From NCBI RefSeq assembly GCF_011045125.1, contig NZ_JAAKZF010000005.1, forward strand, positions 62,001 to 126,000: a DNA stretch of 64,000 nucleotides. Direction: 5' to 3'. A model generated the notes under the pieces. The model searched no databases. It was not told the DNA's origin and was given only the letters and a program-made list of their open reading frames with translations. Every line of letters starts with the position of its first letter. Position 1 is the stretch's first letter. The position numbers and the translations under genes are program-made. Shown piece after piece: positions 1 to 64,000 of the stretch. The DNA is from Allomesorhizobium camelthorni. GTDB taxonomy: Bacteria; Pseudomonadota; Alphaproteobacteria; Rhizobiales; Rhizobiaceae.

Positions 1-188
1 GCGAACTGGAGAACCGCAAGGTCATCGACCGCGCCAAGGGCATTCTGATGAAATCGCGCGGCCTCTCCGAGGAGGCGGCCTACACGCTGCTGCGCAAGAC
101 CGCCATGAACCAGAACCGCAAGATCAGCGACATCGCCCAGAGCCTGGTGACGGCCGCCGGATTGCTGGGCTCGCCGGAGGAGCCATGA
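1..188 (+). CDS. nasT: NasT, nitrate-responsive ANTAR antiterminator (3' end only)
   Basis: The first in-frame codon begins at base 3 and the gene runs off the left edge. About 61 C-terminal residues are visible. They form an ANTAR RNA-binding domain: KVIDRAKGILM, then LSEEAAY, then the last helix ending in ISDIAQSLV. ANTAR proteins bind paired hexaloop hairpins in nascent RNA and prevent termination. The stop codon (186-188) overlaps the nasS start in an ATGA, so the two are translationally coupled. The matching RNA target lies in the leader at 1627-1661. The N-terminal receiver-like domain is outside the window. Confidence 0.9.
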   Translation, partial: ELENRKVIDRAKGILMKSRGLSEEAAYTLLRKTAMNQNRKISDIAQSLVTAAGLLGSPEEP

Positions 189-1426
189 CCGGAAACGCCG
201 AGCACCAGATCACCGCCGGCTTCATGCCGCTGCTCGACAGCGCCTTGCTGGTCGCGGCAAGCGAAATCGGCTTCGCTGCCAAGGAAGGCGTCGCGCTGAC
301 GCTGGTGCGGGAGACCTCCTGGGCCAACATCCGCGACCGGCTCGCCGTCGGCCATTTCGATGTGGCGCACATGCTGGCGCCGATGCCGATCGCCTGCAAT
401 CTCGGCCTGACGCCGCTTGCCTCGCGCACCGTTGCGCCGATGGCGCTCGGCCTTGGCGGCAATGCGATCACCGTTTCGAATGCGGTCTGGGCAGCGATGG
501 AAGCGCAGGGCGCGCGGCCGGATCTCGATCCGAAAGGCGCGGGCGCTGCTCTGAAGGCGGTGGTCGCCGAGCGCGCCGGAGGCGGCGGCGAACCGTTGCG
601 TTTCGCAGTCGTGCATCCCCACTCCGGGCACAATTACGAGTTGCGCTACTGGCTCGCCGCCTGCGGCGTAGCCGAGGGCGACATCGAGATCGTCATTGTG
701 CCGCCGCCGCTGATGGCGGACGCGCTGCGCGCCGGAAACATCGACGGCTACTGCGTGGGCGAGCCGTGGAACACGGCCGCCGCACTTTCCGGCAGCGGCA
801 GGATCGCTACCGTGAAGGCCGCGATCTGGCGGTCCAGCCCGGAAAAGGTGCTGGGCGCGGGGGCCAAGTGGGCGGAAGCCAATCCCGAAGCACTGGCTGC
901 GCTGCTGCGGGCGCTCTACCACGCCGCGATCTGGTGCGCAGACAAGGCCAATCATGCCGAACTCGCATCCTTGCTCTCCAGGCCGACCTATCTGGGCAAA
1001 CCGGAAGAGTGGATGCTTCCCGCGCTGTCCGGACGGATCCGGACCGGCGGCGATGGAGAACGGCTCGTCGAGGATTTCTTCATTCCGCTGGCCAAGGCGG
1101 CGACCTTTCCGTGGAAGAGCCACGCCCTCTGGTTCTACACTCAGATGGTGCGCTGGGGGCAGATCCGGCACAGCCCGGCGCATGAAGCCATAGCGCGCGA
1201 CTCCTATCGCCCCGACATCTACCGTTCGGCGCTGAAGCCGCTCGGCGTGCCGCTTCCCGGCGCCAACGCCAAGGTCGAAGGCGCGCTGACCGCCGCCACG
1301 CCGGTCGGCTCGGCCGGCGCGAGCCTGCTGCTCGGGCCGGATGGATTTTTCGACGGACAAGTCTTCGATCCCGATGAGATCGAGAGCTATATCGCCGCAC
1401 AGAATTCCGGCCGCTCAGACCGCTGA
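185..1426 (+). CDS. nasS: NasS, cytosolic nitrate/nitrite sensor
   Basis: The product is 413 aa, an NrtA/CmpA-type periplasmic-binding fold. It lacks any signal peptide (it begins MTGNAEHQITAGFMPLLDS), which separates the sensor NasS from the exported NrtA encoded next. In the known system NasS sequesters NasT when nitrate is absent and releases it when nitrate binds. Family-typical stretches are FDVAHMLAPMPIA and the GEPWN motif. The start overlaps the nasT stop. The 3' end is followed by a 354-bp regulatory region and then nrtA. Confidence 0.92.
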   Translation: MTGNAEHQITAGFMPLLDSALLVAASEIGFAAKEGVALTLVRETSWANIRDRLAVGHFDVAHMLAPMPIACNLGLTPLASRTVAPMALGLGGNAITVSNAVWAAMEAQGARPDLDPKGAGAALKAVVAERAGGGGEPLRFAVVHPHSGHNYELRYWLAACGVAEGDIEIVIVPPPLMADALRAGNIDGYCVGEPWNTAAALSGSGRIATVKAAIWRSSPEKVLGAGAKWAEANPEALAALLRALYHAAIWCADKANHAELASLLSRPTYLGKPEEWMLPALSGRIRTGGDGERLVEDFFIPLAKAATFPWKSHALWFYTQMVRWGQIRHSPAHEAIARDSYRPDIYRSALKPLGVPLPGANAKVEGALTAATPVGSAGASLLLGPDGFFDGQVFDPDEIESYIAAQNSGRSDR

Positions 1427-1443
1427 TCATTTCCGCGCCATCT

Positions 1444-1467
1444 TTGTGCGCTGCACAACATTTGTGC
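1444..1467. promoter_or_regulatory. Overlapping inverted repeats, NtrC-like upstream sites
   Basis: TTGTGC-gct-GCACAA-cat-TTGTGC forms two overlapping perfect 6-bp palindromes. The right-hand one (1452-1468) fits the TGCAC-N7-GTGC(A/T) pattern of NtrC sites. It lies about 110-125 bp upstream of the sigma-54 promoter at 1578, the usual enhancer distance. Assignment to NtrC is inferred. Confidence 0.5.
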
Positions 1468-1493
1468 TTCTGCCTAGCCGAAATGATCATTGT

Positions 1494-1523
1494 TTGGACC
1501 AGAGAGGCTCGCCTCTGATCCAA
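1494..1523. other. Imperfect 30-bp inverted repeat upstream of the nrtA promoter
   Basis: TTGGA...TCCAA flank a core AGAGGC-tc-GCCTCT. It sits between nasS and the nrtA promoter. No T-tract follows, so it does not look like a rho-independent terminator. It could be a protein-binding site or an RNA 3'-end structure for nasTS. Confidence 0.4.
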
Positions 1524-1577
1524 CGGCAATTTCTTTAGTTAACTGATTTAGTTGCGCATTTTCCATTTTTCTTAAAC

Positions 1578-1593
1578 TGGCACGGTTCCTGCT
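1578..1593 (+). promoter_or_regulatory. Sigma-54 (RpoN) -24/-12 promoter of the nitrate assimilation operon
   Basis: TGGCACG-gttc-CTGCT matches the -24/-12 consensus TGGCACG-N4-TTGCW. The invariant GG (1579-1580) and GC (1591-1592) are exactly 10 bp apart. Transcription would begin near 1604, just ahead of the leader hairpins. Nitrogen control by RpoN/NtrC is the established pattern for nas operons in proteobacteria. Confidence 0.8.
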
Positions 1594-1626
1594 TCCCTAA
1601 TAACAGGCCCACAAGGTCACGGAATA

Positions 1627-1661
1627 GACGTCCAATGGCGGGCGTCACAGGCAAAGCTGCC
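1627..1661 (+). ncRNA. ANTAR (NasT) target RNA: tandem hexaloop hairpins in the nrtA leader
   Basis: Hairpin P1 has stem GACGTCC (1627-1633) paired with GGGCGTC (1640-1646) around the loop AATGGC. Hairpin P2 has stem GGC (1650-1652) and GCC (1659-1661) around the loop AAAGCT. Both six-base loops have A at position 1 and G at position 4, the signature recognised by ANTAR proteins. The 3' side of P2 lies inside the 5' arm of the terminator that follows, so P2 and the terminator cannot form together. nasT lies directly upstream. Confidence 0.85.
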
Positions 1662-1719
1662 GATCAGGAAATCGCACTCCCGGATGTACGGAGGCGACGG
1701 CCTGGCCGGCAGCTTTTTT
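1653..1719 (+). terminator. Leader terminator controlled by NasT
   Basis: AAAGCTGCCG (1653-1662) pairs with CGGCAGCTTT (1707-1716) and the T run continues to 1719. The long loop folds further: CAGG with CCTG, then CGC-a-CTCC with GGAG-GCG. The 5' arm overlaps the loop and 3' strand of hairpin P2, giving a classic antitermination switch. By default it should stop transcription before nrtA. NasT bound to P1-P2 should allow read-through when nitrate is present. Confidence 0.85.
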
Positions 1720-1780
1720 GTTTAGACCCGAGCACGCAATCGAAACCGCAGTCTCCCACTGCCCCCGACCGGAGAACCCG

Positions 1781-3184
1781 ATGACGAAACGGATCGCATC
1801 TCTCATTCCCAACCGCCGGACGCTGCTCTTGGCTGGCGCGGCCTTTCTCGCCTTGCATCCCGCCAGCATCGACGCTCGCGCGGAAATTCTGGCCGTCGAG
1901 AAGGACGAACTGAAGTTCGGCTTCATCAAGCTGACCGACATGGCGCCGCTCGCCGTCGCCAAGGAACTCGGCTATTTCGAGGACGAGGGCCTCTACGTGA
2001 CGCTTGAGCCACAGGCCAACTGGAAGGTGCTGCTCGACCGCGTGATCACCGGCGAACTCGACGGCGCGCACATGCTGGCCGGTCAGCCGATCGCCGCGAC
2101 GATCGGCTTCGGCACCAAGGCCGATTTGGTCACGCCCTTTTCCATGGATTTGAACGGTAACGGCATCACCGTCTCCAACGCAGTCTGGGAGATGATGAAG
2201 CCGAACATCCCGATGGAAGGCGGCAAACCTGTCCATCCGATCAAGGCCGACGCACTGAAGCCGGTGGTCGAGAAATTTAAGGCCGAGGGCAAACCCTTCA
2301 ACATGGGCATGGTCTTTCCGGTCTCGACCCACAATTACGAGCTTCGCTACTGGCTGGCTTCGGGCGGCATCCATCCCGGCTATTATTCGCCTACCGACGT
2401 GTCCGGCCAAATCAAAGCCGATGCGCTGCTTTCGGTGACGCCACCGCCGCAGATGCCGGCGACCCTCGAGGCCGGCACCATTCTGGGCTATTCGGTCGGA
2501 GAGCCATGGAACCAGGCCGCCGTGTTCAAGGGCATCGGCGTCCCAGTCATCACCGACTATGAGATCTGGAAGAACAATCCGGAGAAGGTGTTCGGCCTGA
2601 CCAAAGAATTCACGGAGACGTATCCGAACACTACGCTGGCGCTCACCAAGGCGCTGATCCGCGCCGCGATGTGGCTCGACGAGAACGACAACGCCAATCG
2701 GCTCGAGGCTGTGAAGATGCTGGCGAAGCCGGAATATGTCGGCGCGGACGAGGCGGTGATCGCCAACTCAATGACCGGCACCTTCGAATATGAGAAGGGC
2801 GACAAGCGTGAGGTTCCGGACTTCAACGTCTTCTTCCGCCACTTCGCGACCTACCCTTACCAGTCCGACGCTGTCTGGTACCTGACGCAGATGCGCCGCT
2901 GGGGCCAGATCCCGGAGGGCCGGGAGGACGCCTGGTACGCCGAGATGGCGGCCAAGGTCTACAAACCGGACATCTACCTGAAGGCTGCCGAGATGCTCGT
3001 TGACGAGGGCAAGGCGGCCAAGGCAGATTTCCCGTGGGACTCAGATGGCTACCGCGCGCCGACCGCCGATTTCATCGACGGCGTCACCTATGACGGCCGC
3101 AAGCCCAACGCCTATCTCGATAACCTCACGATCGGCTTGAAAGGCAAGCAGATCGTTGAAGGCAGCGAAGTCGTCGGCGGTTGA
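1781..3184 (+). CDS. nrtA: NrtA, nitrate ABC transporter substrate-binding protein
   Basis: The product is 467 aa, homologous to the upstream NasS but with an N-terminal export signal. Arg12-Arg13 precede a hydrophobic stretch ([13 protein letters not shown]), so it may use Tat or Sec. The start at 1781 has GGAG ten bases upstream; an in-frame ATG at 1718 lies on the terminator and is unlikely. The shared motif LRYWLASGG and the VGEPWN block mark the NrtA/CmpA family. It delivers nitrate to NrtB-NrtC. First gene of the operon after the NasT leader. Confidence 0.93.
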
Positions 3185-3261
3185 CAGCGCCCGAGTCGGA
3201 CGCGGCCTTTGCAAGGCCGCGCCCTCCCCAGCAATACCACCAAGCCAGGACAGGATCTCAG

Positions 3262-4350
3262 ATGTCGAACGCCACCGAAACCATCGTCGGAAGCCAGTTC
3301 GGTGCACAGGCCGAGCGGAAGGCGCTGCTCTTCACGCGCATCAACAAAGCGGCCAGATGGCTCGACGCGCTCGGCTTCGCCTGGATCACGCCAATCCTCA
3401 AGATGGCAGCGGGGGACAGCCCGAGGGAACAGTTAGGCGAACTCAAGCGCGTGCTCGTCATCCCTCTGATCGGCATCGCCATGTTTCTCATCGCCTGGGG
3501 CGTGCTCGCACCTCGGGTCCAGACCTCGCTCGGCGCCATCCCCGGACCGGTCGAGGTCTGGGAGCAGGCGGTCAACCTTTGGGAGGACCACAAGGCGGAA
3601 CGGCAAAAGGAGGCGGAGTTTTACGACCGTCTGGCGGCCCGCAATGCGCAACTGCTTGCCGAGGGGAAACCCGACATGGTCAAGCAGCGCAGCTACACGG
3701 GGAAACCGACCTATCTAGGCCAGATTCTCACGTCGCTTGAGACGGTGGGCCTTGGTTTCCTCATCGCAACAATCATTGCGGTTCCGCTCGGCATCGCCTC
3801 GGGCCTGTCGAAGACCTTCAACGGCGCGATCAATCCGCTGATCCAAATCTTCAAGCCGGTGTCGCCGCTGGCTTGGCTGCCGATCGTCACCATGGTCGTC
3901 TCGGCGCTCTACATCGATCCCAGCGAAGCGATGCCCAAATCGCTCGTCATCTCGGCAGCCACCGTGACACTCTGCTCCCTCTGGCCGACCTTGATCAACA
4001 CCGCGCTTGGGGTCTCCTCGATCGACAAAGATCTGGTCAATGTCGGCCGCGTACTGCAACTCTCGACCGCGACCACTATCCGAAAGCTGGTACTTCCTTC
4101 CGCGCTGCCGCTAATTTTCACTGGATTACGCCTGTCGCTCGGAGTCGGCTGGATGGTGCTGATCGCGGCCGAAATGCTGGCGCAGAATCCGGGCCTCGGA
4201 AAATTCGTCTGGGACGAGTTCCAGAACGGCTCCTCCTCGTCGCTTGCCCGCATCATGGTGGCGGTGCTCACCATCGGCTTGATCGGCTTCATGCTTGATC
4301 GCGTGATGTACGCGCTGCAGTCGGCCTTCACCTTCTCGGCCAACCGGTAG
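3262..4350 (+). CDS. nrtB: NrtB, nitrate ABC transporter permease
   Basis: The product is 362 aa. The start at 3262 (MSNATETIV) is preceded by AGGA; the longer reading from 3181 begins within the nrtA stop region. The N-terminal third holds one membrane segment ([18 protein letters not shown]) and a charged stretch rich in Glu and Lys. The BPD_transp_1 permease domain follows from about residue 150 to the end, with five or so membrane helices. It forms the inner-membrane channel with the fused ATPase encoded 10 bp downstream. Confidence 0.92.
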
Positions 4351-4360
4351 GAGGGCGCGC

Positions 4361-6112
4361 GTGGCATTTCTCGAAATCACCGGATTGTCCAAGGGCTATG
4401 GCGAAGGCGCCGGGCGCAGCGAGGTTCTGTCCGACATTAACCTCCAGGTCGAAGAAGGCGAATTCATCGCCATTCTCGGCTTCTCGGGCTCCGGCAAAAC
4501 GACACTGATCTCGGCGATCGCCGGACTGGTGCGGCCGGACAGCGGCGCTGTAACCGTGCGCGGCGAAGAGATCGTGGGTCCCGGACAGGACCGCGGCGTC
4601 GTCTTCCAATCCTATTCGCTGATGCCGTGGCTATCGGTTCGCGGCAATGTGGCGCTCGCGGTGGACAGCGTGCTGAAGGCCAAGCCAAAGGCCGAACGCG
4701 ACGCGATCACACGCAAATATATTGACATGGTCGGCCTCTCGCACGCGATCGACCGCAAGCCGGCCGAGCTTTCGGGTGGCATGCGACAGCGGGTCTCGGT
4801 AGCCCGGGCGCTGGCGACGCAGCCGGAAATCCTGCTGCTGGACGAACCGCTTTCCGCACTCGATGCGCTGACGCGCGCCAAACTCCAGGACGAGTTGGCT
4901 GACATCTCCGAAAAGGAGAAGAAGACGATCATCCTGATCACCAACGATGTCGACGAAGCAATACTGCTCGCCAACCGTATCGTGCCGCTGAAGCCGGGAC
5001 CGAACGCCACACTCGGCCCGTCGTTCAAGGTGGATATCGCCTACCCCCGCGACCGGGCGGCGATGAATTCGGACGCAACCTTCATCCGGCTGCGCGGCGA
5101 GATCACGCAGTATCTGATGGACGCCGGCGCCGAGCGCGGCGAGATAGAAAGCGGCATCGTGCTTCCTAACGTCGTGCCGATCACCCAAAAGAAGGCACTG
5201 CCCGAGGCCTATCTGAAAGCGGCGCAGTCGCCAATCGAACGGCGCTACGTCGAATTCAGCGAAGTGCGGAAGGTCTATCCGACCCCGACGGGGCCGCTGA
5301 CCGTAGTCGACGGCTTTGACCTCAAGATAAAGAAGGGTGAATTCGTCACGCTGATCGGGCATTCGGGTTGCGGCAAGTCGACTGTGCTTTCGATGGCCGC
5401 CGGACTCAACAATATCTCTAGCGGCGGGATCATCCTCGACGGCAAGGAGGTGACGGGGGCGGGGCCGGACAGGGCCGTGGTCTTCCAGGCGCCTTCGCTC
5501 ATGCCATGGCTCTCCGCGCGCGAGAATGTAGCGCTGGGTGTCGACAGGGTCTATCCGGATGCCAGCCCGGCCGAGCGCCGGGACGTCGTCGAATACTACC
5601 TTCACCGCGTCGGCCTTGGCGACGCGATGCACAAGCTGGCCGCCGAGCTTTCCAACGGCATGAAACAGCGCGTCGGCATCGCCCGCGCCTTCTCCCTGTC
5701 GCCGAAGCTTCTGCTTCTCGACGAGCCGTTCGGCATGCTCGATTCGCTGACGCGCTGGGAGTTGCAAGACGTTTTAATGGACGTCTGGACCCGCACCCAA
5801 GTGACGGCAATCTGCGTCACCCATGACGTGGATGAGGCGATCCTACTCGCCGACCGAGTCGTGATGATGTCAAACGGCCCGAATGCCAGAATCGGCAACA
5901 TCATGGAGGTAGACCTGCCGCGGCCCCGCTCGCGCAAGGCGCTGCTTGCACACTCCGACTACTACGCCTACCGCGAGGAACTGCTCGACTTCCTCGAAGC
6001 TTATGAGGGCGGCGCCGACCCCGATCCTGAGTATCTCGACGAGATCAAGAAAAAACGCGCCGAGCGCGTCGCGGCGGCCCGCAACCAAGTTCTTGTCCAG
6101 GCAGCGGAATGA
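4361..6112 (+). CDS. nrtC: Fused two-domain nitrate ABC transporter ATPase (NrtC/NrtD-like)
   Basis: The 583-aa protein carries two complete ABC ATPase domains in one chain. The GTG start follows AGGAGGG. Domain 1 has Walker A GFSGSGKT at residues 40-47, signature LSGGMRQR and Walker [12 protein letters not shown]. Domain 2 has Walker A GHSGCGKS near 333-340, signature LSNGMKQR and [11 protein letters not shown]. The H-loop is THDVDEA in domain 2 (His488) but TNDVDEA in domain 1 (Asn195), so site 1 may hydrolyse ATP poorly. The fusion replaces separate nrtC and nrtD subunits and would energise NrtB. Confidence 0.9.
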
Positions 6113-6117
6113 CAGCA

Positions 6118-8568
6118 ATGACAGAAAAACTCGTCATCATCGGCAACGGCATGGCTCCGGGCAGGATGCTGGAGCATCTTCTGGAGAAGGCGCCCGGCCG
6201 CTATTCCATCACCATCTTCAACGCGGAGCCGAGGGTCAATTACGACCGAATAATGCTGTCGCCGGTGCTCTCCGGCGAGAAGGATTATGAGGAAATCATC
6301 ATCCATGGCGACGGCTGGTACATCAAGAACGGCATCACGCTCTACAAGGGCCACAAGATCGTCGCGCTCGACCGCACGGCGAAAACCGTGACCTCCGATC
6401 ACGGCGTCGTCGAACCCTACGACAGGCTGGTGATCGCCACCGGCTCGGTGCCCTTCATCATCCCGGTTCCCGGCAACGATTTGCCCGGCGTGCTGACCTA
6501 TCGCGACCTCGACGACGTGCAGGCCATGCTCCTTGCGGCGCAATCGCGGGCAAAGGCGGTGGTCATCGGCGGCGGCCTGCTCGGGCTGGAGGCGGCCGCC
6601 GGCCTCAGCGAGCGCGGCATGGACGTCACCGTGCTCCACGTGATGCCGACTCTGATGGAGCGGCAACTCGATCCGGCCGCCGGCTATCTCCTGCAGCGCG
6701 CCGTCGAGCAGCGCGGCATCAAGGTCATGACCAAGGCCAACACCAAGGCGATCGTCGGCAACGGCAGGGTGGAAGGCGTGAAACTGGCCGACGGCACGGT
6801 CGTGCCCGCCAGCCTGGTGGTCATGGCGGTCGGCATCCGGCCGAACGCGGTGCTGGCCAAGGACGCCGGGGTGACGGTCAATCGCGGCATCGTCGTCGAT
6901 GCCGGCATGCGCACCTCCGATCCCGACATCTTCGCGCTCGGCGAATGCGCCGAAGTGGGCGGTCAGGTCTACGGCCTTGTCGCGCCGCTCTACGAAATGG
7001 CGCGGGTGGCGTCATCGCATCTTGCCGGAGACCAAAGCGCGGCTTTCGTGCACAACGACACGCCGACGAAGCTCAAGGTGACCGGCATCGAACTGTTTTC
7101 GCTCGGCGACTTCGCCGACGGCGACGACCGCCAGGAGATCGTGCTGCGCGACGCCTCCGCCGGCGTCTACAAGCGCCTCGTGCTCAAGGACGACCGCATC
7201 ATCGGGACCGTTCTCTACGGCGAGACGGCCGACGGGGCATGGTTCAACGACCTGAAGAAGAAGCAGACCGACATATCGGAGATGCGCGACACGCTCATTT
7301 TCGGCCAGGCCTATCAGGGAGGAGCCCCCCTGGACCCTATGGCGGCCGTTGCAGCCTTGCCGGATGATGCGGAAATCTGCGGCTGCAACGGCGTTTGCAA
7401 GGGAACGATCACCGGTGCGATCACGTCCAAGGGACTGACCTCGCTCGACGATGTCCGGGCGCACACCAAGGCCTCGGCCTCCTGCGGTTCGTGCACAGGG
7501 CTGGTCGAGCAGTTGATGTCTCTGACGCTCGGCGACAACTACAACCCGGCTGCGGTCCAGCCGATGTGCGGCTGCACCACGCTCGGCCATGACGATGTCC
7601 GCCGGCTGATCAAGGCGAAGGGACTGAAGACCATTCCCGCCGTCATGCAGGAACTGGAATGGAAGACCTCCTGCGGCTGCGCCAAATGCCGGCCGGCGCT
7701 GAACTACTATCTCGTGGCCGACTGGCCGGATGAATATGCCGACGATTACCAGTCGCGCTTCATCAACGAGCGCGTCCACGCCAACATCCAGAAGGACGGC
7801 ACCTATTCGGTGGTGCCGCGCATGTGGGGCGGGGTCACCTCCTCCAAGGAATTGCGCGCCATCGCCGACGTGGTCGACAGGTTCGAGATCCCGATGGTGA
7901 AGGTGACCGGCGGCCAGCGCATCGACATGCTGGGCATCCGCAAGGAGGATTTGCCGGCGGTGTGGGCCGATCTCGGCAAGGCCGGCTTCGTGTCCGGCCA
8001 CGCCTACGCCAAGGGCCTGCGCACGGTGAAGACCTGCGTCGGTTCGGACTGGTGCCGCTTCGGCACGCAGGATTCGACGGGGCTCGGCATCCGCATCGAG
8101 AAATTCATGTGGGGCTCGTGGACGCCGGCCAAGGTCAAGATGGCGGTGTCCGGCTGCCCGCGAAACTGCGCCGAGGCGACCTGCAAGGATGTCGGCGTGA
8201 TATGCGTGGATTCCGGCTTCGAGATCCATTTCGCGGGCGCTGCGGGGCTCGATATCAAGGGCACCGAGGTGCTGGGTCTGGTGAAGACCGAGGATGAGGC
8301 GCTGGAGGTCATCGTGGCGCTCGTCCAGATGTATCGCGAGCAGGGCCGCTATCTCGAACGCATCTACAAATGGGCCAAGCGTGTCGGCATCGCCGAGATC
8401 AAGCGCCAGATCATGGACGATGCGGAAAAGCGCAGCGGCTATTACGAGCGCTTCGTCTTTTCGCAGAAATTCGCGCAGGTCGACCCATGGACGGAGCGCG
8501 CTTCCGGCAAGGACAAGCACGAGTTCCGGCCGATGGCTTCGGTCGGATTTGCGGAGGCGGCGGAGTGA
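6118..8568 (+). CDS. nirB: Assimilatory nitrite reductase [NAD(P)H] large subunit NirB
   Basis: The product is 816 aa. It reduces nitrite to ammonium in the cytosol. Order of domains: FAD/NAD(P)H disulfide-oxidoreductase fold (1-400), with IGNGMAPG at the N-terminus and VVIGGGLLGLEAA near 150. Next is a BFD-like [2Fe-2S] domain (CGCNGVC...CGSC), then the ferredoxin-like and sirohaem/[4Fe-4S] domains with CVGSDWCRFG and SGCPRNCAEA. An ATG at 6109 overlaps the nrtC stop; 6118 is preferred because GGAA lies 8 bases upstream. nirD and nasA follow. Confidence 0.93.
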   Translation: MTEKLVIIGNGMAPGRMLEHLLEKAPGRYSITIFNAEPRVNYDRIMLSPVLSGEKDYEEIIIHGDGWYIKNGITLYKGHKIVALDRTAKTVTSDHGVVEPYDRLVIATGSVPFIIPVPGNDLPGVLTYRDLDDVQAMLLAAQSRAKAVVIGGGLLGLEAAAGLSERGMDVTVLHVMPTLMERQLDPAAGYLLQRAVEQRGIKVMTKANTKAIVGNGRVEGVKLADGTVVPASLVVMAVGIRPNAVLAKDAGVTVNRGIVVDAGMRTSDPDIFALGECAEVGGQVYGLVAPLYEMARVASSHLAGDQSAAFVHNDTPTKLKVTGIELFSLGDFADGDDRQEIVLRDASAGVYKRLVLKDDRIIGTVLYGETADGAWFNDLKKKQTDISEMRDTLIFGQAYQGGAPLDPMAAVAALPDDAEICGCNGVCKGTITGAITSKGLTSLDDVRAHTKASASCGSCTGLVEQLMSLTLGDNYNPAAVQPMCGCTTLGHDDVRRLIKAKGLKTIPAVMQELEWKTSCGCAKCRPALNYYLVADWPDEYADDYQSRFINERVHANIQKDGTYSVVPRMWGGVTSSKELRAIADVVDRFEIPMVKVTGGQRIDMLGIRKEDLPAVWADLGKAGFVSGHAYAKGLRTVKTCVGSDWCRFGTQDSTGLGIRIEKFMWGSWTPAKVKMAVSGCPRNCAEATCKDVGVICVDSGFEIHFAGAAGLDIKGTEVLGLVKTEDEALEVIVALVQMYREQGRYLERIYKWAKRVGIAEIKRQIMDDAEKRSGYYERFVFSQKFAQVDPWTERASGKDKHEFRPMASVGFAEAAE

Positions 8569-8573
8569 ACGGA

Positions 8574-8903
8574 ATGAACTGGATTGCGATCGGCTCGATC
8601 ACCGACATTCCGCAGCGCGGGGCGCGTTGCGTGGCGACGCCGCAGGGAAAGATCGCCGTCTTCCGCACGGCTGAAGACCAGGTCTTCGCCACCGAGGACC
8701 ATTGCCCGCACAAGGGCGGGCCGCTCAGCCAGGGCATCGTGCACGGCGCGGCGGTGACCTGCCCGCTGCACAATTGGGTGATCTCGCTTGAAACAGGCAA
8801 GGCGCTCGGCGCCGACGAGGGCGCGGTGAAGACGATCCCGGTAAGGGTCGAAGGCGAAAGGCTGTTCATCGCGCTCGAAGCGCTGGCGTCAAAGGCAGCA
8901 TGA
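8574..8903 (+). CDS. nirD: Nitrite reductase small subunit NirD (Rieske-like)
   Basis: The product is 109 aa, the small Rieske-fold partner of NirB. The cluster-ligand positions are present: CPHKGGPL and then CPLHNWVI. Many stand-alone NirD proteins lack these ligands, so this one belongs to the ligand-containing group. ATG 8574 follows GGAG in the nirB 3' end; a GTG at 8565 is an alternative. It is separated from nasA by 220 bp that are mostly a palindromic repeat. Confidence 0.88.
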   Translation: MNWIAIGSITDIPQRGARCVATPQGKIAVFRTAEDQVFATEDHCPHKGGPLSQGIVHGAAVTCPLHNWVISLETGKALGADEGAVKTIPVRVEGERLFIALEALASKAA

Positions 8904-8933
8904 CAGTCTTGGCGATGTCCGCACCCTACGTTG

Positions 8934-9088
8934 CCCCCCTCTGTCCTGCCGGACATCTCCCCCACAAGGGGGGAGATCGGCCGCCTGCTTTGCTGGCGCG
9001 TGTCTTGCGATGCTGGCGATTAGCGAAAGCCGAAATGACAGCCAATCTCCCCCCTCGTGGGGGAGATGTCCGGCAGGACAGAGGGGGG
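8934..9088. repeat. Palindromic repeat pair, family A, between nirD and nasA
   Basis: The left module (8934-8977) begins CCCCCCTCTGTCCTGCCGG and ends in a small hairpin, ATCTCCCCC...GGGGGGAGAT. The right module (9045-9088) is its inverted copy, ending GAGGGGGG. The 67-nt core contains CTGGCGATTAGCGAAAG, which recurs in the cores of the ispE, nasA and 15.2-kb copies. No reading frame for a transposase is present. The copy lies in the untranslated gap of the nitrate operon and could form a large RNA hairpin. Confidence 0.9.
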
Positions 9089-9123
9089 CGCGACAGAACG
9101 CCCTGCCTCGAAGGCAGGCGTCA

Positions 9124-12024
9124 ATGACAAATATGCAGGCAGCCGAGGTGAGGACCACCTGCCCCTATTGCGGGGTGGGTTGCGGCGTGCTGGCGAAGGT
9201 CGCCGCGGACGGCGAGGTGAGCGTTCGCGGCGACCCCGACCATCCGGCGAATTTCGGCCGGCTCTGCTCCAAGGGCTCGGCGCTGGCCGAAACGCTGGGG
9301 CTGGAGGAGCGGCTGCTGCACCCGGAAATCCGCGGCCGCCGCGCCGGCTGGGACGAGGCGCTCGACCTCGTCGCCTCGACATTTTCCGGAACGATCGCCG
9401 AGCACGGCCCGGATTCGGCCGCGTTCTACGTCTCCGGCCAGTTGCTGACCGAGGATTACTACGTCGCCAACAAGCTGATGAAGGGGTTCATCGGCTCCGC
9501 CAATATCGACACCAACTCCCGCCTCTGCATGGCCTCGTCGGTCGCCGGCCACCGCCGCGCCTTCGGCTCGGACACCGTGCCCGGAACCTATGAGGATCTG
9601 GAACTCGCGGATCTGGTCGTGCTCGTCGGCTCCAATCTCGCCTGGTGCCATCCGGTGCTCTACCAGCGCATCGCGGCGGCGAAGGAGAAGCGGCCCGGCA
9701 TGAAGGTTGTGCTGGTCGATCCGCGCCGGACGATGACCGCCGATATCGCCGACCTGCATCTCGCCATCGCGCCGGACGGCGATGTCGCGCTGTTTTTGGG
9801 GCTGCTTGCTTTCCTCGCCGAACGCGAAGCGCTCGACCGCGCCTATATCGCCGCGCACACCACCGGCTTCGAAGAGGCGCTGGCCGCCGCGTCGGAGCTG
9901 GGAATGGCGGAGATCGCACGCCGGAGCGGCCTCGACGAGGAGATGCTTCTCCGCTTCTTCGCGCTTTTCGCCGAGACACCGAAGACAGTCACCGTCTACA
10001 GCCAGGGCGTCAACCAGTCGGCGTCGGGCACCGACAAGGTCAACGCCATCATCAACTGCCATCTGGCGACCGGCCGCATCGGCAGGCCGGGGGCAGGGCC
10101 GTTTTCGGTCACCGGCCAACCCAACGCAATGGGCGGCCGCGAGGTCGGCGGGCTCGCCAACATGCTCGCCGCCCATATGGAGATCGAAAATCCCGTCCAC
10201 CGCGACCGCGTGCGGCGCTTCTGGAACGCGCCGACAGTCGCGGAGAAGCCGGGGCTGAAAGCGGTCGATATGTTCCGCGCCGTGGCCGACGGGCGCATCA
10301 AGGCGCTGTGGATCATGGCCACCAATCCGGTGGATTCGATGCCTGACGCCGATGTGGTCGAGGCGGCGATCAAGGTCTGCCCCTTCGTTGTCGTCTCCGA
10401 TGTCTCCGCCGAGGCCGATACCATCCGCCATGCCCACGTAAAGCTGCCGGCCGCCGCCTGGGGCGAGAAGGACGGCACGGTGACCAATTCCGAGCGCCGG
10501 ATCTCGCGCCAGCGGCCTTTCCTGCCGATGCCCGGCGAGGCCCGGCCCGACTGGTGGATCATCGCCGAGGTGGGCAAGCGGATGGGGTTTGAAGAGGCGT
10601 TTTCCCACACGTCTCCAGCCGAGATATTTGCCGAACACGCCGCATTGTCGGGCTTCGAGAATGGCGGGGAGAGGGATTTCGACATCGGCGTTCATGCCGA
10701 CGTGGGCGCCGGCGCATATGAGGAGTTGGAGCCGTTCCAATGGCCGGCGCCAGCGACTGGAAGCACCCCCCTCTGGCCTGCCGGCCATCTCCCCCTCAAG
10801 GGGGGAGATCAGCCCGCATCCGCGGTTTCGCCAATCGCAGGCGTTGCAGAAGGAGCGACGAGATTGAAGCTGCCAATCTCCCCCCTTGAGGGGGAGATGG
10901 CCGGCAGGCCAGAGGGGAGTGGAGGCGATTTTACTCAATCCTCCATCACCCCGACCCCGGCGCGGCGCGCCGACCCTCTCCTCAAGGGGGAGCGTAAGGC
11001 CGCGAGCCGCTTCTTCGCCGATGGCGGGTTCTACACGCTCGACCGCAAGGCACGCTTCGTCGCCGTCGGCCCGACCGCCGAAACCAGGCCCGGCGATGAA
11101 TACCCGCTGATCCTCAACACCGGCCGGGTGCGCGACCACTGGCACACGATGACCAGGACCGGCCAGAGCCCGCGCCTCTCACAGCATCTGGCGGAGCCTT
11201 TCGTTGAAATTCATCCGGCCGACGCCGCCCGCCGCGGCATTGGCGACGCCGACATCGTGCGCGTGTCGTCCACCCGCGGCGACGTGCTGGTCCGCGCGCT
11301 GCTGACCGGCCGCCAGCGCCAGGGCAGCGTGTTCGCGCCGATGCACTGGACCGACAGATTTTCGTCCAGGGGCCGCATCGACGCCCTTGTCGCGCCGCTT
11401 ACCGACGCGATTTCCGGCCAGCCGGCGCTGAAGCATGCGGCGGTTCGCACCGAAAAATTTCCGGCGCGGGCATTCGGCTTTGCAGTCACGAGCCAACGCC
11501 CGGTCTCGATCGACGCCGATTATTGGGCGCTGGCCAGATGCCGGCATGGGTGGCGTGTCGAACTGGCCTTCGCCGAGGAGAAGACCGACTGGGCTGCCTT
11601 CGCGCAAACGCTGTTCGGCGCGGATGAGGGAGCGGAACTTCTCGCCTATCACGACCGCGACGCCGGACAGCACCGCATAGCCGCATTCGATGGCGACAGG
11701 CTTGCCGGCGCGCTGTTCGCCGCACCGGGACCTGTGGCCGTCTCGCGCGGCTGGGCAGCCGACCAGCTCGGCGAAACCCATGCCGGCCAGCGAAGCCGCT
11801 TCCGCATCGTGGCGGGACGCGCCGGCGCCGATCGGCCCGACGCGGGCGCGATGGTCTGCTCCTGCTTCTCAGTCGGGGCAAACCAGATCGCCGCAGCCGT
11901 CGCCGCCGGCTGCGCCAGCGTCGAGGCTATCGGAGAAGTTCTCAAGGCGGGAACCAATTGCGGCTCATGCCGGTCCGAGATCAGGGCGATCGTCAACGCC
12001 GGCCGCGTCCAGGCCGCCGAATAA
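9124..12024 (+). CDS. nasA: Assimilatory nitrate reductase, molybdopterin catalytic subunit
   Basis: The product is 966 aa. It reduces nitrate to nitrite in the cytosol. The N-terminus has the [4Fe-4S] motif CPYCGVGCGV...CSKG, then the molybdopterin oxidoreductase domain with the MGGREVGGLANML block and a dinucleotide-binding domain around residues 640-760. The C-terminus is a BFD-like [2Fe-2S] domain (CSCFSVG...CGSC), as in NasA. The start at 9124 is chosen because the upstream extension is repeat DNA. Residues about 548-625 come from repeat sequence inserted in frame (10766-10993), between the two main domains. The frame is intact. Confidence 0.92.
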   Translation: MTNMQAAEVRTTCPYCGVGCGVLAKVAADGEVSVRGDPDHPANFGRLCSKGSALAETLGLEERLLHPEIRGRRAGWDEALDLVASTFSGTIAEHGPDSAAFYVSGQLLTEDYYVANKLMKGFIGSANIDTNSRLCMASSVAGHRRAFGSDTVPGTYEDLELADLVVLVGSNLAWCHPVLYQRIAAAKEKRPGMKVVLVDPRRTMTADIADLHLAIAPDGDVALFLGLLAFLAEREALDRAYIAAHTTGFEEALAAASELGMAEIARRSGLDEEMLLRFFALFAETPKTVTVYSQGVNQSASGTDKVNAIINCHLATGRIGRPGAGPFSVTGQPNAMGGREVGGLANMLAAHMEIENPVHRDRVRRFWNAPTVAEKPGLKAVDMFRAVADGRIKALWIMATNPVDSMPDADVVEAAIKVCPFVVVSDVSAEADTIRHAHVKLPAAAWGEKDGTVTNSERRISRQRPFLPMPGEARPDWWIIAEVGKRMGFEEAFSHTSPAEIFAEHAALSGFENGGERDFDIGVHADVGAGAYEELEPFQWPAPATGSTPLWPAGHLPLKGGDQPASAVSPIAGVAEGATRLKLPISPLEGEMAGRPEGSGGDFTQSSITPTPARRADPLLKGERKAASRFFADGGFYTLDRKARFVAVGPTAETRPGDEYPLILNTGRVRDHWHTMTRTGQSPRLSQHLAEPFVEIHPADAARRGIGDADIVRVSSTRGDVLVRALLTGRQRQGSVFAPMHWTDRFSSRGRIDALVAPLTDAISGQPALKHAAVRTEKFPARAFGFAVTSQRPVSIDADYWALARCRHGWRVELAFAEEKTDWAAFAQTLFGADEGAELLAYHDRDAGQHRIAAFDGDRLAGALFAAPGPVAVSRGWAADQLGETHAGQRSRFRIVAGRAGADRPDAGAMVCSCFSVGANQIAAAVAAGCASVEAIGEVLKAGTNCGSCRSEIRAIVNAGRVQAAE
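10766..10917. repeat. Palindromic repeat pair inserted in frame in nasA
   Basis: The left module (10766-10809) and right module (10876-10917) are inverted copies. Both arms carry the change GTCC/GGAC to GGCC/GGCC relative to the 8934 copy, so the arms have changed together. It is read as [15 protein letters not shown], then a spacer, then [16 protein letters not shown]. There is no stop codon and no frameshift. The 152-bp element plus flanks keeps the nasA frame. Confidence 0.9.
10941..10993. repeat. Second GC-rich repeat fragment in nasA
   Basis: CATCACCCCGACCCC...GACCCTCTCCTCAAGGGGGAG follows the main element. It reads as SITPTPARRADPLLKGERK and is absent from the conserved enzyme architecture. 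It resembles the second arm of the family B repeats (CACCCCCACC...AAGGGGGAG) at 22.7 and 23.7 kb. It probably arose by a separate insertion next to the first. Confidence 0.6.
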
Positions 12025-12111
12025 CCCGCGTTCGACCAGCGCGTTGACGTTTGGCTCCGGCGGGAGGAAGTATCGCGCCCGAAAGGCAATCTCTGCCCTA
12101 CGGGAAGAAGA

Positions 12112-13122
12112 ATGGCGCAACGCCCGGCAATCCGGAAAACTGACGACGCACCCGCCGCGGTTTCCGAGGCGGGGGTCAGCTTCGCCGTACTCGTTTTTCC
12201 GGGTTTTCCGCTGATGGCGTTCAGCTCCGTCATCGAGCCGCTGCGGGCAGCCAACACGCTTGCCGGTAGGAGGTGCTATTCCTGGATCACGGTCGGCCTG
12301 AGCGGCGACAAGGTTTTTGCATCCAACGGCGTTGGCATCGACCCCGACCACTCGGTGCGCACCGCGCCGGTGGTCGACCGCATCGTCGTGTGCTCGGGCG
12401 GCGACGCCGACCATCTCGTGGCCGAAGAGGCGCTGGTCTGGATCAGACGCAGCCTGCGGGCCGGCGCGCAGATCGGCGCGGTCGCAGACGCCGCCTTTTT
12501 CCTCGCCCGGGCGGGTCTGCTCGACGGCCATTCCTGCACGCTGCACTGGACCAGCCAGCCCGCCTTCCGAGAGGCTTTTCCCGATCTGGACATGCGGCGC
12601 GACCTCTATGTCATTGACCGGCGGCGCTTTACGTCCGCCGGCGGCGTCGGCAGCCTCGACATGATGCTGGAGCTGATCGCCAAGGACTATGGCGCCGAAC
12701 TTTCCGCGGGGGTCGCCGAATGGTACGTGCACAGCCCGCTACGCTCGAGCGTCGACAGGCGGATGATGCCCCTGCGCCTCAGGACCGGCATCCGCGACGA
12801 ACTGGTGCTTTCGGCCGTCGCGATCATGGAAGATGCAGTGGAAGACCGACTGGGAATGTCGGACCTCGCCCGCCGTCTCGGCGTTTCGCCGGACAAGCTC
12901 GAACGCGCCTTCCAGCAGGAACTCGATACCGTTCCGAGCGCCTATTACCGCAGCCTTCGGCTCAGGCGCGCAGCGGATTTGCTCGCCCACTCGACACTGC
13001 GGATTGGCGAAGTCGCTCTTTCCTGCGGTTTCTCGAACGCGTCGAGCTTTTCGCGGGCCTTCAAGGGACAATATGGCTACGCGCCCAACTATGCCCGGCG
13101 TCGCCGAGCCCCTGCGAAATAG
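12112..13122 (+). CDS. GlxA-type transcriptional regulator (DJ-1/PfpI + AraC)
   Basis: The product is 336 aa. Residues about 22-190 form a DJ-1/PfpI-like sensor domain (VLVFPGFPLMAFSS, RIVVCSGGDAD). Residues about 225-325 carry two AraC helix-turn-helix motifs (MSDLARRLGVSPDKLERAF; GEVALSCGFSNASSFSRAF). Regulators of this type often activate catabolism of quaternary amines such as carnitine or glycine betaine, but the ligand cannot be read from sequence. The M24 hydrolase cluster starts 104 bp downstream on the same strand and is the likely target. It could also act on nasA, which ends 87 bp upstream, though that is less likely. Confidence 0.88.
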   Translation: MAQRPAIRKTDDAPAAVSEAGVSFAVLVFPGFPLMAFSSVIEPLRAANTLAGRRCYSWITVGLSGDKVFASNGVGIDPDHSVRTAPVVDRIVVCSGGDADHLVAEEALVWIRRSLRAGAQIGAVADAAFFLARAGLLDGHSCTLHWTSQPAFREAFPDLDMRRDLYVIDRRRFTSAGGVGSLDMMLELIAKDYGAELSAGVAEWYVHSPLRSSVDRRMMPLRLRTGIRDELVLSAVAIMEDAVEDRLGMSDLARRLGVSPDKLERAFQQELDTVPSAYYRSLRLRRAADLLAHSTLRIGEVALSCGFSNASSFSRAFKGQYGYAPNYARRRRAPAK

Positions 13123-13151
13123 CCCGCGCTGGCCGGCATGGTCACGGAATC

Positions 13152-13167
13152 TGGCATGGATTCTGCG
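13152..13167 (+). promoter_or_regulatory. Possible sigma-54 promoter ahead of the M24 hydrolase gene
   Basis: TGGCATG-gatt-CTGCG keeps the invariant GG and GC ten bases apart. It lies 60 bp upstream of the start at 13227, in the only sizeable gap. A match of this quality is expected about twice by chance in a window this size, and no enhancer-binding regulator is encoded nearby. Confidence 0.35.
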
Positions 13168-13226
13168 GTTTTGTGAACATCGCAAGAGACGACGATAGTC
13201 CATCTTCCGTTCAAACGGAGATGGCC

Positions 13227-14531
13227 ATGAGCATTGTTGTTTTTGATCCCGACAGCGTCGACGACGTCGATTTCGCCGACCGCATGCGCCACCCGGCCGC
13301 CGCCGATCCGGCGGGCGGCATGTGGCTGTCCGACACCGAGCCGTCCTTCATCGACGCGGATGCGCTGCGCAAGGGCCGGCTGAAGAAACTGCGCGACTGG
13401 ATGCGGGAGGCCGGATACGGCGCGGTCTTGCTGTTCGACCCCTACAACCAGCGCTACGCCACCGGCTCGCGCAACATGTTCGGCTATTTCCTGCGCAATT
13501 CGACGCGGTATTTCTTCATCCCGACCGAAGGGCCGATCGTGCTGTTCGAGTATCCGCAGAGCTACCATGTCTCCATGGTGCTCGACACGATCGACGAGGC
13601 GCGGCCATCGAAGCTGGTCTGGTCGTCGGTGTCCGGCCGCGACGACGAGACGGCCGGCCCGTTCGCCGACGAGATCACCGAGCTTTTGAAGGCGCATGGC
13701 GGCGGCTCGATGAAGCTCGGGCTCGACCGCTGCAGCCATCTGCAGGCGCTGGCGCTGGAAAAGCGCGGCTGCGAGGTGAAGGACTGCCAGGGCGAAATCC
13801 TGGCGGTGAGGGCGGTCAAAACGCCCGAGGAGATAAAATGCCTGCAGGTCTCGATGGCCGGGGCGGAGGCCGCGGTCGCGGCGGTGCGCGAGGCGATCAA
13901 GCCCGGCGTTTCGGAGAACGATCTCTTCGCCATCATGTACCACGAGGTGATCCGGCAAGGCGGCGAGTTCATCGAGACGCGCCTGTTGACCTCCGGCCAG
14001 CGCACCAATCCCTGGTTCAACGAGGCCAGCGGCCGCAAGATCAGGCCCGGCGAACTGGTCGCGCTCGATACCGACACGATCGGCTGCTACGGCTATTATT
14101 CGGATTTTTCTCGCACCTTCCGCTGCGGACCGGGAAGGCCGACCGACTACCAGAAGTTGCTTTACCGCTTGGCGCATGAGCAGGTGCAGCACAATATCGG
14201 CATCATCAAGCCGGGCATGGCTTTCCGCGAGATCGCGGAAAAGGCGTGGAAGATCCCCGAACGCTTCATCGAGCAGCGCTACACGTCGGTCATGCACGGG
14301 GTGGGCATGCATGGCGAGACGCCGTTCATCGCGCATGCGATGGACTACGACACCTATGGCCGCGACGGGCATCTCGTGCCCGGCATGGTGGTCAGCATCG
14401 AAAGCTATATCGGCGAGAAGGGTGGGCGCGAGGGCGTCAAGCTCGAGGACGAGGTGCTGATCACCGACACCGGCACGGAACTTCTGTCGCGCTTTCCCTA
14501 TGAAGACGGCTTCCTGGACGGGCATGCATAA
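13227..14531 (+). CDS. M24-family metallohydrolase, DddP-like
   Basis: The product is 434 aa with the pita-bread M24 fold. It is co-linear with the DMSP lyase DddP. The six metal ligands are all present at Asp281, Asp283, Asp293, His357, Glu392 and Glu407, each exactly 14 positions before the DddP ligands as I recall them (295, 297, 307, 371, 406, 421). The catalytic Asp of DddP (377) corresponds to Gly363 here (MHGVGMHGE). It is therefore more likely a peptidase or amidohydrolase-like member (Xaa-Pro dipeptidase, creatinase or ectoine-hydrolase type) than a DMSP lyase. Start 13227 is preferred over 13221 because GGAG is six bases upstream. Confidence 0.8.
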   Translation: MSIVVFDPDSVDDVDFADRMRHPAAADPAGGMWLSDTEPSFIDADALRKGRLKKLRDWMREAGYGAVLLFDPYNQRYATGSRNMFGYFLRNSTRYFFIPTEGPIVLFEYPQSYHVSMVLDTIDEARPSKLVWSSVSGRDDETAGPFADEITELLKAHGGGSMKLGLDRCSHLQALALEKRGCEVKDCQGEILAVRAVKTPEEIKCLQVSMAGAEAAVAAVREAIKPGVSENDLFAIMYHEVIRQGGEFIETRLLTSGQRTNPWFNEASGRKIRPGELVALDTDTIGCYGYYSDFSRTFRCGPGRPTDYQKLLYRLAHEQVQHNIGIIKPGMAFREIAEKAWKIPERFIEQRYTSVMHGVGMHGETPFIAHAMDYDTYGRDGHLVPGMVVSIESYIGEKGGREGVKLEDEVLITDTGTELLSRFPYEDGFLDGHA

Positions 14532-15211
14532 TGAAGAAATCGCTTTCGGTGATGCCGGAGACGGCGGCTTTGCTATGCGTCGATCTGCAGGAAGAACACC
14601 GGCAGGACAGCCGCTATCTGGTCGAAGGCTTCGATCAAGTGCTCGCCAATATCGGGCGGCTCCAGACGGCGGCGCGGCAGACGGCAATCCCGATCTACCA
14701 TTCCGCCTATGTGGTCGACACGGCGCATGCGCAAAGGCCATTTCACCCGACCATGCCCTGTGGCAAATCCGCATTCAGCGACGTCAGCGACCCGCTGTCG
14801 GCGATCTGCCCGGAGGTCGGGCCGGCCGGTGACGAGATCGTGCTGATCAAGACTGACGCCAGCACCTTTTCGCAGGGCGAGATCAACCTGCTGCTCAAGG
14901 CGCGCGGCGTTGAATGGCTGTATATCGCCGGCGTGTGGACCGAGGCGTGCATCGCGGCGACCGTCAAGGACGCAGTCGATCTCGGCTTCCGCGTCGCGCT
15001 GGTCAAGGATGCCTGCGGCAGCGGTTCGGCCGCCATCCATCAGACCGCAATCCTCAACCTGGCCAACCGGCTCTATGGCGGCGCGGTGGTGGATACGGAC
15101 GGCGCCTGCCGGCTGATGGCGGGGGAAACGATCGACGCCTGGCAGATCCAGGGCTCGGTGCCGCTGCGCTTCACCTTCGAGAATGCGGCGGAGTTGTACG
15201 AGCGACTTTGA
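14531..15211 (+). CDS. Isochorismatase-family cysteine hydrolase
   Basis: The product is 226 aa. The Asp-Lys-Cys triad of the family is visible as Asp18 (LLCVDLQ), Lys107 (LIKTDASTF) and Cys140 ([11 protein letters not shown]). Members hydrolyse amides such as N-carbamoylsarcosine, nicotinamide or ureides. The start overlaps the M24 gene stop (TAATG), so the two are coupled and likely act in consecutive steps. The pairing of an M24 hydrolase with a cysteine amidohydrolase recalls creatine/carbamoylsarcosine breakdown, but the substrate is not determined. Confidence 0.85.
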
Positions 15212-15242
15212 GCCATGCTTGTCAGGCTGGCGTTCCTTCGCG

Positions 15243-15398
15243 CCCCCCTCTGTCCTGCCGGACATCTCCCCCAACCCGGGGGGAGATCGGCCGTCCGCTT
15301 TGGTTTCGCCAATCTCCAGCGCCGGCGGTTTGCGAGATCATCGAAGAGAGTGCAATCTCCCCCCTTGTGGGGGAGATGTCCGGCAGGACAGAGGGGGG
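15243..15398. repeat. Palindromic repeat pair, family A, in the 362-bp gap before the solute-binding protein gene
   Basis: Modules at 15243-15287 and 15355-15398 are inverted copies with a 67-nt core. The right flank CAACGTAGGGCGCGG is the inverse of the left flank of the 8934 copy (CCGCACCCTACGTTG), so the conserved unit extends about 15 bp past the G run. The rest of the gap (15399-15573) holds no gene I can support, only the ribosome site GGGAG for the next gene. Confidence 0.88.
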
Positions 15399-15573
15399 CA
15401 ACGTAGGGCGCGGAGGTGGCCTGGCCGCCTGCCAAGCACCGACGCGTCCGAACGTAGCCATTATTCTCGGCTGCGGAACGCCGCACAACAACTGCGGAAA
15501 CGCGAACATTTCGGCTTCCGACCTGGAAGTATTATTTCCCTTACGAGAGCACGACTTTTCAGCGGGAGATACC

Positions 15574-17214
15574 ATGATCAAGCTGATGTTGACGAACAGA
15601 TCCCTGCACCCGAAGGCACAGCCAGTCGCCGACGGCTTCAAAAAGGGCCGCATGAACCGGCGCGAATATCTCGCGACCATGGCCGCACTCGGCGTCAGCG
15701 CCGCCGGTGCGCTTTCGCTCGGCGGTCTGGCTCCAACGCCGGCCAGCGCCCAGGAACCCAAGAAGGGCGGCGTGCTGCGCGTGGCGATGAACGTAAAGGG
15801 CTGGCGCGACCCGCGCACTTTCGACGGCGTCGAGATGTCGAACGTCGCCCGCCAGTGCAACGAGTATCTCGTGCGCTGGAACCGCGATTTCACATTCGAG
15901 CCCTGGCTGCTGGAAAGCTGGGAAACGAGCGACGATGCAAAGGTTCTGACCCTCAACGTGCGGCAAGGCATCATCTGGTCGAACGGCGATGCGTTCAACG
16001 CCGACGACGTCATCCACAATCTCACGCGCTGGTGCGATGCGTCGGCGGAAGGAAATTCGGTTGCCGGGCGGATGGGCCCGCTGGTCGATCCGAACACGAA
16101 GAAAGCCGTCGAAGGCGCGATCGAGCGCGTCGATGATCACACTATCCGGCTCACGCTGCCGCAGGCGGATATTTCACTGATCGCCGGCATGGCCGACTAT
16201 CCGGCCCTGATCATGCACCGCAGCTATGACGGCGGCGGCGATCCGATGCAGGCGTTGGCGATCACGACAGGCCCGTGCGAACTGGTGCGCTGGGAGCCGG
16301 AAACGATCGCCGAGGTCCGCCGCAAGGACAAATGGTGGAAGGGCGATTTCGCGCTCGATGGCATCCAGTGGATCGACTACGGTTCCGACCCCAACCCTAT
16401 GTTCTCCGCCTTCGAATCCGCCGAGATCGACACCAATCATGAAACCTCCGCCGACACGCTGTCGCAGGCCGAAGCGCTGGGCCTGGCGAGTTCGGAGATC
16501 GCTACAGGCTCTACCATCGTCGCGCGCTTCAACGTCACCAATGCGCCCTATGACGACGTCAAGGTGAGGCGGGCAGCGCAACTGGCCGTCGACAATGGCG
16601 CGGTCCTGACGATCGCCCTCAGCGGGCGCGGCACGGTGGCCGAAAACCATCATGTCGGACCGATGCATGCCGAATACGCCGATATCGGGCCGCATGTCCG
16701 CAATATCGACGAGGCCAAGAAGCTGATCGGCGAGGCGGGCAAGGCAGACCATGAATACGATCTGATCTCGGTCGATGTCGAATGGCAGAAGTCGGCCGCC
16801 GATGTGGTCGCGGCGCAGATGCGCGAAGCCGGACTGAAGGTGAAGCGCACCGTGCTGCCGGCATCGACCTTCTGGAACGACTGGAACAAATACCCATTCT
16901 CCTGCACGGAATGGCTCGGCCGGCCGCTAGGGGTCCAGGTCCTATCGCTCGCCTACAAATCCGGCGGGGCGTGGAACGAGAGCGGGTTTTCCGACCAGGA
17001 GTTCGACGCGCTGCTCGACCAGGCGCTGGCCACGCCGGACACCGACGCCCGCCGCGAGATCATGGCCAAGATCGAGACGATCCTGCGGGATTCCGGCGTG
17101 ATCATCCAGCCTTACTGGCGCTCGGTCTATCGCACCTACCGTGAAGGCGTGCATGGGGTGGAGCAGCACCAGGCGCTCGAGCAGCATTTTGAAAAGGCCT
17201 GGTTGGAGACGTAG
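15574..17214 (+). CDS. Family 5 (peptide/opine/nickel) ABC solute-binding protein, Tat-exported, orphan
   Basis: The product is 546 aa. A twin-arginine signal [16 protein letters not shown] begins at residue 27, followed by a hydrophobic stretch and the cleavage region ASAQ. The SBP_bac_5 domain fills the rest ([30 protein letters not shown]). The start at 15574 has GGGAG; a start at the internal Met (15652) would give a conventional Tat signal. No permease or ATPase genes lie nearby, so it must borrow a transporter or the remaining genes are elsewhere. It sits with the M24 and cysteine hydrolases, suggesting uptake of their substrate. Confidence 0.87.
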
Positions 17215-17236
17215 ACCGATCGCGCGCGAAAGCCCG

Positions 17237-18181
17237 ATGGCGCCAGACTACAGAAAACTGCTCGACGCAGAGATGTGGGCGTTCATCGACCGCATCTACG
17301 GCTTCTATCCGCCCGAAGCCATCGACTGGCCGATCGGCAAGAACCGCGAGGTCTACGACCGGATGAGCCGCGCCTTCCATGCCGGCCGTCCGGCGGGTGT
17401 GGGTGCGGAAACGACGGCGATCATCGCGCCGACGCACCGCATTCCGATCCGCATCTACCGCAGCGCGGCGCCCGACGCGTCAGCCATTGTCCTCTACTTC
17501 CACGGCGGCGGCTTTATCCTCGGCGGGCTCGACAGCCATGACGACATCTGCGCCGAACTTTGCGCCGCAGCCGGATATGCGGTCGTATCGGTGGACTACC
17601 GCCTTGCGCCTGAGCACACCGGCACGGCGGCCTTCGACGATGCGGTGGCCGCCTTCGAATGGGCGGCCGCCAACTATCGCCAACCGATCGTGGTTGCGGG
17701 CGAGTCGGCCGGGGGCAATCTCGCCGCCTGTCTCGCGCATCATGTGCGCGGCCATGCCCGCGCGCCTATCGGTCACGTGCTGATCTATCCGAGCCTCGGC
17801 GGCGACATGACGAAAGGCTCCTACGTCACCCATGCCGAAGCGCCACTGCTGACCGCGAGCGACGTCGAGTTCTATCACGACGTCCGCACCGGCGGCGCGG
17901 ACGTTTCCCAGGATCCACGCTATACGCCGCTCGCCGCTTCCGACTTTACCGGTCTGCCGCCGACGGTCATTTTCACCGCCGAGTGCGATCCCTTGTCATC
18001 TGACGGCGAGAGCAATCGCGACCGCATACTCGCGGCCGGGGGCAGGGCGCATTGGTCGGAGGAGCAGGGCCTCGTCCACGGTTACCTCCGCGCCCGCCAT
18101 ATGGCGGGCCGGGCGAGCGCGAGCTTTGCCCGCATCGTCGAGGCGGTTGGCGTGCTCGGCAGGGGCGAGTGGAGATACTGA
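17237..18181 (+). CDS. Alpha/beta hydrolase of the hormone-sensitive lipase type
   Basis: The product is 314 aa. It has the oxyanion-hole motif FHGGGF, the nucleophile elbow GESAGG (Ser157), Asp251 (ECDPLS) and His281 (LVHGYL), a full catalytic triad. Such enzymes cleave short-chain esters, and kynurenine formamidase-like members cleave formamides. It starts 23 bp after the solute-binding protein gene and probably shares its transcript. The substrate is unknown. Confidence 0.85.
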   Translation: MAPDYRKLLDAEMWAFIDRIYGFYPPEAIDWPIGKNREVYDRMSRAFHAGRPAGVGAETTAIIAPTHRIPIRIYRSAAPDASAIVLYFHGGGFILGGLDSHDDICAELCAAAGYAVVSVDYRLAPEHTGTAAFDDAVAAFEWAAANYRQPIVVAGESAGGNLAACLAHHVRGHARAPIGHVLIYPSLGGDMTKGSYVTHAEAPLLTASDVEFYHDVRTGGADVSQDPRYTPLAASDFTGLPPTVIFTAECDPLSSDGESNRDRILAAGGRAHWSEEQGLVHGYLRARHMAGRASASFARIVEAVGVLGRGEWRY

Positions 18182-18199
18182 GCAGGCGACCAGCGCCGC

Positions 18200-18474
18200 C
18201 CGCATATTCCATGCCGGCCTTGATCCCGTGCTTTTCGTCGGCGCGCAGGTAGAGCCCGGCCTGGTCGTAGAGCACCTGGTAGTCGCCTGAGACGATAGCC
18301 GAGGCCGTGAAATCGCCCGACACCTGGCGGATGTAGGCATGTCCGTTGTCGCGGATGAAGCCGTAGAAGGTCTTGCGCCAGAAATCCGTTTCGGCGCCGG
18401 TGCGCAGCTCAAGCGCCTCCGCATGGCCGCTCCAGACAGGGCGGCTCGTTGAGCCAGTGAAACGCTTCGTGCAT
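18200..18474 (-). pseudogene. Broken DUF1349 (concanavalin-like) gene remnant
   Basis: Read from 18474 leftwards, MHEAFHWLNEPP is followed by a frame change, then VWSGHAEALELRTG and TDFWRKTFYGFIRDNGHAY and LYDQAGLYLRADE. These are the conserved blocks of DUF1349 proteins. One extra C in a CCC run near 18440 breaks the frame; removing it gives NEPPVWSG. The sequence stops matching after AGMEYA, next to the stop of the alpha/beta hydrolase, so the C-terminal half is missing. An intact member is about 190 aa. It looks like a decaying leftover. Confidence 0.75.
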
Positions 18475-18554
18475 GGCGGAGTTCCTGTCGCTAATGTCGA
18501 CTGCATAGCGGCGCGTTCGCGCGCCGTCCGCATCGGGAGTTCTGGACATTGGTA

Positions 18555-18575
18555 TTGACAGGAATACATATGTTC
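18555..18575 (+). promoter_or_regulatory. TTGACA box with adjoining GGAATACATATGTTC motif
   Basis: A consensus -35 hexamer TTGACA (18555-18560) is followed directly by GGAATACATATGTTC. No good -10 hexamer is obvious. A very similar arrangement (TTGACA then GGAAACAAATGTTC) lies ahead of srlM at 25262-25286. It may be an operator shared by the two operons. Confidence 0.4.
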
Positions 18576-18619
18576 AGTAACCCTCGCATTATCAGCCGAA
18601 TATCAGGAGGAGTATCGGG

Positions 18620-19948
18620 ATGGCTTCCAATGTTGCGTTGACGGGGCTTGCCCGCGATCTCGAGGCGCGGGGCAAATCCGGCAAGCCGATCCGCATCGGG
18701 CTGATCGGCTCGGGCGAGATGGGCACCGACATCGTCACCCGCGTGGCGCACATGTCGGGCATCGAGATCGGCGCAATTTCCGAACTGAACATTCCGGCGG
18801 CCAGCAAGGCGGTCGACATCGCCTTCCGCGAGGCAGGGCATTCGCGCGAAGTCTCCAATGCATCGGGCATGACCGCCGCTATGGAGGCCGGCAAGATCGC
18901 GGTCACCAGCGACGCCGACCTGATCATCAACAATGATTTGATCGACGTGGTGATCGACGCGACCGGCGTTCCGGCCGTCGGCGCCGAGATCGGCCTGCGC
19001 GCCATGGAGCATGGCAAGCATCTGGTGATGATGAATGTCGAGGCCGACGTCACCATCGGCGCTTACCTGAAGAGCGAGGCCGACCGGCTCGGCGTCACCT
19101 ATTCGCTGGGCGCTGGCGACGAGCCGTCGTCGTGCATGGAACTGATCGAATTCGTGTCGGCCATGGGCCATCCGATCGTCGCGGCCGGCAAGGGCAAGAA
19201 CAATCCGCTCAACATCGACGCCACCCCGCCGGACTATGAGGAGGAGGCCGCGCGCCGGAATATGAATGTGCGAATGCTGGTCGAGTTCGTCGACGGCTCC
19301 AAGACCATGGTCGAGATGGCGGCGATCGCCAATGCGACCGGGCTCGTGCCCGACAAGGCCGGCATGCACGGCCCTTCCGCCACGCTCGGCGAACTCAACA
19401 AGGTGCTGGTGCCTCAGAAGGACGGCGGTGTGCTGTCCAGGGTCGGCGTCGTTGACTACACGATCGGCAAGGGCGTGGCGCCCGGCGTCTTCGTGGTGGC
19501 GGACATGTCGCATCCTCGCATTTCCGAGCGCATGGAAGACCTGAAGATGGGCAAGGGCCCGTACTTCACCTTCCATCGCCCCTATCACCTGACCTCGCTG
19601 GAAGTGCCGCTGACCTGTGCCCGCGTCGTGCTCTACGGCAAGGCCGACATGGTGCCGCTGGCAAAGCCGGTGGCCGAAGTCTGCGCCGTCGCCAAGAAGG
19701 ACATGCAGCCCGGCGAGAAGCTCGATGCGATCGGCGAATATTGCTATCGCGCCTGGATCATGACCGCGCCCGAGGCGCATGCGGCGAGGGCCGTTCCCTG
19801 TGGCCTGCTGCAGGGCGGCTCGGTAAAAGCGCCGATCAGGAAGGGCGAGCTTCTCACCTACGCCAATGCAGCGCCGGCGCCGGGATCGAAGATCGCCGAG
19901 TTGCGGGCGCGCCAGGACAAGCTCGTCTACGGCGGCGTGGAGGCCTGA
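18620..19948 (+). CDS. COG4091-type NAD(P)-binding dehydrogenase with C-terminal SAF domain
   Basis: The product is 442 aa. Residues about 20-160 form a Rossmann domain (IRIGLIGSGEMGTDIV), followed by a homoserine-dehydrogenase-like middle. The C-terminal 70 or so residues form a SAF domain (VAKKDMQPGEKLDAIG). The family is annotated as homoserine-dehydrogenase-like, but the true substrates are sugar- or polyol-derived in some characterised relatives, so the reaction is left open. An AGGAGG ribosome site lies 7 bp upstream. It leads an operon with E1-alpha, E1-beta and E2 genes (gaps of 2, 0 and 2 bp). Confidence 0.8.
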   Translation: MASNVALTGLARDLEARGKSGKPIRIGLIGSGEMGTDIVTRVAHMSGIEIGAISELNIPAASKAVDIAFREAGHSREVSNASGMTAAMEAGKIAVTSDADLIINNDLIDVVIDATGVPAVGAEIGLRAMEHGKHLVMMNVEADVTIGAYLKSEADRLGVTYSLGAGDEPSSCMELIEFVSAMGHPIVAAGKGKNNPLNIDATPPDYEEEAARRNMNVRMLVEFVDGSKTMVEMAAIANATGLVPDKAGMHGPSATLGELNKVLVPQKDGGVLSRVGVVDYTIGKGVAPGVFVVADMSHPRISERMEDLKMGKGPYFTFHRPYHLTSLEVPLTCARVVLYGKADMVPLAKPVAEVCAVAKKDMQPGEKLDAIGEYCYRAWIMTAPEAHAARAVPCGLLQGGSVKAPIRKGELLTYANAAPAPGSKIAELRARQDKLVYGGVEA

Positions 19949-19950
19949 CC

Positions 19951-20985
19951 ATGGCCGCTCCGAAACGGGCGCAGCCGGAAGCGGCCGTGCGCGCCAATTT
20001 GCCTTTCATCTATCGTGAATACAGTCCCGAGCAGCTTCGCCAGGTGCTGCACAAGATGTATCTCATCCGCCGCTTCGAGGAAGGCGCGGAAGAGTGCTAC
20101 ATGCGCGGTCTGATCCACGGCACCATGCACCTGTCGATCGGGCAGGAAGCCAGCGCCATGGGCATCTGCATGCCGCTCGCCGAACATGATCAGATCACGT
20201 CGACGCACCGCGGCCATGGCCATTGCATCGCCAAGGGGGCCGAGGTGAAGAAGATGTTCGCCGAGTTCTTTGGCAAGACGACCGGCTACTGCAAGGGCCG
20301 CGGCGGCTCGATGCACATAGCCGACGTCGCCAAGGGCAATCTCGGCGCCAACGGCATCGTCGCCGGCGGCATTCCGATCGCGGTCGGGGCCGCGCTCTCG
20401 GCCAAGAGGATGAAGACCGGCAAGGTGGTGGTCTCGTTCTTCGGCGACGGCGCCAACAATGAGGGCGCGTTTCACGAGGCGCTGAACATGGCGTCGGTTT
20501 GGAAACTGCCGGTCATCTTCGTCTGCGAGAACAATGGCTACGGCATGTCGACCTCGACGGAGCGGTCGACGGCGGTGAAGAACATCGCCGAGCGGGCAGC
20601 CGCCTATTCGATGCCGGGCGTGATCGTCAACGGCAACATTTTTTCGGAAGTTGCGGAAGCCTCGCACCGCGCGGTGGAGCGGGCGCGGGCGGGTGAGGGG
20701 CCGACGCTGATCGAATCCAAGACCTACCGCCATCGCGGCCACTCCAAGAGCGACCGCAACCGCTATCGCACCAAGGAGGAGATCGAGGACTGGATGTCCA
20801 ACCGCGATCCGATCACGCTGTTTGAGAACGAGCTGCAGGAATTCGGCATCATCGACCGGGAGGGCGTTGAAGCGATCCGCGAGGCGGTCGCCCGGGAAAT
20901 CGCCGAGGGCATCCAATTCGCCAAGGATAGCCCATCGCCGGATGTCCGCGACGTTGAGAACTACGTCTATACGGAGCCGGCGTAA
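19951..20985 (+). CDS. 2-oxoacid (pyruvate/acetoin-type) dehydrogenase E1 alpha subunit
   Basis: The product is 344 aa. It binds thiamine diphosphate through GDGANNEGAFHEALN...ENNGYG. It contains the phosphorylation-loop-like stretch YRHRGHSKSD and the N-terminal LIRRFEE helix. With E1 beta it decarboxylates a 2-oxo acid or cleaves acetoin and passes the acyl group to E2. The start is set by GGAGG at 19939. A peripheral paralogue is likely, since a housekeeping pyruvate dehydrogenase normally sits with lpd and lipA. Acetoin dehydrogenase alpha is the main alternative. Confidence 0.85.
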   Translation: MAAPKRAQPEAAVRANLPFIYREYSPEQLRQVLHKMYLIRRFEEGAEECYMRGLIHGTMHLSIGQEASAMGICMPLAEHDQITSTHRGHGHCIAKGAEVKKMFAEFFGKTTGYCKGRGGSMHIADVAKGNLGANGIVAGGIPIAVGAALSAKRMKTGKVVVSFFGDGANNEGAFHEALNMASVWKLPVIFVCENNGYGMSTSTERSTAVKNIAERAAAYSMPGVIVNGNIFSEVAEASHRAVERARAGEGPTLIESKTYRHRGHSKSDRNRYRTKEEIEDWMSNRDPITLFENELQEFGIIDREGVEAIREAVAREIAEGIQFAKDSPSPDVRDVENYVYTEPA

Positions 20986-21984
20986 ATGGACGCGATGGTC
21001 CGCGAACTGAGCTACGCCCAGGCGATCCAGGAGGCCATGGCGCTCGCCATGGAAGCCGACGAGCGCGTGTTCCTGATGGGCGAGGATATCGGCGTCTATG
21101 GCGGCGCGTTTCAGGTGACGGGCGATCTGGTCGAGCGCTTCGGCGCCGAGCGGGTGATGGACACGCCGATCTCCGAACTCGGCGGCGCAGGCGTCGCGGT
21201 CGGCGCGGCCATGACCGGCATGCGGCCGGTCTTCGAGTTCCAGTTCTCCGATTTCGCCACGCTCGCCATGGAGCAGATCGTCAACCAGGCGGCCAAGATG
21301 CGCTTCATGCTGGGCGGCGAGGTCTCCGTGCCGCTGGTGATGCGCTTTCCCGCCGGTTCCGGCACGGGCGCGGCGGCCCAGCACAGCCAGAGCCTGGAAG
21401 CGTGGCTCGGCCACGTGCCCGGCCTGAAGGTGATCCAGCCGGCGACGCCGCACGACGCGAAAGGGATGCTGCTGGCGGCGATCGAAGATCCCGATCCGGT
21501 GATGATCTTCGAGCACAAGCTGCTCTACAAGATGAAGGGCCCGGTGCCGGAAGGCCATTACACCGTGCCGATCGGCAAGGCGGAAATCCGACGCGAGGGC
21601 CGCGATCTGACCATCGTCGCGACCTCGATCATGGTGCACAAGGCGCTAGAAGCGGCAGAGACGCTGGAGGCGGAAGGCATCGACGTCGAGGTGGTCGATC
21701 TCAGGACCATCCGGCCGATGGACAAGGCGACCATCATCGAGAGCGTCAAGAAGACGTCGCGGCTGCTTTGCGTTTACGAGGCGGTCAAGACTTTGGGCAT
21801 CGGCGCCGAGGTCAGCGCGATGATCGCGGAGAGCGAGGCGTTCGACTATCTCGACGCGCCGGTCGTGCGGCTGGGCGGCGCCGAAACGCCGATCCCCTAC
21901 AATCCCGAACTCGAGAAGGCGACGGTGCCGCAGGTGCCCGACATAATCGCGGCCGCGCGCGGCCTGGTCCAGGGAACGCGCTGA
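20986..21984 (+). CDS. 2-oxoacid dehydrogenase E1 beta subunit
   Basis: The product is 332 aa, a transketolase-like E1 beta ([17 protein letters not shown] at the pyrimidine-binding side; transketolase C-terminal domain from about residue 200). It lacks the N-terminal lipoyl domain found in the housekeeping rhizobial PdhB, supporting a peripheral complex. The start codon directly follows the E1-alpha stop. E2 follows after 2 bp. Confidence 0.86.
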
Positions 21985-21986
21985 AA

Positions 21987-23510
21987 ATGCCGGTCGAGGT
22001 CATCCTGCCCAAGGTCGACATGGACATGGCGACCGGCCAGATCTCGCGCTGGTTCGTCGAGGAGGGTGCTGTGGTCAAGAAGGGCGACGTGCTCTTCGAG
22101 ATCGAGACCGACAAGGCGGCGATGGAAATCGACGCACCCGCCAGCGGCACGATCCGCGACATCACCGGCAGGGAAGGGGTGGATATCCCGGTCGGCGAGG
22201 CAGTGGCCTGGATTTATGAGGCGGGGGAAAGCGTCGGCGCGGCCGGGAAGAACAAAGCTCCAATCCCCGCCCGTGTGGGGGAGATGTCGCCGAAGGCGAC
22301 AGAGGGCGGCGCTGTCCCGCCGGCTCCTCAGGTCGAAACTGAGGGGCAAACCGGAAATGGGGGGCGCCTTGCGTTGCCCCCCTCTGCCCTCCCGAGTGCT
22401 GATGGAGGGGCGGGCATCTCCCCCACAAGGGGGGAGATGAACCAAGCGCCTAGCGTCCGCGCCACGCCGCTCGCCCGCCGCATTGCGCGCGAAGGTGGGA
22501 TCGATATTGCGGCGGTGACCGGTTCAGGTCCGTATGGGCGCGTGGTGAAGGCTGATGTGGAGAAGGCGGCTGCGGCAGCGCCCTCCCTCCCCCTTGCGGG
22601 GAGGGTGTCGGCGGAGCCGACGGGTGGGGGTGGTTCCGCCTCGCCGTCTTCTCAAGCTTCGCCGCCCCCCTCTGCCCTGCCGGGCGAGATCGGCCAATCG
22701 TCCGAAACCGCATCTTCCTCGCCACCCCCACCCGGCCCCTCGGGCCACCCTCCCCGCAAGGGGGAGGGAGAAGAAGCGCTAAAACTCTTCGCGGAGGGCT
22801 CCTACGAACTCATCCCGCATGACAATATGCGCAAGACCATCGCCCGGCGGCTGGTCGAGGCGAAGTCGACCATCCCGCATTTCTATCTCACCCTCGACTG
22901 CGAACTCGATGCTTTGCTTGCGCTCAGGGCGCAGTTGAATGCCGCCGCGCCGGTGACGAAGACCGAAAAGGGCGAGGTCCCCGCCTACAAGCTGTCGGTC
23001 AACGATCTGATCATCAAGGCGATGGCGCTAGCGCTGCGCGACGTGCCGACGGCCAACGTCTCGTGGACCGAGACCGCCATGGTGCAGCACAGGCATGCCG
23101 ATGTCGGCGTGGCGGTGTCGATCCCCGGCGGACTGATCACGCCGATCGTGCGCAAGGCCGACGAAAAGACGCTGTCGGTGATCTCCAACGAGATGAAGGA
23201 CATGGCCGCGCGTGCGCGCAACAAGAAGCTGAAGCCGGAGGAATACCAGGGCGGCACCACGGCCGTGTCCAATCTCGGCATGTTCGGCATCAAGGATTTT
23301 TCCGCCGTCATCAACCCGCCGCACGCGACCATCCTGGCGGTCGGCGCGGGCGAAGAGCGGGCGGTGGTCAGGAACGGCGAGGTGAAGATCGCCACGATGA
23401 TGTCGGTGACGCTGTCGACCGACCACCGCGCCGTCGACGGCGCGCTCGGGGCCGAGCTGCTGGTCGCCTTCAAGCGCCATGTCGAAAATCCGATGGGGAT
23501 GCTGGTTTAA
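21987..23510 (+). CDS. Dihydrolipoamide acyltransferase (E2) with repeat-derived linkers
   Basis: The product is 507 aa. The order is lipoyl domain (1-78, lipoyl Lys43 in ETDKAAME), linker, E3-binding domain (about 157-193, RATPLARRIAREGGID), linker, and catalytic domain (about 270-507, with His480 in STDHRAVDGA). Family members are usually 420-450 aa. The excess lies in the two linkers, residues 92-151 and 199-261, which are encoded by GC-rich palindromic repeats in frame. The catalytic residues are intact. No dihydrolipoamide dehydrogenase gene follows, so E3 must come from another complex. Confidence 0.88.
   Translation: MPVEVILPKVDMDMATGQISRWFVEEGAVVKKGDVLFEIETDKAAMEIDAPASGTIRDITGREGVDIPVGEAVAWIYEAGESVGAAGKNKAPIPARVGEMSPKATEGGAVPPAPQVETEGQTGNGGRLALPPSALPSADGGAGISPTRGEMNQAPSVRATPLARRIAREGGIDIAAVTGSGPYGRVVKADVEKAAAAAPSLPLAGRVSAEPTGGGGSASPSSQASPPPSALPGEIGQSSETASSSPPPPGPSGHPPRKGEGEEALKLFAEGSYELIPHDNMRKTIARRLVEAKSTIPHFYLTLDCELDALLALRAQLNAAAPVTKTEKGEVPAYKLSVNDLIIKAMALALRDVPTANVSWTETAMVQHRHADVGVAVSIPGGLITPIVRKADEKTLSVISNEMKDMAARARNKKLKPEEYQGGTTAVSNLGMFGIKDFSAVINPPHATILAVGAGEERAVVRNGEVKIATMMSVTLSTDHRAVDGALGAELLVAFKRHVENPMGMLV
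22262..22438. repeat. Palindromic repeat pair forming the first E2 linker
   Basis: Arm 1 (22262-22309) reads ATCCCCGCCCGTGTGGGGGA then GATGTCGCCGAAGGCGACAG. Arm 2 (22377-22438) ends ATCTCCCCCACAAGGGGGGA. The arms point outward-in (G-run end inside), the reverse of the 8934 copy. It is translated as PARVGEMSPKATEGG, a spacer, then LPPSALPS...GISPTRGEM. Confidence 0.85.
22582..22769. repeat. Palindromic repeat pair, family B, forming the second E2 linker
   Basis: Arm 1 (22582-22634) has TCCCCCTTGCGGGGAGGG, then GTCGGCGGAGCCGAC and GGGTGGGGGTGG. Arm 2 (22722-22769) runs CCACCCCCACC to CTCCCCGCAAGGGGGAGGGA. A partial family A piece (CCCCCCTCTGCCCTGCCGGG) lies between them. The same family B unit recurs at 23524. 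It encodes PSLPLAGRVSAEPTGGGG and GHPPRKGEGE in the E2 frame. Confidence 0.85.
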
Positions 23511-23523
23511 CACGGGCGCCAAA

Positions 23524-23694
23524 CCCTCCCCCTTGCGGGGTGGGTGTCGGCGGAGCCGACGGGTGGGGGTGGTGATGCCGGGCTCGATGGGTGGAGGAGA
23601 ATAGAATGTCGGGGGCTGTTCGGTACTTGAATGACGGCCGCCGAGCTTGGCGGAACCACCCCCACCCCTAACCCCTCCCCGCAAGGGGGAGGGG
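23524..23694. repeat. Palindromic repeat pair, family B, after the E2 gene
   Basis: Arms at 23524-23573 and 23654-23694 are inverted copies of CCCTCCCCCTTGCGGGG...GTGGGGGTGG. It fills most of the 214-bp gap between the convergent E2 and HAD genes. It could act as a bidirectional terminator-like hairpin, though there is no T-tract. Confidence 0.85.
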
Positions 23695-23724
23695 AACAGC
23701 GTTGGCGCAGGGTCCCGAGAAATA

Positions 23725-24420
23725 CTAGCCCGCCGCCCCGGCGCTTTCCTTGAGAAAACCAAGCCTGGCAAGCTGCAGCCCGACTTCATTCCAGTCGGCG
23801 CAGATGGCCGCCGCGCCGCGAGCAGTGAGGCGTGCGCCGTGTTCGAGATAGGTGTGGCCGCCGCCCGTGTAGCCGATGGCCGTCATGCCGGCCGCGACCG
23901 CGCCCTCGATGCCGAATGGGGAATCCTCGATCACCACGCAGTCGGCGGGGTTTGCGCCCATTTTTTCGGCGGCGTGGAGAAAAATGTCCGGAGCGGGCTT
24001 GCCTCGCCTGACCATCGCGGAACTGTAGATGGACGCGCCGAAGAACCGCGCCAGCCCGGTTACGCCGAGGCTGTGGTTTATGCGCTCGACCGACGATGAC
24101 GACGCCACGCAGCGTTCGACGCCGAGCGAATCCAGGAACGGCACGATGCCGTGGGTCGACTTCAACTCTTCGGTGAACAGGATCTTGGTCTCGGCCCAGA
24201 TGTCGTCGTCCGCGTGCTCCGGAAACTGGTGGCCGGTCAGGTCCCTGATCCTGACGATGATGTCGGACTGCTTCATGCCGACGCACTGTGCGATGATGTC
24301 CGCGCCGACGCCGCTCATGCCGTGCTTCTCGTAGACGCGCTCATAGGCGCGGGCGGCCAGCGGCTCGCTGTCGACCAGAACGCCGTCGCAGTCGAAAATG
24401 ATCAGCTTCGATCGCGCCAC
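23725..24420 (-). CDS. HAD-superfamily (IA) sugar-phosphatase-like hydrolase
   Basis: The product is 231 aa with motif I FDCDGVLVDSE (Asp10, Asp12), a helical cap domain, motif II SSS, motif III Lys in RRGKPAPDIF and motif IV EDSPFGIEGA. Subfamily IA members include phosphoglycolate phosphatase, beta-phosphoglucomutase and sugar/polyol-phosphate phosphatases. The GTG start at 24420 has GGGGGAG six bases upstream; longer starts at 24465 or 24483 lack a ribosome site. Its position between the dehydrogenase operon and the polyol PTS suggests a phosphorylated polyol or sugar as substrate; this is inference. Confidence 0.82.
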   Translation of the reverse strand: MARSKLIIFDCDGVLVDSEPLAARAYERVYEKHGMSGVGADIIAQCVGMKQSDIIVRIRDLTGHQFPEHADDDIWAETKILFTEELKSTHGIVPFLDSLGVERCVASSSSVERINHSLGVTGLARFFGASIYSSAMVRRGKPAPDIFLHAAEKMGANPADCVVIEDSPFGIEGAVAAGMTAIGYTGGGHTYLEHGARLTARGAAAICADWNEVGLQLARLGFLKESAGAAG

Positions 24421-24516
24421 GCGCTTCTCCCCCGAAAACCCAAAATCGCGCACATCGCTATCCATAAAAAACCAGATGTTCAATAGACGGGATTGCTGCC
24501 CTGCCGAATAGAGGGC

Positions 24517-25158
24517 TCAAAGCTGCGGGAGGGCGCTGCTGCGGCGCGATGCGCCCAGCGCCCGCTGCATGGCCTGCCGGGCCTGTGCGCGGTCGGGCGC
24601 GATCCAGTTCGGTTCAGCGCCGAGAAAGCGGTCCAGGAAGGCGACGGCATAGGCGGGCATCTCGGTGACGTTCTCGCGATACGACCACCAGGTGCGCAGA
24701 TCGTCGGCGCATTTGTCGATCATGGGTACACGGCCGAATTCCTGCTCGTAGATCGCCGCGATCGCCGACACGCAATAGTTGGTATAGAGAAAGCCTTCCG
24801 GCCAGAACCGCACGATCTCCAGCGCTTCGGGGTTGGCGGCATTCTCGTTCAGGCTGTCGAGGTCGGAAACCAACCGAGCCGGTTCCTGGCGAATCAGTTC
24901 GCGCAGAACCAGGCCGGCGGCAAAGACGATGAAATCGGCCCGATCCACCTGTGCGAAGCGCTTTTGCGCTTCGATGATCTCGACCCAGTCGAGAAACGCC
25001 CGCGTCAGCTTCGTCTCGTCGATCTCGAAGCGCAGGCCATAGGTCGCCGAGACCTCCCGGGCGCTGGCGCGGAACGTCGCCCTGAACCAGCGCAACTGCC
25101 GCAGCCGATGCCGAAGGTCGGGCATCAGGGCCAATTCGTCCTTGAACCGCAAATCCAT
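24517..25158 (-). CDS. Hypothetical protein, 213 aa, unrecognised
   Basis: No family was recognised. The protein looks soluble and mostly helical, with no signal peptide and no membrane segment. It is rich in Arg, Glu and Trp (RQLRWFRATFRASA; DDLRTWWSYRENV). Its codon usage fits the neighbours and the frame is clean. It is on the same strand as the HAD gene, 96 bp upstream of it, and divergent from srlM. Start at 25158 is the ATG beginning MDLRFKDEL. Confidence 0.65.
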   Translation of the reverse strand: MDLRFKDELALMPDLRHRLRQLRWFRATFRASAREVSATYGLRFEIDETKLTRAFLDWVEIIEAQKRFAQVDRADFIVFAAGLVLRELIRQEPARLVSDLDSLNENAANPEALEIVRFWPEGFLYTNYCVSAIAAIYEQEFGRVPMIDKCADDLRTWWSYRENVTEMPAYAVAFLDRFLGAEPNWIAPDRAQARQAMQRALGASRRSSALPQL

Positions 25159-25261
25159 TGTTCAGGGCATCCTTTTCCAGCAGAATCTAGCACGCCTGCC
25201 TGATAAACCAAATCAGTCCACCGCTTTGTGGCGGGCTCGATACGTCACGATATCATACATA

Positions 25262-25286
25262 TTGACATTGAAGGAAACAAATGTTC
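25262..25286 (+). promoter_or_regulatory. Putative srl operon promoter/operator
   Basis: TTGACA (25262-25267) is followed by GGAAACAAATGTTC (25273-25286) and then TCTAAT at 25287-25292, a poor -10 at 19-bp spacing. The surrounding 192-bp gap is visibly AT-richer than the genes. The motif resembles the one at 18555-18575. The SorC-type regulator at 31098 is a candidate binder. Confidence 0.4.
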
Positions 25287-25350
25287 TCTAATTGAAGCCG
25301 TCCCGCGCCACGTCAGCGCGGCTCGGCAAATCCTCGGGAGGAGGAGAAAT

Positions 25351-25788
25351 ATGGCGATCTGGCAATGGGGATTGCTGCTGCTGGTGGTGGTCTGGGCGCT
25401 TCAGTCGCTCGGCGTCTGGGTCCAGATGCGGCACTACTCCGGGGTCTTCAAAGGCATCACCGAAAAATACAGCGACGGCTTCGTTGGCGCTGGCAACCAT
25501 CGCGGCCGCTTCGGCAAGGGAACCATCGTGCTGGTCGTGGTGACGCCCGATCTGATTGTGCGCCGCTTCCTGGCGATGAGCGGGCGCTCCGTGTTCGCAA
25601 AATTCAAGAGACATGAAGAATTCGAGGGTGTCGCCCTCGACAAGCTCCGGTCCGATCCCGCGGTTTTGGGTGAGGGGGAACCCGGTGTGGCCGAGGCCGT
25701 GAAACGGGCGATCGAGCAAATCGACCGCGCGCGGTCGGAGCCGATCGAAGAGCCGGGCCTGTCCGGCTTGAACACTGCACGCGCATAG
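25351..25788 (+). CDS. srlM: SrlM/GutM-type glucitol operon activator
   Basis: The product is 145 aa. It has one N-terminal hydrophobic segment (WGLLLLVVVWALQSLGVW) and the GutM pattern: GRFGKGTIVLVVV and then a C-terminal soluble tail. In enteric bacteria GutM is an auxiliary activator encoded with the glucitol PTS. It starts the srl operon here, with ribosome site GGAGGAGGAG. The tail is longer than in the E. coli protein (about 119 aa). Confidence 0.82.
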   Translation: MAIWQWGLLLLVVVWALQSLGVWVQMRHYSGVFKGITEKYSDGFVGAGNHRGRFGKGTIVLVVVTPDLIVRRFLAMSGRSVFAKFKRHEEFEGVALDKLRSDPAVLGEGEPGVAEAVKRAIEQIDRARSEPIEEPGLSGLNTARA

Positions 25789-25844
25789 AGGACCGCCGCG
25801 AGCCGGGGGGATAAAGCCGGCAAGGGCTGAATAGAGGAGGAGAA

Positions 25845-26603
25845 ATGTCCATAATTTCAATGTTGGCGCAGCATGCCGACATGGCCGTCCAGAACCTGCA
25901 TGTCGCAGGCTCGATGGTTTCGGATGCTGCATTGCACGGCAAGCTCGCCGTCGGGCACGGCCCGAATGACCTTGTCGTTCTCGCCCAGGCCGACGGCGGC
26001 ATAAGTGTCGAGGAGTTCAGGCAGAAGCTGGAAACCGTCCAGCAGGAGGAGCAGCTCGGCTGGCTGACCGCCATCGGCAAGTACTTCATCGGCATCTTCC
26101 AAAAAGGCGGCGAGGTTTTCGCCGGCTTCGTCACCGGTATCATCCCGACGCTCGTCGTGCTGATGACGGCGTTCTACGCCATCACCGAACTGGTCGGCGA
26201 GGAGCGCGTGCACGGGCTTGCCCGCGGCGCGGGCAGGATCGCGCTGACCCGCTACACGGTGCTGCCGCTCTTGGCGGTGTTCTTCCTGACCAATCCGATG
26301 GCCTACACCTTCGGGTCGTTCCTCGAGGAAAAGCACAAGCCGGCCTTCTACGACGCGGCGGTGTCCTACGTTCACCCGCCGCTCGGCCTGTTCCCGCACA
26401 TCAATCCGGGCGAATATTTCGTCTGGGGCGGCGTGCTGGTGGCGCTTCTCGAACTGGAGCGCAGCGGCGCGGTGCCTTCCGGCTACCACATCAACGTCGC
26501 CATCTGGTACGCCATCGTCGGCCTCATCGTCATCCTGCTCAAGGGCATGCTGACCGAACGCATCACAGCCATCATGGCGCGCCGCCAGGGCGTCGAGCTG
26601 TAA
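25845..26603 (+). CDS. srlA: PTS glucitol/sorbitol-type EIIC component SrlA
   Basis: The product is 252 aa, a membrane EIIC with several helices and the motifs EEKHKPAFYDAAVSY and FPHINPGEYFVWGG. It forms the transport channel with the C2 part of SrlE. The N-terminus has about 65 residues more than E. coli SrlA (187 aa); the extension (SMVSDAALHGKLAVGHG) looks soluble. GGAGG lies ahead of the ATG. Confidence 0.88.
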   Translation: MSIISMLAQHADMAVQNLHVAGSMVSDAALHGKLAVGHGPNDLVVLAQADGGISVEEFRQKLETVQQEEQLGWLTAIGKYFIGIFQKGGEVFAGFVTGIIPTLVVLMTAFYAITELVGEERVHGLARGAGRIALTRYTVLPLLAVFFLTNPMAYTFGSFLEEKHKPAFYDAAVSYVHPPLGLFPHINPGEYFVWGGVLVALLELERSGAVPSGYHINVAIWYAIVGLIVILLKGMLTERITAIMARRQGVEL

Positions 26604-26620
26604 TCGGGGGAGGGCGAAAA

Positions 26621-27643
26621 ATGGTTACCATGACCAAGACATATAAGGCGGTAAAGATCTCCCGCGGCTCGGGAGGCTGGGGCGGGCCCCTCGTCATCCA
26701 GCCGACGGAACAGCGCAACAAGGTGGTTTCGGTCACCGGCGGCGGAATCCACCCGGTGGCGAAGCTGATCGCTGACATGACCGGGGCGGAAGCCGTCGAC
26801 GGCTTCAAGGCGCCGCCGATCGAAAGCGAAATGGCGGTTGTTGTCGTCGATTGCGGCGGAACAGCCCGCTGCGGCGTCTATCCGCGCAAGCGCATCCCGA
26901 CCGTCAATCTGACGCCGGTCGGACAGGCGGGGCCGCTGGCCCAGTTCATTACCGAGGACATCTACGTCTCGGGCGTGAAGCCGGCCAACATCTCGATGGC
27001 GGACGGGTCCGAGCCGGTCACGACCGCGGGCGCAGCCACCGGTACCGGTCCGAGCCCGACGGATTCGCCGGCGGTCAGGGCCGCCGATGCGGCGCCCTCC
27101 AGCGAGGGCGGGCTCGTCGGGCTGATCAGCTCGATCGGCCGGGTCATGGGGCGTGTCGTCGGCATCTTCTTCAATGCCGGCCGCCGCACCATCGACCAGG
27201 TGATCCGCAACGTGCTGCCGTTCATGGCCTTCGTGACCATGCTCATCGGCTTGATCCTCTATACGGGCATCGGCGACGTGCTGGCCCAGCCGATGGGTCC
27301 GCTGGCCAACAACATCGTCGGCCTGCTGATCATCTCGGCGATCTGCGGCCTGCCGTTCCTTTCGCCCATTCTCGGGCCGGGAGCGGTCATCGCGCAGGTG
27401 ATCGGCGTGGCCATCATCGGTCCGCAGATAGCCAATGGCACGATCTCGCCCGCAATGGCCCTGCCGGCGCTGTTTGCCTACAACACGCAGGTGGGCTGCG
27501 ATTTCGTGCCGGTCGGCCTGGCGCTTGGCGAAGCCAAGCCCAAGACGATCGAGATCGGCGTCCCGGCGGTTCTGATCAGCCGCCAGATCATGGGACCGGT
27601 ATCCGTGCTGATCGCATGGGTGTTCAGCCTGTTCGTGCTCTAG
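26621..27643 (+). CDS. srlE: PTS glucitol/sorbitol-type EIIB-C2 component SrlE
   Basis: The product is 340 aa. The EIIB domain at the N-terminus has the phosphorylatable Cys region VVVDCGGTARCGVYPRKR. An Ala/Pro/Thr-rich linker (about 125-150) follows, then the C2 membrane domain (VLPFMAFVTMLIGLILYTG; NTQVGCDFVPVGLALGEA). It receives phosphate from SrlB and passes it to the incoming polyol. It begins 17 bp after srlA. A strong hairpin separates it from srlB. Confidence 0.88.
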   Translation: MVTMTKTYKAVKISRGSGGWGGPLVIQPTEQRNKVVSVTGGGIHPVAKLIADMTGAEAVDGFKAPPIESEMAVVVVDCGGTARCGVYPRKRIPTVNLTPVGQAGPLAQFITEDIYVSGVKPANISMADGSEPVTTAGAATGTGPSPTDSPAVRAADAAPSSEGGLVGLISSIGRVMGRVVGIFFNAGRRTIDQVIRNVLPFMAFVTMLIGLILYTGIGDVLAQPMGPLANNIVGLLIISAICGLPFLSPILGPGAVIAQVIGVAIIGPQIANGTISPAMALPALFAYNTQVGCDFVPVGLALGEAKPKTIEIGVPAVLISRQIMGPVSVLIAWVFSLFVL

Positions 27644-27657
27644 AACCTGCCCAAATT

Positions 27658-27692
27658 CTGCTCCGGCGGCCTGCAAAGGCTCGCCGGAGCAG
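27658..27692 (+). other. Perfect-stem hairpin between srlE and srlB
   Basis: CTGCTCCGGCG (27658-27668) pairs perfectly with CGCCGGAGCAG (27682-27692). Inside, GCCT-gcaa-AGGC pairs too, giving about 15 bp. No T run follows and srlB continues on the same strand, so it is more likely an RNA processing, stability or partial-attenuation element than a full terminator. Confidence 0.6.
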
Positions 27693-27719
27693 GCATCGAT
27701 AAGGAAGAAGAAGGCGATC

Positions 27720-28100
27720 ATGACAGTTCTTTTGCGGACGCGGATTACCGAGATCGGGCCCGAGGTGGCGGACCTCGCCGAAGCCGGCGTGGTCATCTTG
27801 TTTGCGGACGGTTCGCCGGCGGAACTCGCGGAAGTCTCGGTACTCCACAAGACTGAGCAGGGGCCAAGCGACGGCGCGCCGGATGTCGGGGCATCGATCG
27901 CGATCGGACCGCTGTCGGCCACGATTACCGCGGTAGGCCCGACGGCTTGGAGCAAGGTGCGCGAGATCGGCCATGTGGTGATCTCATTCAACGGAGCGGC
28001 CGAAGCCGAGCGGCCGGGCGAAATCTGCGCCTCGAAGGTCGATCATGAATCGCTGGTGGCGGCCCTGAAAACCGACGCGATCATCACGATCGCCGCCTGA
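27720..28100 (+). CDS. srlB: PTS glucitol/sorbitol-type EIIA component SrlB
   Basis: The product is 126 aa. It aligns with E. coli SrlB through ITAVGPTAWSKVREIGHV and the region of the active His, here in VLHKTEQG. It transfers phosphate from HPr to SrlE. The ribosome site AAGGAAGAAGAAGG lies just ahead of the ATG. It is followed 56 bp later by the HPr-EI fusion gene. Confidence 0.87.
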   Translation: MTVLLRTRITEIGPEVADLAEAGVVILFADGSPAELAEVSVLHKTEQGPSDGAPDVGASIAIGPLSATITAVGPTAWSKVREIGHVVISFNGAAEAERPGEICASKVDHESLVAALKTDAIITIAA

Positions 28101-28156
28101 CTTGATTTTGCGCTGCCGCTTGCGGCGGTGGCGCTCCCGAATACAGAGTATGCGCC

Positions 28157-30163
28157 ATGGAACGCTCGACCATCGTCAGAGTGCATGAAGGATTGCACGC
28201 CCGCCCGGCCACGCGGTTCGTCAAGCTCGCCAAGAGCTTCGAATCCGATGTCGAGATCGTCAAGGACGGCAAGGCGGCGAGCGCCAAGAGCTCGGTGAAG
28301 CTGATGCTGCTCGGCGTCAAGGAGGACCAGGAGGTCACCGTCCGGGCAACGGGCGCGGACGCGATCGAAGCGGTAGAGGCGCTGATCGGCTACCTGGAAA
28401 ACCCGCTATCCGGCCTCGACGGGGATGCGCTCGCGCCGAGCGATGCGGCCCCGGCCGCCGCGGAATCCGCCCCGGCTGCGCCGGTCGCCGCCACGGAACC
28501 GGTCGCCGCCACGGAACCGGTAGCAGCTGCGGATGGAACGCTGCGCGGCATCGCCGCGAGCGAGGGCGTCGCCATCGGGCCGGCCTTCGCGCATTTCCCG
28601 CCCGAAATCCGGGCGGAAGGCCGCGAGCTTTCAGCCGGCGAAATTCCCGCCGAGATCGAAAGGCTGAGGAACGCGATTGCCGCTGTGCAGCGGCGGATGG
28701 ACAAGGCGCTGGCTGAGAACAGCCTGTCGGCGGGCGACCGCGGCATCATCGCCGCGCTGAAGGATATTGCGGCAGACGAGACGCTGACTGGCGAGGCCGA
28801 AACGCTGGTTGTCAGGGGCGTCGACGCGGTTTCGGCGGTGATCAGCGCGACATCGAAGATCGCGTCGGAATTCGGCGGCGTCGACGATCACTATCTCAAT
28901 GCCCGCGCCGACGATGTGCACGCCGTCGGCCGGCAGATCTGCCTCGCTTTGCTCGGCCAGGACGATGTCAGCCTCGAAAACATCCAGCAGGGCGCGATCC
29001 TGATCGCCGACGACATCGGCGCCTGGGATCTGGCCCGCGCGCCGCTGAAGCGCATCGGCGGCGTCGTTTGCGGCCATGGCGGCGCGACCTCGCATATCGC
29101 CATCATTGCGCGGTCGCACGGCATACCCGCCGTGCTCGGCCTCGGCGAGCGGGTCAATGCGCTGCACGAGGCGAAGGAAATCGCCCTTGACGGCGATGCC
29201 GGCATCGTTGTCGCCGATCCTGATGAGACTGTGCGCGCCGATTTCGCCCGGCGCGTAGGGCAGGCCGCAGCCGAGCGCGATGCGTTGACGGCGTTCAGGG
29301 ATTTCACCCCGAAACTCGCGGACGGCACGGTCATCGAGGTAGCCGCCAACATCGGCTCGCTGGAGGAGATCGACGCCGCTGTGGAAGCGGGCGCCCTGGG
29401 CGTCGGCCTATTCCGCACGGAACTCCTGTTCATGCGGCACATGCACCTTCCGTCGGAAGACATGCAGGCCGAGACCTACTCGGCGCTGGCGCGGGCGTTT
29501 GCACCGCACGCGGTTATCGTGCGCACGCTCGACATCGGCGGTGACAAGCCGATCGCGGGAATAGAATTCCCGGAGGAGGAGAATCCCTTCCTCGGCTGGC
29601 GCGGCATCAGGATGTGCCTTGACCGGCCCGACATCTTCAAGCGGCAATTGCGCGCGCTGCTGCGGGCGGCGGTCCACGGCAACGTCAAGGTCATGTTGCC
29701 CATGGTGTCCGATATCGAAGAGGTGCGGCGGACGAAAACGCTGATCGAGGAATGCGCGGCCGAACTGAATGCGGAGGGCGTCCCCCATGCGAGATTCCCG
29801 CTCGGCGTGATGATAGAGACGCCTGCGGCGGTGCTGATCGCGCCGGTGCTGGCGCGCGAGGTGGATTTCTTTTCGATCGGCACCAACGATCTGACACAAT
29901 ACATTATGGCCGCCGACCGCCTCAACCCGACCGTGGCGAAGCTCAACGATGTCGCCAACCCGGCAGTGATGTCGGCGATCGAGATGACCGCAAGGGCAGG
30001 CGTCGAAGCCGGCATCATGGTCGGCATGTGCGGCGAGGCAGCCGGCCGCCCCGATCTCATCCCGGCCTTCATCCGCATGGGCCTGACGGAGCTCAGCATG
30101 AGCCCCGCCTCGATCCCGCGCGCCAAGAAGCGGATCGCCGATCTGGCAGCCGCTGGAGGTTAG
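28157..30163 (+). CDS. HPr-Enzyme I fusion phosphotransferase
   Basis: The product is 668 aa. Residues 1-88 are HPr, with the phospho-His at position 14 (VHEGLHARPAT) and the Ser region AKSSVKLMLLG. A 36-residue Ala/Pro/Thr linker, with an 18-bp tandem duplication (28481-28516), leads to Enzyme I from about 126: phospho-His region HGGATSHIAIIARSHGIPAVLG split by the family motif, then the PEP-binding TIM barrel (VGMCGEAAGRP). It supplies phosphate from PEP to SrlB, making the srl system self-contained. Its 3' end overlaps the convergent gene at 30160 by 4 bp. Confidence 0.9.
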   Translation: MERSTIVRVHEGLHARPATRFVKLAKSFESDVEIVKDGKAASAKSSVKLMLLGVKEDQEVTVRATGADAIEAVEALIGYLENPLSGLDGDALAPSDAAPAAAESAPAAPVAATEPVAATEPVAAADGTLRGIAASEGVAIGPAFAHFPPEIRAEGRELSAGEIPAEIERLRNAIAAVQRRMDKALAENSLSAGDRGIIAALKDIAADETLTGEAETLVVRGVDAVSAVISATSKIASEFGGVDDHYLNARADDVHAVGRQICLALLGQDDVSLENIQQGAILIADDIGAWDLARAPLKRIGGVVCGHGGATSHIAIIARSHGIPAVLGLGERVNALHEAKEIALDGDAGIVVADPDETVRADFARRVGQAAAERDALTAFRDFTPKLADGTVIEVAANIGSLEEIDAAVEAGALGVGLFRTELLFMRHMHLPSEDMQAETYSALARAFAPHAVIVRTLDIGGDKPIAGIEFPEEENPFLGWRGIRMCLDRPDIFKRQLRALLRAAVHGNVKVMLPMVSDIEEVRRTKTLIEECAAELNAEGVPHARFPLGVMIETPAAVLIAPVLAREVDFFSIGTNDLTQYIMAADRLNPTVAKLNDVANPAVMSAIEMTARAGVEAGIMVGMCGEAAGRPDLIPAFIRMGLTELSMSPASIPRAKKRIADLAAAGG

Positions 30164-30954
30164 GGGAGATGGGCGAGCAGCACGGCGAACACGGTCGTCA
30201 AGTCGCCGAGCCGGTCAGCTTTGCCATAAGCCTGGACGATGCGGTCATGGCGCACATCCGCCGCCAGCATGGTGATCTCCAGCATGTCGGCCGCCGGCAG
30301 ATCGTCCACGCCGATGGTCGCAAGCCCGCAGGCCAGCGCCAGCGGCGCCAGGAAACGGACTTCGAGATCGAGGTTCCGGCCCTGTGCGCTCTCGCCGAAG
30401 CGGATCGGGCGATGCTCAACGAGTTCGATCAGCAGCGCCGCAGAGAGCACCGCGGCTACCGCTACACGCTCGTCCGGCTCCGCAGCGATATCCAGTTCGG
30501 CGATAAGATCGGCATGCCGCTTGCGCATCGCCGCATGCGCGGCGGCGAGGCTCGCTTCATAGATGCGCGGCGCGCCGGTAGTCTTCCTGGTCGCGATCGC
30601 TTTGGCCAGATAATACATGTCGCGCCGGAATGCCCGCTCACCGTCCAGCGAGGGGCCGCGGCCATTGCTGCGGAAATAGTGCTCAAAGCTCCTGACCGTC
30701 GCGGCGTCGGCACTTGCCGGGCGCTCATGCGGCACCAGCGCTTCGGCAAGCGACATGGCGTCGTCTACGACGCTGGCGGCATGCCCCAGCAGATCCTCCA
30801 GACCCTTGGCCGGCGAGGATGGCGAATTACGCCCCTCCGCCTCCACGGCGGCGTTCCGGGCGTGGTCGTGGCGGCTCTGGCGGATGACGTGGCGCACGTC
30901 CCGCAGCCGGTCCTTGAGGTTGACGCGGACATCTTCGGAAATCTGTCTGAGCAT
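30160..30954 (-). CDS. Hypothetical protein, 264 aa, in the PTS cluster
   Basis: Family not recognised. The start at 30954 (MLRQISEDVRVNLKDRL) has GAGG nine bases upstream; the GTG at 30972 has a ribosome site too close. The protein is soluble and helical with an Arg-rich N-terminus and an Ala/Leu-rich C-terminal half (VAAVLSAALLIELVEHRP). It is convergent with, and overlaps, the HPr-EI gene and is divergent from the SorC-type regulator, so it may be part of the same regulon. A domain search is needed before naming a role. Confidence 0.65.
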   Translation of the reverse strand: MLRQISEDVRVNLKDRLRDVRHVIRQSRHDHARNAAVEAEGRNSPSSPAKGLEDLLGHAASVVDDAMSLAEALVPHERPASADAATVRSFEHYFRSNGRGPSLDGERAFRRDMYYLAKAIATRKTTGAPRIYEASLAAAHAAMRKRHADLIAELDIAAEPDERVAVAAVLSAALLIELVEHRPIRFGESAQGRNLDLEVRFLAPLALACGLATIGVDDLPAADMLEITMLAADVRHDRIVQAYGKADRLGDLTTVFAVLLAHLP

Positions 30955-31097
30955 TTCAGGTCGCCTCGGCACTTCTCCCGGCGGCGGGCGCTTCGCCCAT
31001 CGCCATGCGCAAGAATTGTTTCTACAGATTGGTAGATCAATAGGCGATACTGCGCCAGCGCCCAGAATCGGTAGGGCCGAACGAGCGGGGGACGGAA

Positions 31098-32129
31098 TTG
31101 GCGAAGCGACGGTCGAATGGCGGAACCGGAGGCTCTGCGGGCGAGGCCGGCATTGCCGAGCAACAGGTGAGCGAGAGCAGGACCGACCGCCTCCGGATTC
31201 GCGCGGCCTGGATGTATTTCATCGAGCAGATGACGCAGAACGAGATCGCCGAAGTGCTTGGGGTCGGCCGCGTCACCATCGTGCGCATGCTTGCAGACGC
31301 GCGCGCGCGCAACGAGGTGAAGATCGCCATCGAAAGCGAGTTGAGCGAACTCGTCAAGCTCGAGCGCGCGCTGGAAAAGACCTTCGGCATCCAGCAGGCT
31401 TTCGTGGCGCCGCTTTCCACGCCCGAGGCCGACCCGATCCCGGCGATTGCCGCTAAGACGGGCGCTTATCTTTCGGAGGCGATGAAGTCGGGCATGCGCG
31501 TCGGCGTCGGCTGGGGGCGCACCCTTTTCAGCACGCTGTCCTTCATCACTCCAAAGTCCCTGTCCGACTTCAAGGTGATCTCGCTTCTCGGTGGCGTCGG
31601 CGTGGCGCGACAGATCAATCCGGCCGAGTTCGCCTGGCGCTTTGCGCAGACCTTTCAGGGCGAGGGTTACCTGATTCCCGCGCCGGCGGTTGTCGACAGC
31701 GTGGAGACAAAGGTCGCCCTCATCGAGCGCTGCGGCCTGCAGGATATCTTCCGCATGACCGATGATCTCGACGCCGTTCTGCTGAGCATCGGCGGCATCA
31801 GGTCGGCGACCACGTTCTACCGCGGCGGGTACCTCAAGGAAGCCCAGAGGGAGGAACTGATCGCGCGCGGCACGGTCGGCGATCTGCTCTTCCACCCGTT
31901 CGACATAAACGGCCAAATCGTCGACCATCCGATCAACGGCGTGGTCATGTCGGTGGACGTCGAGCGGCTGCGCCGCGCGCCGCTCCGCATACTGACGTCC
32001 GGCGGCTCGGAAAAAATCGAGGCGCTGCTCGGCGCCATGAACCTGATCGCGCCGACCGTGCTGATCACCGACGAGGAAAGCGCGCGGCGCGTGCTGGAAA
32101 TGCATGCCGCGCGGGAACGGCGGCCGTAG
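31098..32129 (+). CDS. SorC/DeoR-type sugar-responsive transcriptional regulator
   Basis: The product is 343 aa. A helix-turn-helix (MTQNEIAEVLGVGRVTIVRM) near residues 45-65 is followed by the SorC sugar-binding domain (VGVGWGRTL, LSIGGI, VDVERLR). The start is a TTG at 31098 with GGGGGAC upstream; no ATG lies ahead of the helix-turn-helix. Such regulators respond to phosphorylated sugars or polyols, consistent with control of the adjacent PTS genes. It is the likely local regulator of the srl operon. Confidence 0.85.
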   Translation: MAKRRSNGGTGGSAGEAGIAEQQVSESRTDRLRIRAAWMYFIEQMTQNEIAEVLGVGRVTIVRMLADARARNEVKIAIESELSELVKLERALEKTFGIQQAFVAPLSTPEADPIPAIAAKTGAYLSEAMKSGMRVGVGWGRTLFSTLSFITPKSLSDFKVISLLGGVGVARQINPAEFAWRFAQTFQGEGYLIPAPAVVDSVETKVALIERCGLQDIFRMTDDLDAVLLSIGGIRSATTFYRGGYLKEAQREELIARGTVGDLLFHPFDINGQIVDHPINGVVMSVDVERLRRAPLRILTSGGSEKIEALLGAMNLIAPTVLITDEESARRVLEMHAARERRP

Positions 32130-32135
32130 CGCGCA

Positions 32136-33047
32136 TCAGCTTTCAGGTGTAGCGCTGCCGAAACCCGCCATCGTCGCCTTCACTTCGCGGGTGATCCAGC
32201 GCTTGAATTCGGCGGCCTTGGCGCTTTGCCGGCCGGATGCCCGCGTCACCAGATAGTAGCCGAGACCGCTGGCGACCGTGACGCCGAACGGTGCGACCAG
32301 CCGGCCGTCGGCCAGCGCGTCCGCGGCCAGCAATTGCCAGGCCAGCATGACGCCCTGGCCGGCGATCACCGCCTCAAGGCAAAGCACCGGGTCGGTGAAG
32401 GTTGCGCCCGGAAGCGGCGTCACCGGCTCGACCCCGGCCGCCGCGAACCAGCGGTCCCAGCTGAGCATGGTGTTTTCGTCCTGGATGACGGAGACTTGGG
32501 CGAGATCGGCTGGTGAGCGCAGCCGCCTCGCGAGTTCAGGCGAGCAGACCGGAAAAATCTCCAGCGGAAGCAGGAGTTCGGCCCGCACGCGCGGCCAGTT
32601 GCCTTCGCCCATGCGGATGGCGAGCTCGACATCGGAGTGCTCAAGGTCGACGAGCCGGGTCGAGGCGTCGATCCGCAGCAGGATGTCGGGATGCAGCGCG
32701 AAGAAGCGGCTGAGCCGCGGCACCATCCAGCGCGAGGCGAAAGCCGGGGGCACCGACACCACCAGAGTGTTCGTCGCCTGCTCGTCAGCCATCGCCACCG
32801 CCTGCGCGAGCTCGTGGAACCCGACCGAGAGGCGCGCCGTGAACAAGGCGCCGAACGCCGTCGGCGTCAGCCCGCCGCTTGTACGCTCGAACAGTTTCTT
32901 GCCGAGCTGCAATTCGATCCGGCCGATCTGCTGGCTGACGGCGCTGGATGAAACGCCAAGTTCCTCGGCGGCCTTGGCGAGCGATCCGCAGCGGGCCGCC
33001 GTTTCCGCGGCGCGCAGGCCGTTCAAATGCACGGAGTTGAGGTTCAT
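32136..33047 (-). CDS. LysR-family transcriptional regulator (GcvA-like)
   Basis: The product is 303 aa. The N-terminal winged helix-turn-helix (SLAKAAEELGVSSSAVSQQI) is followed by the substrate-binding domain (LVVSVPPAFASRWMVPRL), the pattern of the GcvA/TrpI group. A palindrome TTAGA-ttt-TCTAA at 33052-33064 lies just upstream of its start. It is divergent from the small ORF at 33147, its most likely target. It converges tail-to-tail with the SorC-type gene, 6 bp apart. Confidence 0.88.
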   Translation of the reverse strand: MNLNSVHLNGLRAAETAARCGSLAKAAEELGVSSSAVSQQIGRIELQLGKKLFERTSGGLTPTAFGALFTARLSVGFHELAQAVAMADEQATNTLVVSVPPAFASRWMVPRLSRFFALHPDILLRIDASTRLVDLEHSDVELAIRMGEGNWPRVRAELLLPLEIFPVCSPELARRLRSPADLAQVSVIQDENTMLSWDRWFAAAGVEPVTPLPGATFTDPVLCLEAVIAGQGVMLAWQLLAADALADGRLVAPFGVTVASGLGYYLVTRASGRQSAKAAEFKRWITREVKATMAGFGSATPES

Positions 33048-33146
33048 GGCTTTAGATTTTCTAATGTCATGCTCGGCATTTCTGGATTGAAGATTGCTAG
33101 ATTCGGCAGATCATACAGCCATTGAACCATATGAGGCGAGAAAAAC

Positions 33147-33353
33147 ATGAAGATTTTCTCAATCGGAACCAGAGCGTTTGGCCAAGTGCGGAGAGCGCTG
33201 CGCGATACGCCCGCCGGCGAAGAAAGCTGGATACTCGACCCGCTGTCACACCCGGATGTCGAGGCGATGACGGAGCGCGAACTGGCCGACCTGCCGTTCA
33301 ACCGCGGCTATCGCGGCGCGCCGGAATGCTCCGGCGAACGGTGCTGCGGCTGA
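33147..33353 (+). CDS. Small hypothetical protein, 68 aa
   Basis: The ORF starts MKIFSIGTRAFGQVRRAL, with GGCGAG upstream, and ends with a Cys-containing tail (ECSGERCCG). The central DPLSHPDVEAMTERELADLPF resembles the short helical proteins of rhizobia that are often grouped near DUF1127, but this is weak. It is divergent from the LysR gene and has its own terminator 25 bp downstream, which supports it being a real gene. Confidence 0.55.
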   Translation: MKIFSIGTRAFGQVRRALRDTPAGEESWILDPLSHPDVEAMTERELADLPFNRGYRGAPECSGERCCG

Positions 33354-33377
33354 GTTGCGGCACGGACAAAAAACCGA

Positions 33378-33412
33378 CCGAAGCGCCGTTAAAGGGCGCT
33401 TCGGCTTTGCTT
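33378..33412 (+). terminator. Intrinsic terminator after the 68-aa ORF
   Basis: CCGAAGCGCC (33378-33387) pairs with GGCGCTTCGG (33395-33404) around a 7-nt loop, followed by CTTTGCTT. It separates the small ORF from the MFS gene. Confidence 0.7.
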
Positions 33413-33473
33413 GGTCCAACGGGAAATCGAGCGCCGCTATTGTATGCTCGTCGGGCGGCAATATTGTCGCGCC

Positions 33474-34644
33474 ATGATTTCGAACCCCGCGCCTCCGCTC
33501 CGTTTCGCCATCGCCGGCATGATCGCAATGGCGGTCGCCATGGGCTTCGGGCGTTTCGTCTATACGCCGATCCTGCCCGGCATGATGGACGAACTCGGCC
33601 TGTCTTCGGCCGATGCCGGGCTGATCGCCTCGGCCAATTATCTCGGTTACCTCATCGGCGCCATCGTCGCGGCGGGCGGCTGGGCGCATGGCGGCCGAGC
33701 GGGCACTGATGCTCGGCGCGCTGGCGGCGAGCGCGCTGCTCTCGGCGCTGATGGGCCTGAGCGACAGCCTGCTTGTCTTCCTGCTGATCCGCTTCCTGGC
33801 CGGACTGGCCAGCGCCTTCGTCATGGTGTTTCTGACCAGCATCGTCTTCAGCCATCTGGCGGCGGCGAAGCGCGGCGGTTTGCAGGCAATGCATTTCGGC
33901 GGCGTCGGCGTCGGCATTGCGGTCTCGTCGGCGATGATGGCCGTGCTGCTTGCCGCCGGGGCGCACTGGCCCGCCGGCTGGCTGTGGTCGGGCGTGATTT
34001 CAGCCGCCGGCTTCGCAGTGGTCGCCCTGCTCATCGACCGCGGCCCGCTGACCGTGGGGTTAGCCCGTCGCGAGCCGCGCCTGCCCAAAAGTGCAGCACT
34101 CGCCAAAATCATCGTCGCCTACGGCATATTCGGCTTCGGCTATATAGTCACCGCCACCTTCCTGGTGGCGATCGTGCGCCAGGGTGACGCCGGCCGGCAG
34201 TTCGAGGCGCTGGTCTGGCTGGCGACGGGGCTGGCGGGCATCCCGTCGGTCTGGCTGTGGAACCGCATCGCCGCGCGCGCCGGCCTGACGGCGACCTTTG
34301 CCGCCGGCTGCATTGTCGAGGCGGTGGGCGTGACGGCGAGCGTGGCGTTCGGCGGCTTCGCCGGCCCTCTGCTTGGAGGCGTCCTGCTCGGCGGCACATT
34401 CATCGCCATCACCGCGCTCGGGCTGCAGATCGGACGGCTGCTTGCGCCGGCGGCGCCGCGCCGGGTGCTGGCGCTGATGACCGCCTCGTTCGGCGTCGGC
34501 CAGATCCTCGGGCCGATCGCGGCGGGCTGGGCTGCCGAGTGGACGGGGAACTTCGTCGCCGCCTCGATCGGCGCGGCGATCGCGCTGCTCTTGGCCGGCG
34601 GCATCGGCTACGACGCCGGAAGAAAGCAGAAACTGGGCCGATAA
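33474..34644 (+). pseudogene. YbfB/YjiJ-family MFS transporter, disrupted by a frameshift
   Basis: The N-terminal part (33474 to about 33690) begins [20 protein letters not shown] and reads to [12 protein letters not shown]. The rest continues in a different frame from about 33690: [21 protein letters not shown] to the stop at 34644. Together they make a 12-helix transporter of about 390 aa. The break lies in GCATGGCGGCCGAGCGG, consistent with one inserted base. It is either a recent pseudogene or a sequencing error; the second part has no internal damage. Possible substrates are small organic molecules or drugs. Confidence 0.75.
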
Positions 34645-34762
34645 ACCGTCTGCCTGATTCTGCCGCAATGCGCTGTCAGGGGGATATTTCATTCGCGGGT
34701 ATTTTGTGACTTCATGCCCGCAAGCGCACCGCTGATTTGCCCCCGCCAGAGGAACAAGCCGA

Positions 34763-36037
34763 ATGTTCGTATCCTTTTTTCCGAGGCCGAAGCTGTTTTT
34801 CATTTCGGCCGCCGTCTGGAGCCTCGCCGGGGTTCTTTTCTGGTTCTTCGGCGGTGAACAGCTTGGCGCCGCGTTCGGCTTGCCGCCGGCGGCGTCAGAC
34901 GTGCCGCCGGTGCTCGGCATACCGGTCTTCTGGACCAGGCCGTTTATCTGGTTCTACATCTATTTCGGCTTCTTGGTCGGCGCTTTCTATGCCTTCTGGC
35001 GCTTCTATTCCCCGCATTCCTGGCTGAACTGGTCGATCCTGGGCTCTTCGCTGATCCTGTTTTCCACCTATCTTTCGGTGCAACTCTACGTCGCGATCAA
35101 CAATTGGCGCGGCCCCTTCTTCGATCTCTTCCAGAAAGCGATTACGACGCCTGGCTCCGTGTCCCCAGGCGAACTCTATTCGATGTTCTGGATCTATGCC
35201 TGGATCGGCATGACCAGCATGGGGCTGTTCGTCATCACCCGGTTCTACGTCAGCCACTGGATCTTCCGCTGGCGCAGCGCCATGAACGACTACTACATGG
35301 CCTACTGGCAAAGGCTGCGGCACATCGAAGGCGCCTCGCAGCGCGTGCAGGAGGACACGATGCGGTTCTCCACGACCATGGAGGGCCTCGGCGTTTCCCT
35401 GATCGATTCGGCCATGACATTGATTGCATTTTTGCCGCTGCTCGCTGCGCTCTCAACGCATGTTAAGGTCCTTCCGCTCGTCGGCGAGATTCCCTATTCG
35501 CTGGTTGTCGCAGCGGTCACCTGGTCGATTTTCGGAACGGCGCTGCTCATGGTGGCCGGCATCAAGCTGCCGGGGCTGGAGTTCAAGAACCAGCGTGTCG
35601 AGGCAGCTTACCGCAAGGAACTCGTCTACGGCGAGGATGAAGCTGCGCGCGCTCAGCCGCCGACAGTCGCCGAACTCTTCTCCCATGTGCGCCGCAACTA
35701 TTTCAGACTGTACTTCCATTATGCATATTTCAATGTAGTGCGGTCGGGCTATCTGCAGGCCGACGCCATCTTCTCCAGCTTGATTCTGATTCCGACCATT
35801 GCAGCCGGAGCGATCACGCTGGGCATATGGCAGCAGGTTGCGACCGCCTTCAGCCAGGTCAGCTCGTCGTTTCAGTATCTGGTGAACGCCTGGCCGACGA
35901 TCGTCGAGCTGATATCGATCCACAAGCGCCTGCGCGCCTTCGAGGCGACACTGGAGGGTGCTCCGCTGCCCGAAATCGACCGGCAATATCTCGAAAAGGA
36001 GGCGCTTTTGGGCGAGAAGGCGGCGACGGTGGAATAA
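34763..36037 (+). CDS. bacA: BacA/SbmA-family peptide transporter
   Basis: The product is 424 aa with six or more membrane helices and the SbmA_BacA signatures: [51 protein letters not shown]. In rhizobia and Brucella BacA imports antimicrobial peptides, affects very-long-chain lipid A modification, and is needed for survival in host cells. It stands alone with its own start and ribosome site (AGAGGAA). It converges on the deacetylase gene with a 19-bp gap holding a GGGCGG/CCGCCC hairpin. Confidence 0.93.
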
Positions 36038-36056
36038 GCTTGGGCGCCGGGCGGTT

Positions 36057-37064
36057 TCAGCCGCCCGCCGTCTCGGATTCGGGTGCGACGCCCGACCGCC
36101 GCGAATCTTGCAGGTAGCCGCTGTAGCTAGTGCACTCGACATCCTGCTTCACGCAGACCTCTTCGGCGAAGCGCTCCAGCGCGCGCCAATAGGCGCCGCC
36201 ATTCATCAGCGTGAAGTGGAAGCCGATCTGCAGCGGAATGCGCTCGCCGGAATATTGCGCGTCGAAGGCTGCCCGAAACGCTTCAAGTGAGCGCGCCTCG
36301 AACGCCGCTGCCTCGCCGGCGCGTTCCAGGCCGCCGGAATGGCGCACGAACAGATTGTAGTCCATGGCGATCACCCGCCGCGAAGCCGGCCCTTCGCTGA
36401 TCTGCGGCAGGGCGAAGCGGGTCACCCCGCCGGCTGCTTCCGGTTCCGCCGGCCCGCGCGAGACGCCGCTCGCGTCATAGGCGAATTTCGCCTCGGACAG
36501 CGCCGCGTAGAGCGCTTTGCTCGTCGACAGATAGGGCGCGCGAAAGCCGGAGATTTCGGTCTCCGCGAATTTTCGCCAGTCACCCGGTTCGCCGGCAATG
36601 CCGTTGATCGCATAGGCGTCCCGCAGGATCGTCGAGAAGGATGCGAATTCGGCGAGCCAGTCGGCCTTGCTCCAGTTCTTGCCGTCGAAATGGCCGCAGC
36701 CATGGCTGGCGATCTCGTGTCCCTCCGACCGCGCCAGCCGGATCTGCGCAAGCCGCGCCGCCACCTCGTCCTTCGACTGGGCGAAACCGACATTGGATTT
36801 GCCTGCGCCCTTGCCGGGCGCGTTGTATTCACGGCGCGTTTCCTTCGAAAGCAGGAAAACGCAGGACAGGAAATAGGTGAAGCGCGCGCCGGTCCTCGCC
36901 GCGAGCGTGCGGCTGCGCTGCCACTGCGCCAGGTCATGCGCCCCGTCGAAGGAGATGATGACGTGCTGGATTGGCCGGGCGCCCGAATGAGCGATGCTTG
37001 AAACCGAAGTGGAAAGAAGGGCGCAAGCGGCGACACAAACGCGGAACGCAACAGACATTAGCAT
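36057..37064 (-). CDS. Secreted polysaccharide deacetylase-family protein
   Basis: The product is about 335 aa with a signal peptide (VCVAACALLSTSVSSIAHS). The NodB-type domain has IISFDGAHD, the metal-binding pair in HEIASHGCGHFDG and FRAPYL. Possible starts are ATG at 37064 or 37058; neither has a clear ribosome site. It probably deacetylates a cell-wall or extracellular glycan, but substitutions in the first motif (FDGAHD instead of TFDDG) leave activity uncertain. Confidence 0.8.
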   Translation of the reverse strand: MLMSVAFRVCVAACALLSTSVSSIAHSGARPIQHVIISFDGAHDLAQWQRSRTLAARTGARFTYFLSCVFLLSKETRREYNAPGKGAGKSNVGFAQSKDEVAARLAQIRLARSEGHEIASHGCGHFDGKNWSKADWLAEFASFSTILRDAYAINGIAGEPGDWRKFAETEISGFRAPYLSTSKALYAALSEAKFAYDASGVSRGPAEPEAAGGVTRFALPQISEGPASRRVIAMDYNLFVRHSGGLERAGEAAAFEARSLEAFRAAFDAQYSGERIPLQIGFHFTLMNGGAYWRALERFAEEVCVKQDVECTSYSGYLQDSRRSGVAPESETAGG

Positions 37065-37201
37065 CAATTCTAAAAAGGCATGAAACGGATCGGCAAACGG
37101 CTAGGGCCGGAATGTGGCCGAGGTTGGGTGGCCCGAAGCCGCGCCATAGGCAAGTGCGGAGCGGCGCGTTAGGATGCGGCGTTTCGTCGGGGAGGGCCGC
37201 G

Positions 37202-37771
37202 ATGGTTCCGCTCATTCTCGGGCTGATCGTCTTTCTGGGTATCCACTCGGTTCGCATCGTCGCGCCCGAATGGCGAAAGCGTCAGTTGGCGGCATTGGGC
37301 GAGAGGCGCTGGAAGGGCATCTATTCGCTCGTTTCGCTGGCCGGGTTGGTTCTCCTCATCTGGGGCTATGGCAGGGCCTGGGAGGTGGCGCCTATCCTCT
37401 ATGAGCCGCCGGTCTGGATGAAGCACACCGCCTCGCTGCTGATGTTCTTCTCCTTCGTCTCGCTGATGGTGTTCATTTTTCCAGCCGGACGCCTGAAGCC
37501 AATCCTCAAACACCCGTTCCTGATTGCGGTGCAAATCTGGGCTGTCGCGCATCTGCTCGCCAATGGCGATCTGGCGTCGGTGATCCTGTTCGGCGCCTTC
37601 CTCGCCTGGGCCGTAATCGACCGCATCGCGGTGGAGCGGCGCGGGGAGGCGGCGGCGCTGCCCGGGCCGGTCAAGTGGGACATCCTCGCGGTGGCGTCTG
37701 GCGCGGTGCTCTATATCCTGTTCATCTGGAGGCTGCATCTGTGGCTGATCGGCGTGCCGCCGCTCGCCTGA
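37202..37771 (+). CDS. nnrU: NnrU-family integral membrane protein
   Basis: The product is 189 aa with about six membrane helices and the NnrU signatures GIHSVRIVAPEWR and WGYGRAWEVAP, plus HLLANGD. NnrU is linked to nitric oxide/denitrification regulons in Rhodobacter, but homologues occur more widely and function is unclear. The ATG at 37202 is preceded by GGGAGGG; longer readings start outside the family region. Confidence 0.85.
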   Translation: MVPLILGLIVFLGIHSVRIVAPEWRKRQLAALGERRWKGIYSLVSLAGLVLLIWGYGRAWEVAPILYEPPVWMKHTASLLMFFSFVSLMVFIFPAGRLKPILKHPFLIAVQIWAVAHLLANGDLASVILFGAFLAWAVIDRIAVERRGEAAALPGPVKWDILAVASGAVLYILFIWRLHLWLIGVPPLA

Positions 37772-37873
37772 ACCCAATCCGGATGATGCCAGGCCGATTT
37801 TCGGCCTCGCCCCCTTCCATGCCGGCGAAATATCGCTAAAACGCAGGCTCAAACGCGCCCTTCCGGGCAGGGT

Positions 37874-38554
37874 ATGGTATCAAAACGCATGTCGGACGAC
37901 AGTTTTATCCGCGAAGTCAACGAGGAGATGCGCCGGGACCAGGCGAGGGCGCTGTGGGACCGTTTCGGCCCGGCGGCGATCGCGCTCGCGGTGGCCGTCG
38001 TCCTCGGCACGGCCGCCTATGTCGCCTATGATTACTGGGTGGAAACGCGGGCCAACCGCTCTGGCGACCAGTTCTCGCAGGCGTTGAGCCTCGCCAATTC
38101 CGGCAAGCCCGACGAAGCGCTGGCCGCGCTCAAAGCGCTGGAGGCGGAGGGCTACGGCGCCTATCCGTTGCTTGCGCGGATGCGCGCCGCGACCGTGCTT
38201 GCCGAAAAGGGCGATTTCGCCGGCGCGGTCAAGGAATTCGATGCGGTATCGGCCGATACGTCCATCCCGGAGGCCATTCGTGACATCGCACGCCTGCGGG
38301 CGGCGCTTCTGCTGGTCGACAACGGCTCCTACGCCGACGTTTCGGCGCGGGTGGAGACGTTGACCGCCGACACCAACACGCTGCGCCACGCCGCCCGCGA
38401 GGCGCTCGGCCTGTCGGCCTGGAAAGAGGGCAAATCGGCCGACGCGCTGAAGCTGTTCGAACAGGTCGCATCCGACGACGCCGCACCCCGCAACACGCGC
38501 GAGCGGGCGAACCTCATGTCCGAACTGATCCGCGGTTCGGGCAGCGCGTCGTGA
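37874..38554 (+). CDS. YfgM-like membrane-anchored tetratricopeptide protein
   Basis: The product is 226 aa. After a short cytosolic start (SFIREVNEEMRRDQARALWDR, shown in parts) comes one membrane segment (AAIALAVAVVLGTAAYVAY) and then periplasmic helical repeats of the TPR_21 type. YfgM-type proteins work with the Sec translocon and PpiD in protein export. It is encoded directly ahead of der (6-bp gap), an arrangement common in this order. Met at 37889 is an alternative start. Confidence 0.8.
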   Translation: MVSKRMSDDSFIREVNEEMRRDQARALWDRFGPAAIALAVAVVLGTAAYVAYDYWVETRANRSGDQFSQALSLANSGKPDEALAALKALEAEGYGAYPLLARMRAATVLAEKGDFAGAVKEFDAVSADTSIPEAIRDIARLRAALLLVDNGSYADVSARVETLTADTNTLRHAAREALGLSAWKEGKSADALKLFEQVASDDAAPRNTRERANLMSELIRGSGSAS

Positions 38555-38560
38555 CGGAAG

Positions 38561-39994
38561 ATGAGCTTCAAAGTCGCCATTCTCGGCCGGCCTAACGTCG
38601 GCAAATCAACGCTTTTCAACAGGCTGGTCGGGAAGAAGCTGGCGCTCGTGGACGACACGCCGGGCGTCACGCGTGATCGCCGCGTCCATCCGGCCAAGCT
38701 CTACGATCTCCATTTCGATGTGGTCGACACGGCCGGCTTCGAGACCGCCGCCGCCGCGACGCTGCAGGGCCGCATGCGCGCGCAGACCGAGATCGCCATT
38801 CGCGAAGCCGACCTGATCTTCTTCATGGTCGATTCCAAGTCCGGACTGATGCCCGACGACAAGGCTTTCGCCGATATCGTCCGCCGCTCCGGCAAGCCTG
38901 TGGTGCTGGTCGCCAACAAGGCAGAGGCGCGCGGCGCGCAGGGCGGCATGCTGGAAGCCTGGGAAGTCGGGTTGGGCGAGCCGATCCCGATTTCGGCCGA
39001 GCACGGGCAGGGCATGCCCGATCTGCGCGACGCGGTGATCGCAGCGCTCGGGCAAGAGCGCGCCTTCGGCGAAGAGGAGGCGGCTGCCGAAATCGCGGAA
39101 AGCGAAGCGCTGATCGGTGAAGACATTGCCGACCCGGACGCTGAAGATATTCCTGCCTACGACGAAACCAAGCCGATGCGGATCGCCGTCGTCGGCCGCC
39201 CGAACGCGGGCAAGTCGACGCTCATCAACGCGCTGGTCGAGGAGGAGCGGCTGCTCACCGGCCCGGAAGCCGGCATCACCCGCGATTCCATCTCGGTCGA
39301 CTGGGAGTGGCGCGGCCGCCGGATAAAGCTGTTCGACACGGCCGGCATGCGCCGCAAGGCGAAAATTCAGGAAAAGCTGGAAAAAATGTCTGTGTCGGAC
39401 GGCCTGCGCGCCATCCGCTTCGCCGAGATCGTCATCATCGTCTTCGATGCGACGATCCCGTTCGAGAAGCAGGACCTGCAGATCGTCGACCTGATCGCCC
39501 GGGAGGGGCGGGCTCCCGTCATCGCCTTCAACAAATGGGATCTGATCGACAATCCGCAGGAGATGCTGGCAGAGTTGCGCGAGAAGACGGCGCGCCTTTT
39601 GCCGCAGGTGCGCGGCATCAGGGCGGTTACGCTGTCGGCCGAAACCGGCCGTGGTCTCGACCGGCTGATGGAAGCGGTGCTCAGCACGCACAGGGTCTGG
39701 AACAGCCGTGTTTCGACCGGAAAGCTCAATCGCTGGCTGGAGGGAATACTGGCGCACCATCCGCCGCCCGCCGTCGCCGGCCGCCGACTCAAGATAAAAT
39801 ACATCACGCAGGCCAAGACCCGCCCGCCGGGATTCGTGCTGTCGACCTCGCGCCCGGACGCTATGCCGCAGTCCTACATACGCTATCTCGTCAACAGCCT
39901 GCGCGAAGCCTTCGACCTGCCCGGAGTGCCGATCCGCATGGTGTTGCGTGCCTCCGAAAACCCGTTTGCCGGCAAGGCCAAAAAGCGTGGGTGA
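38561..39994 (+). CDS. der: GTPase Der (EngA), ribosome assembly
   Basis: The product is 477 aa. Two tandem G domains are clear: GRPNVGKST near residue 8 and GRPNAGKST near residue 213, each with the DTAG switch and NK.D specificity motif (VANKAE in the first, FNKWDL in the second). The KH-like C-terminal domain ends KKRG. Der is essential for 50S subunit maturation. It lies 6 bp after the TPR gene and shares its transcript. Confidence 0.95.
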
Positions 39995-40115
39995 TAAGTC
40001 CACAACCTGGATCGCACGCCACACTCCCGCCGCAAGCGCACCGTTAACGCTCCATCAAGGTTAATGCAGCATCGTCTCCCTCCAGTGGGTCTTGTTGCGT
40101 TCTGGAGAGTAATCT

Positions 40116-41297
40116 GTGCATCGACGTCTCGTGACGCGGCGGCTGGCTGCGGCCATCCAAAGCAAGCGCTCATTCCTGCCTCCCTTCATCATCGGACTTG
40201 GCATCTGGATCGGTTTTCCGACGACGGCGGCGTTTCAGGACATGAGAAGCCTGGTTTCGGGCGCAGAGGCTTCCAATGCGCGCTGGGGCGCCTTCGTCGA
40301 GAAGTCCGTGGCGGGTTCGGTCCACGCCGCCGAAATGCCCTTCGCCGACGCCAACCTGCCAACGGGCTCGATTTCAGGCGGCGGCGTGGCCATTCCGGGC
40401 GTTGGCGACGTGTCGTTCCGCACGAAAAACGGCGCGGTCGGCGAGACGCCGGATGAAGATCGCGTCAGGCGCGGCGACAAGAAGGGCCGCATCGTCAATG
40501 TCGCCCCGGTCGCCCCGCCCAAGGCGTTCAACGCCGGCTCCGTTCTTGACCGCACTTCCTTCCTGTTGCGGCCGACCGCCGGCAAGGGCCTGGCAATGAC
40601 GTTTGTAAAACCCGACATCAAGGGCAAGGAAATCCAGATCGCCACCGCCTTCTACGTCAAGGAAGACAAGAAGTTCGATCCCGGCGTTCCCGCCGTGCTC
40701 GCGGCACTGGTCAACAACGAGAAAGCCGACATCCTGGCGACGGCCTATGCGCCGCCTGAGCCGGACTACGCCAAGGCTTCGCCCTTCGCGAGCCTGCTGC
40801 AGGACGAAGACGCGGGCCGCTTCATCCCGCCGGTCAGCAAGGGCGACCACTATTGGATGAGCCAGCCGCTGCCGGCGGCAGTGTTTTCACAGGCGGAGCA
40901 GAAATGCCTGGCGGCCGGCATTTATTTCGAGGCGCGCGGCGAAACCCTGAAGGGACAGGCGGCGGTGGCGCAGGTTATCCTGAACCGTGTACGCAACCCC
41001 GCCTATCCGAACACAATCTGCGGCGTCGTCTACCAGAATGACCATTTGAGAAACCGTTGCCAGTTCTCCTTCGCCTGCGACGGCAAAAAGGACAGGATCA
41101 CCAACCGTTCCGTTTATCGGATGGCCGAGGAGGTCGCGATGGCCGTGACGGCCGGCAAAATCTTCATTCCGGAAGTCGGCTCGTCGACGCATTATTATGC
41201 CGACTACGTCAATCCGCGGTGGGCCCGCACGATGGAGAAGATGAAGAAGATCGGCCTCCACATCTTCTACCGAACCTATGGCGGCGGCTGGAGCTGA
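40116..41297 (+). CDS. SleB-type cell-wall hydrolase
   Basis: The product is 393 aa, starting with GTG at 40116 with GGAGAG upstream. An N-terminal membrane anchor or signal (SFLPPFIIGLGIWIGF) leads to a low-complexity region, then the Hydrolase_2 (SleB) domain from about 265: CLAAGIYFEARGE (catalytic Glu), AVAQVILNRVRN, CQFSFACDG. Such enzymes act as lytic transglycosylases on peptidoglycan. It is monocistronic between der and the atp genes. Confidence 0.88.
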   Translation: MHRRLVTRRLAAAIQSKRSFLPPFIIGLGIWIGFPTTAAFQDMRSLVSGAEASNARWGAFVEKSVAGSVHAAEMPFADANLPTGSISGGGVAIPGVGDVSFRTKNGAVGETPDEDRVRRGDKKGRIVNVAPVAPPKAFNAGSVLDRTSFLLRPTAGKGLAMTFVKPDIKGKEIQIATAFYVKEDKKFDPGVPAVLAALVNNEKADILATAYAPPEPDYAKASPFASLLQDEDAGRFIPPVSKGDHYWMSQPLPAAVFSQAEQKCLAAGIYFEARGETLKGQAAVAQVILNRVRNPAYPNTICGVVYQNDHLRNRCQFSFACDGKKDRITNRSVYRMAEEVAMAVTAGKIFIPEVGSSTHYYADYVNPRWARTMEKMKKIGLHIFYRTYGGGWS

Positions 41298-41516
41298 TCG
41301 GCTCCCGCTTGTTCCGCTGCGCCGTCGATTTTTCCGGGATTCGCCGATGCCGCCGCGCGCAAAGCGCGGGGCAGGATGTCGCACTTTGCTAAGTAGCTGA
41401 TCTAACAAGATAAATCACATCTGCACCTTCCCCATTGCGTGGCTTGACGGGGGCGGGGGCGCTAACTATGTTGCCCGCGACTTTGAAGCGGATGGACGAT
41501 TGCCTTCCATCCGGGC

Positions 41517-41942
41517 ATGGGGGTTGCGGTGGCCGACAAAAACGGGCCAGACGAAACCGGAAAAACCGGGCCCGGAGAGCAAGGCAGACCCGACATTCGC
41601 GACGACGACCTCGAGCGTCGCCGGCAGAAACTTGAAGCAACGCTTGCGACAAGACGCCCGGATCGACGCGAAGGGGGAGAAGGCGCTAGATCGAGCAGCA
41701 CGGCCGGATATGGCCAGGCCCTGAAGCTGTCCAGCGAGTTCATCGCCGGCATTGCGGTGGGTGCGGGGCTTGGCTGGGCGATCGACCGGATGGCGGGGAC
41801 CTCGCCATGGGGGCTGATCGTGTTCCTGCTGCTTGGCTTCGGCGCTGGCATTCTCAATGTCCTGCGTTCCGCGGGCGTCGTTGCAGACCAGGGTTTGAAG
41901 GCGTCCGACAAGGCTGCCGACAAGCCTGAGAAAGAAAAATAG
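41517..41942 (+). CDS. atpI: ATP synthase protein I (AtpI)
   Basis: The product is 141 aa: a charged N-terminus, then two membrane helices ([34 protein letters not shown]) and a Lys-rich tail. AtpI assists c-ring assembly and Mg2+ supply. It begins the F0 operon. GTG at 41529 is an alternative start. Confidence 0.87.
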
Positions 41943-41976
41943 CGCCTGCGGGCGCGTCTTGCCGAGGGGGCCCGAA

Positions 41977-42726
41977 TTGGCCAACGATCCGATCCATCAG
42001 TTTCAAATCGCGAAATGGATTCCGATCGAGATCGGCGGGCTCGATTTCTCGTTCACCAATTCGTCGGCCTTCATGGTCGCGACCGTCGGCGCCGCCGGCG
42101 CGTTTCTGTTCCTGACGACGTCGAGCCGCGGCCTCATTCCAAGCCGCCTGCAGTCGGTATCGGAAATGTCATACGAGTTTGTGGCCTCGATGCTGCGGGA
42201 TGCGGCCGGCTCGCAGGGGATGAAGTTCTTCCCCTTCGTGTTCTCGCTGTTCATGTTCGTCCTGGTCGCCAACCTGCTCGGATTGTTCCCCTATTTCTTC
42301 ACTGTAACCAGCCACATCATCGTCACCTTCGCGCTGGCGCTGCTGGTGATCGGCACGGTCGTGGTCTATGGCTTCATGAAGCACGGTCTGGCCTTCCTGA
42401 AACTGTTCGTGCCGCAGGGCGTGCCCGCGGTTCTGGCACCGCTGGTGGTGCTGATCGAGGTGATCTCGTTCCTGTCGCGGCCGATCAGCCTTTCGGTGCG
42501 TCTGTTCGCCAACATGCTGGCGGGCCACATCACGCTGAAAGTGTTCGCCGGCTTCGTGACCTCGCTGAGCGCGCTGGGCTTCGTCGGCGTCGCCGGCTCG
42601 ATCCTGCCGCTCCTGATGACCGTCGCCATCACCGGCCTCGAAGTTCTGGTGGCCTTCCTGCAGGCCTATGTGTTTGCAGTCCTGACGTCGATGTACATCA
42701 ACGACGCCATCCATCCGGGCCACTGA
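41977..42726 (+). CDS. atpB: ATP synthase F0 subunit a
   Basis: The product is 249 aa with five or six helices. The essential Arg lies in [13 protein letters not shown]. The TTG at 41977 (reading [10 protein letters not shown]) is chosen as start because GAGGGGG precedes it. It forms the proton half-channels against the c ring. Part of the split F0 operon typical of alphaproteobacteria, with F1 genes elsewhere. Confidence 0.92.
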
Positions 42727-42799
42727 CGACAATTTCGCCGGCGGATTTCCCGCCATCCTGAAGATTTCAACCGAACTTAGATCCACAAGGAGTTGGACA

Positions 42800-43024
42800 A
42801 TGGAAGCAGAAGCAGCAAAGGCAATCGGCGCGGGCATCGCCTGCCTCGGCATGGGTGGCGCGGGCATCGGCCTGGGCACGATTTTCGGCAACTACCTGGC
42901 GGGCGCGCTGCGCAACCCGTCGGCTGCCGACGGCCAGTTCGGCCGCCTGATCTTCGGCTTCGCGGTGACGGAAGCTCTGGGCATCTTCTCGCTCCTCGTC
43001 GCCCTGCTGCTGCTCTTCACGTAA
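42800..43024 (+). CDS. atpE: ATP synthase F0 subunit c
   Basis: The product is 74 aa, a two-helix hairpin. The proton-carrying Glu is in [20 protein letters not shown] and the polar loop is RNPSA. AAGGAG precedes the start. Confidence 0.95.
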
Positions 43025-43091
43025 GAGCAGGCCGCCTGCCTAAAATGCTTCCGGCCGCGCTGTGCGGCCGGGTGACCGACAGGGGACTGAA

Positions 43092-43667
43092 ATGTTTGTG
43101 ACACCGGGATACGCGCAGGAAACAACTGCTCCCGCGTTGGACGAAGCCCATACCGTGGAAGACGAAGCCCATGGCGGCGGCGCGTTTCCGCCATTCGATT
43201 CGTCGACCTTTCCCTCGCAGCTCCTGTGGCTGGCGATCACTTTCGGCCTTTTCTACCTATTCCTGAAGAGGGTGGTGCTGCCGCGCGTCGGTGGCATCCT
43301 CGAGGTGCGGCGTGATCGCATCGCGCAGGATCTCGACCAGGCCGCCCGCATGAAAAGCGAGGCGGACGCCGCGGTCGCGGCCTACGAGCAGGAACTGGCC
43401 GAGGCGCGGGCCAAGTCCAACGCCATCGCCCAGCAAGCCCGCGACAAGGCCAAGGCCGACGCCGACGCCGAGCGCCGGACGGTCGAGGCGACGCTTGAAA
43501 ACAAGCTCGCCGAAGCCGAGGCCCGTATCGCATCGATCAAGGCATCGGCGATGAAGGAAGTCGGTGCCATCGCCGAGCAGACCGCCGCGACGATCGTTCA
43601 GGAGCTGGTCGGCGCCAAGGTTGACAAAGCCGATGTCGCCGCCGCGGTGACCGCGGCGCGGAAATAG
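43092..43667 (+). CDS. ATP synthase F0 subunit b' (AtpG/AtpF2)
   Basis: The product is 191 aa, with an N-terminal soluble stretch, one membrane helix ([15 protein letters not shown]) and a long charged coiled coil. It is the b' half of the heterodimeric stator found in alphaproteobacteria and chloroplasts. The start at 43092 is preferred over 43062. Confidence 0.9.
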
Positions 43668-43676
43668 GAGCGGGCC

Positions 43677-44156
43677 ATGGACGCAACATTCTGGGCCTTC
43701 GTCGCCCTAGTCATTTTCATCGGCATCGCCGTCTACATGAAGGTGCCGGGCATGCTCGGCAAGTCGCTCGACGATCGCGCCGAGCGTATCCGGGCCGAAC
43801 TCGAGGAAGCTCGCCGCCTGCGCGAGGAGGCTCAGCAATTGCTGGCCGAATACCAGCGCAAGCGCAAGGAAGCCGAGAGGGAAGCCGCCGACATTCTCGA
43901 CGCCGCCAAGCGCGAGGCCGGCCAGTTGGTCTCTGAAGCGCAGCAGAAGACGGAGGACTACGTCGCCCGCCGCACCGCGCTCGCCGAGCAGAAGATCGGC
44001 CAGGCCGAACGCGAGGCAGTCCAGGAAGTGCGCGCCAGCGCCGTCGATATCGCGGTCGAGGCCGCGCGCGCGCTGCTCGCCCGCAAGGTCGATTCGGCGG
44101 CTGCAACGAAGCTTTTCGAGACTTCGGTTCGCGACGTGAAGTCGAAACTGAACTGA
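43677..44156 (+). CDS. atpF: ATP synthase F0 subunit b
   Basis: The product is 159 aa, with a short N-terminal membrane helix (FWAFVALVIFIGIAVYM) and a long coiled coil rich in Glu, Ala, Arg and Lys. It pairs with b' in the stator. It is 9 bp after the b' gene and ends the operon at a bidirectional terminator. Confidence 0.92.
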   Translation: MDATFWAFVALVIFIGIAVYMKVPGMLGKSLDDRAERIRAELEEARRLREEAQQLLAEYQRKRKEAEREAADILDAAKREAGQLVSEAQQKTEDYVARRTALAEQKIGQAEREAVQEVRASAVDIAVEAARALLARKVDSAAATKLFETSVRDVKSKLN

Positions 44157-44178
44157 GTTTTCAGCCTGTCATTCGATG

Positions 44179-44209
44179 AAAAAAGCCGCCGCATCCCCGC
44201 GGCTTTTTT
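44179..44209. terminator. Bidirectional terminator between atpF and rnhB
   Basis: AAAAAAGCCGC (44179-44189) pairs with GCGGCTTTTTT (44199-44209) around a 9-nt loop. The T run serves atpF and the A run serves rnhB in the other direction. The rnhB stop codon touches its right edge. Confidence 0.9.
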
Positions 44210-44907
44210 CATGCCTCCTCGATCAGGCTTTCGTTGATTTCGATCAGGCCTTCTTCGACGAGACGGAACGGTGCGAAGCTGGCGCGGTGCAGCCGGGGCA
44301 CCGCGCCGTGCGTACCGATTGCGGCGCGGTGGCGCTCCGTCGCGTAGCCCATATGGCTGTCGAAGCCGTAATGGATGTGGGTTTGGGCGCAGCCCGCCAT
44401 CATGCGGTCGCGCATGACCTTGGCGACGATCGACGCCGCCGCGATCGACTGCGAGCGCTGGTCGCCCTTGATCAGCGCCCGGCAACTGCAGGGCAGGCCG
44501 GGCGGTATGTCGCGGCCGTCGGCCAGCGCATGGCGCGGTTCGATCGGCAGGCCGGTCAGCGCGCGGCGCATCGCCTCCAGGCTTGCCCGCAATATGTTGA
44601 TGCGATCGATGCCGTCGGCGCTGACCGACGCCATCGAGACGCCGAGCGCGGTCGAGACGATTTCGGCGAACAGCTCTTCGCGCCGCGCCGCCGTCAGACG
44701 CTTGGAATCATCCAGGCCATCAGGAATTTTAGCAGGATTGAGGATCACCGCGGCCGCGACTACCGGCCCCGCGAGCGGCCCCCGTCCGGCCTCGTCGAGG
44801 CCGGCGACCGGCCACAGACCCTCCCTCTTCGCCTTCCTTTCGAAAGAGAAGTCGGGCCGCTCGATGATCTCGAAGAGGAGCGGAGAATCGGAACGCGATT
44901 GAGCCAT
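44209..44907 (-). CDS. rnhB: Ribonuclease HII
   Basis: The product is 232 aa. The catalytic motif [13 protein letters not shown] (Asp38, Glu39) and later [14 protein letters not shown] and DSHMGYAT are typical. It removes ribonucleotides from DNA and RNA primers. Convergent with the atp operon. Confidence 0.93.
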
Positions 44908-45044
44908 TGTGCGGCAATGCTCGCATCGGTTCCGATTCTCCGCAAGGCCTTCCCGGCCATTGGGGCGGGGCGGGGAAGGCGCCGTCGGGCTGCGGGGAAA
45001 GCCGGACGGATTCTTTCAACGCGCAACCGGGCGCGAAGTTCTCT

Positions 45045-46250
45045 TCAGAGCAGCATGAGCTGCTCGTGGCGCTTTTCGGCTGCGACGAAAAGATCCGTGC
45101 GCAGCGGCGTCTTTTCGACGTTGAGGCCGAGCCGGCGCGCCGCGATCTCGAAGCGCCGTCCGATCTGCCAGGCGTAAGGGCCGCTGCCCTTCATGCGCTT
45201 GCCCCACTCCGAATCGTAGTCCTTGCCGTCGCGCATCGAGCGCACCAGCGACATGACGTGCCGGTAGCGGTCGGGATAATGGCGAAGCAGCCAATCCTTG
45301 AAGATCGGGCTGACCTCGAGCGGCAGCCTGAGGATGACATAGCCCGCCTCGCGCGCCCCGGCATTGCGCGCCGAGTCCAGAATGCGCTCGATCTCCGGAT
45401 CGGTCAGGCCGGGGATGATGGGCGCGACCATCACGGATGCCGGGATGCCGGCATCGCTGAGCTGGCGGATGGCTTCGAGCCGCCTCGTCGGCGTCGCCGC
45501 GCGCGGCTCCATCGTGCGGGCCAGCATACGGTCCAGCGTCGTCACCGACAGCGCCACCTTGGCGAGGCCCTTCTCGGCCATACGCGACAATATGTCGATG
45601 TCGCGCATCACCAGCGCCGATTTGGTGACGATGCCAACCGGATGGTTGCGGGCCTCCAGCACCTCCAGCACTTCGCGCATGATGCGGTACTGCTTCTCGA
45701 TCGGCTGGTAGGGGTCGGTGTTGGTGCCGATGGCGATGGTGCGGGCCTGATAGCCTTCCTTCGACAGCTCCTTGTCTAGCAGTTTGGCCGCGTCGGGCTT
45801 GGCGAACAGCTTCGATTCGAAGTCGAGCCCCGGCGACATGCCCATGAAGCTGTGGGTCGGCCGAGCGAAGCAATAGACGCAGCCATGCTCGCAGCCGCGA
45901 TAAGGATTGATCGAGCGGTCGAAGGAGATGTCCGGCGACTGGTTGCGGGTGATGATGGTGCGCGGCTTTTCGATCTGCACCTCGGTCTTGAAGGGCGGCA
46001 GCTCGTCGATCGAGTTCCAGCCGTCGTCGAAGACGTGGCGGGTCACCGGCTCGAAACGGCCGCTCGGGTTGATGCCGGCGGCACGGCCGCGATTGCGGTC
46101 GGGCGGGACCCGAACGCCGCTCTGCTCGATCATCGCATTCGCCATCTCTGCCCTTCCAGCCCCGAAGGCGGCAATATCGGCGCGCACGATCTGTTCCATC
46201 TTCGCCCTTTCCCAAGGCATTTCCGCCGGTCTGCGAATCGCTGTTCTCAT
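45045..46250 (-). CDS. PA0069-family radical SAM protein
   Basis: The product is 401 aa. The [4Fe-4S]/SAM motif CEHGCVYC follows NPYRG. SplB-like features (AIGTNTDPYQPIEKQYRIMR; GIVTKSALVMRDID) put it among the PA0069 proteins, of unknown reaction. The start at 46250 has AGGAA seven bases upstream; a longer reading to 46412 is unlikely. In many rhizobia it lies next to rnhB, as here. Confidence 0.87.
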   Translation of the reverse strand: MRTAIRRPAEMPWERAKMEQIVRADIAAFGAGRAEMANAMIEQSGVRVPPDRNRGRAAGINPSGRFEPVTRHVFDDGWNSIDELPPFKTEVQIEKPRTIITRNQSPDISFDRSINPYRGCEHGCVYCFARPTHSFMGMSPGLDFESKLFAKPDAAKLLDKELSKEGYQARTIAIGTNTDPYQPIEKQYRIMREVLEVLEARNHPVGIVTKSALVMRDIDILSRMAEKGLAKVALSVTTLDRMLARTMEPRAATPTRRLEAIRQLSDAGIPASVMVAPIIPGLTDPEIERILDSARNAGAREAGYVILRLPLEVSPIFKDWLLRHYPDRYRHVMSLVRSMRDGKDYDSEWGKRMKGSGPYAWQIGRRFEIAARRLGLNVEKTPLRTDLFVAAEKRHEQLMLL

Positions 46251-46346
46251 GAAACTATTCCTATGTTCCGAAAGAGAACAAATCAAGAACTTTTCGCCGA
46301 TCTGCGTTGGGGTGGTAGGCTCACATGGCTGTCGAGGATCTGGACG

Positions 46347-46784
46347 ATGCCTGGAAATGGGCCGGAAGAGCCGCGGGGCAGGCCGCCATTTGCCCTGGAG
46401 GGGATCGATCACATCCTGTTGCTGGTCGACGGGATGGAAGCCGCCTGTGCCTTTTATCAGGAGGTCATCGGCTGCACATTCGAGGAGGCCCTGCCGGAAT
46501 TCGGAATGGCGCAGTTGCGTGTCGGGAACGCTCTGATCAATCTGGTCGACATCTCGGCGCCGGAGGGCTCATGGGCGGTGCCCGGCGTCGCAGGCGGGCG
46601 TAATATGGATCATTTCTGCATAGCTATCGGCCGGCACGACGAAGCGGCGCTGCGAAGCCATCTTGCCGCTCACGGGATCGAAATCATCGAGGAGTCGTTC
46701 CACGCGGGGGCGCGGGGCGACAGCCTTTCGCTCTATGTGCGCGATCCATCGGGCAATGTCATCGAGCTCAAGGGGCCGCCATAG
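46347..46784 (+). CDS. VOC-family (glyoxalase-like) protein
   Basis: The product is 145 aa. The vicinal-oxygen-chelate pattern is present: GIDHILLLVDGMEAACAFYQ, then MDHFCIAIG and YVRDPSGNVIELKG. Metal ligands expected at His (IDHI), Glu and His (MDHF) are in place. The substrate is unknown; lyase, dioxygenase or fosfomycin-type relatives exist. Start 46347 has GAGG nine bases upstream. Confidence 0.82.
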   Translation: MPGNGPEEPRGRPPFALEGIDHILLLVDGMEAACAFYQEVIGCTFEEALPEFGMAQLRVGNALINLVDISAPEGSWAVPGVAGGRNMDHFCIAIGRHDEAALRSHLAAHGIEIIEESFHAGARGDSLSLYVRDPSGNVIELKGPP

Positions 46785-46838
46785 CGGGATCGCGGCCGCA
46801 ACTGGCGCGCTGGCCGGCTTTAGGCTATTCGGCTGGCG

Positions 46839-47345
46839 ATGCTGACCGTCCTGATTGAAACGCACAACTCCGAAGAAGCGCTGGCGCGGACGCTGGCTTC
46901 GCTGATAGGTGCGGCCGTCGAGGGCGTGGTGCGCGAGGTGATCGTCTGCGACCGCGGCTCGACCGACAACACGAACAAGGTCGCCGACCAGGCCGGTTGC
47001 CATTATCTGGCCGAGGGCGGCATCGCAGCGGGCGTCAGGCAGGCCAAAGGCGACTGGCTGCTTCTCATCGAACCCGGCGCGCGGCTGGTCGAGGGCTGGA
47101 CCGAGGAGGTGCTGGAATATGCCGGCCGCATGACCGGCCCGGCGCGGTTTTCACGCGCCCGCGCCGATCGGGCGCCGTTCCTGGCGCGGGTGTTTTCGGC
47201 GCGCCGCGCGCTGGCCGAGGGGCTGGTGGTCAGCAAGAAGCAGGCCGCGGCGTTGTGCAAATCAGCCGGCAGCGCTGAAGCGCTGGCGCGCGGGCTGGCG
47301 ACAAAGCGGCTGGCGGCGGAGATCCGCATCGCGCCGCCTGTGTGA
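46839..47345 (+). CDS. Glycosyltransferase family 2-like protein (short)
   Basis: The product is 168 aa with a GT2-like start: LTVLIETHNSEEALARTLASL, then VIVCDRGSTDNT and GDWLLLIEPGARL. Only the nucleotide-binding half of GT2 enzymes is present, and the C-terminus is Ala/Arg-rich. It may be a small regulatory or truncated GT. It converges on moaB with a 6-bp gap. Confidence 0.75.
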   Translation: MLTVLIETHNSEEALARTLASLIGAAVEGVVREVIVCDRGSTDNTNKVADQAGCHYLAEGGIAAGVRQAKGDWLLLIEPGARLVEGWTEEVLEYAGRMTGPARFSRARADRAPFLARVFSARRALAEGLVVSKKQAAALCKSAGSAEALARGLATKRLAAEIRIAPPV

Positions 47346-47351
47346 GGCTTC

Positions 47352-47900
47352 TCAGCCGCCACCCCGCTTCAGGTGCTCATCCAGCCTCGGCATGATTTCC
47401 ACGAAGTTGCAGGGCATGTGGCGGTAGTCGAACTGCGGTTTCAGAATGCCGTCCCAGGCGTCCTTGCAGGCACCGGGCGAGCCCGGCAGCACGAAGACGA
47501 AGGTGGCGTTGACGACGCCGCCTGTCGCTCGGCTCTGGACGGTCGAGGTGCCGATCTTGTCGTAGGAGATGCGATGAAAAACTTCCGAAAAGCCGTCCAT
47601 GCGCTTTTCGAAGATCGGCTCCAATGCGTCGGGCGTCACGTCGCGGCCGGTGAAGCCGGTGCCGCCGGTGGTGATCACCACGTCGATCTTTTCATCCCTT
47701 GACCAGGCGAGCACGGTGTCGCGGATCTTTTCCCGGTCGTCGGTGACGATGGCGCGATCGGCAAGAACATGGCCGGCTTCGGTGATACGGTCGGCGAGCG
47801 TCTGGCCGGATTTGTCGTCCGCCAGCGTGCGCGTGTCCGACACGGTGAGCACGGCGATGCGGACTGGAATGAAGGGGCGGGTCTCGTCAAGCCGCGTCAT
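47352..47900 (-). CDS. moaB: Molybdenum cofactor biosynthesis protein B
   Basis: The product is 182 aa with the MoCF domain: VLTVSDTRTLADDKSGQ, VITTGGTGFTGRDVTP and LPGSPGACKDAWD. MoaB adenylylates molybdopterin, a step needed for nitrate reductase NasA. The start at 47900 overlaps the ispE stop by 14 bp. Confidence 0.9.
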   Translation of the reverse strand: MTRLDETRPFIPVRIAVLTVSDTRTLADDKSGQTLADRITEAGHVLADRAIVTDDREKIRDTVLAWSRDEKIDVVITTGGTGFTGRDVTPDALEPIFEKRMDGFSEVFHRISYDKIGTSTVQSRATGGVVNATFVFVLPGSPGACKDAWDGILKPQFDYRHMPCNFVEIMPRLDEHLKRGGG

Positions 47901-48981
47901 CGGCAGGATCCTTCGAGGCGATGCTTTCGGTGGCGACCACCCACCATCCGGGCTGGCGCGCCTGGATTTCGGCGGCCGCGCGGGCGGCCTCGCCGCTGGT
48001 TTCGAACAGTCCGAAGCAGGTGGCGCCCGAACCGGACATGCGGGCAAAGCCCGCGCCGGCGGATGTCAGCGCTTCGAGGGACTGGGCGATGGCGGGGGCG
48101 ATGGAGACGGCCGGAGCTTGCAGGTCATTGCGGGTGGAGGCGAGCCAGCGGCAAATGTCGCCAAATGCAAGTTGCCCCTCATCCTTGACGAGCGGCAGCG
48201 GCGGCAATCCTGGATTTTCCCGTGATGTCAGCGCCGAGAACACCTCGGGCGTTGACACCGGGACGCCCGGATTGACCAGCACCATCGCCAGCGCCGGGAA
48301 GCCCGCGGCTGGCTCTATCTGCTCGCCGATTCCACGCGCGATGAGCGGCTTGGTGTAAAGGCACATCGGCACGTCGGCGCCGAGGTCGCGACCGATTTTG
48401 GCAAGCTGTTCCGAGGTGAGCCCGAACCTGCATAGCCTGTTCAGCGCAGTCAGCGTCGCCGCCGCGTCGCTCGACCCGCCGCCGATGCCGGAAGCGACGG
48501 GCAGGTGCTTCGTGAGATGTATCGATACCGGCTGTTGTTTGCGGCCGCTTGTCCGACCCCCCTCTGTCCTGCCGGACATCTCCCCCTCAAGGGGGGAGAT
48601 TGGCAGTTTCGGCGCAACCGCTATTCCTGCGACGCTGGCGATTGGCGAAAGACATGCGGCCGGCTCAATCTCCCCCCTTGAGGGGGAGATGTCCGGCAGG
48701 ACAGAGGGGGGTACCATGGCGAGTAGGTGCGCCCGTCGCAACATATCCCTCGCGCGCACCACTAGATTACCGCCGTCGAGCGGGATCTCGGCGCCGAACG
48801 GGCCGCTGGTCGAAAAGGAATCCTCGGACGCGGCGGCGACCGTCACCCGATCGCCGTGCCTGGTGAAGACCGCCAGGCTTTCGATCAGGTGAAAACCGTC
48901 CGGCCGGTGGCCGGTGACATGCAGAGCGAGATTGATCTTGGCCGGCGCGTGCTCGGCCAGTGATGATGCGCTGAGGTCCAC
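47887..48981 (-). CDS. ispE: 4-diphosphocytidyl-2-C-methyl-D-erythritol kinase, with inserted repeat
   Basis: The product is 364 aa; usual length is about 290. GHMP-kinase motifs are intact: APAKINLALHVTG at the N-terminus, LPVASGIGGGSSDAAA for ATP binding and MSGSGATCFGLF. It phosphorylates CDP-methylerythritol in the essential MEP isoprenoid pathway. Residues about 91-142 are encoded by a palindromic repeat pair (48557-48711), inserted in frame just before the ATP-binding loop. The GTG start at 48981 has AAGGA and lies 1 bp from the stop of the small membrane protein gene. Confidence 0.9.
   Translation of the reverse strand: MDLSASSLAEHAPAKINLALHVTGHRPDGFHLIESLAVFTRHGDRVTVAAASEDSFSTSGPFGAEIPLDGGNLVVRARDMLRRAHLLAMVPPSVLPDISPSRGEIEPAACLSPIASVAGIAVAPKLPISPLEGEMSGRTEGGRTSGRKQQPVSIHLTKHLPVASGIGGGSSDAAATLTALNRLCRFGLTSEQLAKIGRDLGADVPMCLYTKPLIARGIGEQIEPAAGFPALAMVLVNPGVPVSTPEVFSALTSRENPGLPPLPLVKDEGQLAFGDICRWLASTRNDLQAPAVSIAPAIAQSLEALTSAGAGFARMSGSGATCFGLFETSGEAARAAAEIQARQPGWWVVATESIASKDPADDAA
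48557..48711. repeat. Palindromic repeat pair inserted in frame in ispE
   Basis: Modules at 48557-48600 and 48668-48711 are inverted copies with a 67-nt core containing CTGGCGATTGGCGAAAG. Size (155 bp) and arrangement match the copy at 8934. In the ispE frame it reads [15 protein letters not shown], a spacer, then [15 protein letters not shown]. No stop codon occurs. Confidence 0.92.
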
Positions 48982-48982
48982 G

Positions 48983-49168
48983 TCAGTCCTTGGCGAGGCG
49001 GTATTCGCCCGTTTCCGGGTCGCGGACCAGCGTGCCATGCGCGCCGCTGGCCGTCTCATTTTCCTGCCGGCGCACCTTGGCGGTGACCCGCTCCGCCTCG
49101 CGGATGAAGGAGCGATAGCCGAAATACGCAACCACGCCGATCAGGGCGAAAAAAATAAGCTGCGGCAT
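48983..49168 (-). CDS. Small membrane protein, 61 aa
   Basis: It begins MPQLIFFALIGVVAYFGYR, one membrane helix, then a charged tail ending YRLAKD. It lies one base from the ispE start and probably shares its transcript. Conserved small proteins of this type sit ahead of ispE in rhizobia; function unknown. Confidence 0.7.
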   Translation of the reverse strand: MPQLIFFALIGVVAYFGYRSFIREAERVTAKVRRQENETASGAHGTLVRDPETGEYRLAKD

Positions 49169-49243
49169 GTTTTACTCCTCCCTCATGGCTCCGGCGCTGC
49201 CGGTTGGGTTGGCCGCCCGACAATAGCCGGCTTTGCGGCATTC

Positions 49244-50116
49244 TCAAAGGCCGAAGCGACCCCACAGCGCGCGCTCGTCGGCGGCTTCGATCAGGCCGGC
49301 CGCGGCGGCGCCCGCAATGTCGGGCGCGGAAAACCCGCCGCCCGACGATCCGAACAGGCCGAGCTTGCGCCCGAACAGCCCGCGCGGCGGCGTGATAAGC
49401 TTGAGCTGCGCCTTTGCCCCATAGCGGTCCTTGAGCACGGTGCGCATGTCGCCCAGCGCGTCGACCAGCCCAAGCGAGAGGCCCTTCTTGCCGGTCCAGA
49501 ACAAGCCGGTGAAGAGGTCCGGGTCGTCCTTGAGCTTGCCGCCGCGGCGCTCCTTGACCATGTCGATGAAGGTTTCGTGCACTTCGAGCTGCAGCGCCTT
49601 CAGCCGCTCGACGTCTTCCTTCTTTTCCGGCTTGAACGGGTCGAGCAATGCCTTGTTCTGGCCGGCTGTATAGACGCGGCGCTCGACGCCGATCTTCTTC
49701 ATCATTTCGGTGAAGCCGAAGGAGGCCGACACCACGCCGATCGAGCCGACGATGGAAGAGGGGTCGGCGATGATCTCGTCGCCCGCGACCGCGATCATGT
49801 AGCCGCCGGAGGCGGCGACATCCTCGACGAACACCAGAACATCCTTGTTCTTCTCGGCCGCGAGGTCGCGGATGCGCTTGTAGATAAGGCGCGACTGCAC
49901 TGGCGAGCCGCCGGGCGAGTTGATGGAGAGGGCGACCACCGGGGCGTCGGGATAGGAAAACGCCTTTTCCAGAACGCCCGCCGTGGAGGCGAGCGACAGC
50001 GTCGGCCGGAACTGGCCGCCGCCGGCCATGATGGTGCCGTGCAGGCGCACGACCGGGATCGTCACCACGCCCGGCCGCATCGACTTCGGAAGCAGGCGCC
50101 TCAAAAATTGTTTCAC
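49244..50116 (-). CDS. S49-family serine protease (SppA/SohB-like)
   Basis: The product is 290 aa. The catalytic Ser lies in EDVAASGGYMIAVAGDEI and the GSIGV block follows. The region LSINSPGGSPVQS forms the oxyanion side. The GTG at 50116 (MKQFLRRLLPK) has GGAGA upstream. No long membrane segment is obvious, so it may be peripheral. Signal-peptide peptidase or membrane protein quality control is the family role. Confidence 0.85.
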   Translation of the reverse strand: MKQFLRRLLPKSMRPGVVTIPVVRLHGTIMAGGGQFRPTLSLASTAGVLEKAFSYPDAPVVALSINSPGGSPVQSRLIYKRIRDLAAEKNKDVLVFVEDVAASGGYMIAVAGDEIIADPSSIVGSIGVVSASFGFTEMMKKIGVERRVYTAGQNKALLDPFKPEKKEDVERLKALQLEVHETFIDMVKERRGGKLKDDPDLFTGLFWTGKKGLSLGLVDALGDMRTVLKDRYGAKAQLKLITPPRGLFGRKLGLFGSSGGGFSAPDIAGAAAAGLIEAADERALWGRFGL

Positions 50117-50189
50117 AGGCAGGGATCTCCGATATGTCTTGCTTCGCATGTAGGAATTCGCCGGAAAACCGCAATCCCGTCTGCTTGTG

Positions 50190-50957
50190 TCAGTCTCCGA
50201 AAAGCGAAGCCTGGCCGGCATTGATTGCCTCGGCGCGCTCGGAAAAGCCGTTGCCGGCAATCTCGTGCAGGATAAGCGGCGGCATCAGCGACGGCCCGCC
50301 GCGCGCCCCGCGCACCGCGCGAAGCACGATACGGATCGCCGGCGCGTCCGGACGGGCGTGCACCGGAACGATCTGCGCGGTGCCGAAACGCCCGGCGAGC
50401 GCGGCGAGTATGGGCGCGAGCGACACCGGCCGGGCGACGATGGCGACCCCGCCGCGCGGCCTGACGATCGCCGCGGCGGTCCGGAGCCAGGTTTTGAACA
50501 GCCCGTCCTCCATGACATGCGCTTGCCGCTTGAGATCATCGGGCGTGGCGCGGTCGATCTCCGCGTTGAAAGGCGGGTTCATTATGGCGAAATCGAAGGA
50601 ATTGTCGGCAAGCCCGGCAACAGTGCGAGCCTTGCCGGTGAGCGCGACATCGGCCTCCAGCACCGTGACGCGGCCGCGAAGCCGTGCATTTTCGGGAAGG
50701 TCGAGGCTTTGGCGGGCATAGCCGGCCATGACCGGGGAGTTTTCGACGAGAACAACGCTCGCCGCCGGGCAGCGCGAAGCGACGGCGAAGCCGGCGGCCC
50801 CTGCGCCAGCGCCGAGATCGGCGAGCCTGCCGGCAAAGCCGGATGGCACGGCGGCGGCGAGCGCCAGCGCGTCCATGCCGGCGCGGTGGCCGCCGCGCGC
50901 GGGCTGCACGAGGAAAAAACCGCCGCGATGGAAGGCGTCGATCGTCTGGGCGGACAC
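50190..50957 (-). CDS. SAM-dependent methyltransferase (TrmN6-like)
   Basis: The product is about 255 aa. The SAM-binding motif RLADLGAGAGAAGFAVA and the catalytic NPPFN motif place it among adenine-N6 methyltransferases such as TrmN6 (tRNA1-Val A37). The GTG at 50957 is the likely start; its ribosome site is weak. The target is inferred. Confidence 0.78.
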   Translation of the reverse strand: MSAQTIDAFHRGGFFLVQPARGGHRAGMDALALAAAVPSGFAGRLADLGAGAGAAGFAVASRCPAASVVLVENSPVMAGYARQSLDLPENARLRGRVTVLEADVALTGKARTVAGLADNSFDFAIMNPPFNAEIDRATPDDLKRQAHVMEDGLFKTWLRTAAAIVRPRGGVAIVARPVSLAPILAALAGRFGTAQIVPVHARPDAPAIRIVLRAVRGARGGPSLMPPLILHEIAGNGFSERAEAINAGQASLFGD

Positions 50958-50962
50958 GGAAG

Positions 50963-51187
50963 CTAGCTTTCGCGCATCTCGTTGCCGATGCCGGCGTCGG
51001 TGAGCAGGCGGCGCGCGGCCGCCAAATCGTCGTCGGTCACCATGACGCGGCGCGGCAGGATGCCGATCGAGCCGTCCAGCACGCTCATATTCTGGTCGGC
51101 GACGAAGCATCCGATGCCGGCGTCGCGCAGCAGCGATTCGACGAAGGAGATGATGACGGCGTCGTTGGTGCGGATGAGCTCGATCAT
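50963..51187 (-). CDS. DUF2007 domain protein
   Basis: The product is 74 aa: MIELIRTNDAVIISFVES, then ADQNMSVLDGSIG and RVMVTDDDLAAARRLL. DUF2007 proteins are small putative signal-transducing domains (PII-like). It lies 5 bp upstream of the methyltransferase gene, a common pairing. Confidence 0.85.
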   Translation of the reverse strand: MIELIRTNDAVIISFVESLLRDAGIGCFVADQNMSVLDGSIGILPRRVMVTDDDLAAARRLLTDAGIGNEMRES

Positions 51188-51229
51188 GCGCGGAAGTTCG
51201 CAGGTCGCTGCCGTGATGTAAACCGGCCG

Positions 51230-51517
51230 TCACGCCTTGTGCAGGCGAAGCGGCTTTGTCTTTTCGCGCTTGATGAGGCCTTTCGCTTCGAGGTCGAGCT
51301 GGACCGCCTTCATCCACCACCCCGCTTTGGCGCCGCCTGGGTAAAGTTCCTCGGGCAGGTGGGGCGGAACCGCGCGTTGAACCTCGCCGACGGTCATCCC
51401 CGGCATGTTTGGCGGAATCACCGTCAGGATCGCGCGCTTCATGGCCTCGTACATGGCGGCGTCGACACGCTCGACCTTGCCCGGATGGTTCACGTTCTCG
51501 ATTTCGATCTTCGTCAT
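51230..51517 (-). CDS. DUF6958-like protein, 95 aa
   Basis: The ORF from the Met at 51517 reads TKIEIENVNHPGKVERVD, then EELYPGGAKAGWWMKAVQLD, matching a small conserved family of unknown function. The longer reading to 51622 has no ribosome site. It is divergent from the polyprenyl synthase gene. Confidence 0.75.
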   Translation of the reverse strand: MTKIEIENVNHPGKVERVDAAMYEAMKRAILTVIPPNMPGMTVGEVQRAVPPHLPEELYPGGAKAGWWMKAVQLDLEAKGLIKREKTKPLRLHKA

Positions 51518-51682
51518 GGCTGAGGCTCCCTGGCTCGAATCGGATACTCCCGATCCTGCCATAGGACGCACCGCGTTAGCCGTTTCCGACAACGCGCCTA
51601 AATTTCTGCGCCAATTCGCCACTTGCCGGACACACCATCGCCGCCCTAAATCAGGCCCGGTTCCAAGACGGGAGTGCTGGCC

Positions 51683-52699
51683 GTGGGTGTCGTTCTCAAT
51701 CTCGAAAACGGGAAGCGCGGATCAGCGTCGATCAAGGAACTGATCGGCCTCACTGCGGCCGATATGGGCAGGGTCAACGAGCTGATCCTGTCCAAGGCCG
51801 GCTCCGACGTCGAGATGATCCCCGAAATCGCCAACCACCTGATCTCGTCGGGCGGCAAGCGCCTGCGCCCGATGGTGACGCTCGCCGCCGCCCAGATGTT
51901 CGGCTATTCCGGCGACGGCCATGTGAAGCTCGCGACCAGCGTCGAGTTCATGCACACGGCGACGCTTCTGCATGACGATGTCGTCGACGAAAGCGGCATG
52001 CGGCGCGGCAAGAAGACGGCGCGCATGATCTGGGGCAACCAGGCGAGCGTTCTGGTCGGCGATTTCCTGCTCGGCCAGGCGTTCCGCATGATGGTCGATG
52101 TCGGCTCGCTCGACGCACTGGATATCCTGTCCACCGCCGCTTCGATCATCGCCGAGGGCGAGGTGATGCAGCTTGCCGCCGCCAAGAACCTCGAAACCAC
52201 CGAGGACGAGCACTTTGCCGTGATCAAGGCCAAGACCGCCGCGCTGTTTTCGGCGGCTGCCGAAGTCGGGCCGGTGATCGCCGCCGCCTCGCGCACCGAC
52301 CGCGCCGCATTGCGCTCCTACGGCATGAATCTCGGCCTCGCCTTCCAGCTGATCGACGACGCGCTCGACTATGGCGGCAATTCCAAGGAACTGGGCAAGA
52401 ATGTCGGCGACGATTTCCGGGAGGGCAAGGTGACCCTGCCGGTGATCCTGGCCTATCGCCGCGGCACGGCTGTAGAGCGCGAGTTCTGGAAGCGCGCCAT
52501 CGAAACCGACGCGGCGGACGACGCGGCGCTGGAAAAGGCGATCGGCTTGATGACGCGCCACGGCGCGATAGCCGACACGATCGGGCGTGCCCGCCATTTC
52601 GGCGAGATCGCCCGCGACGCGCTCGCCCCGCTCGACGCCACGCCGCAGAAGGCCGCACTGGTCGATGTGATCGACTTCTGCATCAGCCGCGTCGGTTGA
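51683..52699 (+). CDS. ispB: Long-chain polyprenyl diphosphate synthase
   Basis: The product is 338 aa. Both Asp-rich motifs are visible: LLHDDVVDES and QLIDDALDYGG, with GGKRLRP. It makes the octa- or decaprenyl side chain of ubiquinone. GTG 51683 follows GGAG by 8 bases. The product feeds UbiA, whose gene ends the window. Confidence 0.9.
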   Translation: MGVVLNLENGKRGSASIKELIGLTAADMGRVNELILSKAGSDVEMIPEIANHLISSGGKRLRPMVTLAAAQMFGYSGDGHVKLATSVEFMHTATLLHDDVVDESGMRRGKKTARMIWGNQASVLVGDFLLGQAFRMMVDVGSLDALDILSTAASIIAEGEVMQLAAAKNLETTEDEHFAVIKAKTAALFSAAAEVGPVIAAASRTDRAALRSYGMNLGLAFQLIDDALDYGGNSKELGKNVGDDFREGKVTLPVILAYRRGTAVEREFWKRAIETDAADDAALEKAIGLMTRHGAIADTIGRARHFGEIARDALAPLDATPQKAALVDVIDFCISRVG

Positions 52700-52874
52700 A
52701 GGCGTCCGGCGGCATCCGGCAGAGCCACGTCCGATGTCATGGAGTTGCCAGAAAACCTCGTGACCGGATTGTGAAGCGCGCGGCATTGAATGGTGACCGT
52801 AAAAAGGCCATGCTTTTGCGCTTCACGATGTGACAAAGGTTCGCCAGGAAGGCGGCGTGGCGGGAAGGATAGTA

Positions 52875-54878
52875 ATGCGGCAACGACGTTTGAGCTGGCT
52901 TGCGGGTGTTTCTGCACTGGCGGGTTTGATGATTGCAGGGCTGCCGGCCGAGGCCAGGCAGACGGCTGAACCCGTTGAAATCGGCTCGTTTACCGGCGCT
53001 TACCTTGCCGCCCGCGTGGCCGAAGTCGACAACGACCTGGACAGCGCGATCGCCTATTACAAGCAGGCGCTGGCGTTCGACCCCCAAAACCAGCAGCTTC
53101 AGCAAAGCCTGATGCTTGCGCTGATCGCGCAGGGGCGATTCGACGAATCGCTGCCCTATGCCGAAAAGCTGAAGGCGGTTCCCGACATCGAGCGGTTCTC
53201 GCGCGTGGCGCTCGCCGTCGACGCGTTCCGCAAGAAGGATTACACGGCTGCCGAGACCTGGCTGAAGCTCGCGGTCGAATCCGACCTCGACAGGCTGATC
53301 ACCGCCGTCATGACGGCCTGGGCGAAATCCGGCGCCGGCGACAGCGCCGAGGCGCTTGCCACCCTCGACAAGGTCGAGGGCCCGGAATGGTACGCTCTGT
53401 TCAAGACCTATCACCGCGCGCTGATCGCCGAGACCGCCGGAATGACCGGCGAAGCTGAGAAAGCCTACCAGGCCGCGTTCGACAATGTCTCGGCCGGGGG
53501 CGCCGCGCCCGAAACCTGGATCCGCGTGGCCGAGGCTTATGCGGGATTCCTGGCCCAGCGCGGCGACAAGGACAAGGCGATCGAGGTGCTCGACAAGGCG
53601 GAGGAGTTCTCCACCGGCCGGGTGCCGCTGGTGGCGCTGCGCGAAAAGATCGAAAAGGGCCAGCCGGTCTCGCGGCTTGTCGCCGATCCGGCCGACGGCG
53701 CCAGCGAAATCCTGCTCAATCTCGGCGCCGCGCTCAATCGCGGCGGCGGCGAGCCCTTCGTGCGGCTCTATCTGCAATACGCGCTTGCGCTGAAACCCGA
53801 CAGCGACATCGTGCTTCTGCAACTCGCGGCGGTGGCCGAACAGCAGGATCAGGCGGAGGAAGCGATCGCGCTCTATGGGCGCATTCCCGCGGACTCGCCG
53901 ATCAAGCGCGCCGCCGAACTGCAGCTTGGCCTGAACCTCGCCGATCTCGACCGGCACGACGAGGCGATCGTCCATTTGAAGGCGCTGCTCGACGCCAATC
54001 CCGACGACATGCGCGCCTATCTGGCGCTGGGCGGCGTCTATGCCTCCAAGGAGGACTACCGCTCCGCGGCTGAAGTCTACGACCGCGCCGTTGCCCGCCT
54101 GAAGGAGCCGGCAGAAGCCAACTGGAACATCTTCTACCAGCGCGGCATCGCCTATGAGCGGCTGAAGGAATGGCCCAAGGCCGAGCCGAACTTCCGCAAG
54201 GCGCTGGAGCTTTTCCCGGACCAGCCCCAGGTCATGAACTATCTCGGCTATTCCTGGGTCGACATGAACATGAACCTGGAAGAAGGCCTGGACCTGATCC
54301 GCAAGGCCGTCGATCTGCGGCCGAGCGACGGCTACATCGTCGACTCGCTCGGCTGGGCCTATTACCGTCTTGGCCGCTTCGAGGAAGCGGTGGTCGAGCT
54401 CGAGCGCGCCGTGTCGCTGAAGCCGGACGATCCGGTGTTGAACGACCATCTCGGCGACGCGTACTGGCGGGTCGGGCGCAGACTGGAGGCCACCTTCCAG
54501 TGGAGCCATGCGCGCGACATGGAGCCGGAGCCCGACGTGCTGACCAGCGTGCAGAAGAAGCTCACCGCGGGCCTGCCGCCGGTGGAGGGCAAGACCGCGC
54601 AGGATGCGCCGCCGGTGAAGCCGGCGCCCGTCGAGGCCAAGCCCGCGCCCGCCGCCGACCCGGACAAGAAGAGCGAGGCGGCGCCGGTCGAGACGCTGGC
54701 CGCCACGCCCGCCGCCTACAAGGTGCTGCCGGGGCAGTCGCTATGGTCGATCGCCGACGACGTGCTCGGCAATGGCGGCCGCTACATCGAGATCCTCAAT
54801 CTCAACCCGCAGCTGCGGGGCGACCCGGGCCGGCTGGTGCCGGGCCAGGAACTGGTGCTGCCGGGACCGGCGAACTGA
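52875..54878 (+). CDS. Secreted TPR protein with C-terminal LysM domain
   Basis: The product is 667 aa with a signal peptide (LAGVSALAGLMIAGLPAEA). About ten TPR units follow; clear ones are AIAYYKQALAFDPQNQQ and VVELERAVSLKPDDPV. A Pro/Ala/Lys linker (about 575-620) leads to a LysM domain (KVLPGQSLWSIADDVLG). It should reside in the periplasm, bound to peptidoglycan. AAGGA precedes ATG 52875. It follows the polyprenyl synthase gene and may share its transcript. Confidence 0.85.
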   Translation: MRQRRLSWLAGVSALAGLMIAGLPAEARQTAEPVEIGSFTGAYLAARVAEVDNDLDSAIAYYKQALAFDPQNQQLQQSLMLALIAQGRFDESLPYAEKLKAVPDIERFSRVALAVDAFRKKDYTAAETWLKLAVESDLDRLITAVMTAWAKSGAGDSAEALATLDKVEGPEWYALFKTYHRALIAETAGMTGEAEKAYQAAFDNVSAGGAAPETWIRVAEAYAGFLAQRGDKDKAIEVLDKAEEFSTGRVPLVALREKIEKGQPVSRLVADPADGASEILLNLGAALNRGGGEPFVRLYLQYALALKPDSDIVLLQLAAVAEQQDQAEEAIALYGRIPADSPIKRAAELQLGLNLADLDRHDEAIVHLKALLDANPDDMRAYLALGGVYASKEDYRSAAEVYDRAVARLKEPAEANWNIFYQRGIAYERLKEWPKAEPNFRKALELFPDQPQVMNYLGYSWVDMNMNLEEGLDLIRKAVDLRPSDGYIVDSLGWAYYRLGRFEEAVVELERAVSLKPDDPVLNDHLGDAYWRVGRRLEATFQWSHARDMEPEPDVLTSVQKKLTAGLPPVEGKTAQDAPPVKPAPVEAKPAPAADPDKKSEAAPVETLAATPAAYKVLPGQSLWSIADDVLGNGGRYIEILNLNPQLRGDPGRLVPGQELVLPGPAN

Positions 54879-54894
54879 CGATTGGGGCTTTTGC

Positions 54895-55127
54895 GGTGCG
54901 TCCTTCGAGGCTCACCCGCGGAGAGTAGCGCCAATTTCCGATCGTTCGTGGGGGCTCGCACCTCAGGATGAGGACGGTTGGCGCACCCCTGAGCCTGAGC
55001 TGCGGCATCGAAAAGCGTGACATAAAGTCCGGTTGGCGCCAGCGTCCCTCATCCTGAGGTGCGAGCCCCCTAAAGCGTCGCAAGGCGTGAAACGAAGTCC
55101 GGCGGGCGAGCCTCGAAGGACGCACCC
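54895..55127. repeat. Different inverted-repeat element (family C) between the TPR/LysM gene and glyQ
   Basis: Outer arms GGTGCGTCCTTCGAGGCTC and GAGCCTCGAAGGACGCACC, inner arms GGGGGCTCGCACCTCAGGAT and its complement near 55045. The core (54975-55040) is unique. It fills most of the 333-bp gap; the remaining 85 bp upstream of glyQ show no other feature. No coding potential of its own. Elements of this kind are widespread in rhizobial genomes. Confidence 0.85.
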
Positions 55128-55211
55128 GTGCCCACTCACCACCTGGGCTGACTTGACCGTCCTGATAGGCCGCACTAGAGCCTTGGCGGTTCCGATCACA
55201 GAGGCCCGCCC

Positions 55212-56150
55212 GTGACCTTGCCTGCCCACATGCATCCCAGCCGCTCGTTTCAGGGGCTGATCCTGACGCTCCACAATTACTGGGCCGATTATGGCTGCGT
55301 GGTGTTGCAGCCCTACGACATGGAGGTCGGCGCCGGCACCTTCCACCCGGCCACCACGCTGCGCGCGCTCGGCCCGAAACCGTGGCGCGCTGCCTATGTG
55401 CAGCCGTCGCGCCGGCCCAAGGACGGTCGCTACGGCGAGAACCCGAACCGGCTGCAGCATTATTACCAATACCAGGTGATCCTGAAGCCGAACCCGCCGG
55501 ACCTGCAGGAGCTCTATCTCGGCTCGCTGGCGGCCATCGGCATCGACCCGCTCACCCACGACATCCGCTTCGTCGAGGACGATTGGGAAAGCCCGACGCT
55601 CGGCGCCTGGGGGCTCGGCTGGGAATGTTGGTGCGACGGCATGGAAGTGTCGCAGTTCACCTATTTCCAGCAGGTCTGCGGCATCGAATGCGCGCCGGTG
55701 GCCGGCGAGCTCACCTACGGGCTGGAGCGGCTGGCCATGTATGTGCAGGGCGTCGACAATGTCTACGACCTTAACTTCAACGGCCGCGAGGGTGCGGATA
55801 AAGTCACTTATGGCGACGTCTTCCTGCAGGCCGAGCAGGAATATTCCAGGCACAATTTCGAACACGCCGACACGGCGATCCTGCTGCGGCATTTCGACGA
55901 CGCCGAGGCGGAATGCCAGGCGTTGTTGAAGGCGGGGGCGCCAGCGGCAAACGACAATCTGGCGCTCCACCGCTTGGTCTTCCCCGCCTACGACCAGTGC
56001 ATCAAGGCGAGCCACGTCTTCAACCTGCTCGACGCGCGCGGCGTGATCTCGGTGACCGAACGGCAGAGCTATATTTTGAGGGTCCGCAATCTGGCCAAGG
56101 CGTGCGGCGAAGCGTTCCTGCAGACGGAGGCCGGCGGGCTGGCTGCCTGA
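55212..56150 (+). CDS. glyQ: Glycyl-tRNA synthetase alpha subunit
   Basis: The product is 312 aa, clear GlyQ throughout: [38 protein letters not shown] and [19 protein letters not shown] with a Cys for Val. It charges tRNA-Gly as an alpha2-beta2 enzyme with GlyS. GTG is the start. Unlike many genomes, a gap of about 450 bp with a small reverse gene separates it from glyS. Confidence 0.95.
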
Positions 56151-56151
56151 A

Positions 56152-56346
56152 TCAGGCGGCGGCCACCCCGGCCAGGGTAGTGCCGGCCACTGTGAACTCC
56201 GGAAACCTGATCTGGCTGGCGGAGCCCGCCATCGTCTGAAGCGCCTTGCGCACGCCGGGCATTCGCACCTCATCCGATCCGCCGAGACATGCCGCCAGGC
56301 AGGCGCTGAGCGCGAGAGACTGGAGAAGGGTCGAGGCTGTTTTCAT
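56152..56346 (-). CDS. Small putative lipoprotein, 64 aa
   Basis: It begins MKTASTLLQSLALSACLAAC, a lipoprotein-like signal with a lipobox (LSAC or LAAC), followed by a short mature part. It lies between glyQ and glyS on the opposite strand, 1 bp from the glyQ stop. Function unknown. The 258 bp to glyS hold no other gene I can support. Confidence 0.6.
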   Translation of the reverse strand: MKTASTLLQSLALSACLAACLGGSDEVRMPGVRKALQTMAGSASQIRFPEFTVAGTTLAGVAAA

Positions 56347-56604
56347 GGTCGTTGTCCGAGACGTTCAGTGTCGATCGTTCTGTGTTCCGGGTCGGCGAAA
56401 TGGTTCACACACAGGCCGCAGATTTCCCGGTCTGAGCGTTGGTCGCTTCAGCGCAGCATTCGGTTCATGGAAATCTGCCCCAAGGACGAACGGGCCCGCC
56501 GCGCCCCGACAGGCGGGCGGATGATTTTTGCGAAGCGCTGCGAAGGGTGACAGCGCGCGGCCGACTTGCTATGCCCGCGCGAACCTTTTCCTAGAGACCG
56601 AACG

Positions 56605-59319
56605 ATGCCCGATCTGCTGTTAGAATTACGATCCGAAGAAATTCCGGCCCGCATGCAGCGCAAGGCGGCCGGCGATCTCAGGAAGATGGTGACCGACGGT
56701 CTGGTCGAGGCCGGGCTGACCTATGACGCCGCCCGCGAATATTTTACGCCGCGCCGGCTGACGCTAGACGTGCGCGGCCTGACCGCGCGCTCGAAGGATG
56801 TGCGCGAGGAGAAGAAGGGCCCGAGCACCAAGGCGCCGGAGCAGGCGATCGCCGGCTTCCTGCGCTCGGCGGGGCTCGACGACATCAGCCAGGCGCATGT
56901 GCATTCCGACCCGAAGAAGGGCGATTTCTACGTCGCGCATATCGTCAAGCCGGGCAGGGCGGCGGAGGAGATCATCGCCGAGCTGATCCCCGAGATCATC
57001 CGCGACTTCCCGTGGCCGAAATCGATGCGCTGGGGCGCGGCGTCGGCAAAGCCCGGCTCGCTGCGCTGGGTGCGGCCGCTACAGTCGATCGTCTGCACCT
57101 TCGGCCCCGAGACCGAGGAGCCGGTGGTCGTCGATTTCGAGGTCGACGGCATCCGCGCCGGCAACGTCACCTACGGCCACCGTTTCCATGCGCCGGATGC
57201 GATCACGGTGCGCCGCTTCGCCGATTATGTGGCCAAGCTCGAGGCGGCGAAGGTCGTGCTCGACGCCGACCGCCGCAAGGAGATCATCCTTTCCGACGCG
57301 CGGAACCTTGCCTTCGCCAACGGGCTGGAGCTCATCGAGGACGAAGGACTGCTGGAGGAGGTGGCCGGGCTGGTCGAATGGCCGGTGGTGCTGATGGGCG
57401 AGTTCGAGCAGGAGTTCCTCGACATCCCGGCCGAAGTGATCCGGCTGACGATCCGGGCCAATCAGAAGTGTTTCGTGACGCGCAGTCTTTCCTCCCCCCT
57501 TGCGGGGGAGATGCCCGGCAGGGCAGAGGGGGGCGCTGTCCCGCCAACATCTCAGCTTCCGGCCAGTTCTGACCGCCACGGTTCGCACTTTACGTTGCCC
57601 CCCTCTGTCCTTCCGGGCATCTCCCCCTCAAGGGGGGAGATCAGCCAACCGCCCCTCTCCAACCGCTTCATCCTCACCGCCAATATCGAGGCGAGTGACG
57701 GCGGCAAGGAGATCGCGTACGGCAATGGCAAGGTGGTGCGCGCCAGGCTTTCGGACGCGCTGTATTTCTGGAAGACCGACCAGTCGGACCTGCCCGACCT
57801 CGACCAACTGAATGCCTCCGCCGAAAAATTCGGGCTCGACCTCAAAAAGCCGCTCGACCAGCGCATGGCGCGGCTCGACCATCTCGGCGTGACCTTCCAC
57901 GCCAAGCTCGGCACGCAAGGCGAGCGGGTGGAGCGCATCGCGCGGCTGGCCGAAGAGATTGCGCCGATCGTGGCGCGGAGCGTTGGCGATCAGCCAATCT
58001 CCCCCCTTGAGGGGGAGATGCCCGGCAGGGCAGAGGGGGGTCGGTTATCGGATAATCGCGACGGACCCCCCTCTGGGCTGCCGCCCATCTCCCCCTCAAG
58101 GGGGGAGATTGCACACCTCGCCCGCCGCGCTTCCGTTCTGGCCAAAGCCGACCTGACCACGGAAGTGGTGGGCGAGTTCCCCGAGCTGCAGGGCGCGATG
58201 GGCCGTAAATACGCGGCTCTCCAGAGCGAGCATCCGTCGGTAGCCGCCGCGATCGAGGAGCACTACAAGCCGCAGGGCCCGTCGGACCGCGTGCCGACCG
58301 ACCCGGTTTCCGTTGCCGTGGCGCTGGCCGACAAGCTCGACATGCTGGTCGGTTTCTGGGCGATTGACGAGAAGCCGACTGGTTCGAAGGACCCGTATGC
58401 GCTTAGGAGGGCGGCGCTTGGGGTGATCCGGATCGTCGTGGAGAATGGAGTGCGCGTTAGGATTTTGGAACGAGCGGTCAATCCGCTTCGCTTTTCGCGA
58501 ATACACGCCAATGTCGCGGAGCAGCGACAGCTAAGCCATTTAGAAGCGTCCCAAAATCCGAAGAGTACCATCCGACTGTTAGATCTTGCAGCTGAGGCTA
58601 CAGAGATCGGCAATAGATTTCGATTTGGCGCAAAAATCCAACGCGACGAATACCCTGTTCTTTCCGACCTCCTCTCCTTCTTCCACGATCGTCTGAAGGT
58701 CTATCTCCGCGATCAGGGTGCGCGGCACGATCTGATCGATGCCGTGCTGGCGGGTGGAGGAAGCGCGCCGGTAATCTCCCCCCTTGAGGGGGAGATGTCG
58801 GCTAAGCCGACAGAGGGGGGTCGGAACATCGTCGAGGCACCCCCCTCTGCCCTGCCGGGCATCTCCCCCTCAAGGGGGGAGATTGGCCAATCTTCAAACG
58901 ACGACCTGCTCATGATCGTGCGCCGCGTCGAAGCCTTGTCCACCTTCCTCGAAACCGAGGACGGGAAAAACCTGCTGGCCGGGACCAAGCGCGCGGTAAA
59001 CATTCTGTCGATCGAGAGCAAGAAGGGCACGCTCATCGCCGAGGCCGTCGATCCGGCGCTTTTGCGCGAGGATGCGGAAAAAGCGCTGTTCGCCGCGGTG
59101 AACCAGGCCGAGAGCCAGGCCGCCCAAGCGATTCAGAATGAAGACTTTTCCGCCGCCATGCGCGCGCTTAGCGCATTGCGTGAACCGGTTGATTCATTCT
59201 TTGAACGCGTTCTCGTGAATGATGAGGATATCGCCATCCGCGCCAACCGGCTGGCGCTGCTCGCCCGCATCCGCGCGGCGACAGGTCAGGTCGCGGATTT
59301 CTCGAAAATCGCGGGGTAG
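56605..59319 (+). CDS. glyS: Glycyl-tRNA synthetase beta subunit with multiple in-frame insertions
   Basis: The product is 904 aa; usual length is about 690-750. The GlyS core is intact: [75 protein letters not shown]. Three palindromic repeat pairs are read through in frame, giving extra residues at about 296-346, 465-502 and 724-760. A further AT-richer block (residues about 613-680) also looks inserted. Each addition falls at a boundary between conserved blocks. No stop or frameshift occurs, so the gene should still make functional, enlarged protein. Confidence 0.92.
57491..57641. repeat. Repeat pair 1 in glyS
   Basis: Arms at 57491-57533 and 57598-57641, G-run ends facing inward (the reverse of the 8934 arrangement). 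It reads [14 protein letters not shown], a spacer, then [16 protein letters not shown]. It sits between [10 protein letters not shown] and [10 protein letters not shown], blocks that are nearly adjacent in normal GlyS. Confidence 0.92.
57997..58109. repeat. Repeat pair 2 in glyS
   Basis: Arms at 57997-58040 and 58066-58109 with a 25-nt spacer. It reads [23 protein letters not shown], then [15 protein letters not shown]. The second arm carries GGGCTGCCGCCC in place of GTCCTGCCGGAC. Confidence 0.92.
58774..58883. repeat. Repeat pair 3 in glyS
   Basis: Arms at 58774-58820 and 58840-58883 with a 19-nt spacer. It reads [23 protein letters not shown], then [14 protein letters not shown]. The first arm uses the GTCGGCTAAGCCGAC stem, the second GCCCTGCCGGGC. 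It lies in the loop between DLIDAVLA and [13 protein letters not shown]. Confidence 0.92.
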
Positions 59320-59321
59320 CC

Positions 59322-59780
59322 TCAGTAGGTAACCGGCGATTCCGGAGCCGGCGCGTCAGCCGGTTCCTTCTTGTGCGCGGCGGATTGCCGGCTTGGCGCC
59401 GGCAGCGCGTCGGCCGGTACCGAGGCCTGCACGGGCTGTGCGGGCATGGAGGCAGACGAAAACGCCGCGCCGGCGATGCCGCCGCGCAGCACCATCGGCG
59501 CAAAGCCGCGGCGCGGCTTTTTCGGCTTCTCGCCGACCGAGGCGACGTTTTCATAGGCGACATCGGGCGGGCCGAAGGCGAGGATGGAGCGGGTGACCAT
59601 GCGGCGCTCGTTGGTCTCCACGGCGTCTTCCGGCATGTCCGGCGGGCCGGCCACGATCATGGACGGCCCGATCGGCCCCGTCATCGGCGCCAGCGCCACG
59701 ATCGACGAGGCGTCAGCCGACCCCGCACAAGCCGTCGCAGCGCCAAGGACAAAAAGCTTCCAGAACGATCGCACCGGCAT
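59322..59780 (-). CDS. Putative secreted Pro/Ala-rich protein
   Basis: The product is about 152 aa with a likely signal (WKLFVLGAATACAGSADAS), then VALAPMTGPIGPSMIV and a Pro/Ala/Ser-rich tail. No family recognised. Met at 59780 is chosen; 59798 is an alternative. It converges on glyS with a 2-bp gap. Confidence 0.6.
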   Translation of the reverse strand: MPVRSFWKLFVLGAATACAGSADASSIVALAPMTGPIGPSMIVAGPPDMPEDAVETNERRMVTRSILAFGPPDVAYENVASVGEKPKKPRRGFAPMVLRGGIAGAAFSSASMPAQPVQASVPADALPAPSRQSAAHKKEPADAPAPESPVTY

Positions 59781-59865
59781 GCTCCATTGCATTTCCACGC
59801 CGGTCCCTTATCAGTCCCGGGTTGATGCCGGCTTGAAGCGATGGACGGCATTTTAGCGATCGGGC

Positions 59866-60861
59866 ATGTCTAAAGGATTGCGGGAAGTGGCGGAAATTCG
59901 CAACGCGGCCGAGTCGATGGACGAGGCGCTGGCCCTGCTCAAGGCCGGCGAGATCGTCGCGATCCCGACCGAAACCGTCTATGGGCTGGCCGGCGACGCG
60001 ACCAATGGCGCTGCGGTGGCGAAGATATTCGAGGCCAAGGGCAGGCCGCGCTTCAACCCGCTGATCGCCCATGTCGCGACCATGGCGATGGCCGAGGAGA
60101 TCGCTGAATTCGATCAGCTGTCGCGAAAGCTGGCGGAAAAATTCTGGCCGGGCCCGCTGACGCTTGTGCTGCCGCTGAAGCCCGGCGGCGCGATCCATCC
60201 GCTGGTCACGGCCGGGCTCGATACGATAGCGCTGAGGATGCCGCGCGGCTTCGGCGCCAGGCTGATCGAGCGCCTGGGCCGGCCGCTCGCTGCGCCCAGC
60301 GCCAATTCGTCGGGCAGGATCAGCCCCACCACCGCCGCCGCCGTGGCGGACGACCTCTGCGACAGGATCCGGCTGGTGGTCGACGGCGGGGCGACGTCGG
60401 TCGGGCTGGAATCGACCATCGTCAAGGTCGAGGACGGAAAGCTGCGGCTGCTGCGGCCGGGCGGCATAGCCGCTGGGGAACTCGAGGCGGCAGCGGGCGC
60501 GGCGCTGCTTCGCGGCGCGAAAAACGGCGTCGAGGCGCCGGGCATGCTGGCTTCGCATTATGCGCCGGGCGCTCTGGTGCGGATTAACGCGGAGGATGTG
60601 GCGGCCGGCGAGGCGCTGCTGGCATTCGGGCCGGAACGCGCCAGAAATGCGGAAGGCGCGGTTGCGGTGCTCAACCTTTCCGAGACCGGCGATCTGCGCG
60701 AGGCTGCGAGCAACCTTTTCTCGCATCTCCAGGCGCTCGACCGCAGCGGCGCGAAAATGATCGCGGTCGAGCCGATACCATATGAGGGGCTGGGCGAGGC
60801 GATCAACGACCGGCTGTCGCGCGCCGCGGCGCCGCGTGACAGCGGCGCTTCGTATAAATAG
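59866..60861 (+). CDS. L-threonylcarbamoyladenylate synthase (Sua5/YwlC type)
   Basis: The product is 331 aa. The YrdC domain (about 20-205) has IPTETVYGLAGDA and KGRPRFNPL. A Sua5 C-terminal domain follows (HYAPGALV to the end). It makes threonylcarbamoyl-AMP for the t6A modification of tRNA. Essential in most bacteria. Confidence 0.93.
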   Translation: MSKGLREVAEIRNAAESMDEALALLKAGEIVAIPTETVYGLAGDATNGAAVAKIFEAKGRPRFNPLIAHVATMAMAEEIAEFDQLSRKLAEKFWPGPLTLVLPLKPGGAIHPLVTAGLDTIALRMPRGFGARLIERLGRPLAAPSANSSGRISPTTAAAVADDLCDRIRLVVDGGATSVGLESTIVKVEDGKLRLLRPGGIAAGELEAAAGAALLRGAKNGVEAPGMLASHYAPGALVRINAEDVAAGEALLAFGPERARNAEGAVAVLNLSETGDLREAASNLFSHLQALDRSGAKMIAVEPIPYEGLGEAINDRLSRAAAPRDSGASYK

Positions 60862-60870
60862 GAAACGGCC

Positions 60871-62295
60871 ATGGAAGCATCCGGCATAGACACAGCGCTC
60901 CTCGACCGCTTCGCAGTGATCGTCGGCGAAGGGTATGCGCTGCGAAGCGACGCCGACATCGCGCCCTACGTCACAGAGCGGCGCGGCCTCTATCCCGGCC
61001 GGACGCCGCTGGTGCTGCGGCCGGGCAGCGTCGACGAGATCAGCCGCATCATGTGGCTCGCCACCGAAACCAGGACGCCGATCGTGCCGCAGGGCGGCAA
61101 TACCGGCCTTGTCGGCGGGCAGATGCCCGACGGGTCCGGCCGCGAGATCGTGCTGTCCCTGTCGCGGCTGAACCGTATCCGCGAGATCGACGTGCAGTCG
61201 AACACGGTGACGGTGGAAGCCGGCGTGGTGCTGCAGACGCTGCGTGACGCAGCCGACGCTGCCGACCGGCTGTTTCCCCTGTCGCTCGGGTCGCAGGGTT
61301 CGTGCCAGATCGGCGGCAATCTGTCGTCGAATGCAGGCGGCACCGGCGTGCTCGCCTACGGCAATGCGCGCGAGCTCTGCCTCGGCGTCGAGGTGGTGCT
61401 GCCGACCGGCGAGGTGCTCGACGATCTGCGCAAGCTGAAGAAGGACAACACCGGCTACGACCTGAAGAACCTGTTCATCGGCGCGGAAGGCACGCTGGGC
61501 ATCATCACCGCGGCGGTGCTGAAGCTCTATCCCAGGCCGAAGGGCAGGGAGGTCGCATGGGTCGGCTTGGAATCTCCGGAGGCGGCGTTGGCGCTGTTCG
61601 GCAAGGCGACCGATCAGGCGGGCAGCGGCCTGACCGCGTTCGAGCTGATCGCCGACCGACCGCTCGACTTTGCCGTCCGTCATATCCCCGGAACGGTGCG
61701 CCCGCCGGCGGATGGATGGCCGTGGCATGTGCTGATGGAGGTGTCGTCGGGCCGCTCCGCCGAGGATGCGCGGCAACTCGTGGAGGACATATTGACCGCC
61801 GGGCTGGAGGAGGGGCTTGCCGGCGACGCGGTTATCGCCGCCAGCCTCGCGCAGTCCGACGCCTTCTGGCGCATCCGGGAGTCGCTTTCCGACGGCCAGC
61901 GTCCCGAAGGGGCCTCGATCAAGCACGATATTTCTGTGCCGGTCGCTTCGATACCGGAGTTCATCGAGCGCGCCGCGATTGCCGTGGAGGCGGTCAGCCC
62001 CGGTGCCCGCGTGGTCTGCTTCGGCCATATGGGCGACGGCAATCTGCACTACAACATCTCGCAGCCGGTGGGCGCGGATGGCGCCGCGTTCCTCGGCCTC
62101 TACCGTACGATGAACAAGGCCGTGCACGACATCGTGCGCAACCTCGGCGGCTCGTTCTCTGCCGAGCACGGCATCGGCCGGCTGAAGCGCGACGAGCTGC
62201 TCGCCACCACCCCGCCCGTGGCGATCGACCTGATGCGCCGCGTCAAGGCGGCGCTTGATCCGGCGGGCATTATGAATCCGGGGAAGGTGATTTAG
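60871..62295 (+). CDS. FAD-linked oxidase (D-2-hydroxyacid dehydrogenase, GlcD-like)
   Basis: The product is 474 aa. The FAD-binding region has PIVPQGGNTGLVGGQ and the C-terminal domain has CFGHMGDGNLHYN and SAEHGIGRLK. Members oxidise D-lactate, glycolate or D-2-hydroxyglutarate. It follows the sua5 gene by 9 bp and is likely in the same transcript. The substrate is not fixed by sequence. Confidence 0.87.
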   Translation: MEASGIDTALLDRFAVIVGEGYALRSDADIAPYVTERRGLYPGRTPLVLRPGSVDEISRIMWLATETRTPIVPQGGNTGLVGGQMPDGSGREIVLSLSRLNRIREIDVQSNTVTVEAGVVLQTLRDAADAADRLFPLSLGSQGSCQIGGNLSSNAGGTGVLAYGNARELCLGVEVVLPTGEVLDDLRKLKKDNTGYDLKNLFIGAEGTLGIITAAVLKLYPRPKGREVAWVGLESPEAALALFGKATDQAGSGLTAFELIADRPLDFAVRHIPGTVRPPADGWPWHVLMEVSSGRSAEDARQLVEDILTAGLEEGLAGDAVIAASLAQSDAFWRIRESLSDGQRPEGASIKHDISVPVASIPEFIERAAIAVEAVSPGARVVCFGHMGDGNLHYNISQPVGADGAAFLGLYRTMNKAVHDIVRNLGGSFSAEHGIGRLKRDELLATTPPVAIDLMRRVKAALDPAGIMNPGKVI

Positions 62296-62341
62296 CTCAG
62301 GGGGTGGACTGGTTTCCGCTCGCATTGAAATTGCACAGCAG

Positions 62342-62368
62342 ATGAGATATATTTTTGTCATATCTCAT
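62342..62368. promoter_or_regulatory. Perfect 9-bp inverted repeat ahead of vapBC, likely operator
   Basis: ATGAGATAT (62342-62350) and ATATCTCAT (62360-62368) are separated by 9 bp. They lie 13 bp upstream of the vapB start, with the ribosome site GGGAG between. VapB or VapBC complexes bind such palindromes to repress their own promoter. Confidence 0.75.
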
Positions 62369-62381
62369 TGGGAGACGAGCC

Positions 62382-62624
62382 GTGGAAACCGCGAAAATCT
62401 TCTGGTCCGGCCGATCGCAGGCCGTGCGGCTGCCCAAGGAATTCCGCTTCGATGCCGACGAAGTCCGCATCAGGAGGCATGGCAGCGCTGTAATTCTCGA
62501 ACCCATCGCAAATGACTGGGCCTGGCTGGAGACGGTTACCGGGCCTGTCGATGAGGACTTCACAAAGGCCGCGACCGAGCAGCCGGACGAGCAGGAACGT
62601 CCTGAACTGGACTTCTTCAAGTGA
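62382..62624 (+). CDS. vapB: VapB-type antitoxin
   Basis: The product is 80 aa with an AbrB/SpoVT-like N-terminus (AKIFWSGRSQAVRLPKEFRF) and an acidic C-terminus that should wrap the toxin (TEQPDEQERPELDFFK). GTG 62382 has GGGAG seven bases upstream. Overlaps vapC by 4 bp. Confidence 0.88.
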   Translation: METAKIFWSGRSQAVRLPKEFRFDADEVRIRRHGSAVILEPIANDWAWLETVTGPVDEDFTKAATEQPDEQERPELDFFK

Positions 62625-63013
62625 AGTTTCTGCTGGACAGCAATGCGGTTATCGCACTGCTGAAAGGGCATCCCGGTTTTCTTTCACGGATTCGGCAACA
62701 CGCGCCGCAGGATTTCGCGATCCCTGCCATCGTTGCGCACGAGCTGTTTTACGGAGCTTACAAAGGGCAACGCACCGCCGAGAATCTTGCGCGCATCGAG
62801 GCTTTGCAGTTCGAGGTTCTGGAGTTCGATCGCGAAGACGCCCGCCAGGCTGGTGAATTGCGTGCGCATCTCTCAGCCGCGGGTACGCCGATCGGACCAT
62901 ATGATGTCCTGATCGCCGGGCAGGCGTTATCCCGAGAAATGATCCTTGTTACGCACAACACCCGCGAGTTTCATCGCGTGCCGGATCTTCGCGTCGAAGA
63001 CTGGGAAATCTGA
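62621..63013 (+). CDS. vapC: VapC-type PIN-domain ribonuclease toxin
   Basis: The product is 130 aa. The acidic metal site is seen at Asp6 (FLLDSNAVIALLKG), Glu41 (VAHELFYGAYK) and the Asp in GPYDVLIAGQAL, followed by THNTREF. It cleaves RNA, often initiator tRNA or rRNA, when free of VapB. The start overlaps the vapB stop. Confidence 0.9.
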   Translation: MKFLLDSNAVIALLKGHPGFLSRIRQHAPQDFAIPAIVAHELFYGAYKGQRTAENLARIEALQFEVLEFDREDARQAGELRAHLSAAGTPIGPYDVLIAGQALSREMILVTHNTREFHRVPDLRVEDWEI

Positions 63014-63240
63014 ACGCGCCAAACTGAGCCCCATTCACCCCTTCTTCACACAGCTTGCCAACACCTTGCACCCGGTCGCAAAGCGATAACCATGCCCCGG
63101 ATCAGCAAAATTTAACCGACTTTCTTAAGCGCGGCGGTAAGGTCCCGCGGCGTAGGCTTCTTCCCATAACGAGACCGGGAAAACCGGTTCGGAGAGACCG
63201 GAAACCGGCTCTCAGGAGTAACAGGAAGAAGGCGCACTCA

Positions 63241-63810
63241 ATGAGCACCGGACTGAAGCCAGTCTGGGCGGGACGCAACATGCGTCTCGACCCGTTTCGT
63301 CTGCCGCAGATGGTCAGCTACGCGACCCGCGGCGCCTATGGCGATGTGACCTTCACCATCGATCATCGCGGCGCGGTGCTGCGGCGCATCCTCGAAATGA
63401 GCGGTCTGCCGGTGACGGTGGCGCTGCCGGCCAACGCCTTCCGCGGCGTCGCGGCGAGGGCGCTGGAGGACGAGCACGGCACGGTGACCGTGACGCTGGA
63501 GCTGCTGCACAACGATCCGATGCTGTCGGTGCCGCTGCTGGTCGCCGACGATCTCGACGATGTGGCGGCCGACTGGCGCGCCTGGGCCGACGCCTATCGC
63601 CTGCCGATGCTGCTGATCGAGGCCGACGGCGTTGCCCGCACGCTGGAGGAATCGCTCGGCGCCGCCATCAAGGCGCTGCCGCCGCAGGAGCGCCGCAAGG
63701 GCCGTGTCACGCCGACGCGCCGGCCGCGCTTCCTCGCTCGGCGCAAGGCCGGCAATCTCGGCCTGAGGTTGGTCATCGACGGCGCGGAAATCATCGCGCG
63801 CGACGATTAG
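63241..63810 (+). CDS. DUF6101-like protein, 189 aa
   Basis: The ATG at 63241 starts MSTGLKPVWAGRNMRLDPF, with AGGAAGAAGG upstream. The protein is soluble, ends in an Arg-rich region (RRKGRVTPTRRPRFLARR) and matches a family of unknown function that I associate with rhizobia, usually next to ubiA. The 227-bp gap before it holds no gene I can support. Confidence 0.7.
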   Translation: MSTGLKPVWAGRNMRLDPFRLPQMVSYATRGAYGDVTFTIDHRGAVLRRILEMSGLPVTVALPANAFRGVAARALEDEHGTVTVTLELLHNDPMLSVPLLVADDLDDVAADWRAWADAYRLPMLLIEADGVARTLEESLGAAIKALPPQERRKGRVTPTRRPRFLARRKAGNLGLRLVIDGAEIIARDD

Positions 63811-63819
63811 CTTTTTTCC

Positions 63820-63862
63820 GCATGATCTTATCCGAAAAGTCTGCAACTTTTCGGGATCATGC
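63820..63862. repeat. 43-bp interrupted palindrome between two convergent genes
   Basis: GCATGATC...CCGAAAAGT pairs with ACTTTTCGG-GATCATGC around a 5-nt loop with a short bulge. The motif CATGATC...TTTTCGG is a common rhizobial intergenic repeat. It lies exactly between the DUF6101 and ubiA stops and could end both transcripts. Confidence 0.75.
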
Positions 63863-64000
63863 TTAGAGCATCGGCTTCAGCGCCATCCAGGCGCCGCCGG
63901 CGACGAGCCCGAGGAAGATCAGCCAGCCGACGACCTTGTTCGAATGGAACAGCCTCAGGCATTGCGCCGGATTGTCGATGTCGAGCACGTAGACTTGGCG
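63863..64000 (-). CDS. ubiA: 4-hydroxybenzoate polyprenyltransferase UbiA (C-terminal end)
   Basis: Only the last 45 residues are in the window. Read leftwards, they give VYVLDIDNPAQCLRLFHSNK and then a membrane helix (VVGWLIFLGLVAGGAWMAL), as in rhizobial UbiA. UbiA attaches the polyprenyl chain made by the IspB product to 4-hydroxybenzoate in ubiquinone synthesis. The gene continues past the right edge. Confidence 0.82.
   Translation of the reverse strand, partial: RQVYVLDIDNPAQCLRLFHSNKVVGWLIFLGLVAGGAWMALKPML

Follow-up and report, generated by a model that had tools for sequence, protein, structure and literature searches.

Palindromic repeats at recurrent in-frame sites of the glycyl-tRNA synthetase beta-subunit gene in Allomesorhizobium camelthorni and its relatives

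Introduction

The RPE are palindromic repeats of about 150 bp, belonging to several families, which lie in frame in unrelated genes and encode a conserved peptide (Ogata et al. 2000, 2002, as summarized in parts of the review PMC10969869); the same parts of that review treat the same mechanism as conceivable in other prokaryotes (PMC10969869). REP and REPIN sequences are described, in outline accounts of them, as short stem-loops that also occur in pairs. REP elements are moved by RAYTs. The Rhizobium-specific intergenic mosaic elements (RIME) of Osteras et al. (1995) are said to be repeats lying between the genes of rhizobia.

Here we analyse a stretch of 64 000 nucleotides from Allomesorhizobium camelthorni (the window), in which the gene for the beta subunit of glycine–tRNA ligase, glyS, carries three hairpin repeats. 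This observation, made in a first-pass annotation of the same DNA, is confirmed, and the interpretation given to it there is partly supported. We consider it very probable that the three repeat-bearing sites (sites 1–3) hold copies of a Rhizobiaceae hairpin repeat, which survive inside coding sequence because they lie in frame, in a single codon phase, at loops that tolerate filler; a fourth addition, site 4, stands apart from them.

Results

The glyS gene and its inserts

The gene lies at 56605–59319 on the forward strand as a single uninterrupted frame, with its ATG at 56605 and its stop codon ending at 59319, and the GlyS of 904 aa originally read from it, in one open frame with no internal stop, stands. 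Membership of the GlyRS beta family is indicated both by curated models and by the predicted fold: the protein scored 681 bits against TIGR00211 (cut-off 300), matched PF02092 and DALR_1 in a Pfam scan, and has the fold of the known structure (see below). The Pfam and NCBIfam scans of GlyS returned nothing besides GlyRS and DALR models. A probable glyQ (alpha subunit) lies upstream at 55212–56150 on the same strand, judged by its translation and position. The first-pass annotation had held that a second intact glyS would tell against its reading; we looked for one and found none in the 7.30 Mb assembly (346 contigs), where glyS gave one full-length match and seven short ones, all seven falling on repeat copies. 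An alpha2-type GlyRS (TIGR00389) gave no match in the assembly, in a search whose control was positive in 14 of 14 genomes and above the cut-off in seven. Elsewhere in the window, ARAGORN reported one odd tRNA at 36023–36103 with a two-base undefined anticodon, which is perhaps spurious.

The three inserts are palindromic elements with the forward arm first and the reverse arm second (type B; in type A the reverse arm precedes the forward arm), all on the forward strand: site 1 at 57490–57648 (arms 57492–57534 and 57597–57639, 93% complementary), site 2 at 57995–58111 (arms 57995–58045 and 58061–58111, 90% complementary) and site 3 at 58772–58884 (arms 58773–58797 and 58860–58884, 100% complementary). 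Their predicted RNA hairpins have energies of −108.2, −103.2 and −90.2 kcal/mol, respectively, with z values of −9 to −11 against shuffles. Measured against the shortest relative (703 aa), they add 50, 43 and 46 aa; the 51, 38 and 37 extra residues claimed previously were near these values without equalling them. The earlier placement of the repeats, in frame and at junctions between conserved blocks, was correct, and repeat-derived inserts do appear, from the sequence, to be tolerated in this essential synthetase. The three inserts are not the whole of the enlargement, because a block without repeats at site 4, which the first-pass annotation did not list, adds about 60 aa more relative to the shortest relative and is the largest single addition.

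Intein and intron models are included in Pfam, NCBIfam and Rfam, and in a search for an intein or self-splicing intron no splicing domain was matched in GlyS (Pfam, NCBIfam) and no catalytic RNA in the region 56000–60000 (Rfam). The Rfam matches that did fall on the inserts in that region (mir-2545 and others) all lay below their gathering scores and were rejected as evidence of kinship.

The repeat unit and its abundance

The repeat unit is about 45 nt long and comprises two hairpins, ATCTCCCCCCTTGAGGGGGAGAT followed by a short stem showing compensated variation; in the 69 distinct units this second stem took the forms TCCGGCAGGA, CCCGGCAGGG, GCCGGCAGGC, GGCGGCAGCC, TCGGCGAAGCCGA, TCGCCGAAGGCGA and others. 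The 64 kb of the window hold 14 occurrences of the palindrome core at up to three mismatches, where 100 shuffles gave none, and the whole genome (G000, 7.3 Mb) contains 77 half sites at no more than one mismatch, against none for a reversed control pattern. The element belongs to a repeat widespread in Rhizobiaceae.

Type A pairs in this genome number 28 in the extracted loci (L008 repeating L031) plus three in the window, and at least two of these 31 lie inside genes, while type B is represented by the three glyS copies only. In three genomes of the genus the exact type B pattern, which misses the site 1 copy of the window because of its longer spacer, was found at two places in G000 and one in G002, all in glyS. 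Type A also lies between annotated genes in L165 and L166; the replicons on which it is found in this position are an S. meliloti pSymA (L165) and a Nitratireductor plasmid. The idea that stop codons force the type B order of arms was dropped, since the numbers of open frames are similar, 3.2 of six for type A (21 elements) and 3.6 of six for type B (14 elements).

Inspection by eye revealed no clear target-site duplication in the glyS pairs, and insert 2 had no match among phages by megablast. The search of the window's genome for a Y1 transposase gave a single partial Y1_Tnp match of 53 positions.

The same element in other genes

Within the window the element also occupies, in frame, both linkers of a PdhC/E2 protein (between the lipoyl, E3-binding and catalytic domains; 22227–22773, forward strand), and a type A copy lies in frame in a nitrate-reductase-like molybdopterin oxidoreductase, between PF00384 and PF01568 (10765–10920, forward strand). 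The gene for this oxidoreductase occupies 8845–12021, with a second type A copy (8930–9090) just upstream of its likely start; further type A copies at 15240–15400 and 48555–48710 lie close to where a solute-binding protein and a GHMP kinase probably start. The unit was found in frame in CobN, UvrB, an amidase and another E2 of the same genome as well, and the unrelated genes in which it resides in frame comprise GlyS, PdhC/E2, UvrD, UvrB, CobN, the amidase and a nasA-like gene.

Across 81 genomes of the family the exact type B pattern occurred at 19 places in 11 genomes. Of 17 such loci, ten lie in frame in recognised genes (GlyS five, assigned by flanking residues; UvrD three; UvrB one; CobN one), and the seven others carry no gene assignment, two of them having been scanned with Pfam in small frames only. 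The genus of G070, which on similarity to named GlyS may be Mesorhizobium, had 33 places in 18 of 41 genomes, and 18 of these loci were placed in the E2 linker (nine; five by Pfam and four by flanks), UvrD (three; two by Pfam and one by flanks) and GlyS (two, by flanks), with four unassigned or doubtful. The element-bearing E2 loci of that genus fall among L197–L213. Many of these E2, UvrD and GlyS places may represent one old inherited insertion, and the places in this genus were therefore not counted as independent events.

Type B thus appears, from the loci recovered, to lie mostly within genes. The view of glyS as the only target was abandoned: with the element also in frame in linkers of PdhC/E2, UvrD, UvrB, CobN and the nitrate-reductase-like protein, glyS is a hotspot rather than unique.

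Occupancy of the sites across relatives

For comparison we used 83 GlyS sequences, namely that of the window, those of two members of its genus (L039 and L040) and the best 80 of 560 named matches; the set is biased towards near kin, being chosen by match to the window's own protein. All 83 frames are free of stops. They span 703–959 aa (median 783), for which the 690–750 aa formerly expected of GlyS was too narrow a range. Recognised repeat inserts at the same three sites are present in 42 of the 83, at one site in 21, at two in 14 and at all three in seven, and the glyS of the window is not the peculiar copy that it had seemed. By site, 16, 25 and 29 sequences bear repeats at sites 1, 2 and 3, respectively, and 41 have no recognised repeat. 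Outside the four sites we saw only one insertion of at least 12 aa, a non-repeat insertion of 12 aa near reference positions 148–151.

On a tree of the cores of 82 sequences (L039 is absent from it), the fewest changes between repeat-bearing and empty states were 12, 17 and 14 at sites 1, 2 and 3, leaving out four, two and nine rows with unrecognised extensions, and 14, 17 and 17 when any extension of at least 5 aa was counted as filled; the tree was made by a quick method, with 23 of its 79 inner branches open, and such counts do not tell gain from loss. The GlyS of a sister genome (L040) has inserts 1 and 3 as in the window, with site 2 empty, and that of a near relative (L088), which shares 92% of the core DNA with the window, holds other repeats at all three sites. 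We conclude from these two comparisons that several events have struck favoured spots, which upholds one part of the earlier claim of independent insertions; the other part fails in that inserts 1 and 3 are common to the window and L040. L039 and L088 apparently represent one species.

By peptide label, the main type of insert is ISPL, and the others are RGGRAEGAGG, SGHLLP and RASKD. A division into four unrelated families was dropped, since DNA similarity links ISPL with RGGRAEGAGG inserts in 117 pairs (one of them 81% over 42 nt) and inserts labelled SGHLLP match both; the RGGRAEGAGG and SGHLLP inserts may be distant versions of the main element. The RASKD type, found in frame at site 1 of L039, L067, L088, L108 and L215, is clearly distinct, with one marginal DNA match to the other types, and at least two clearly different repeats use site 1.

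In a search across the order, 29 of 30 GlyS (all but L186) were extracted and the element was seen in one of them (L183, a family member, at site 2), although loci taken as best unbroken matches disfavour insert-bearing genes; six genes with broken matches were therefore added, of which five, all but L220, were readable. Among these five, two from other families are filled: L215 has a repeat of the RASKD type at site 1, and site 3 of L216 holds another repeat, so sites 1 and 3 are used outside the family too, and the proposal that filled sites are confined to it was discarded. The repeat-like insert at site 3 of L216 (the GlyS of G216) is in frame and reads TSPWGGEVGAERRVRG...PLTPTLSPPGRGG.

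Predicted structure

A fold model of GlyS built from 63 sequences, replacing one of 28 rows with a pLDDT of 61, had a mean pLDDT of 83.9 and a pTM of 0.80, with 585 of 904 residues at 90 or above. Mapping the insertions onto a GlyRS beta structure, as the first-pass annotation had advised, places the inserts in loops: the model matched the E. coli beta subunit (7yse_C) with Z 30.9 and an rmsd of 6.7 over 633 aligned residues. Over these residues the fold is common to the two proteins, and the window GlyS differs from the E. coli subunit in its three loops, modelled as unstructured, and its longer site 4. The interiors of the inserts (residues 301–343, 470–492 and 720–758) have pLDDT values of 35–45 and almost no secondary structure in the model, and the only other stretches below 50 are 142–155 and 520–522.

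In the model, site 1 lies between strands E290–294 and E351–359, aligning to about 290–298 of E. coli beta, and site 2 between helices H438–462 and H499–513, aligning shortly before or at 378–383, in the HD domain. This domain comprises residues 341–540 of E. coli GlyRS beta, as given in the portion of that report defining it (PMC8464048). Site 3 aligns to about 555–563, after the HD domain and before the anticodon-binding domain.

Site 4, a hypervariable segment

Site 4 is a segment of 74 aa without repeats (58447–58668, forward strand), aligned to about 500–518 of E. coli beta and predicted to be helical (H620–650 and H657–671, pLDDT about 70–86). An 80-aa slice covering it has a GC content of 0.51, compared with 0.65 in the rest of the gene, and a GC3 of 0.50, compared with 0.81. 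Searches with the window segment found no match in phages, plasmids or Pfam, nor in the 198 family genomes (of 199) other than its own, and Pfam gave nothing convincing for ten site 4 segments. Hypervariability at this position was also seen in L039–L124, L167–L196 and L215–L219.

Segments of at least 45 aa fall into 25 clusters among 51 near relatives and 29 among 56 sequences when the order set is included; the counts for segments of all lengths (36 of 83 and 62 of 112) are inflated by segments too short for the E-value. At least 30 changes of cluster are needed on the core tree (50 rows). Between clusters, blastn and six-frame tblastn yielded only short marginal matches and no convincing DNA kinship. 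Within clusters omega is 0.09–0.23, from which we take the segments to be selected as protein. Site 4 is probably a separate matter from the repeats, a selected protein segment for which unrelated ones are substituted between species.

One could go further and, tentatively, regard site 4 as an exchange site for unrelated, selected segments of foreign composition, perhaps favoured by a GlyRS-binding toxin, phage protein or inhibitor, with the adjoining palindromic element adapted to coding life, in one phase and with its main homes in the linkers of GlyS, E2 and UvrD; this combined reading is possible rather than probable, and a binding partner that favours change at site 4 is a guess. It is rather unlikely that site 4 is merely a fast-drifting loop and not an exchangeable segment. 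In favour of drift, the length of the site differs among members of the order, and its short versions are often no different from the gene in GC content; however, species pairs with cores 95–98% identical carry segments of different clusters in spite of the low omega within clusters, mean GC is 0.555 in the segments compared with 0.639 in the cores and is lower in 53 of the 57 segments of at least 45 aa (the four exceptions all belonging to one widespread cluster), and for two segments (L111/L194 and L047/L174) relatives are present elsewhere in the order, in other families.

Codon phase and evolution of the inserts

Every arm scored in the 83 GlyS, 50 of 50 forward and 51 of 51 reverse, has its ATC in phase 0, arms with more than two substitutions being left unscored; the arms form 44 close pairs in the order forward–reverse, one in the opposite order, and 11 lone arms. 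In six other kinds of gene the forward arms are in phase 0 in 23 of 23 cases, a 24th being excluded as lying upstream of a likely nasA-like start; altogether 73 of 73 scored forward arms, in seven kinds of gene, share one phase, in counts that tally descent-related sequences separately throughout. Reverse arms outside GlyS are in phase 0 in 16 of 21 cases, and the five off-phase ones lie in CobN (two), UvrB (one) and the nasA-like frame (two, one of them upstream of the start).

Among the 69 distinct units, 67 are open in phase 0, 64 in phase 2 and 41 in phase 1. The phase 2 peptide is basic (+3.5) and contains Cys in 51 of 69 units; the phase 0 peptide has a charge of −1.4 and contains Cys in two. 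We infer selection against the basic, Cys-bearing reading of phase 2, and the uniform phase could reflect a selected peptide.

At site 3 the window and L040 have a common spacer. A single base separates them in each of three G or C runs, and elsewhere they differ by another nine bases. Their phases differ between the first and third single-base differences and agree afterwards, so that the frame is kept. Single hairpins, left in frame as scars, are found at site 3 in L051, L057, L095 and L082 and at site 2 in L051, and would be products of deletion between two in-phase copies of ATCTCCCCC.

Three groups gave insert omega values of 0.49, 0.36 and 0.46 (the group with 0.36 being nested within that with 0.49), where the core gave 0.08; core values across all five groups compared were 0.08–0.12. 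The value of 0.66 for the inserts of the window and L040 is unreliable, as this comparison crosses the frameshifted stretch. In L059, L061 and L063, site 3 had a dN of 0 with a dS of 0.14 (omega 0), which would fit constraint or recent exchange better than drift. Insert dS was two- to threefold lower than core dS in four of the five groups, and higher than that of the core in the fifth (window and L040); the low values may mean that the palindrome is constrained as DNA or RNA or that copies are exchanged. Taken against the core, these omega and dS values suggest that constraint on the inserts is relaxed but not absent.

Constraint of this kind, with omega below 1 and one clade without amino-acid change, is also what would be expected if the inserts were co-opted linkers, that is, acidic disordered spacers rich in Pro, Gly and Ser and selected as such, for instance by easing rotation of HD/ABD. 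A large HD/ABD rotation upon tRNA binding is described for E. coli GlyRS in the section of that study concerned (PMC9908026), site 3 lies between the HD domain and the anticodon-binding domain, and the single phase of the 73 forward arms inside genes would agree with selection on the peptide. We nevertheless regard co-option as improbable, because 41 of the 83 GlyS do without a recognised repeat, a site filled in one GlyS may in a close relative be empty or hold a different repeat, and either the window or L040 reads part of its site 3 insert out of the other's phase. Although the mRNA might be cut at hairpins as strong as −90 to −108 kcal/mol (z −9 to −11), with RNase III as one candidate nuclease, or the protein might be processed, leaving GlyS to work as pieces, such removal is very improbable, as all 83 frames are open across the inserts and single-base differences are compensated, neither of which removal from RNA would require, and as the scans of GlyS and of 56000–60000 gave only GlyRS and DALR models and Rfam matches below gathering scores.

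Discussion

A coding palindromic element does occupy this essential gene, and among the relatives compared it does so recurrently. Under our preferred reading, that of hairpin-repeat copies surviving at filler-tolerant loops, the element would move by transposition, ribosomes would read through the strong mRNA hairpins, as the kept frame suggests, and the inserts would remain in the finished protein, presumably with no positive function.

The best-known coding palindromic elements are those of Rickettsia, according to the part of the review that treats them (PMC10969869); here such elements are met in bacteria of the soil, within an essential enzyme whose structure is known, and in dozens of species. 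The stages of occupation are visible together, as empty sites, filled sites, sites holding another repeat, scars and frame-compensated copies, and the GlyRS inserts provide a natural map of insertion tolerance and a route to asking by what steps selfish DNA turns into protein. A separate question, posed by site 4, is why unrelated segments occupy one place of an essential synthetase in close species. A literature search with most subscription journals outside its scope brought up no account of palindromic elements lying in frame in genes of Rhizobiales, nor of a hypervariable segment of GlyS.

Of the known systems, REP and REPIN sequences resemble the element in being short stem-loops, also paired; the arms of the element are longer, it resides in frame in genes, and the Y1 transposase domain is represented in the genome by one partial match. 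RIME can be set beside type A by description, not by sequence, since type A lies between annotated genes on S. meliloti pSymA (L165), whereas type B lies mainly in genes. NCBIfam includes RPE models, and none was among the NCBIfam matches of GlyS at an E-value of 0.001. In its habits the element resembles the RPE: both are palindromic repeats of about 100–150 bp, present in many copies and resident in frame in unrelated genes. The glyS element differs from the RPE in its free-living Rhizobiaceae host, its two-arm layout, the single phase of its forward arms and its repeated use of the same sites of one gene, where scars and compensated changes can be seen. The element works like an RPE, the likeness shown here being one of behaviour.
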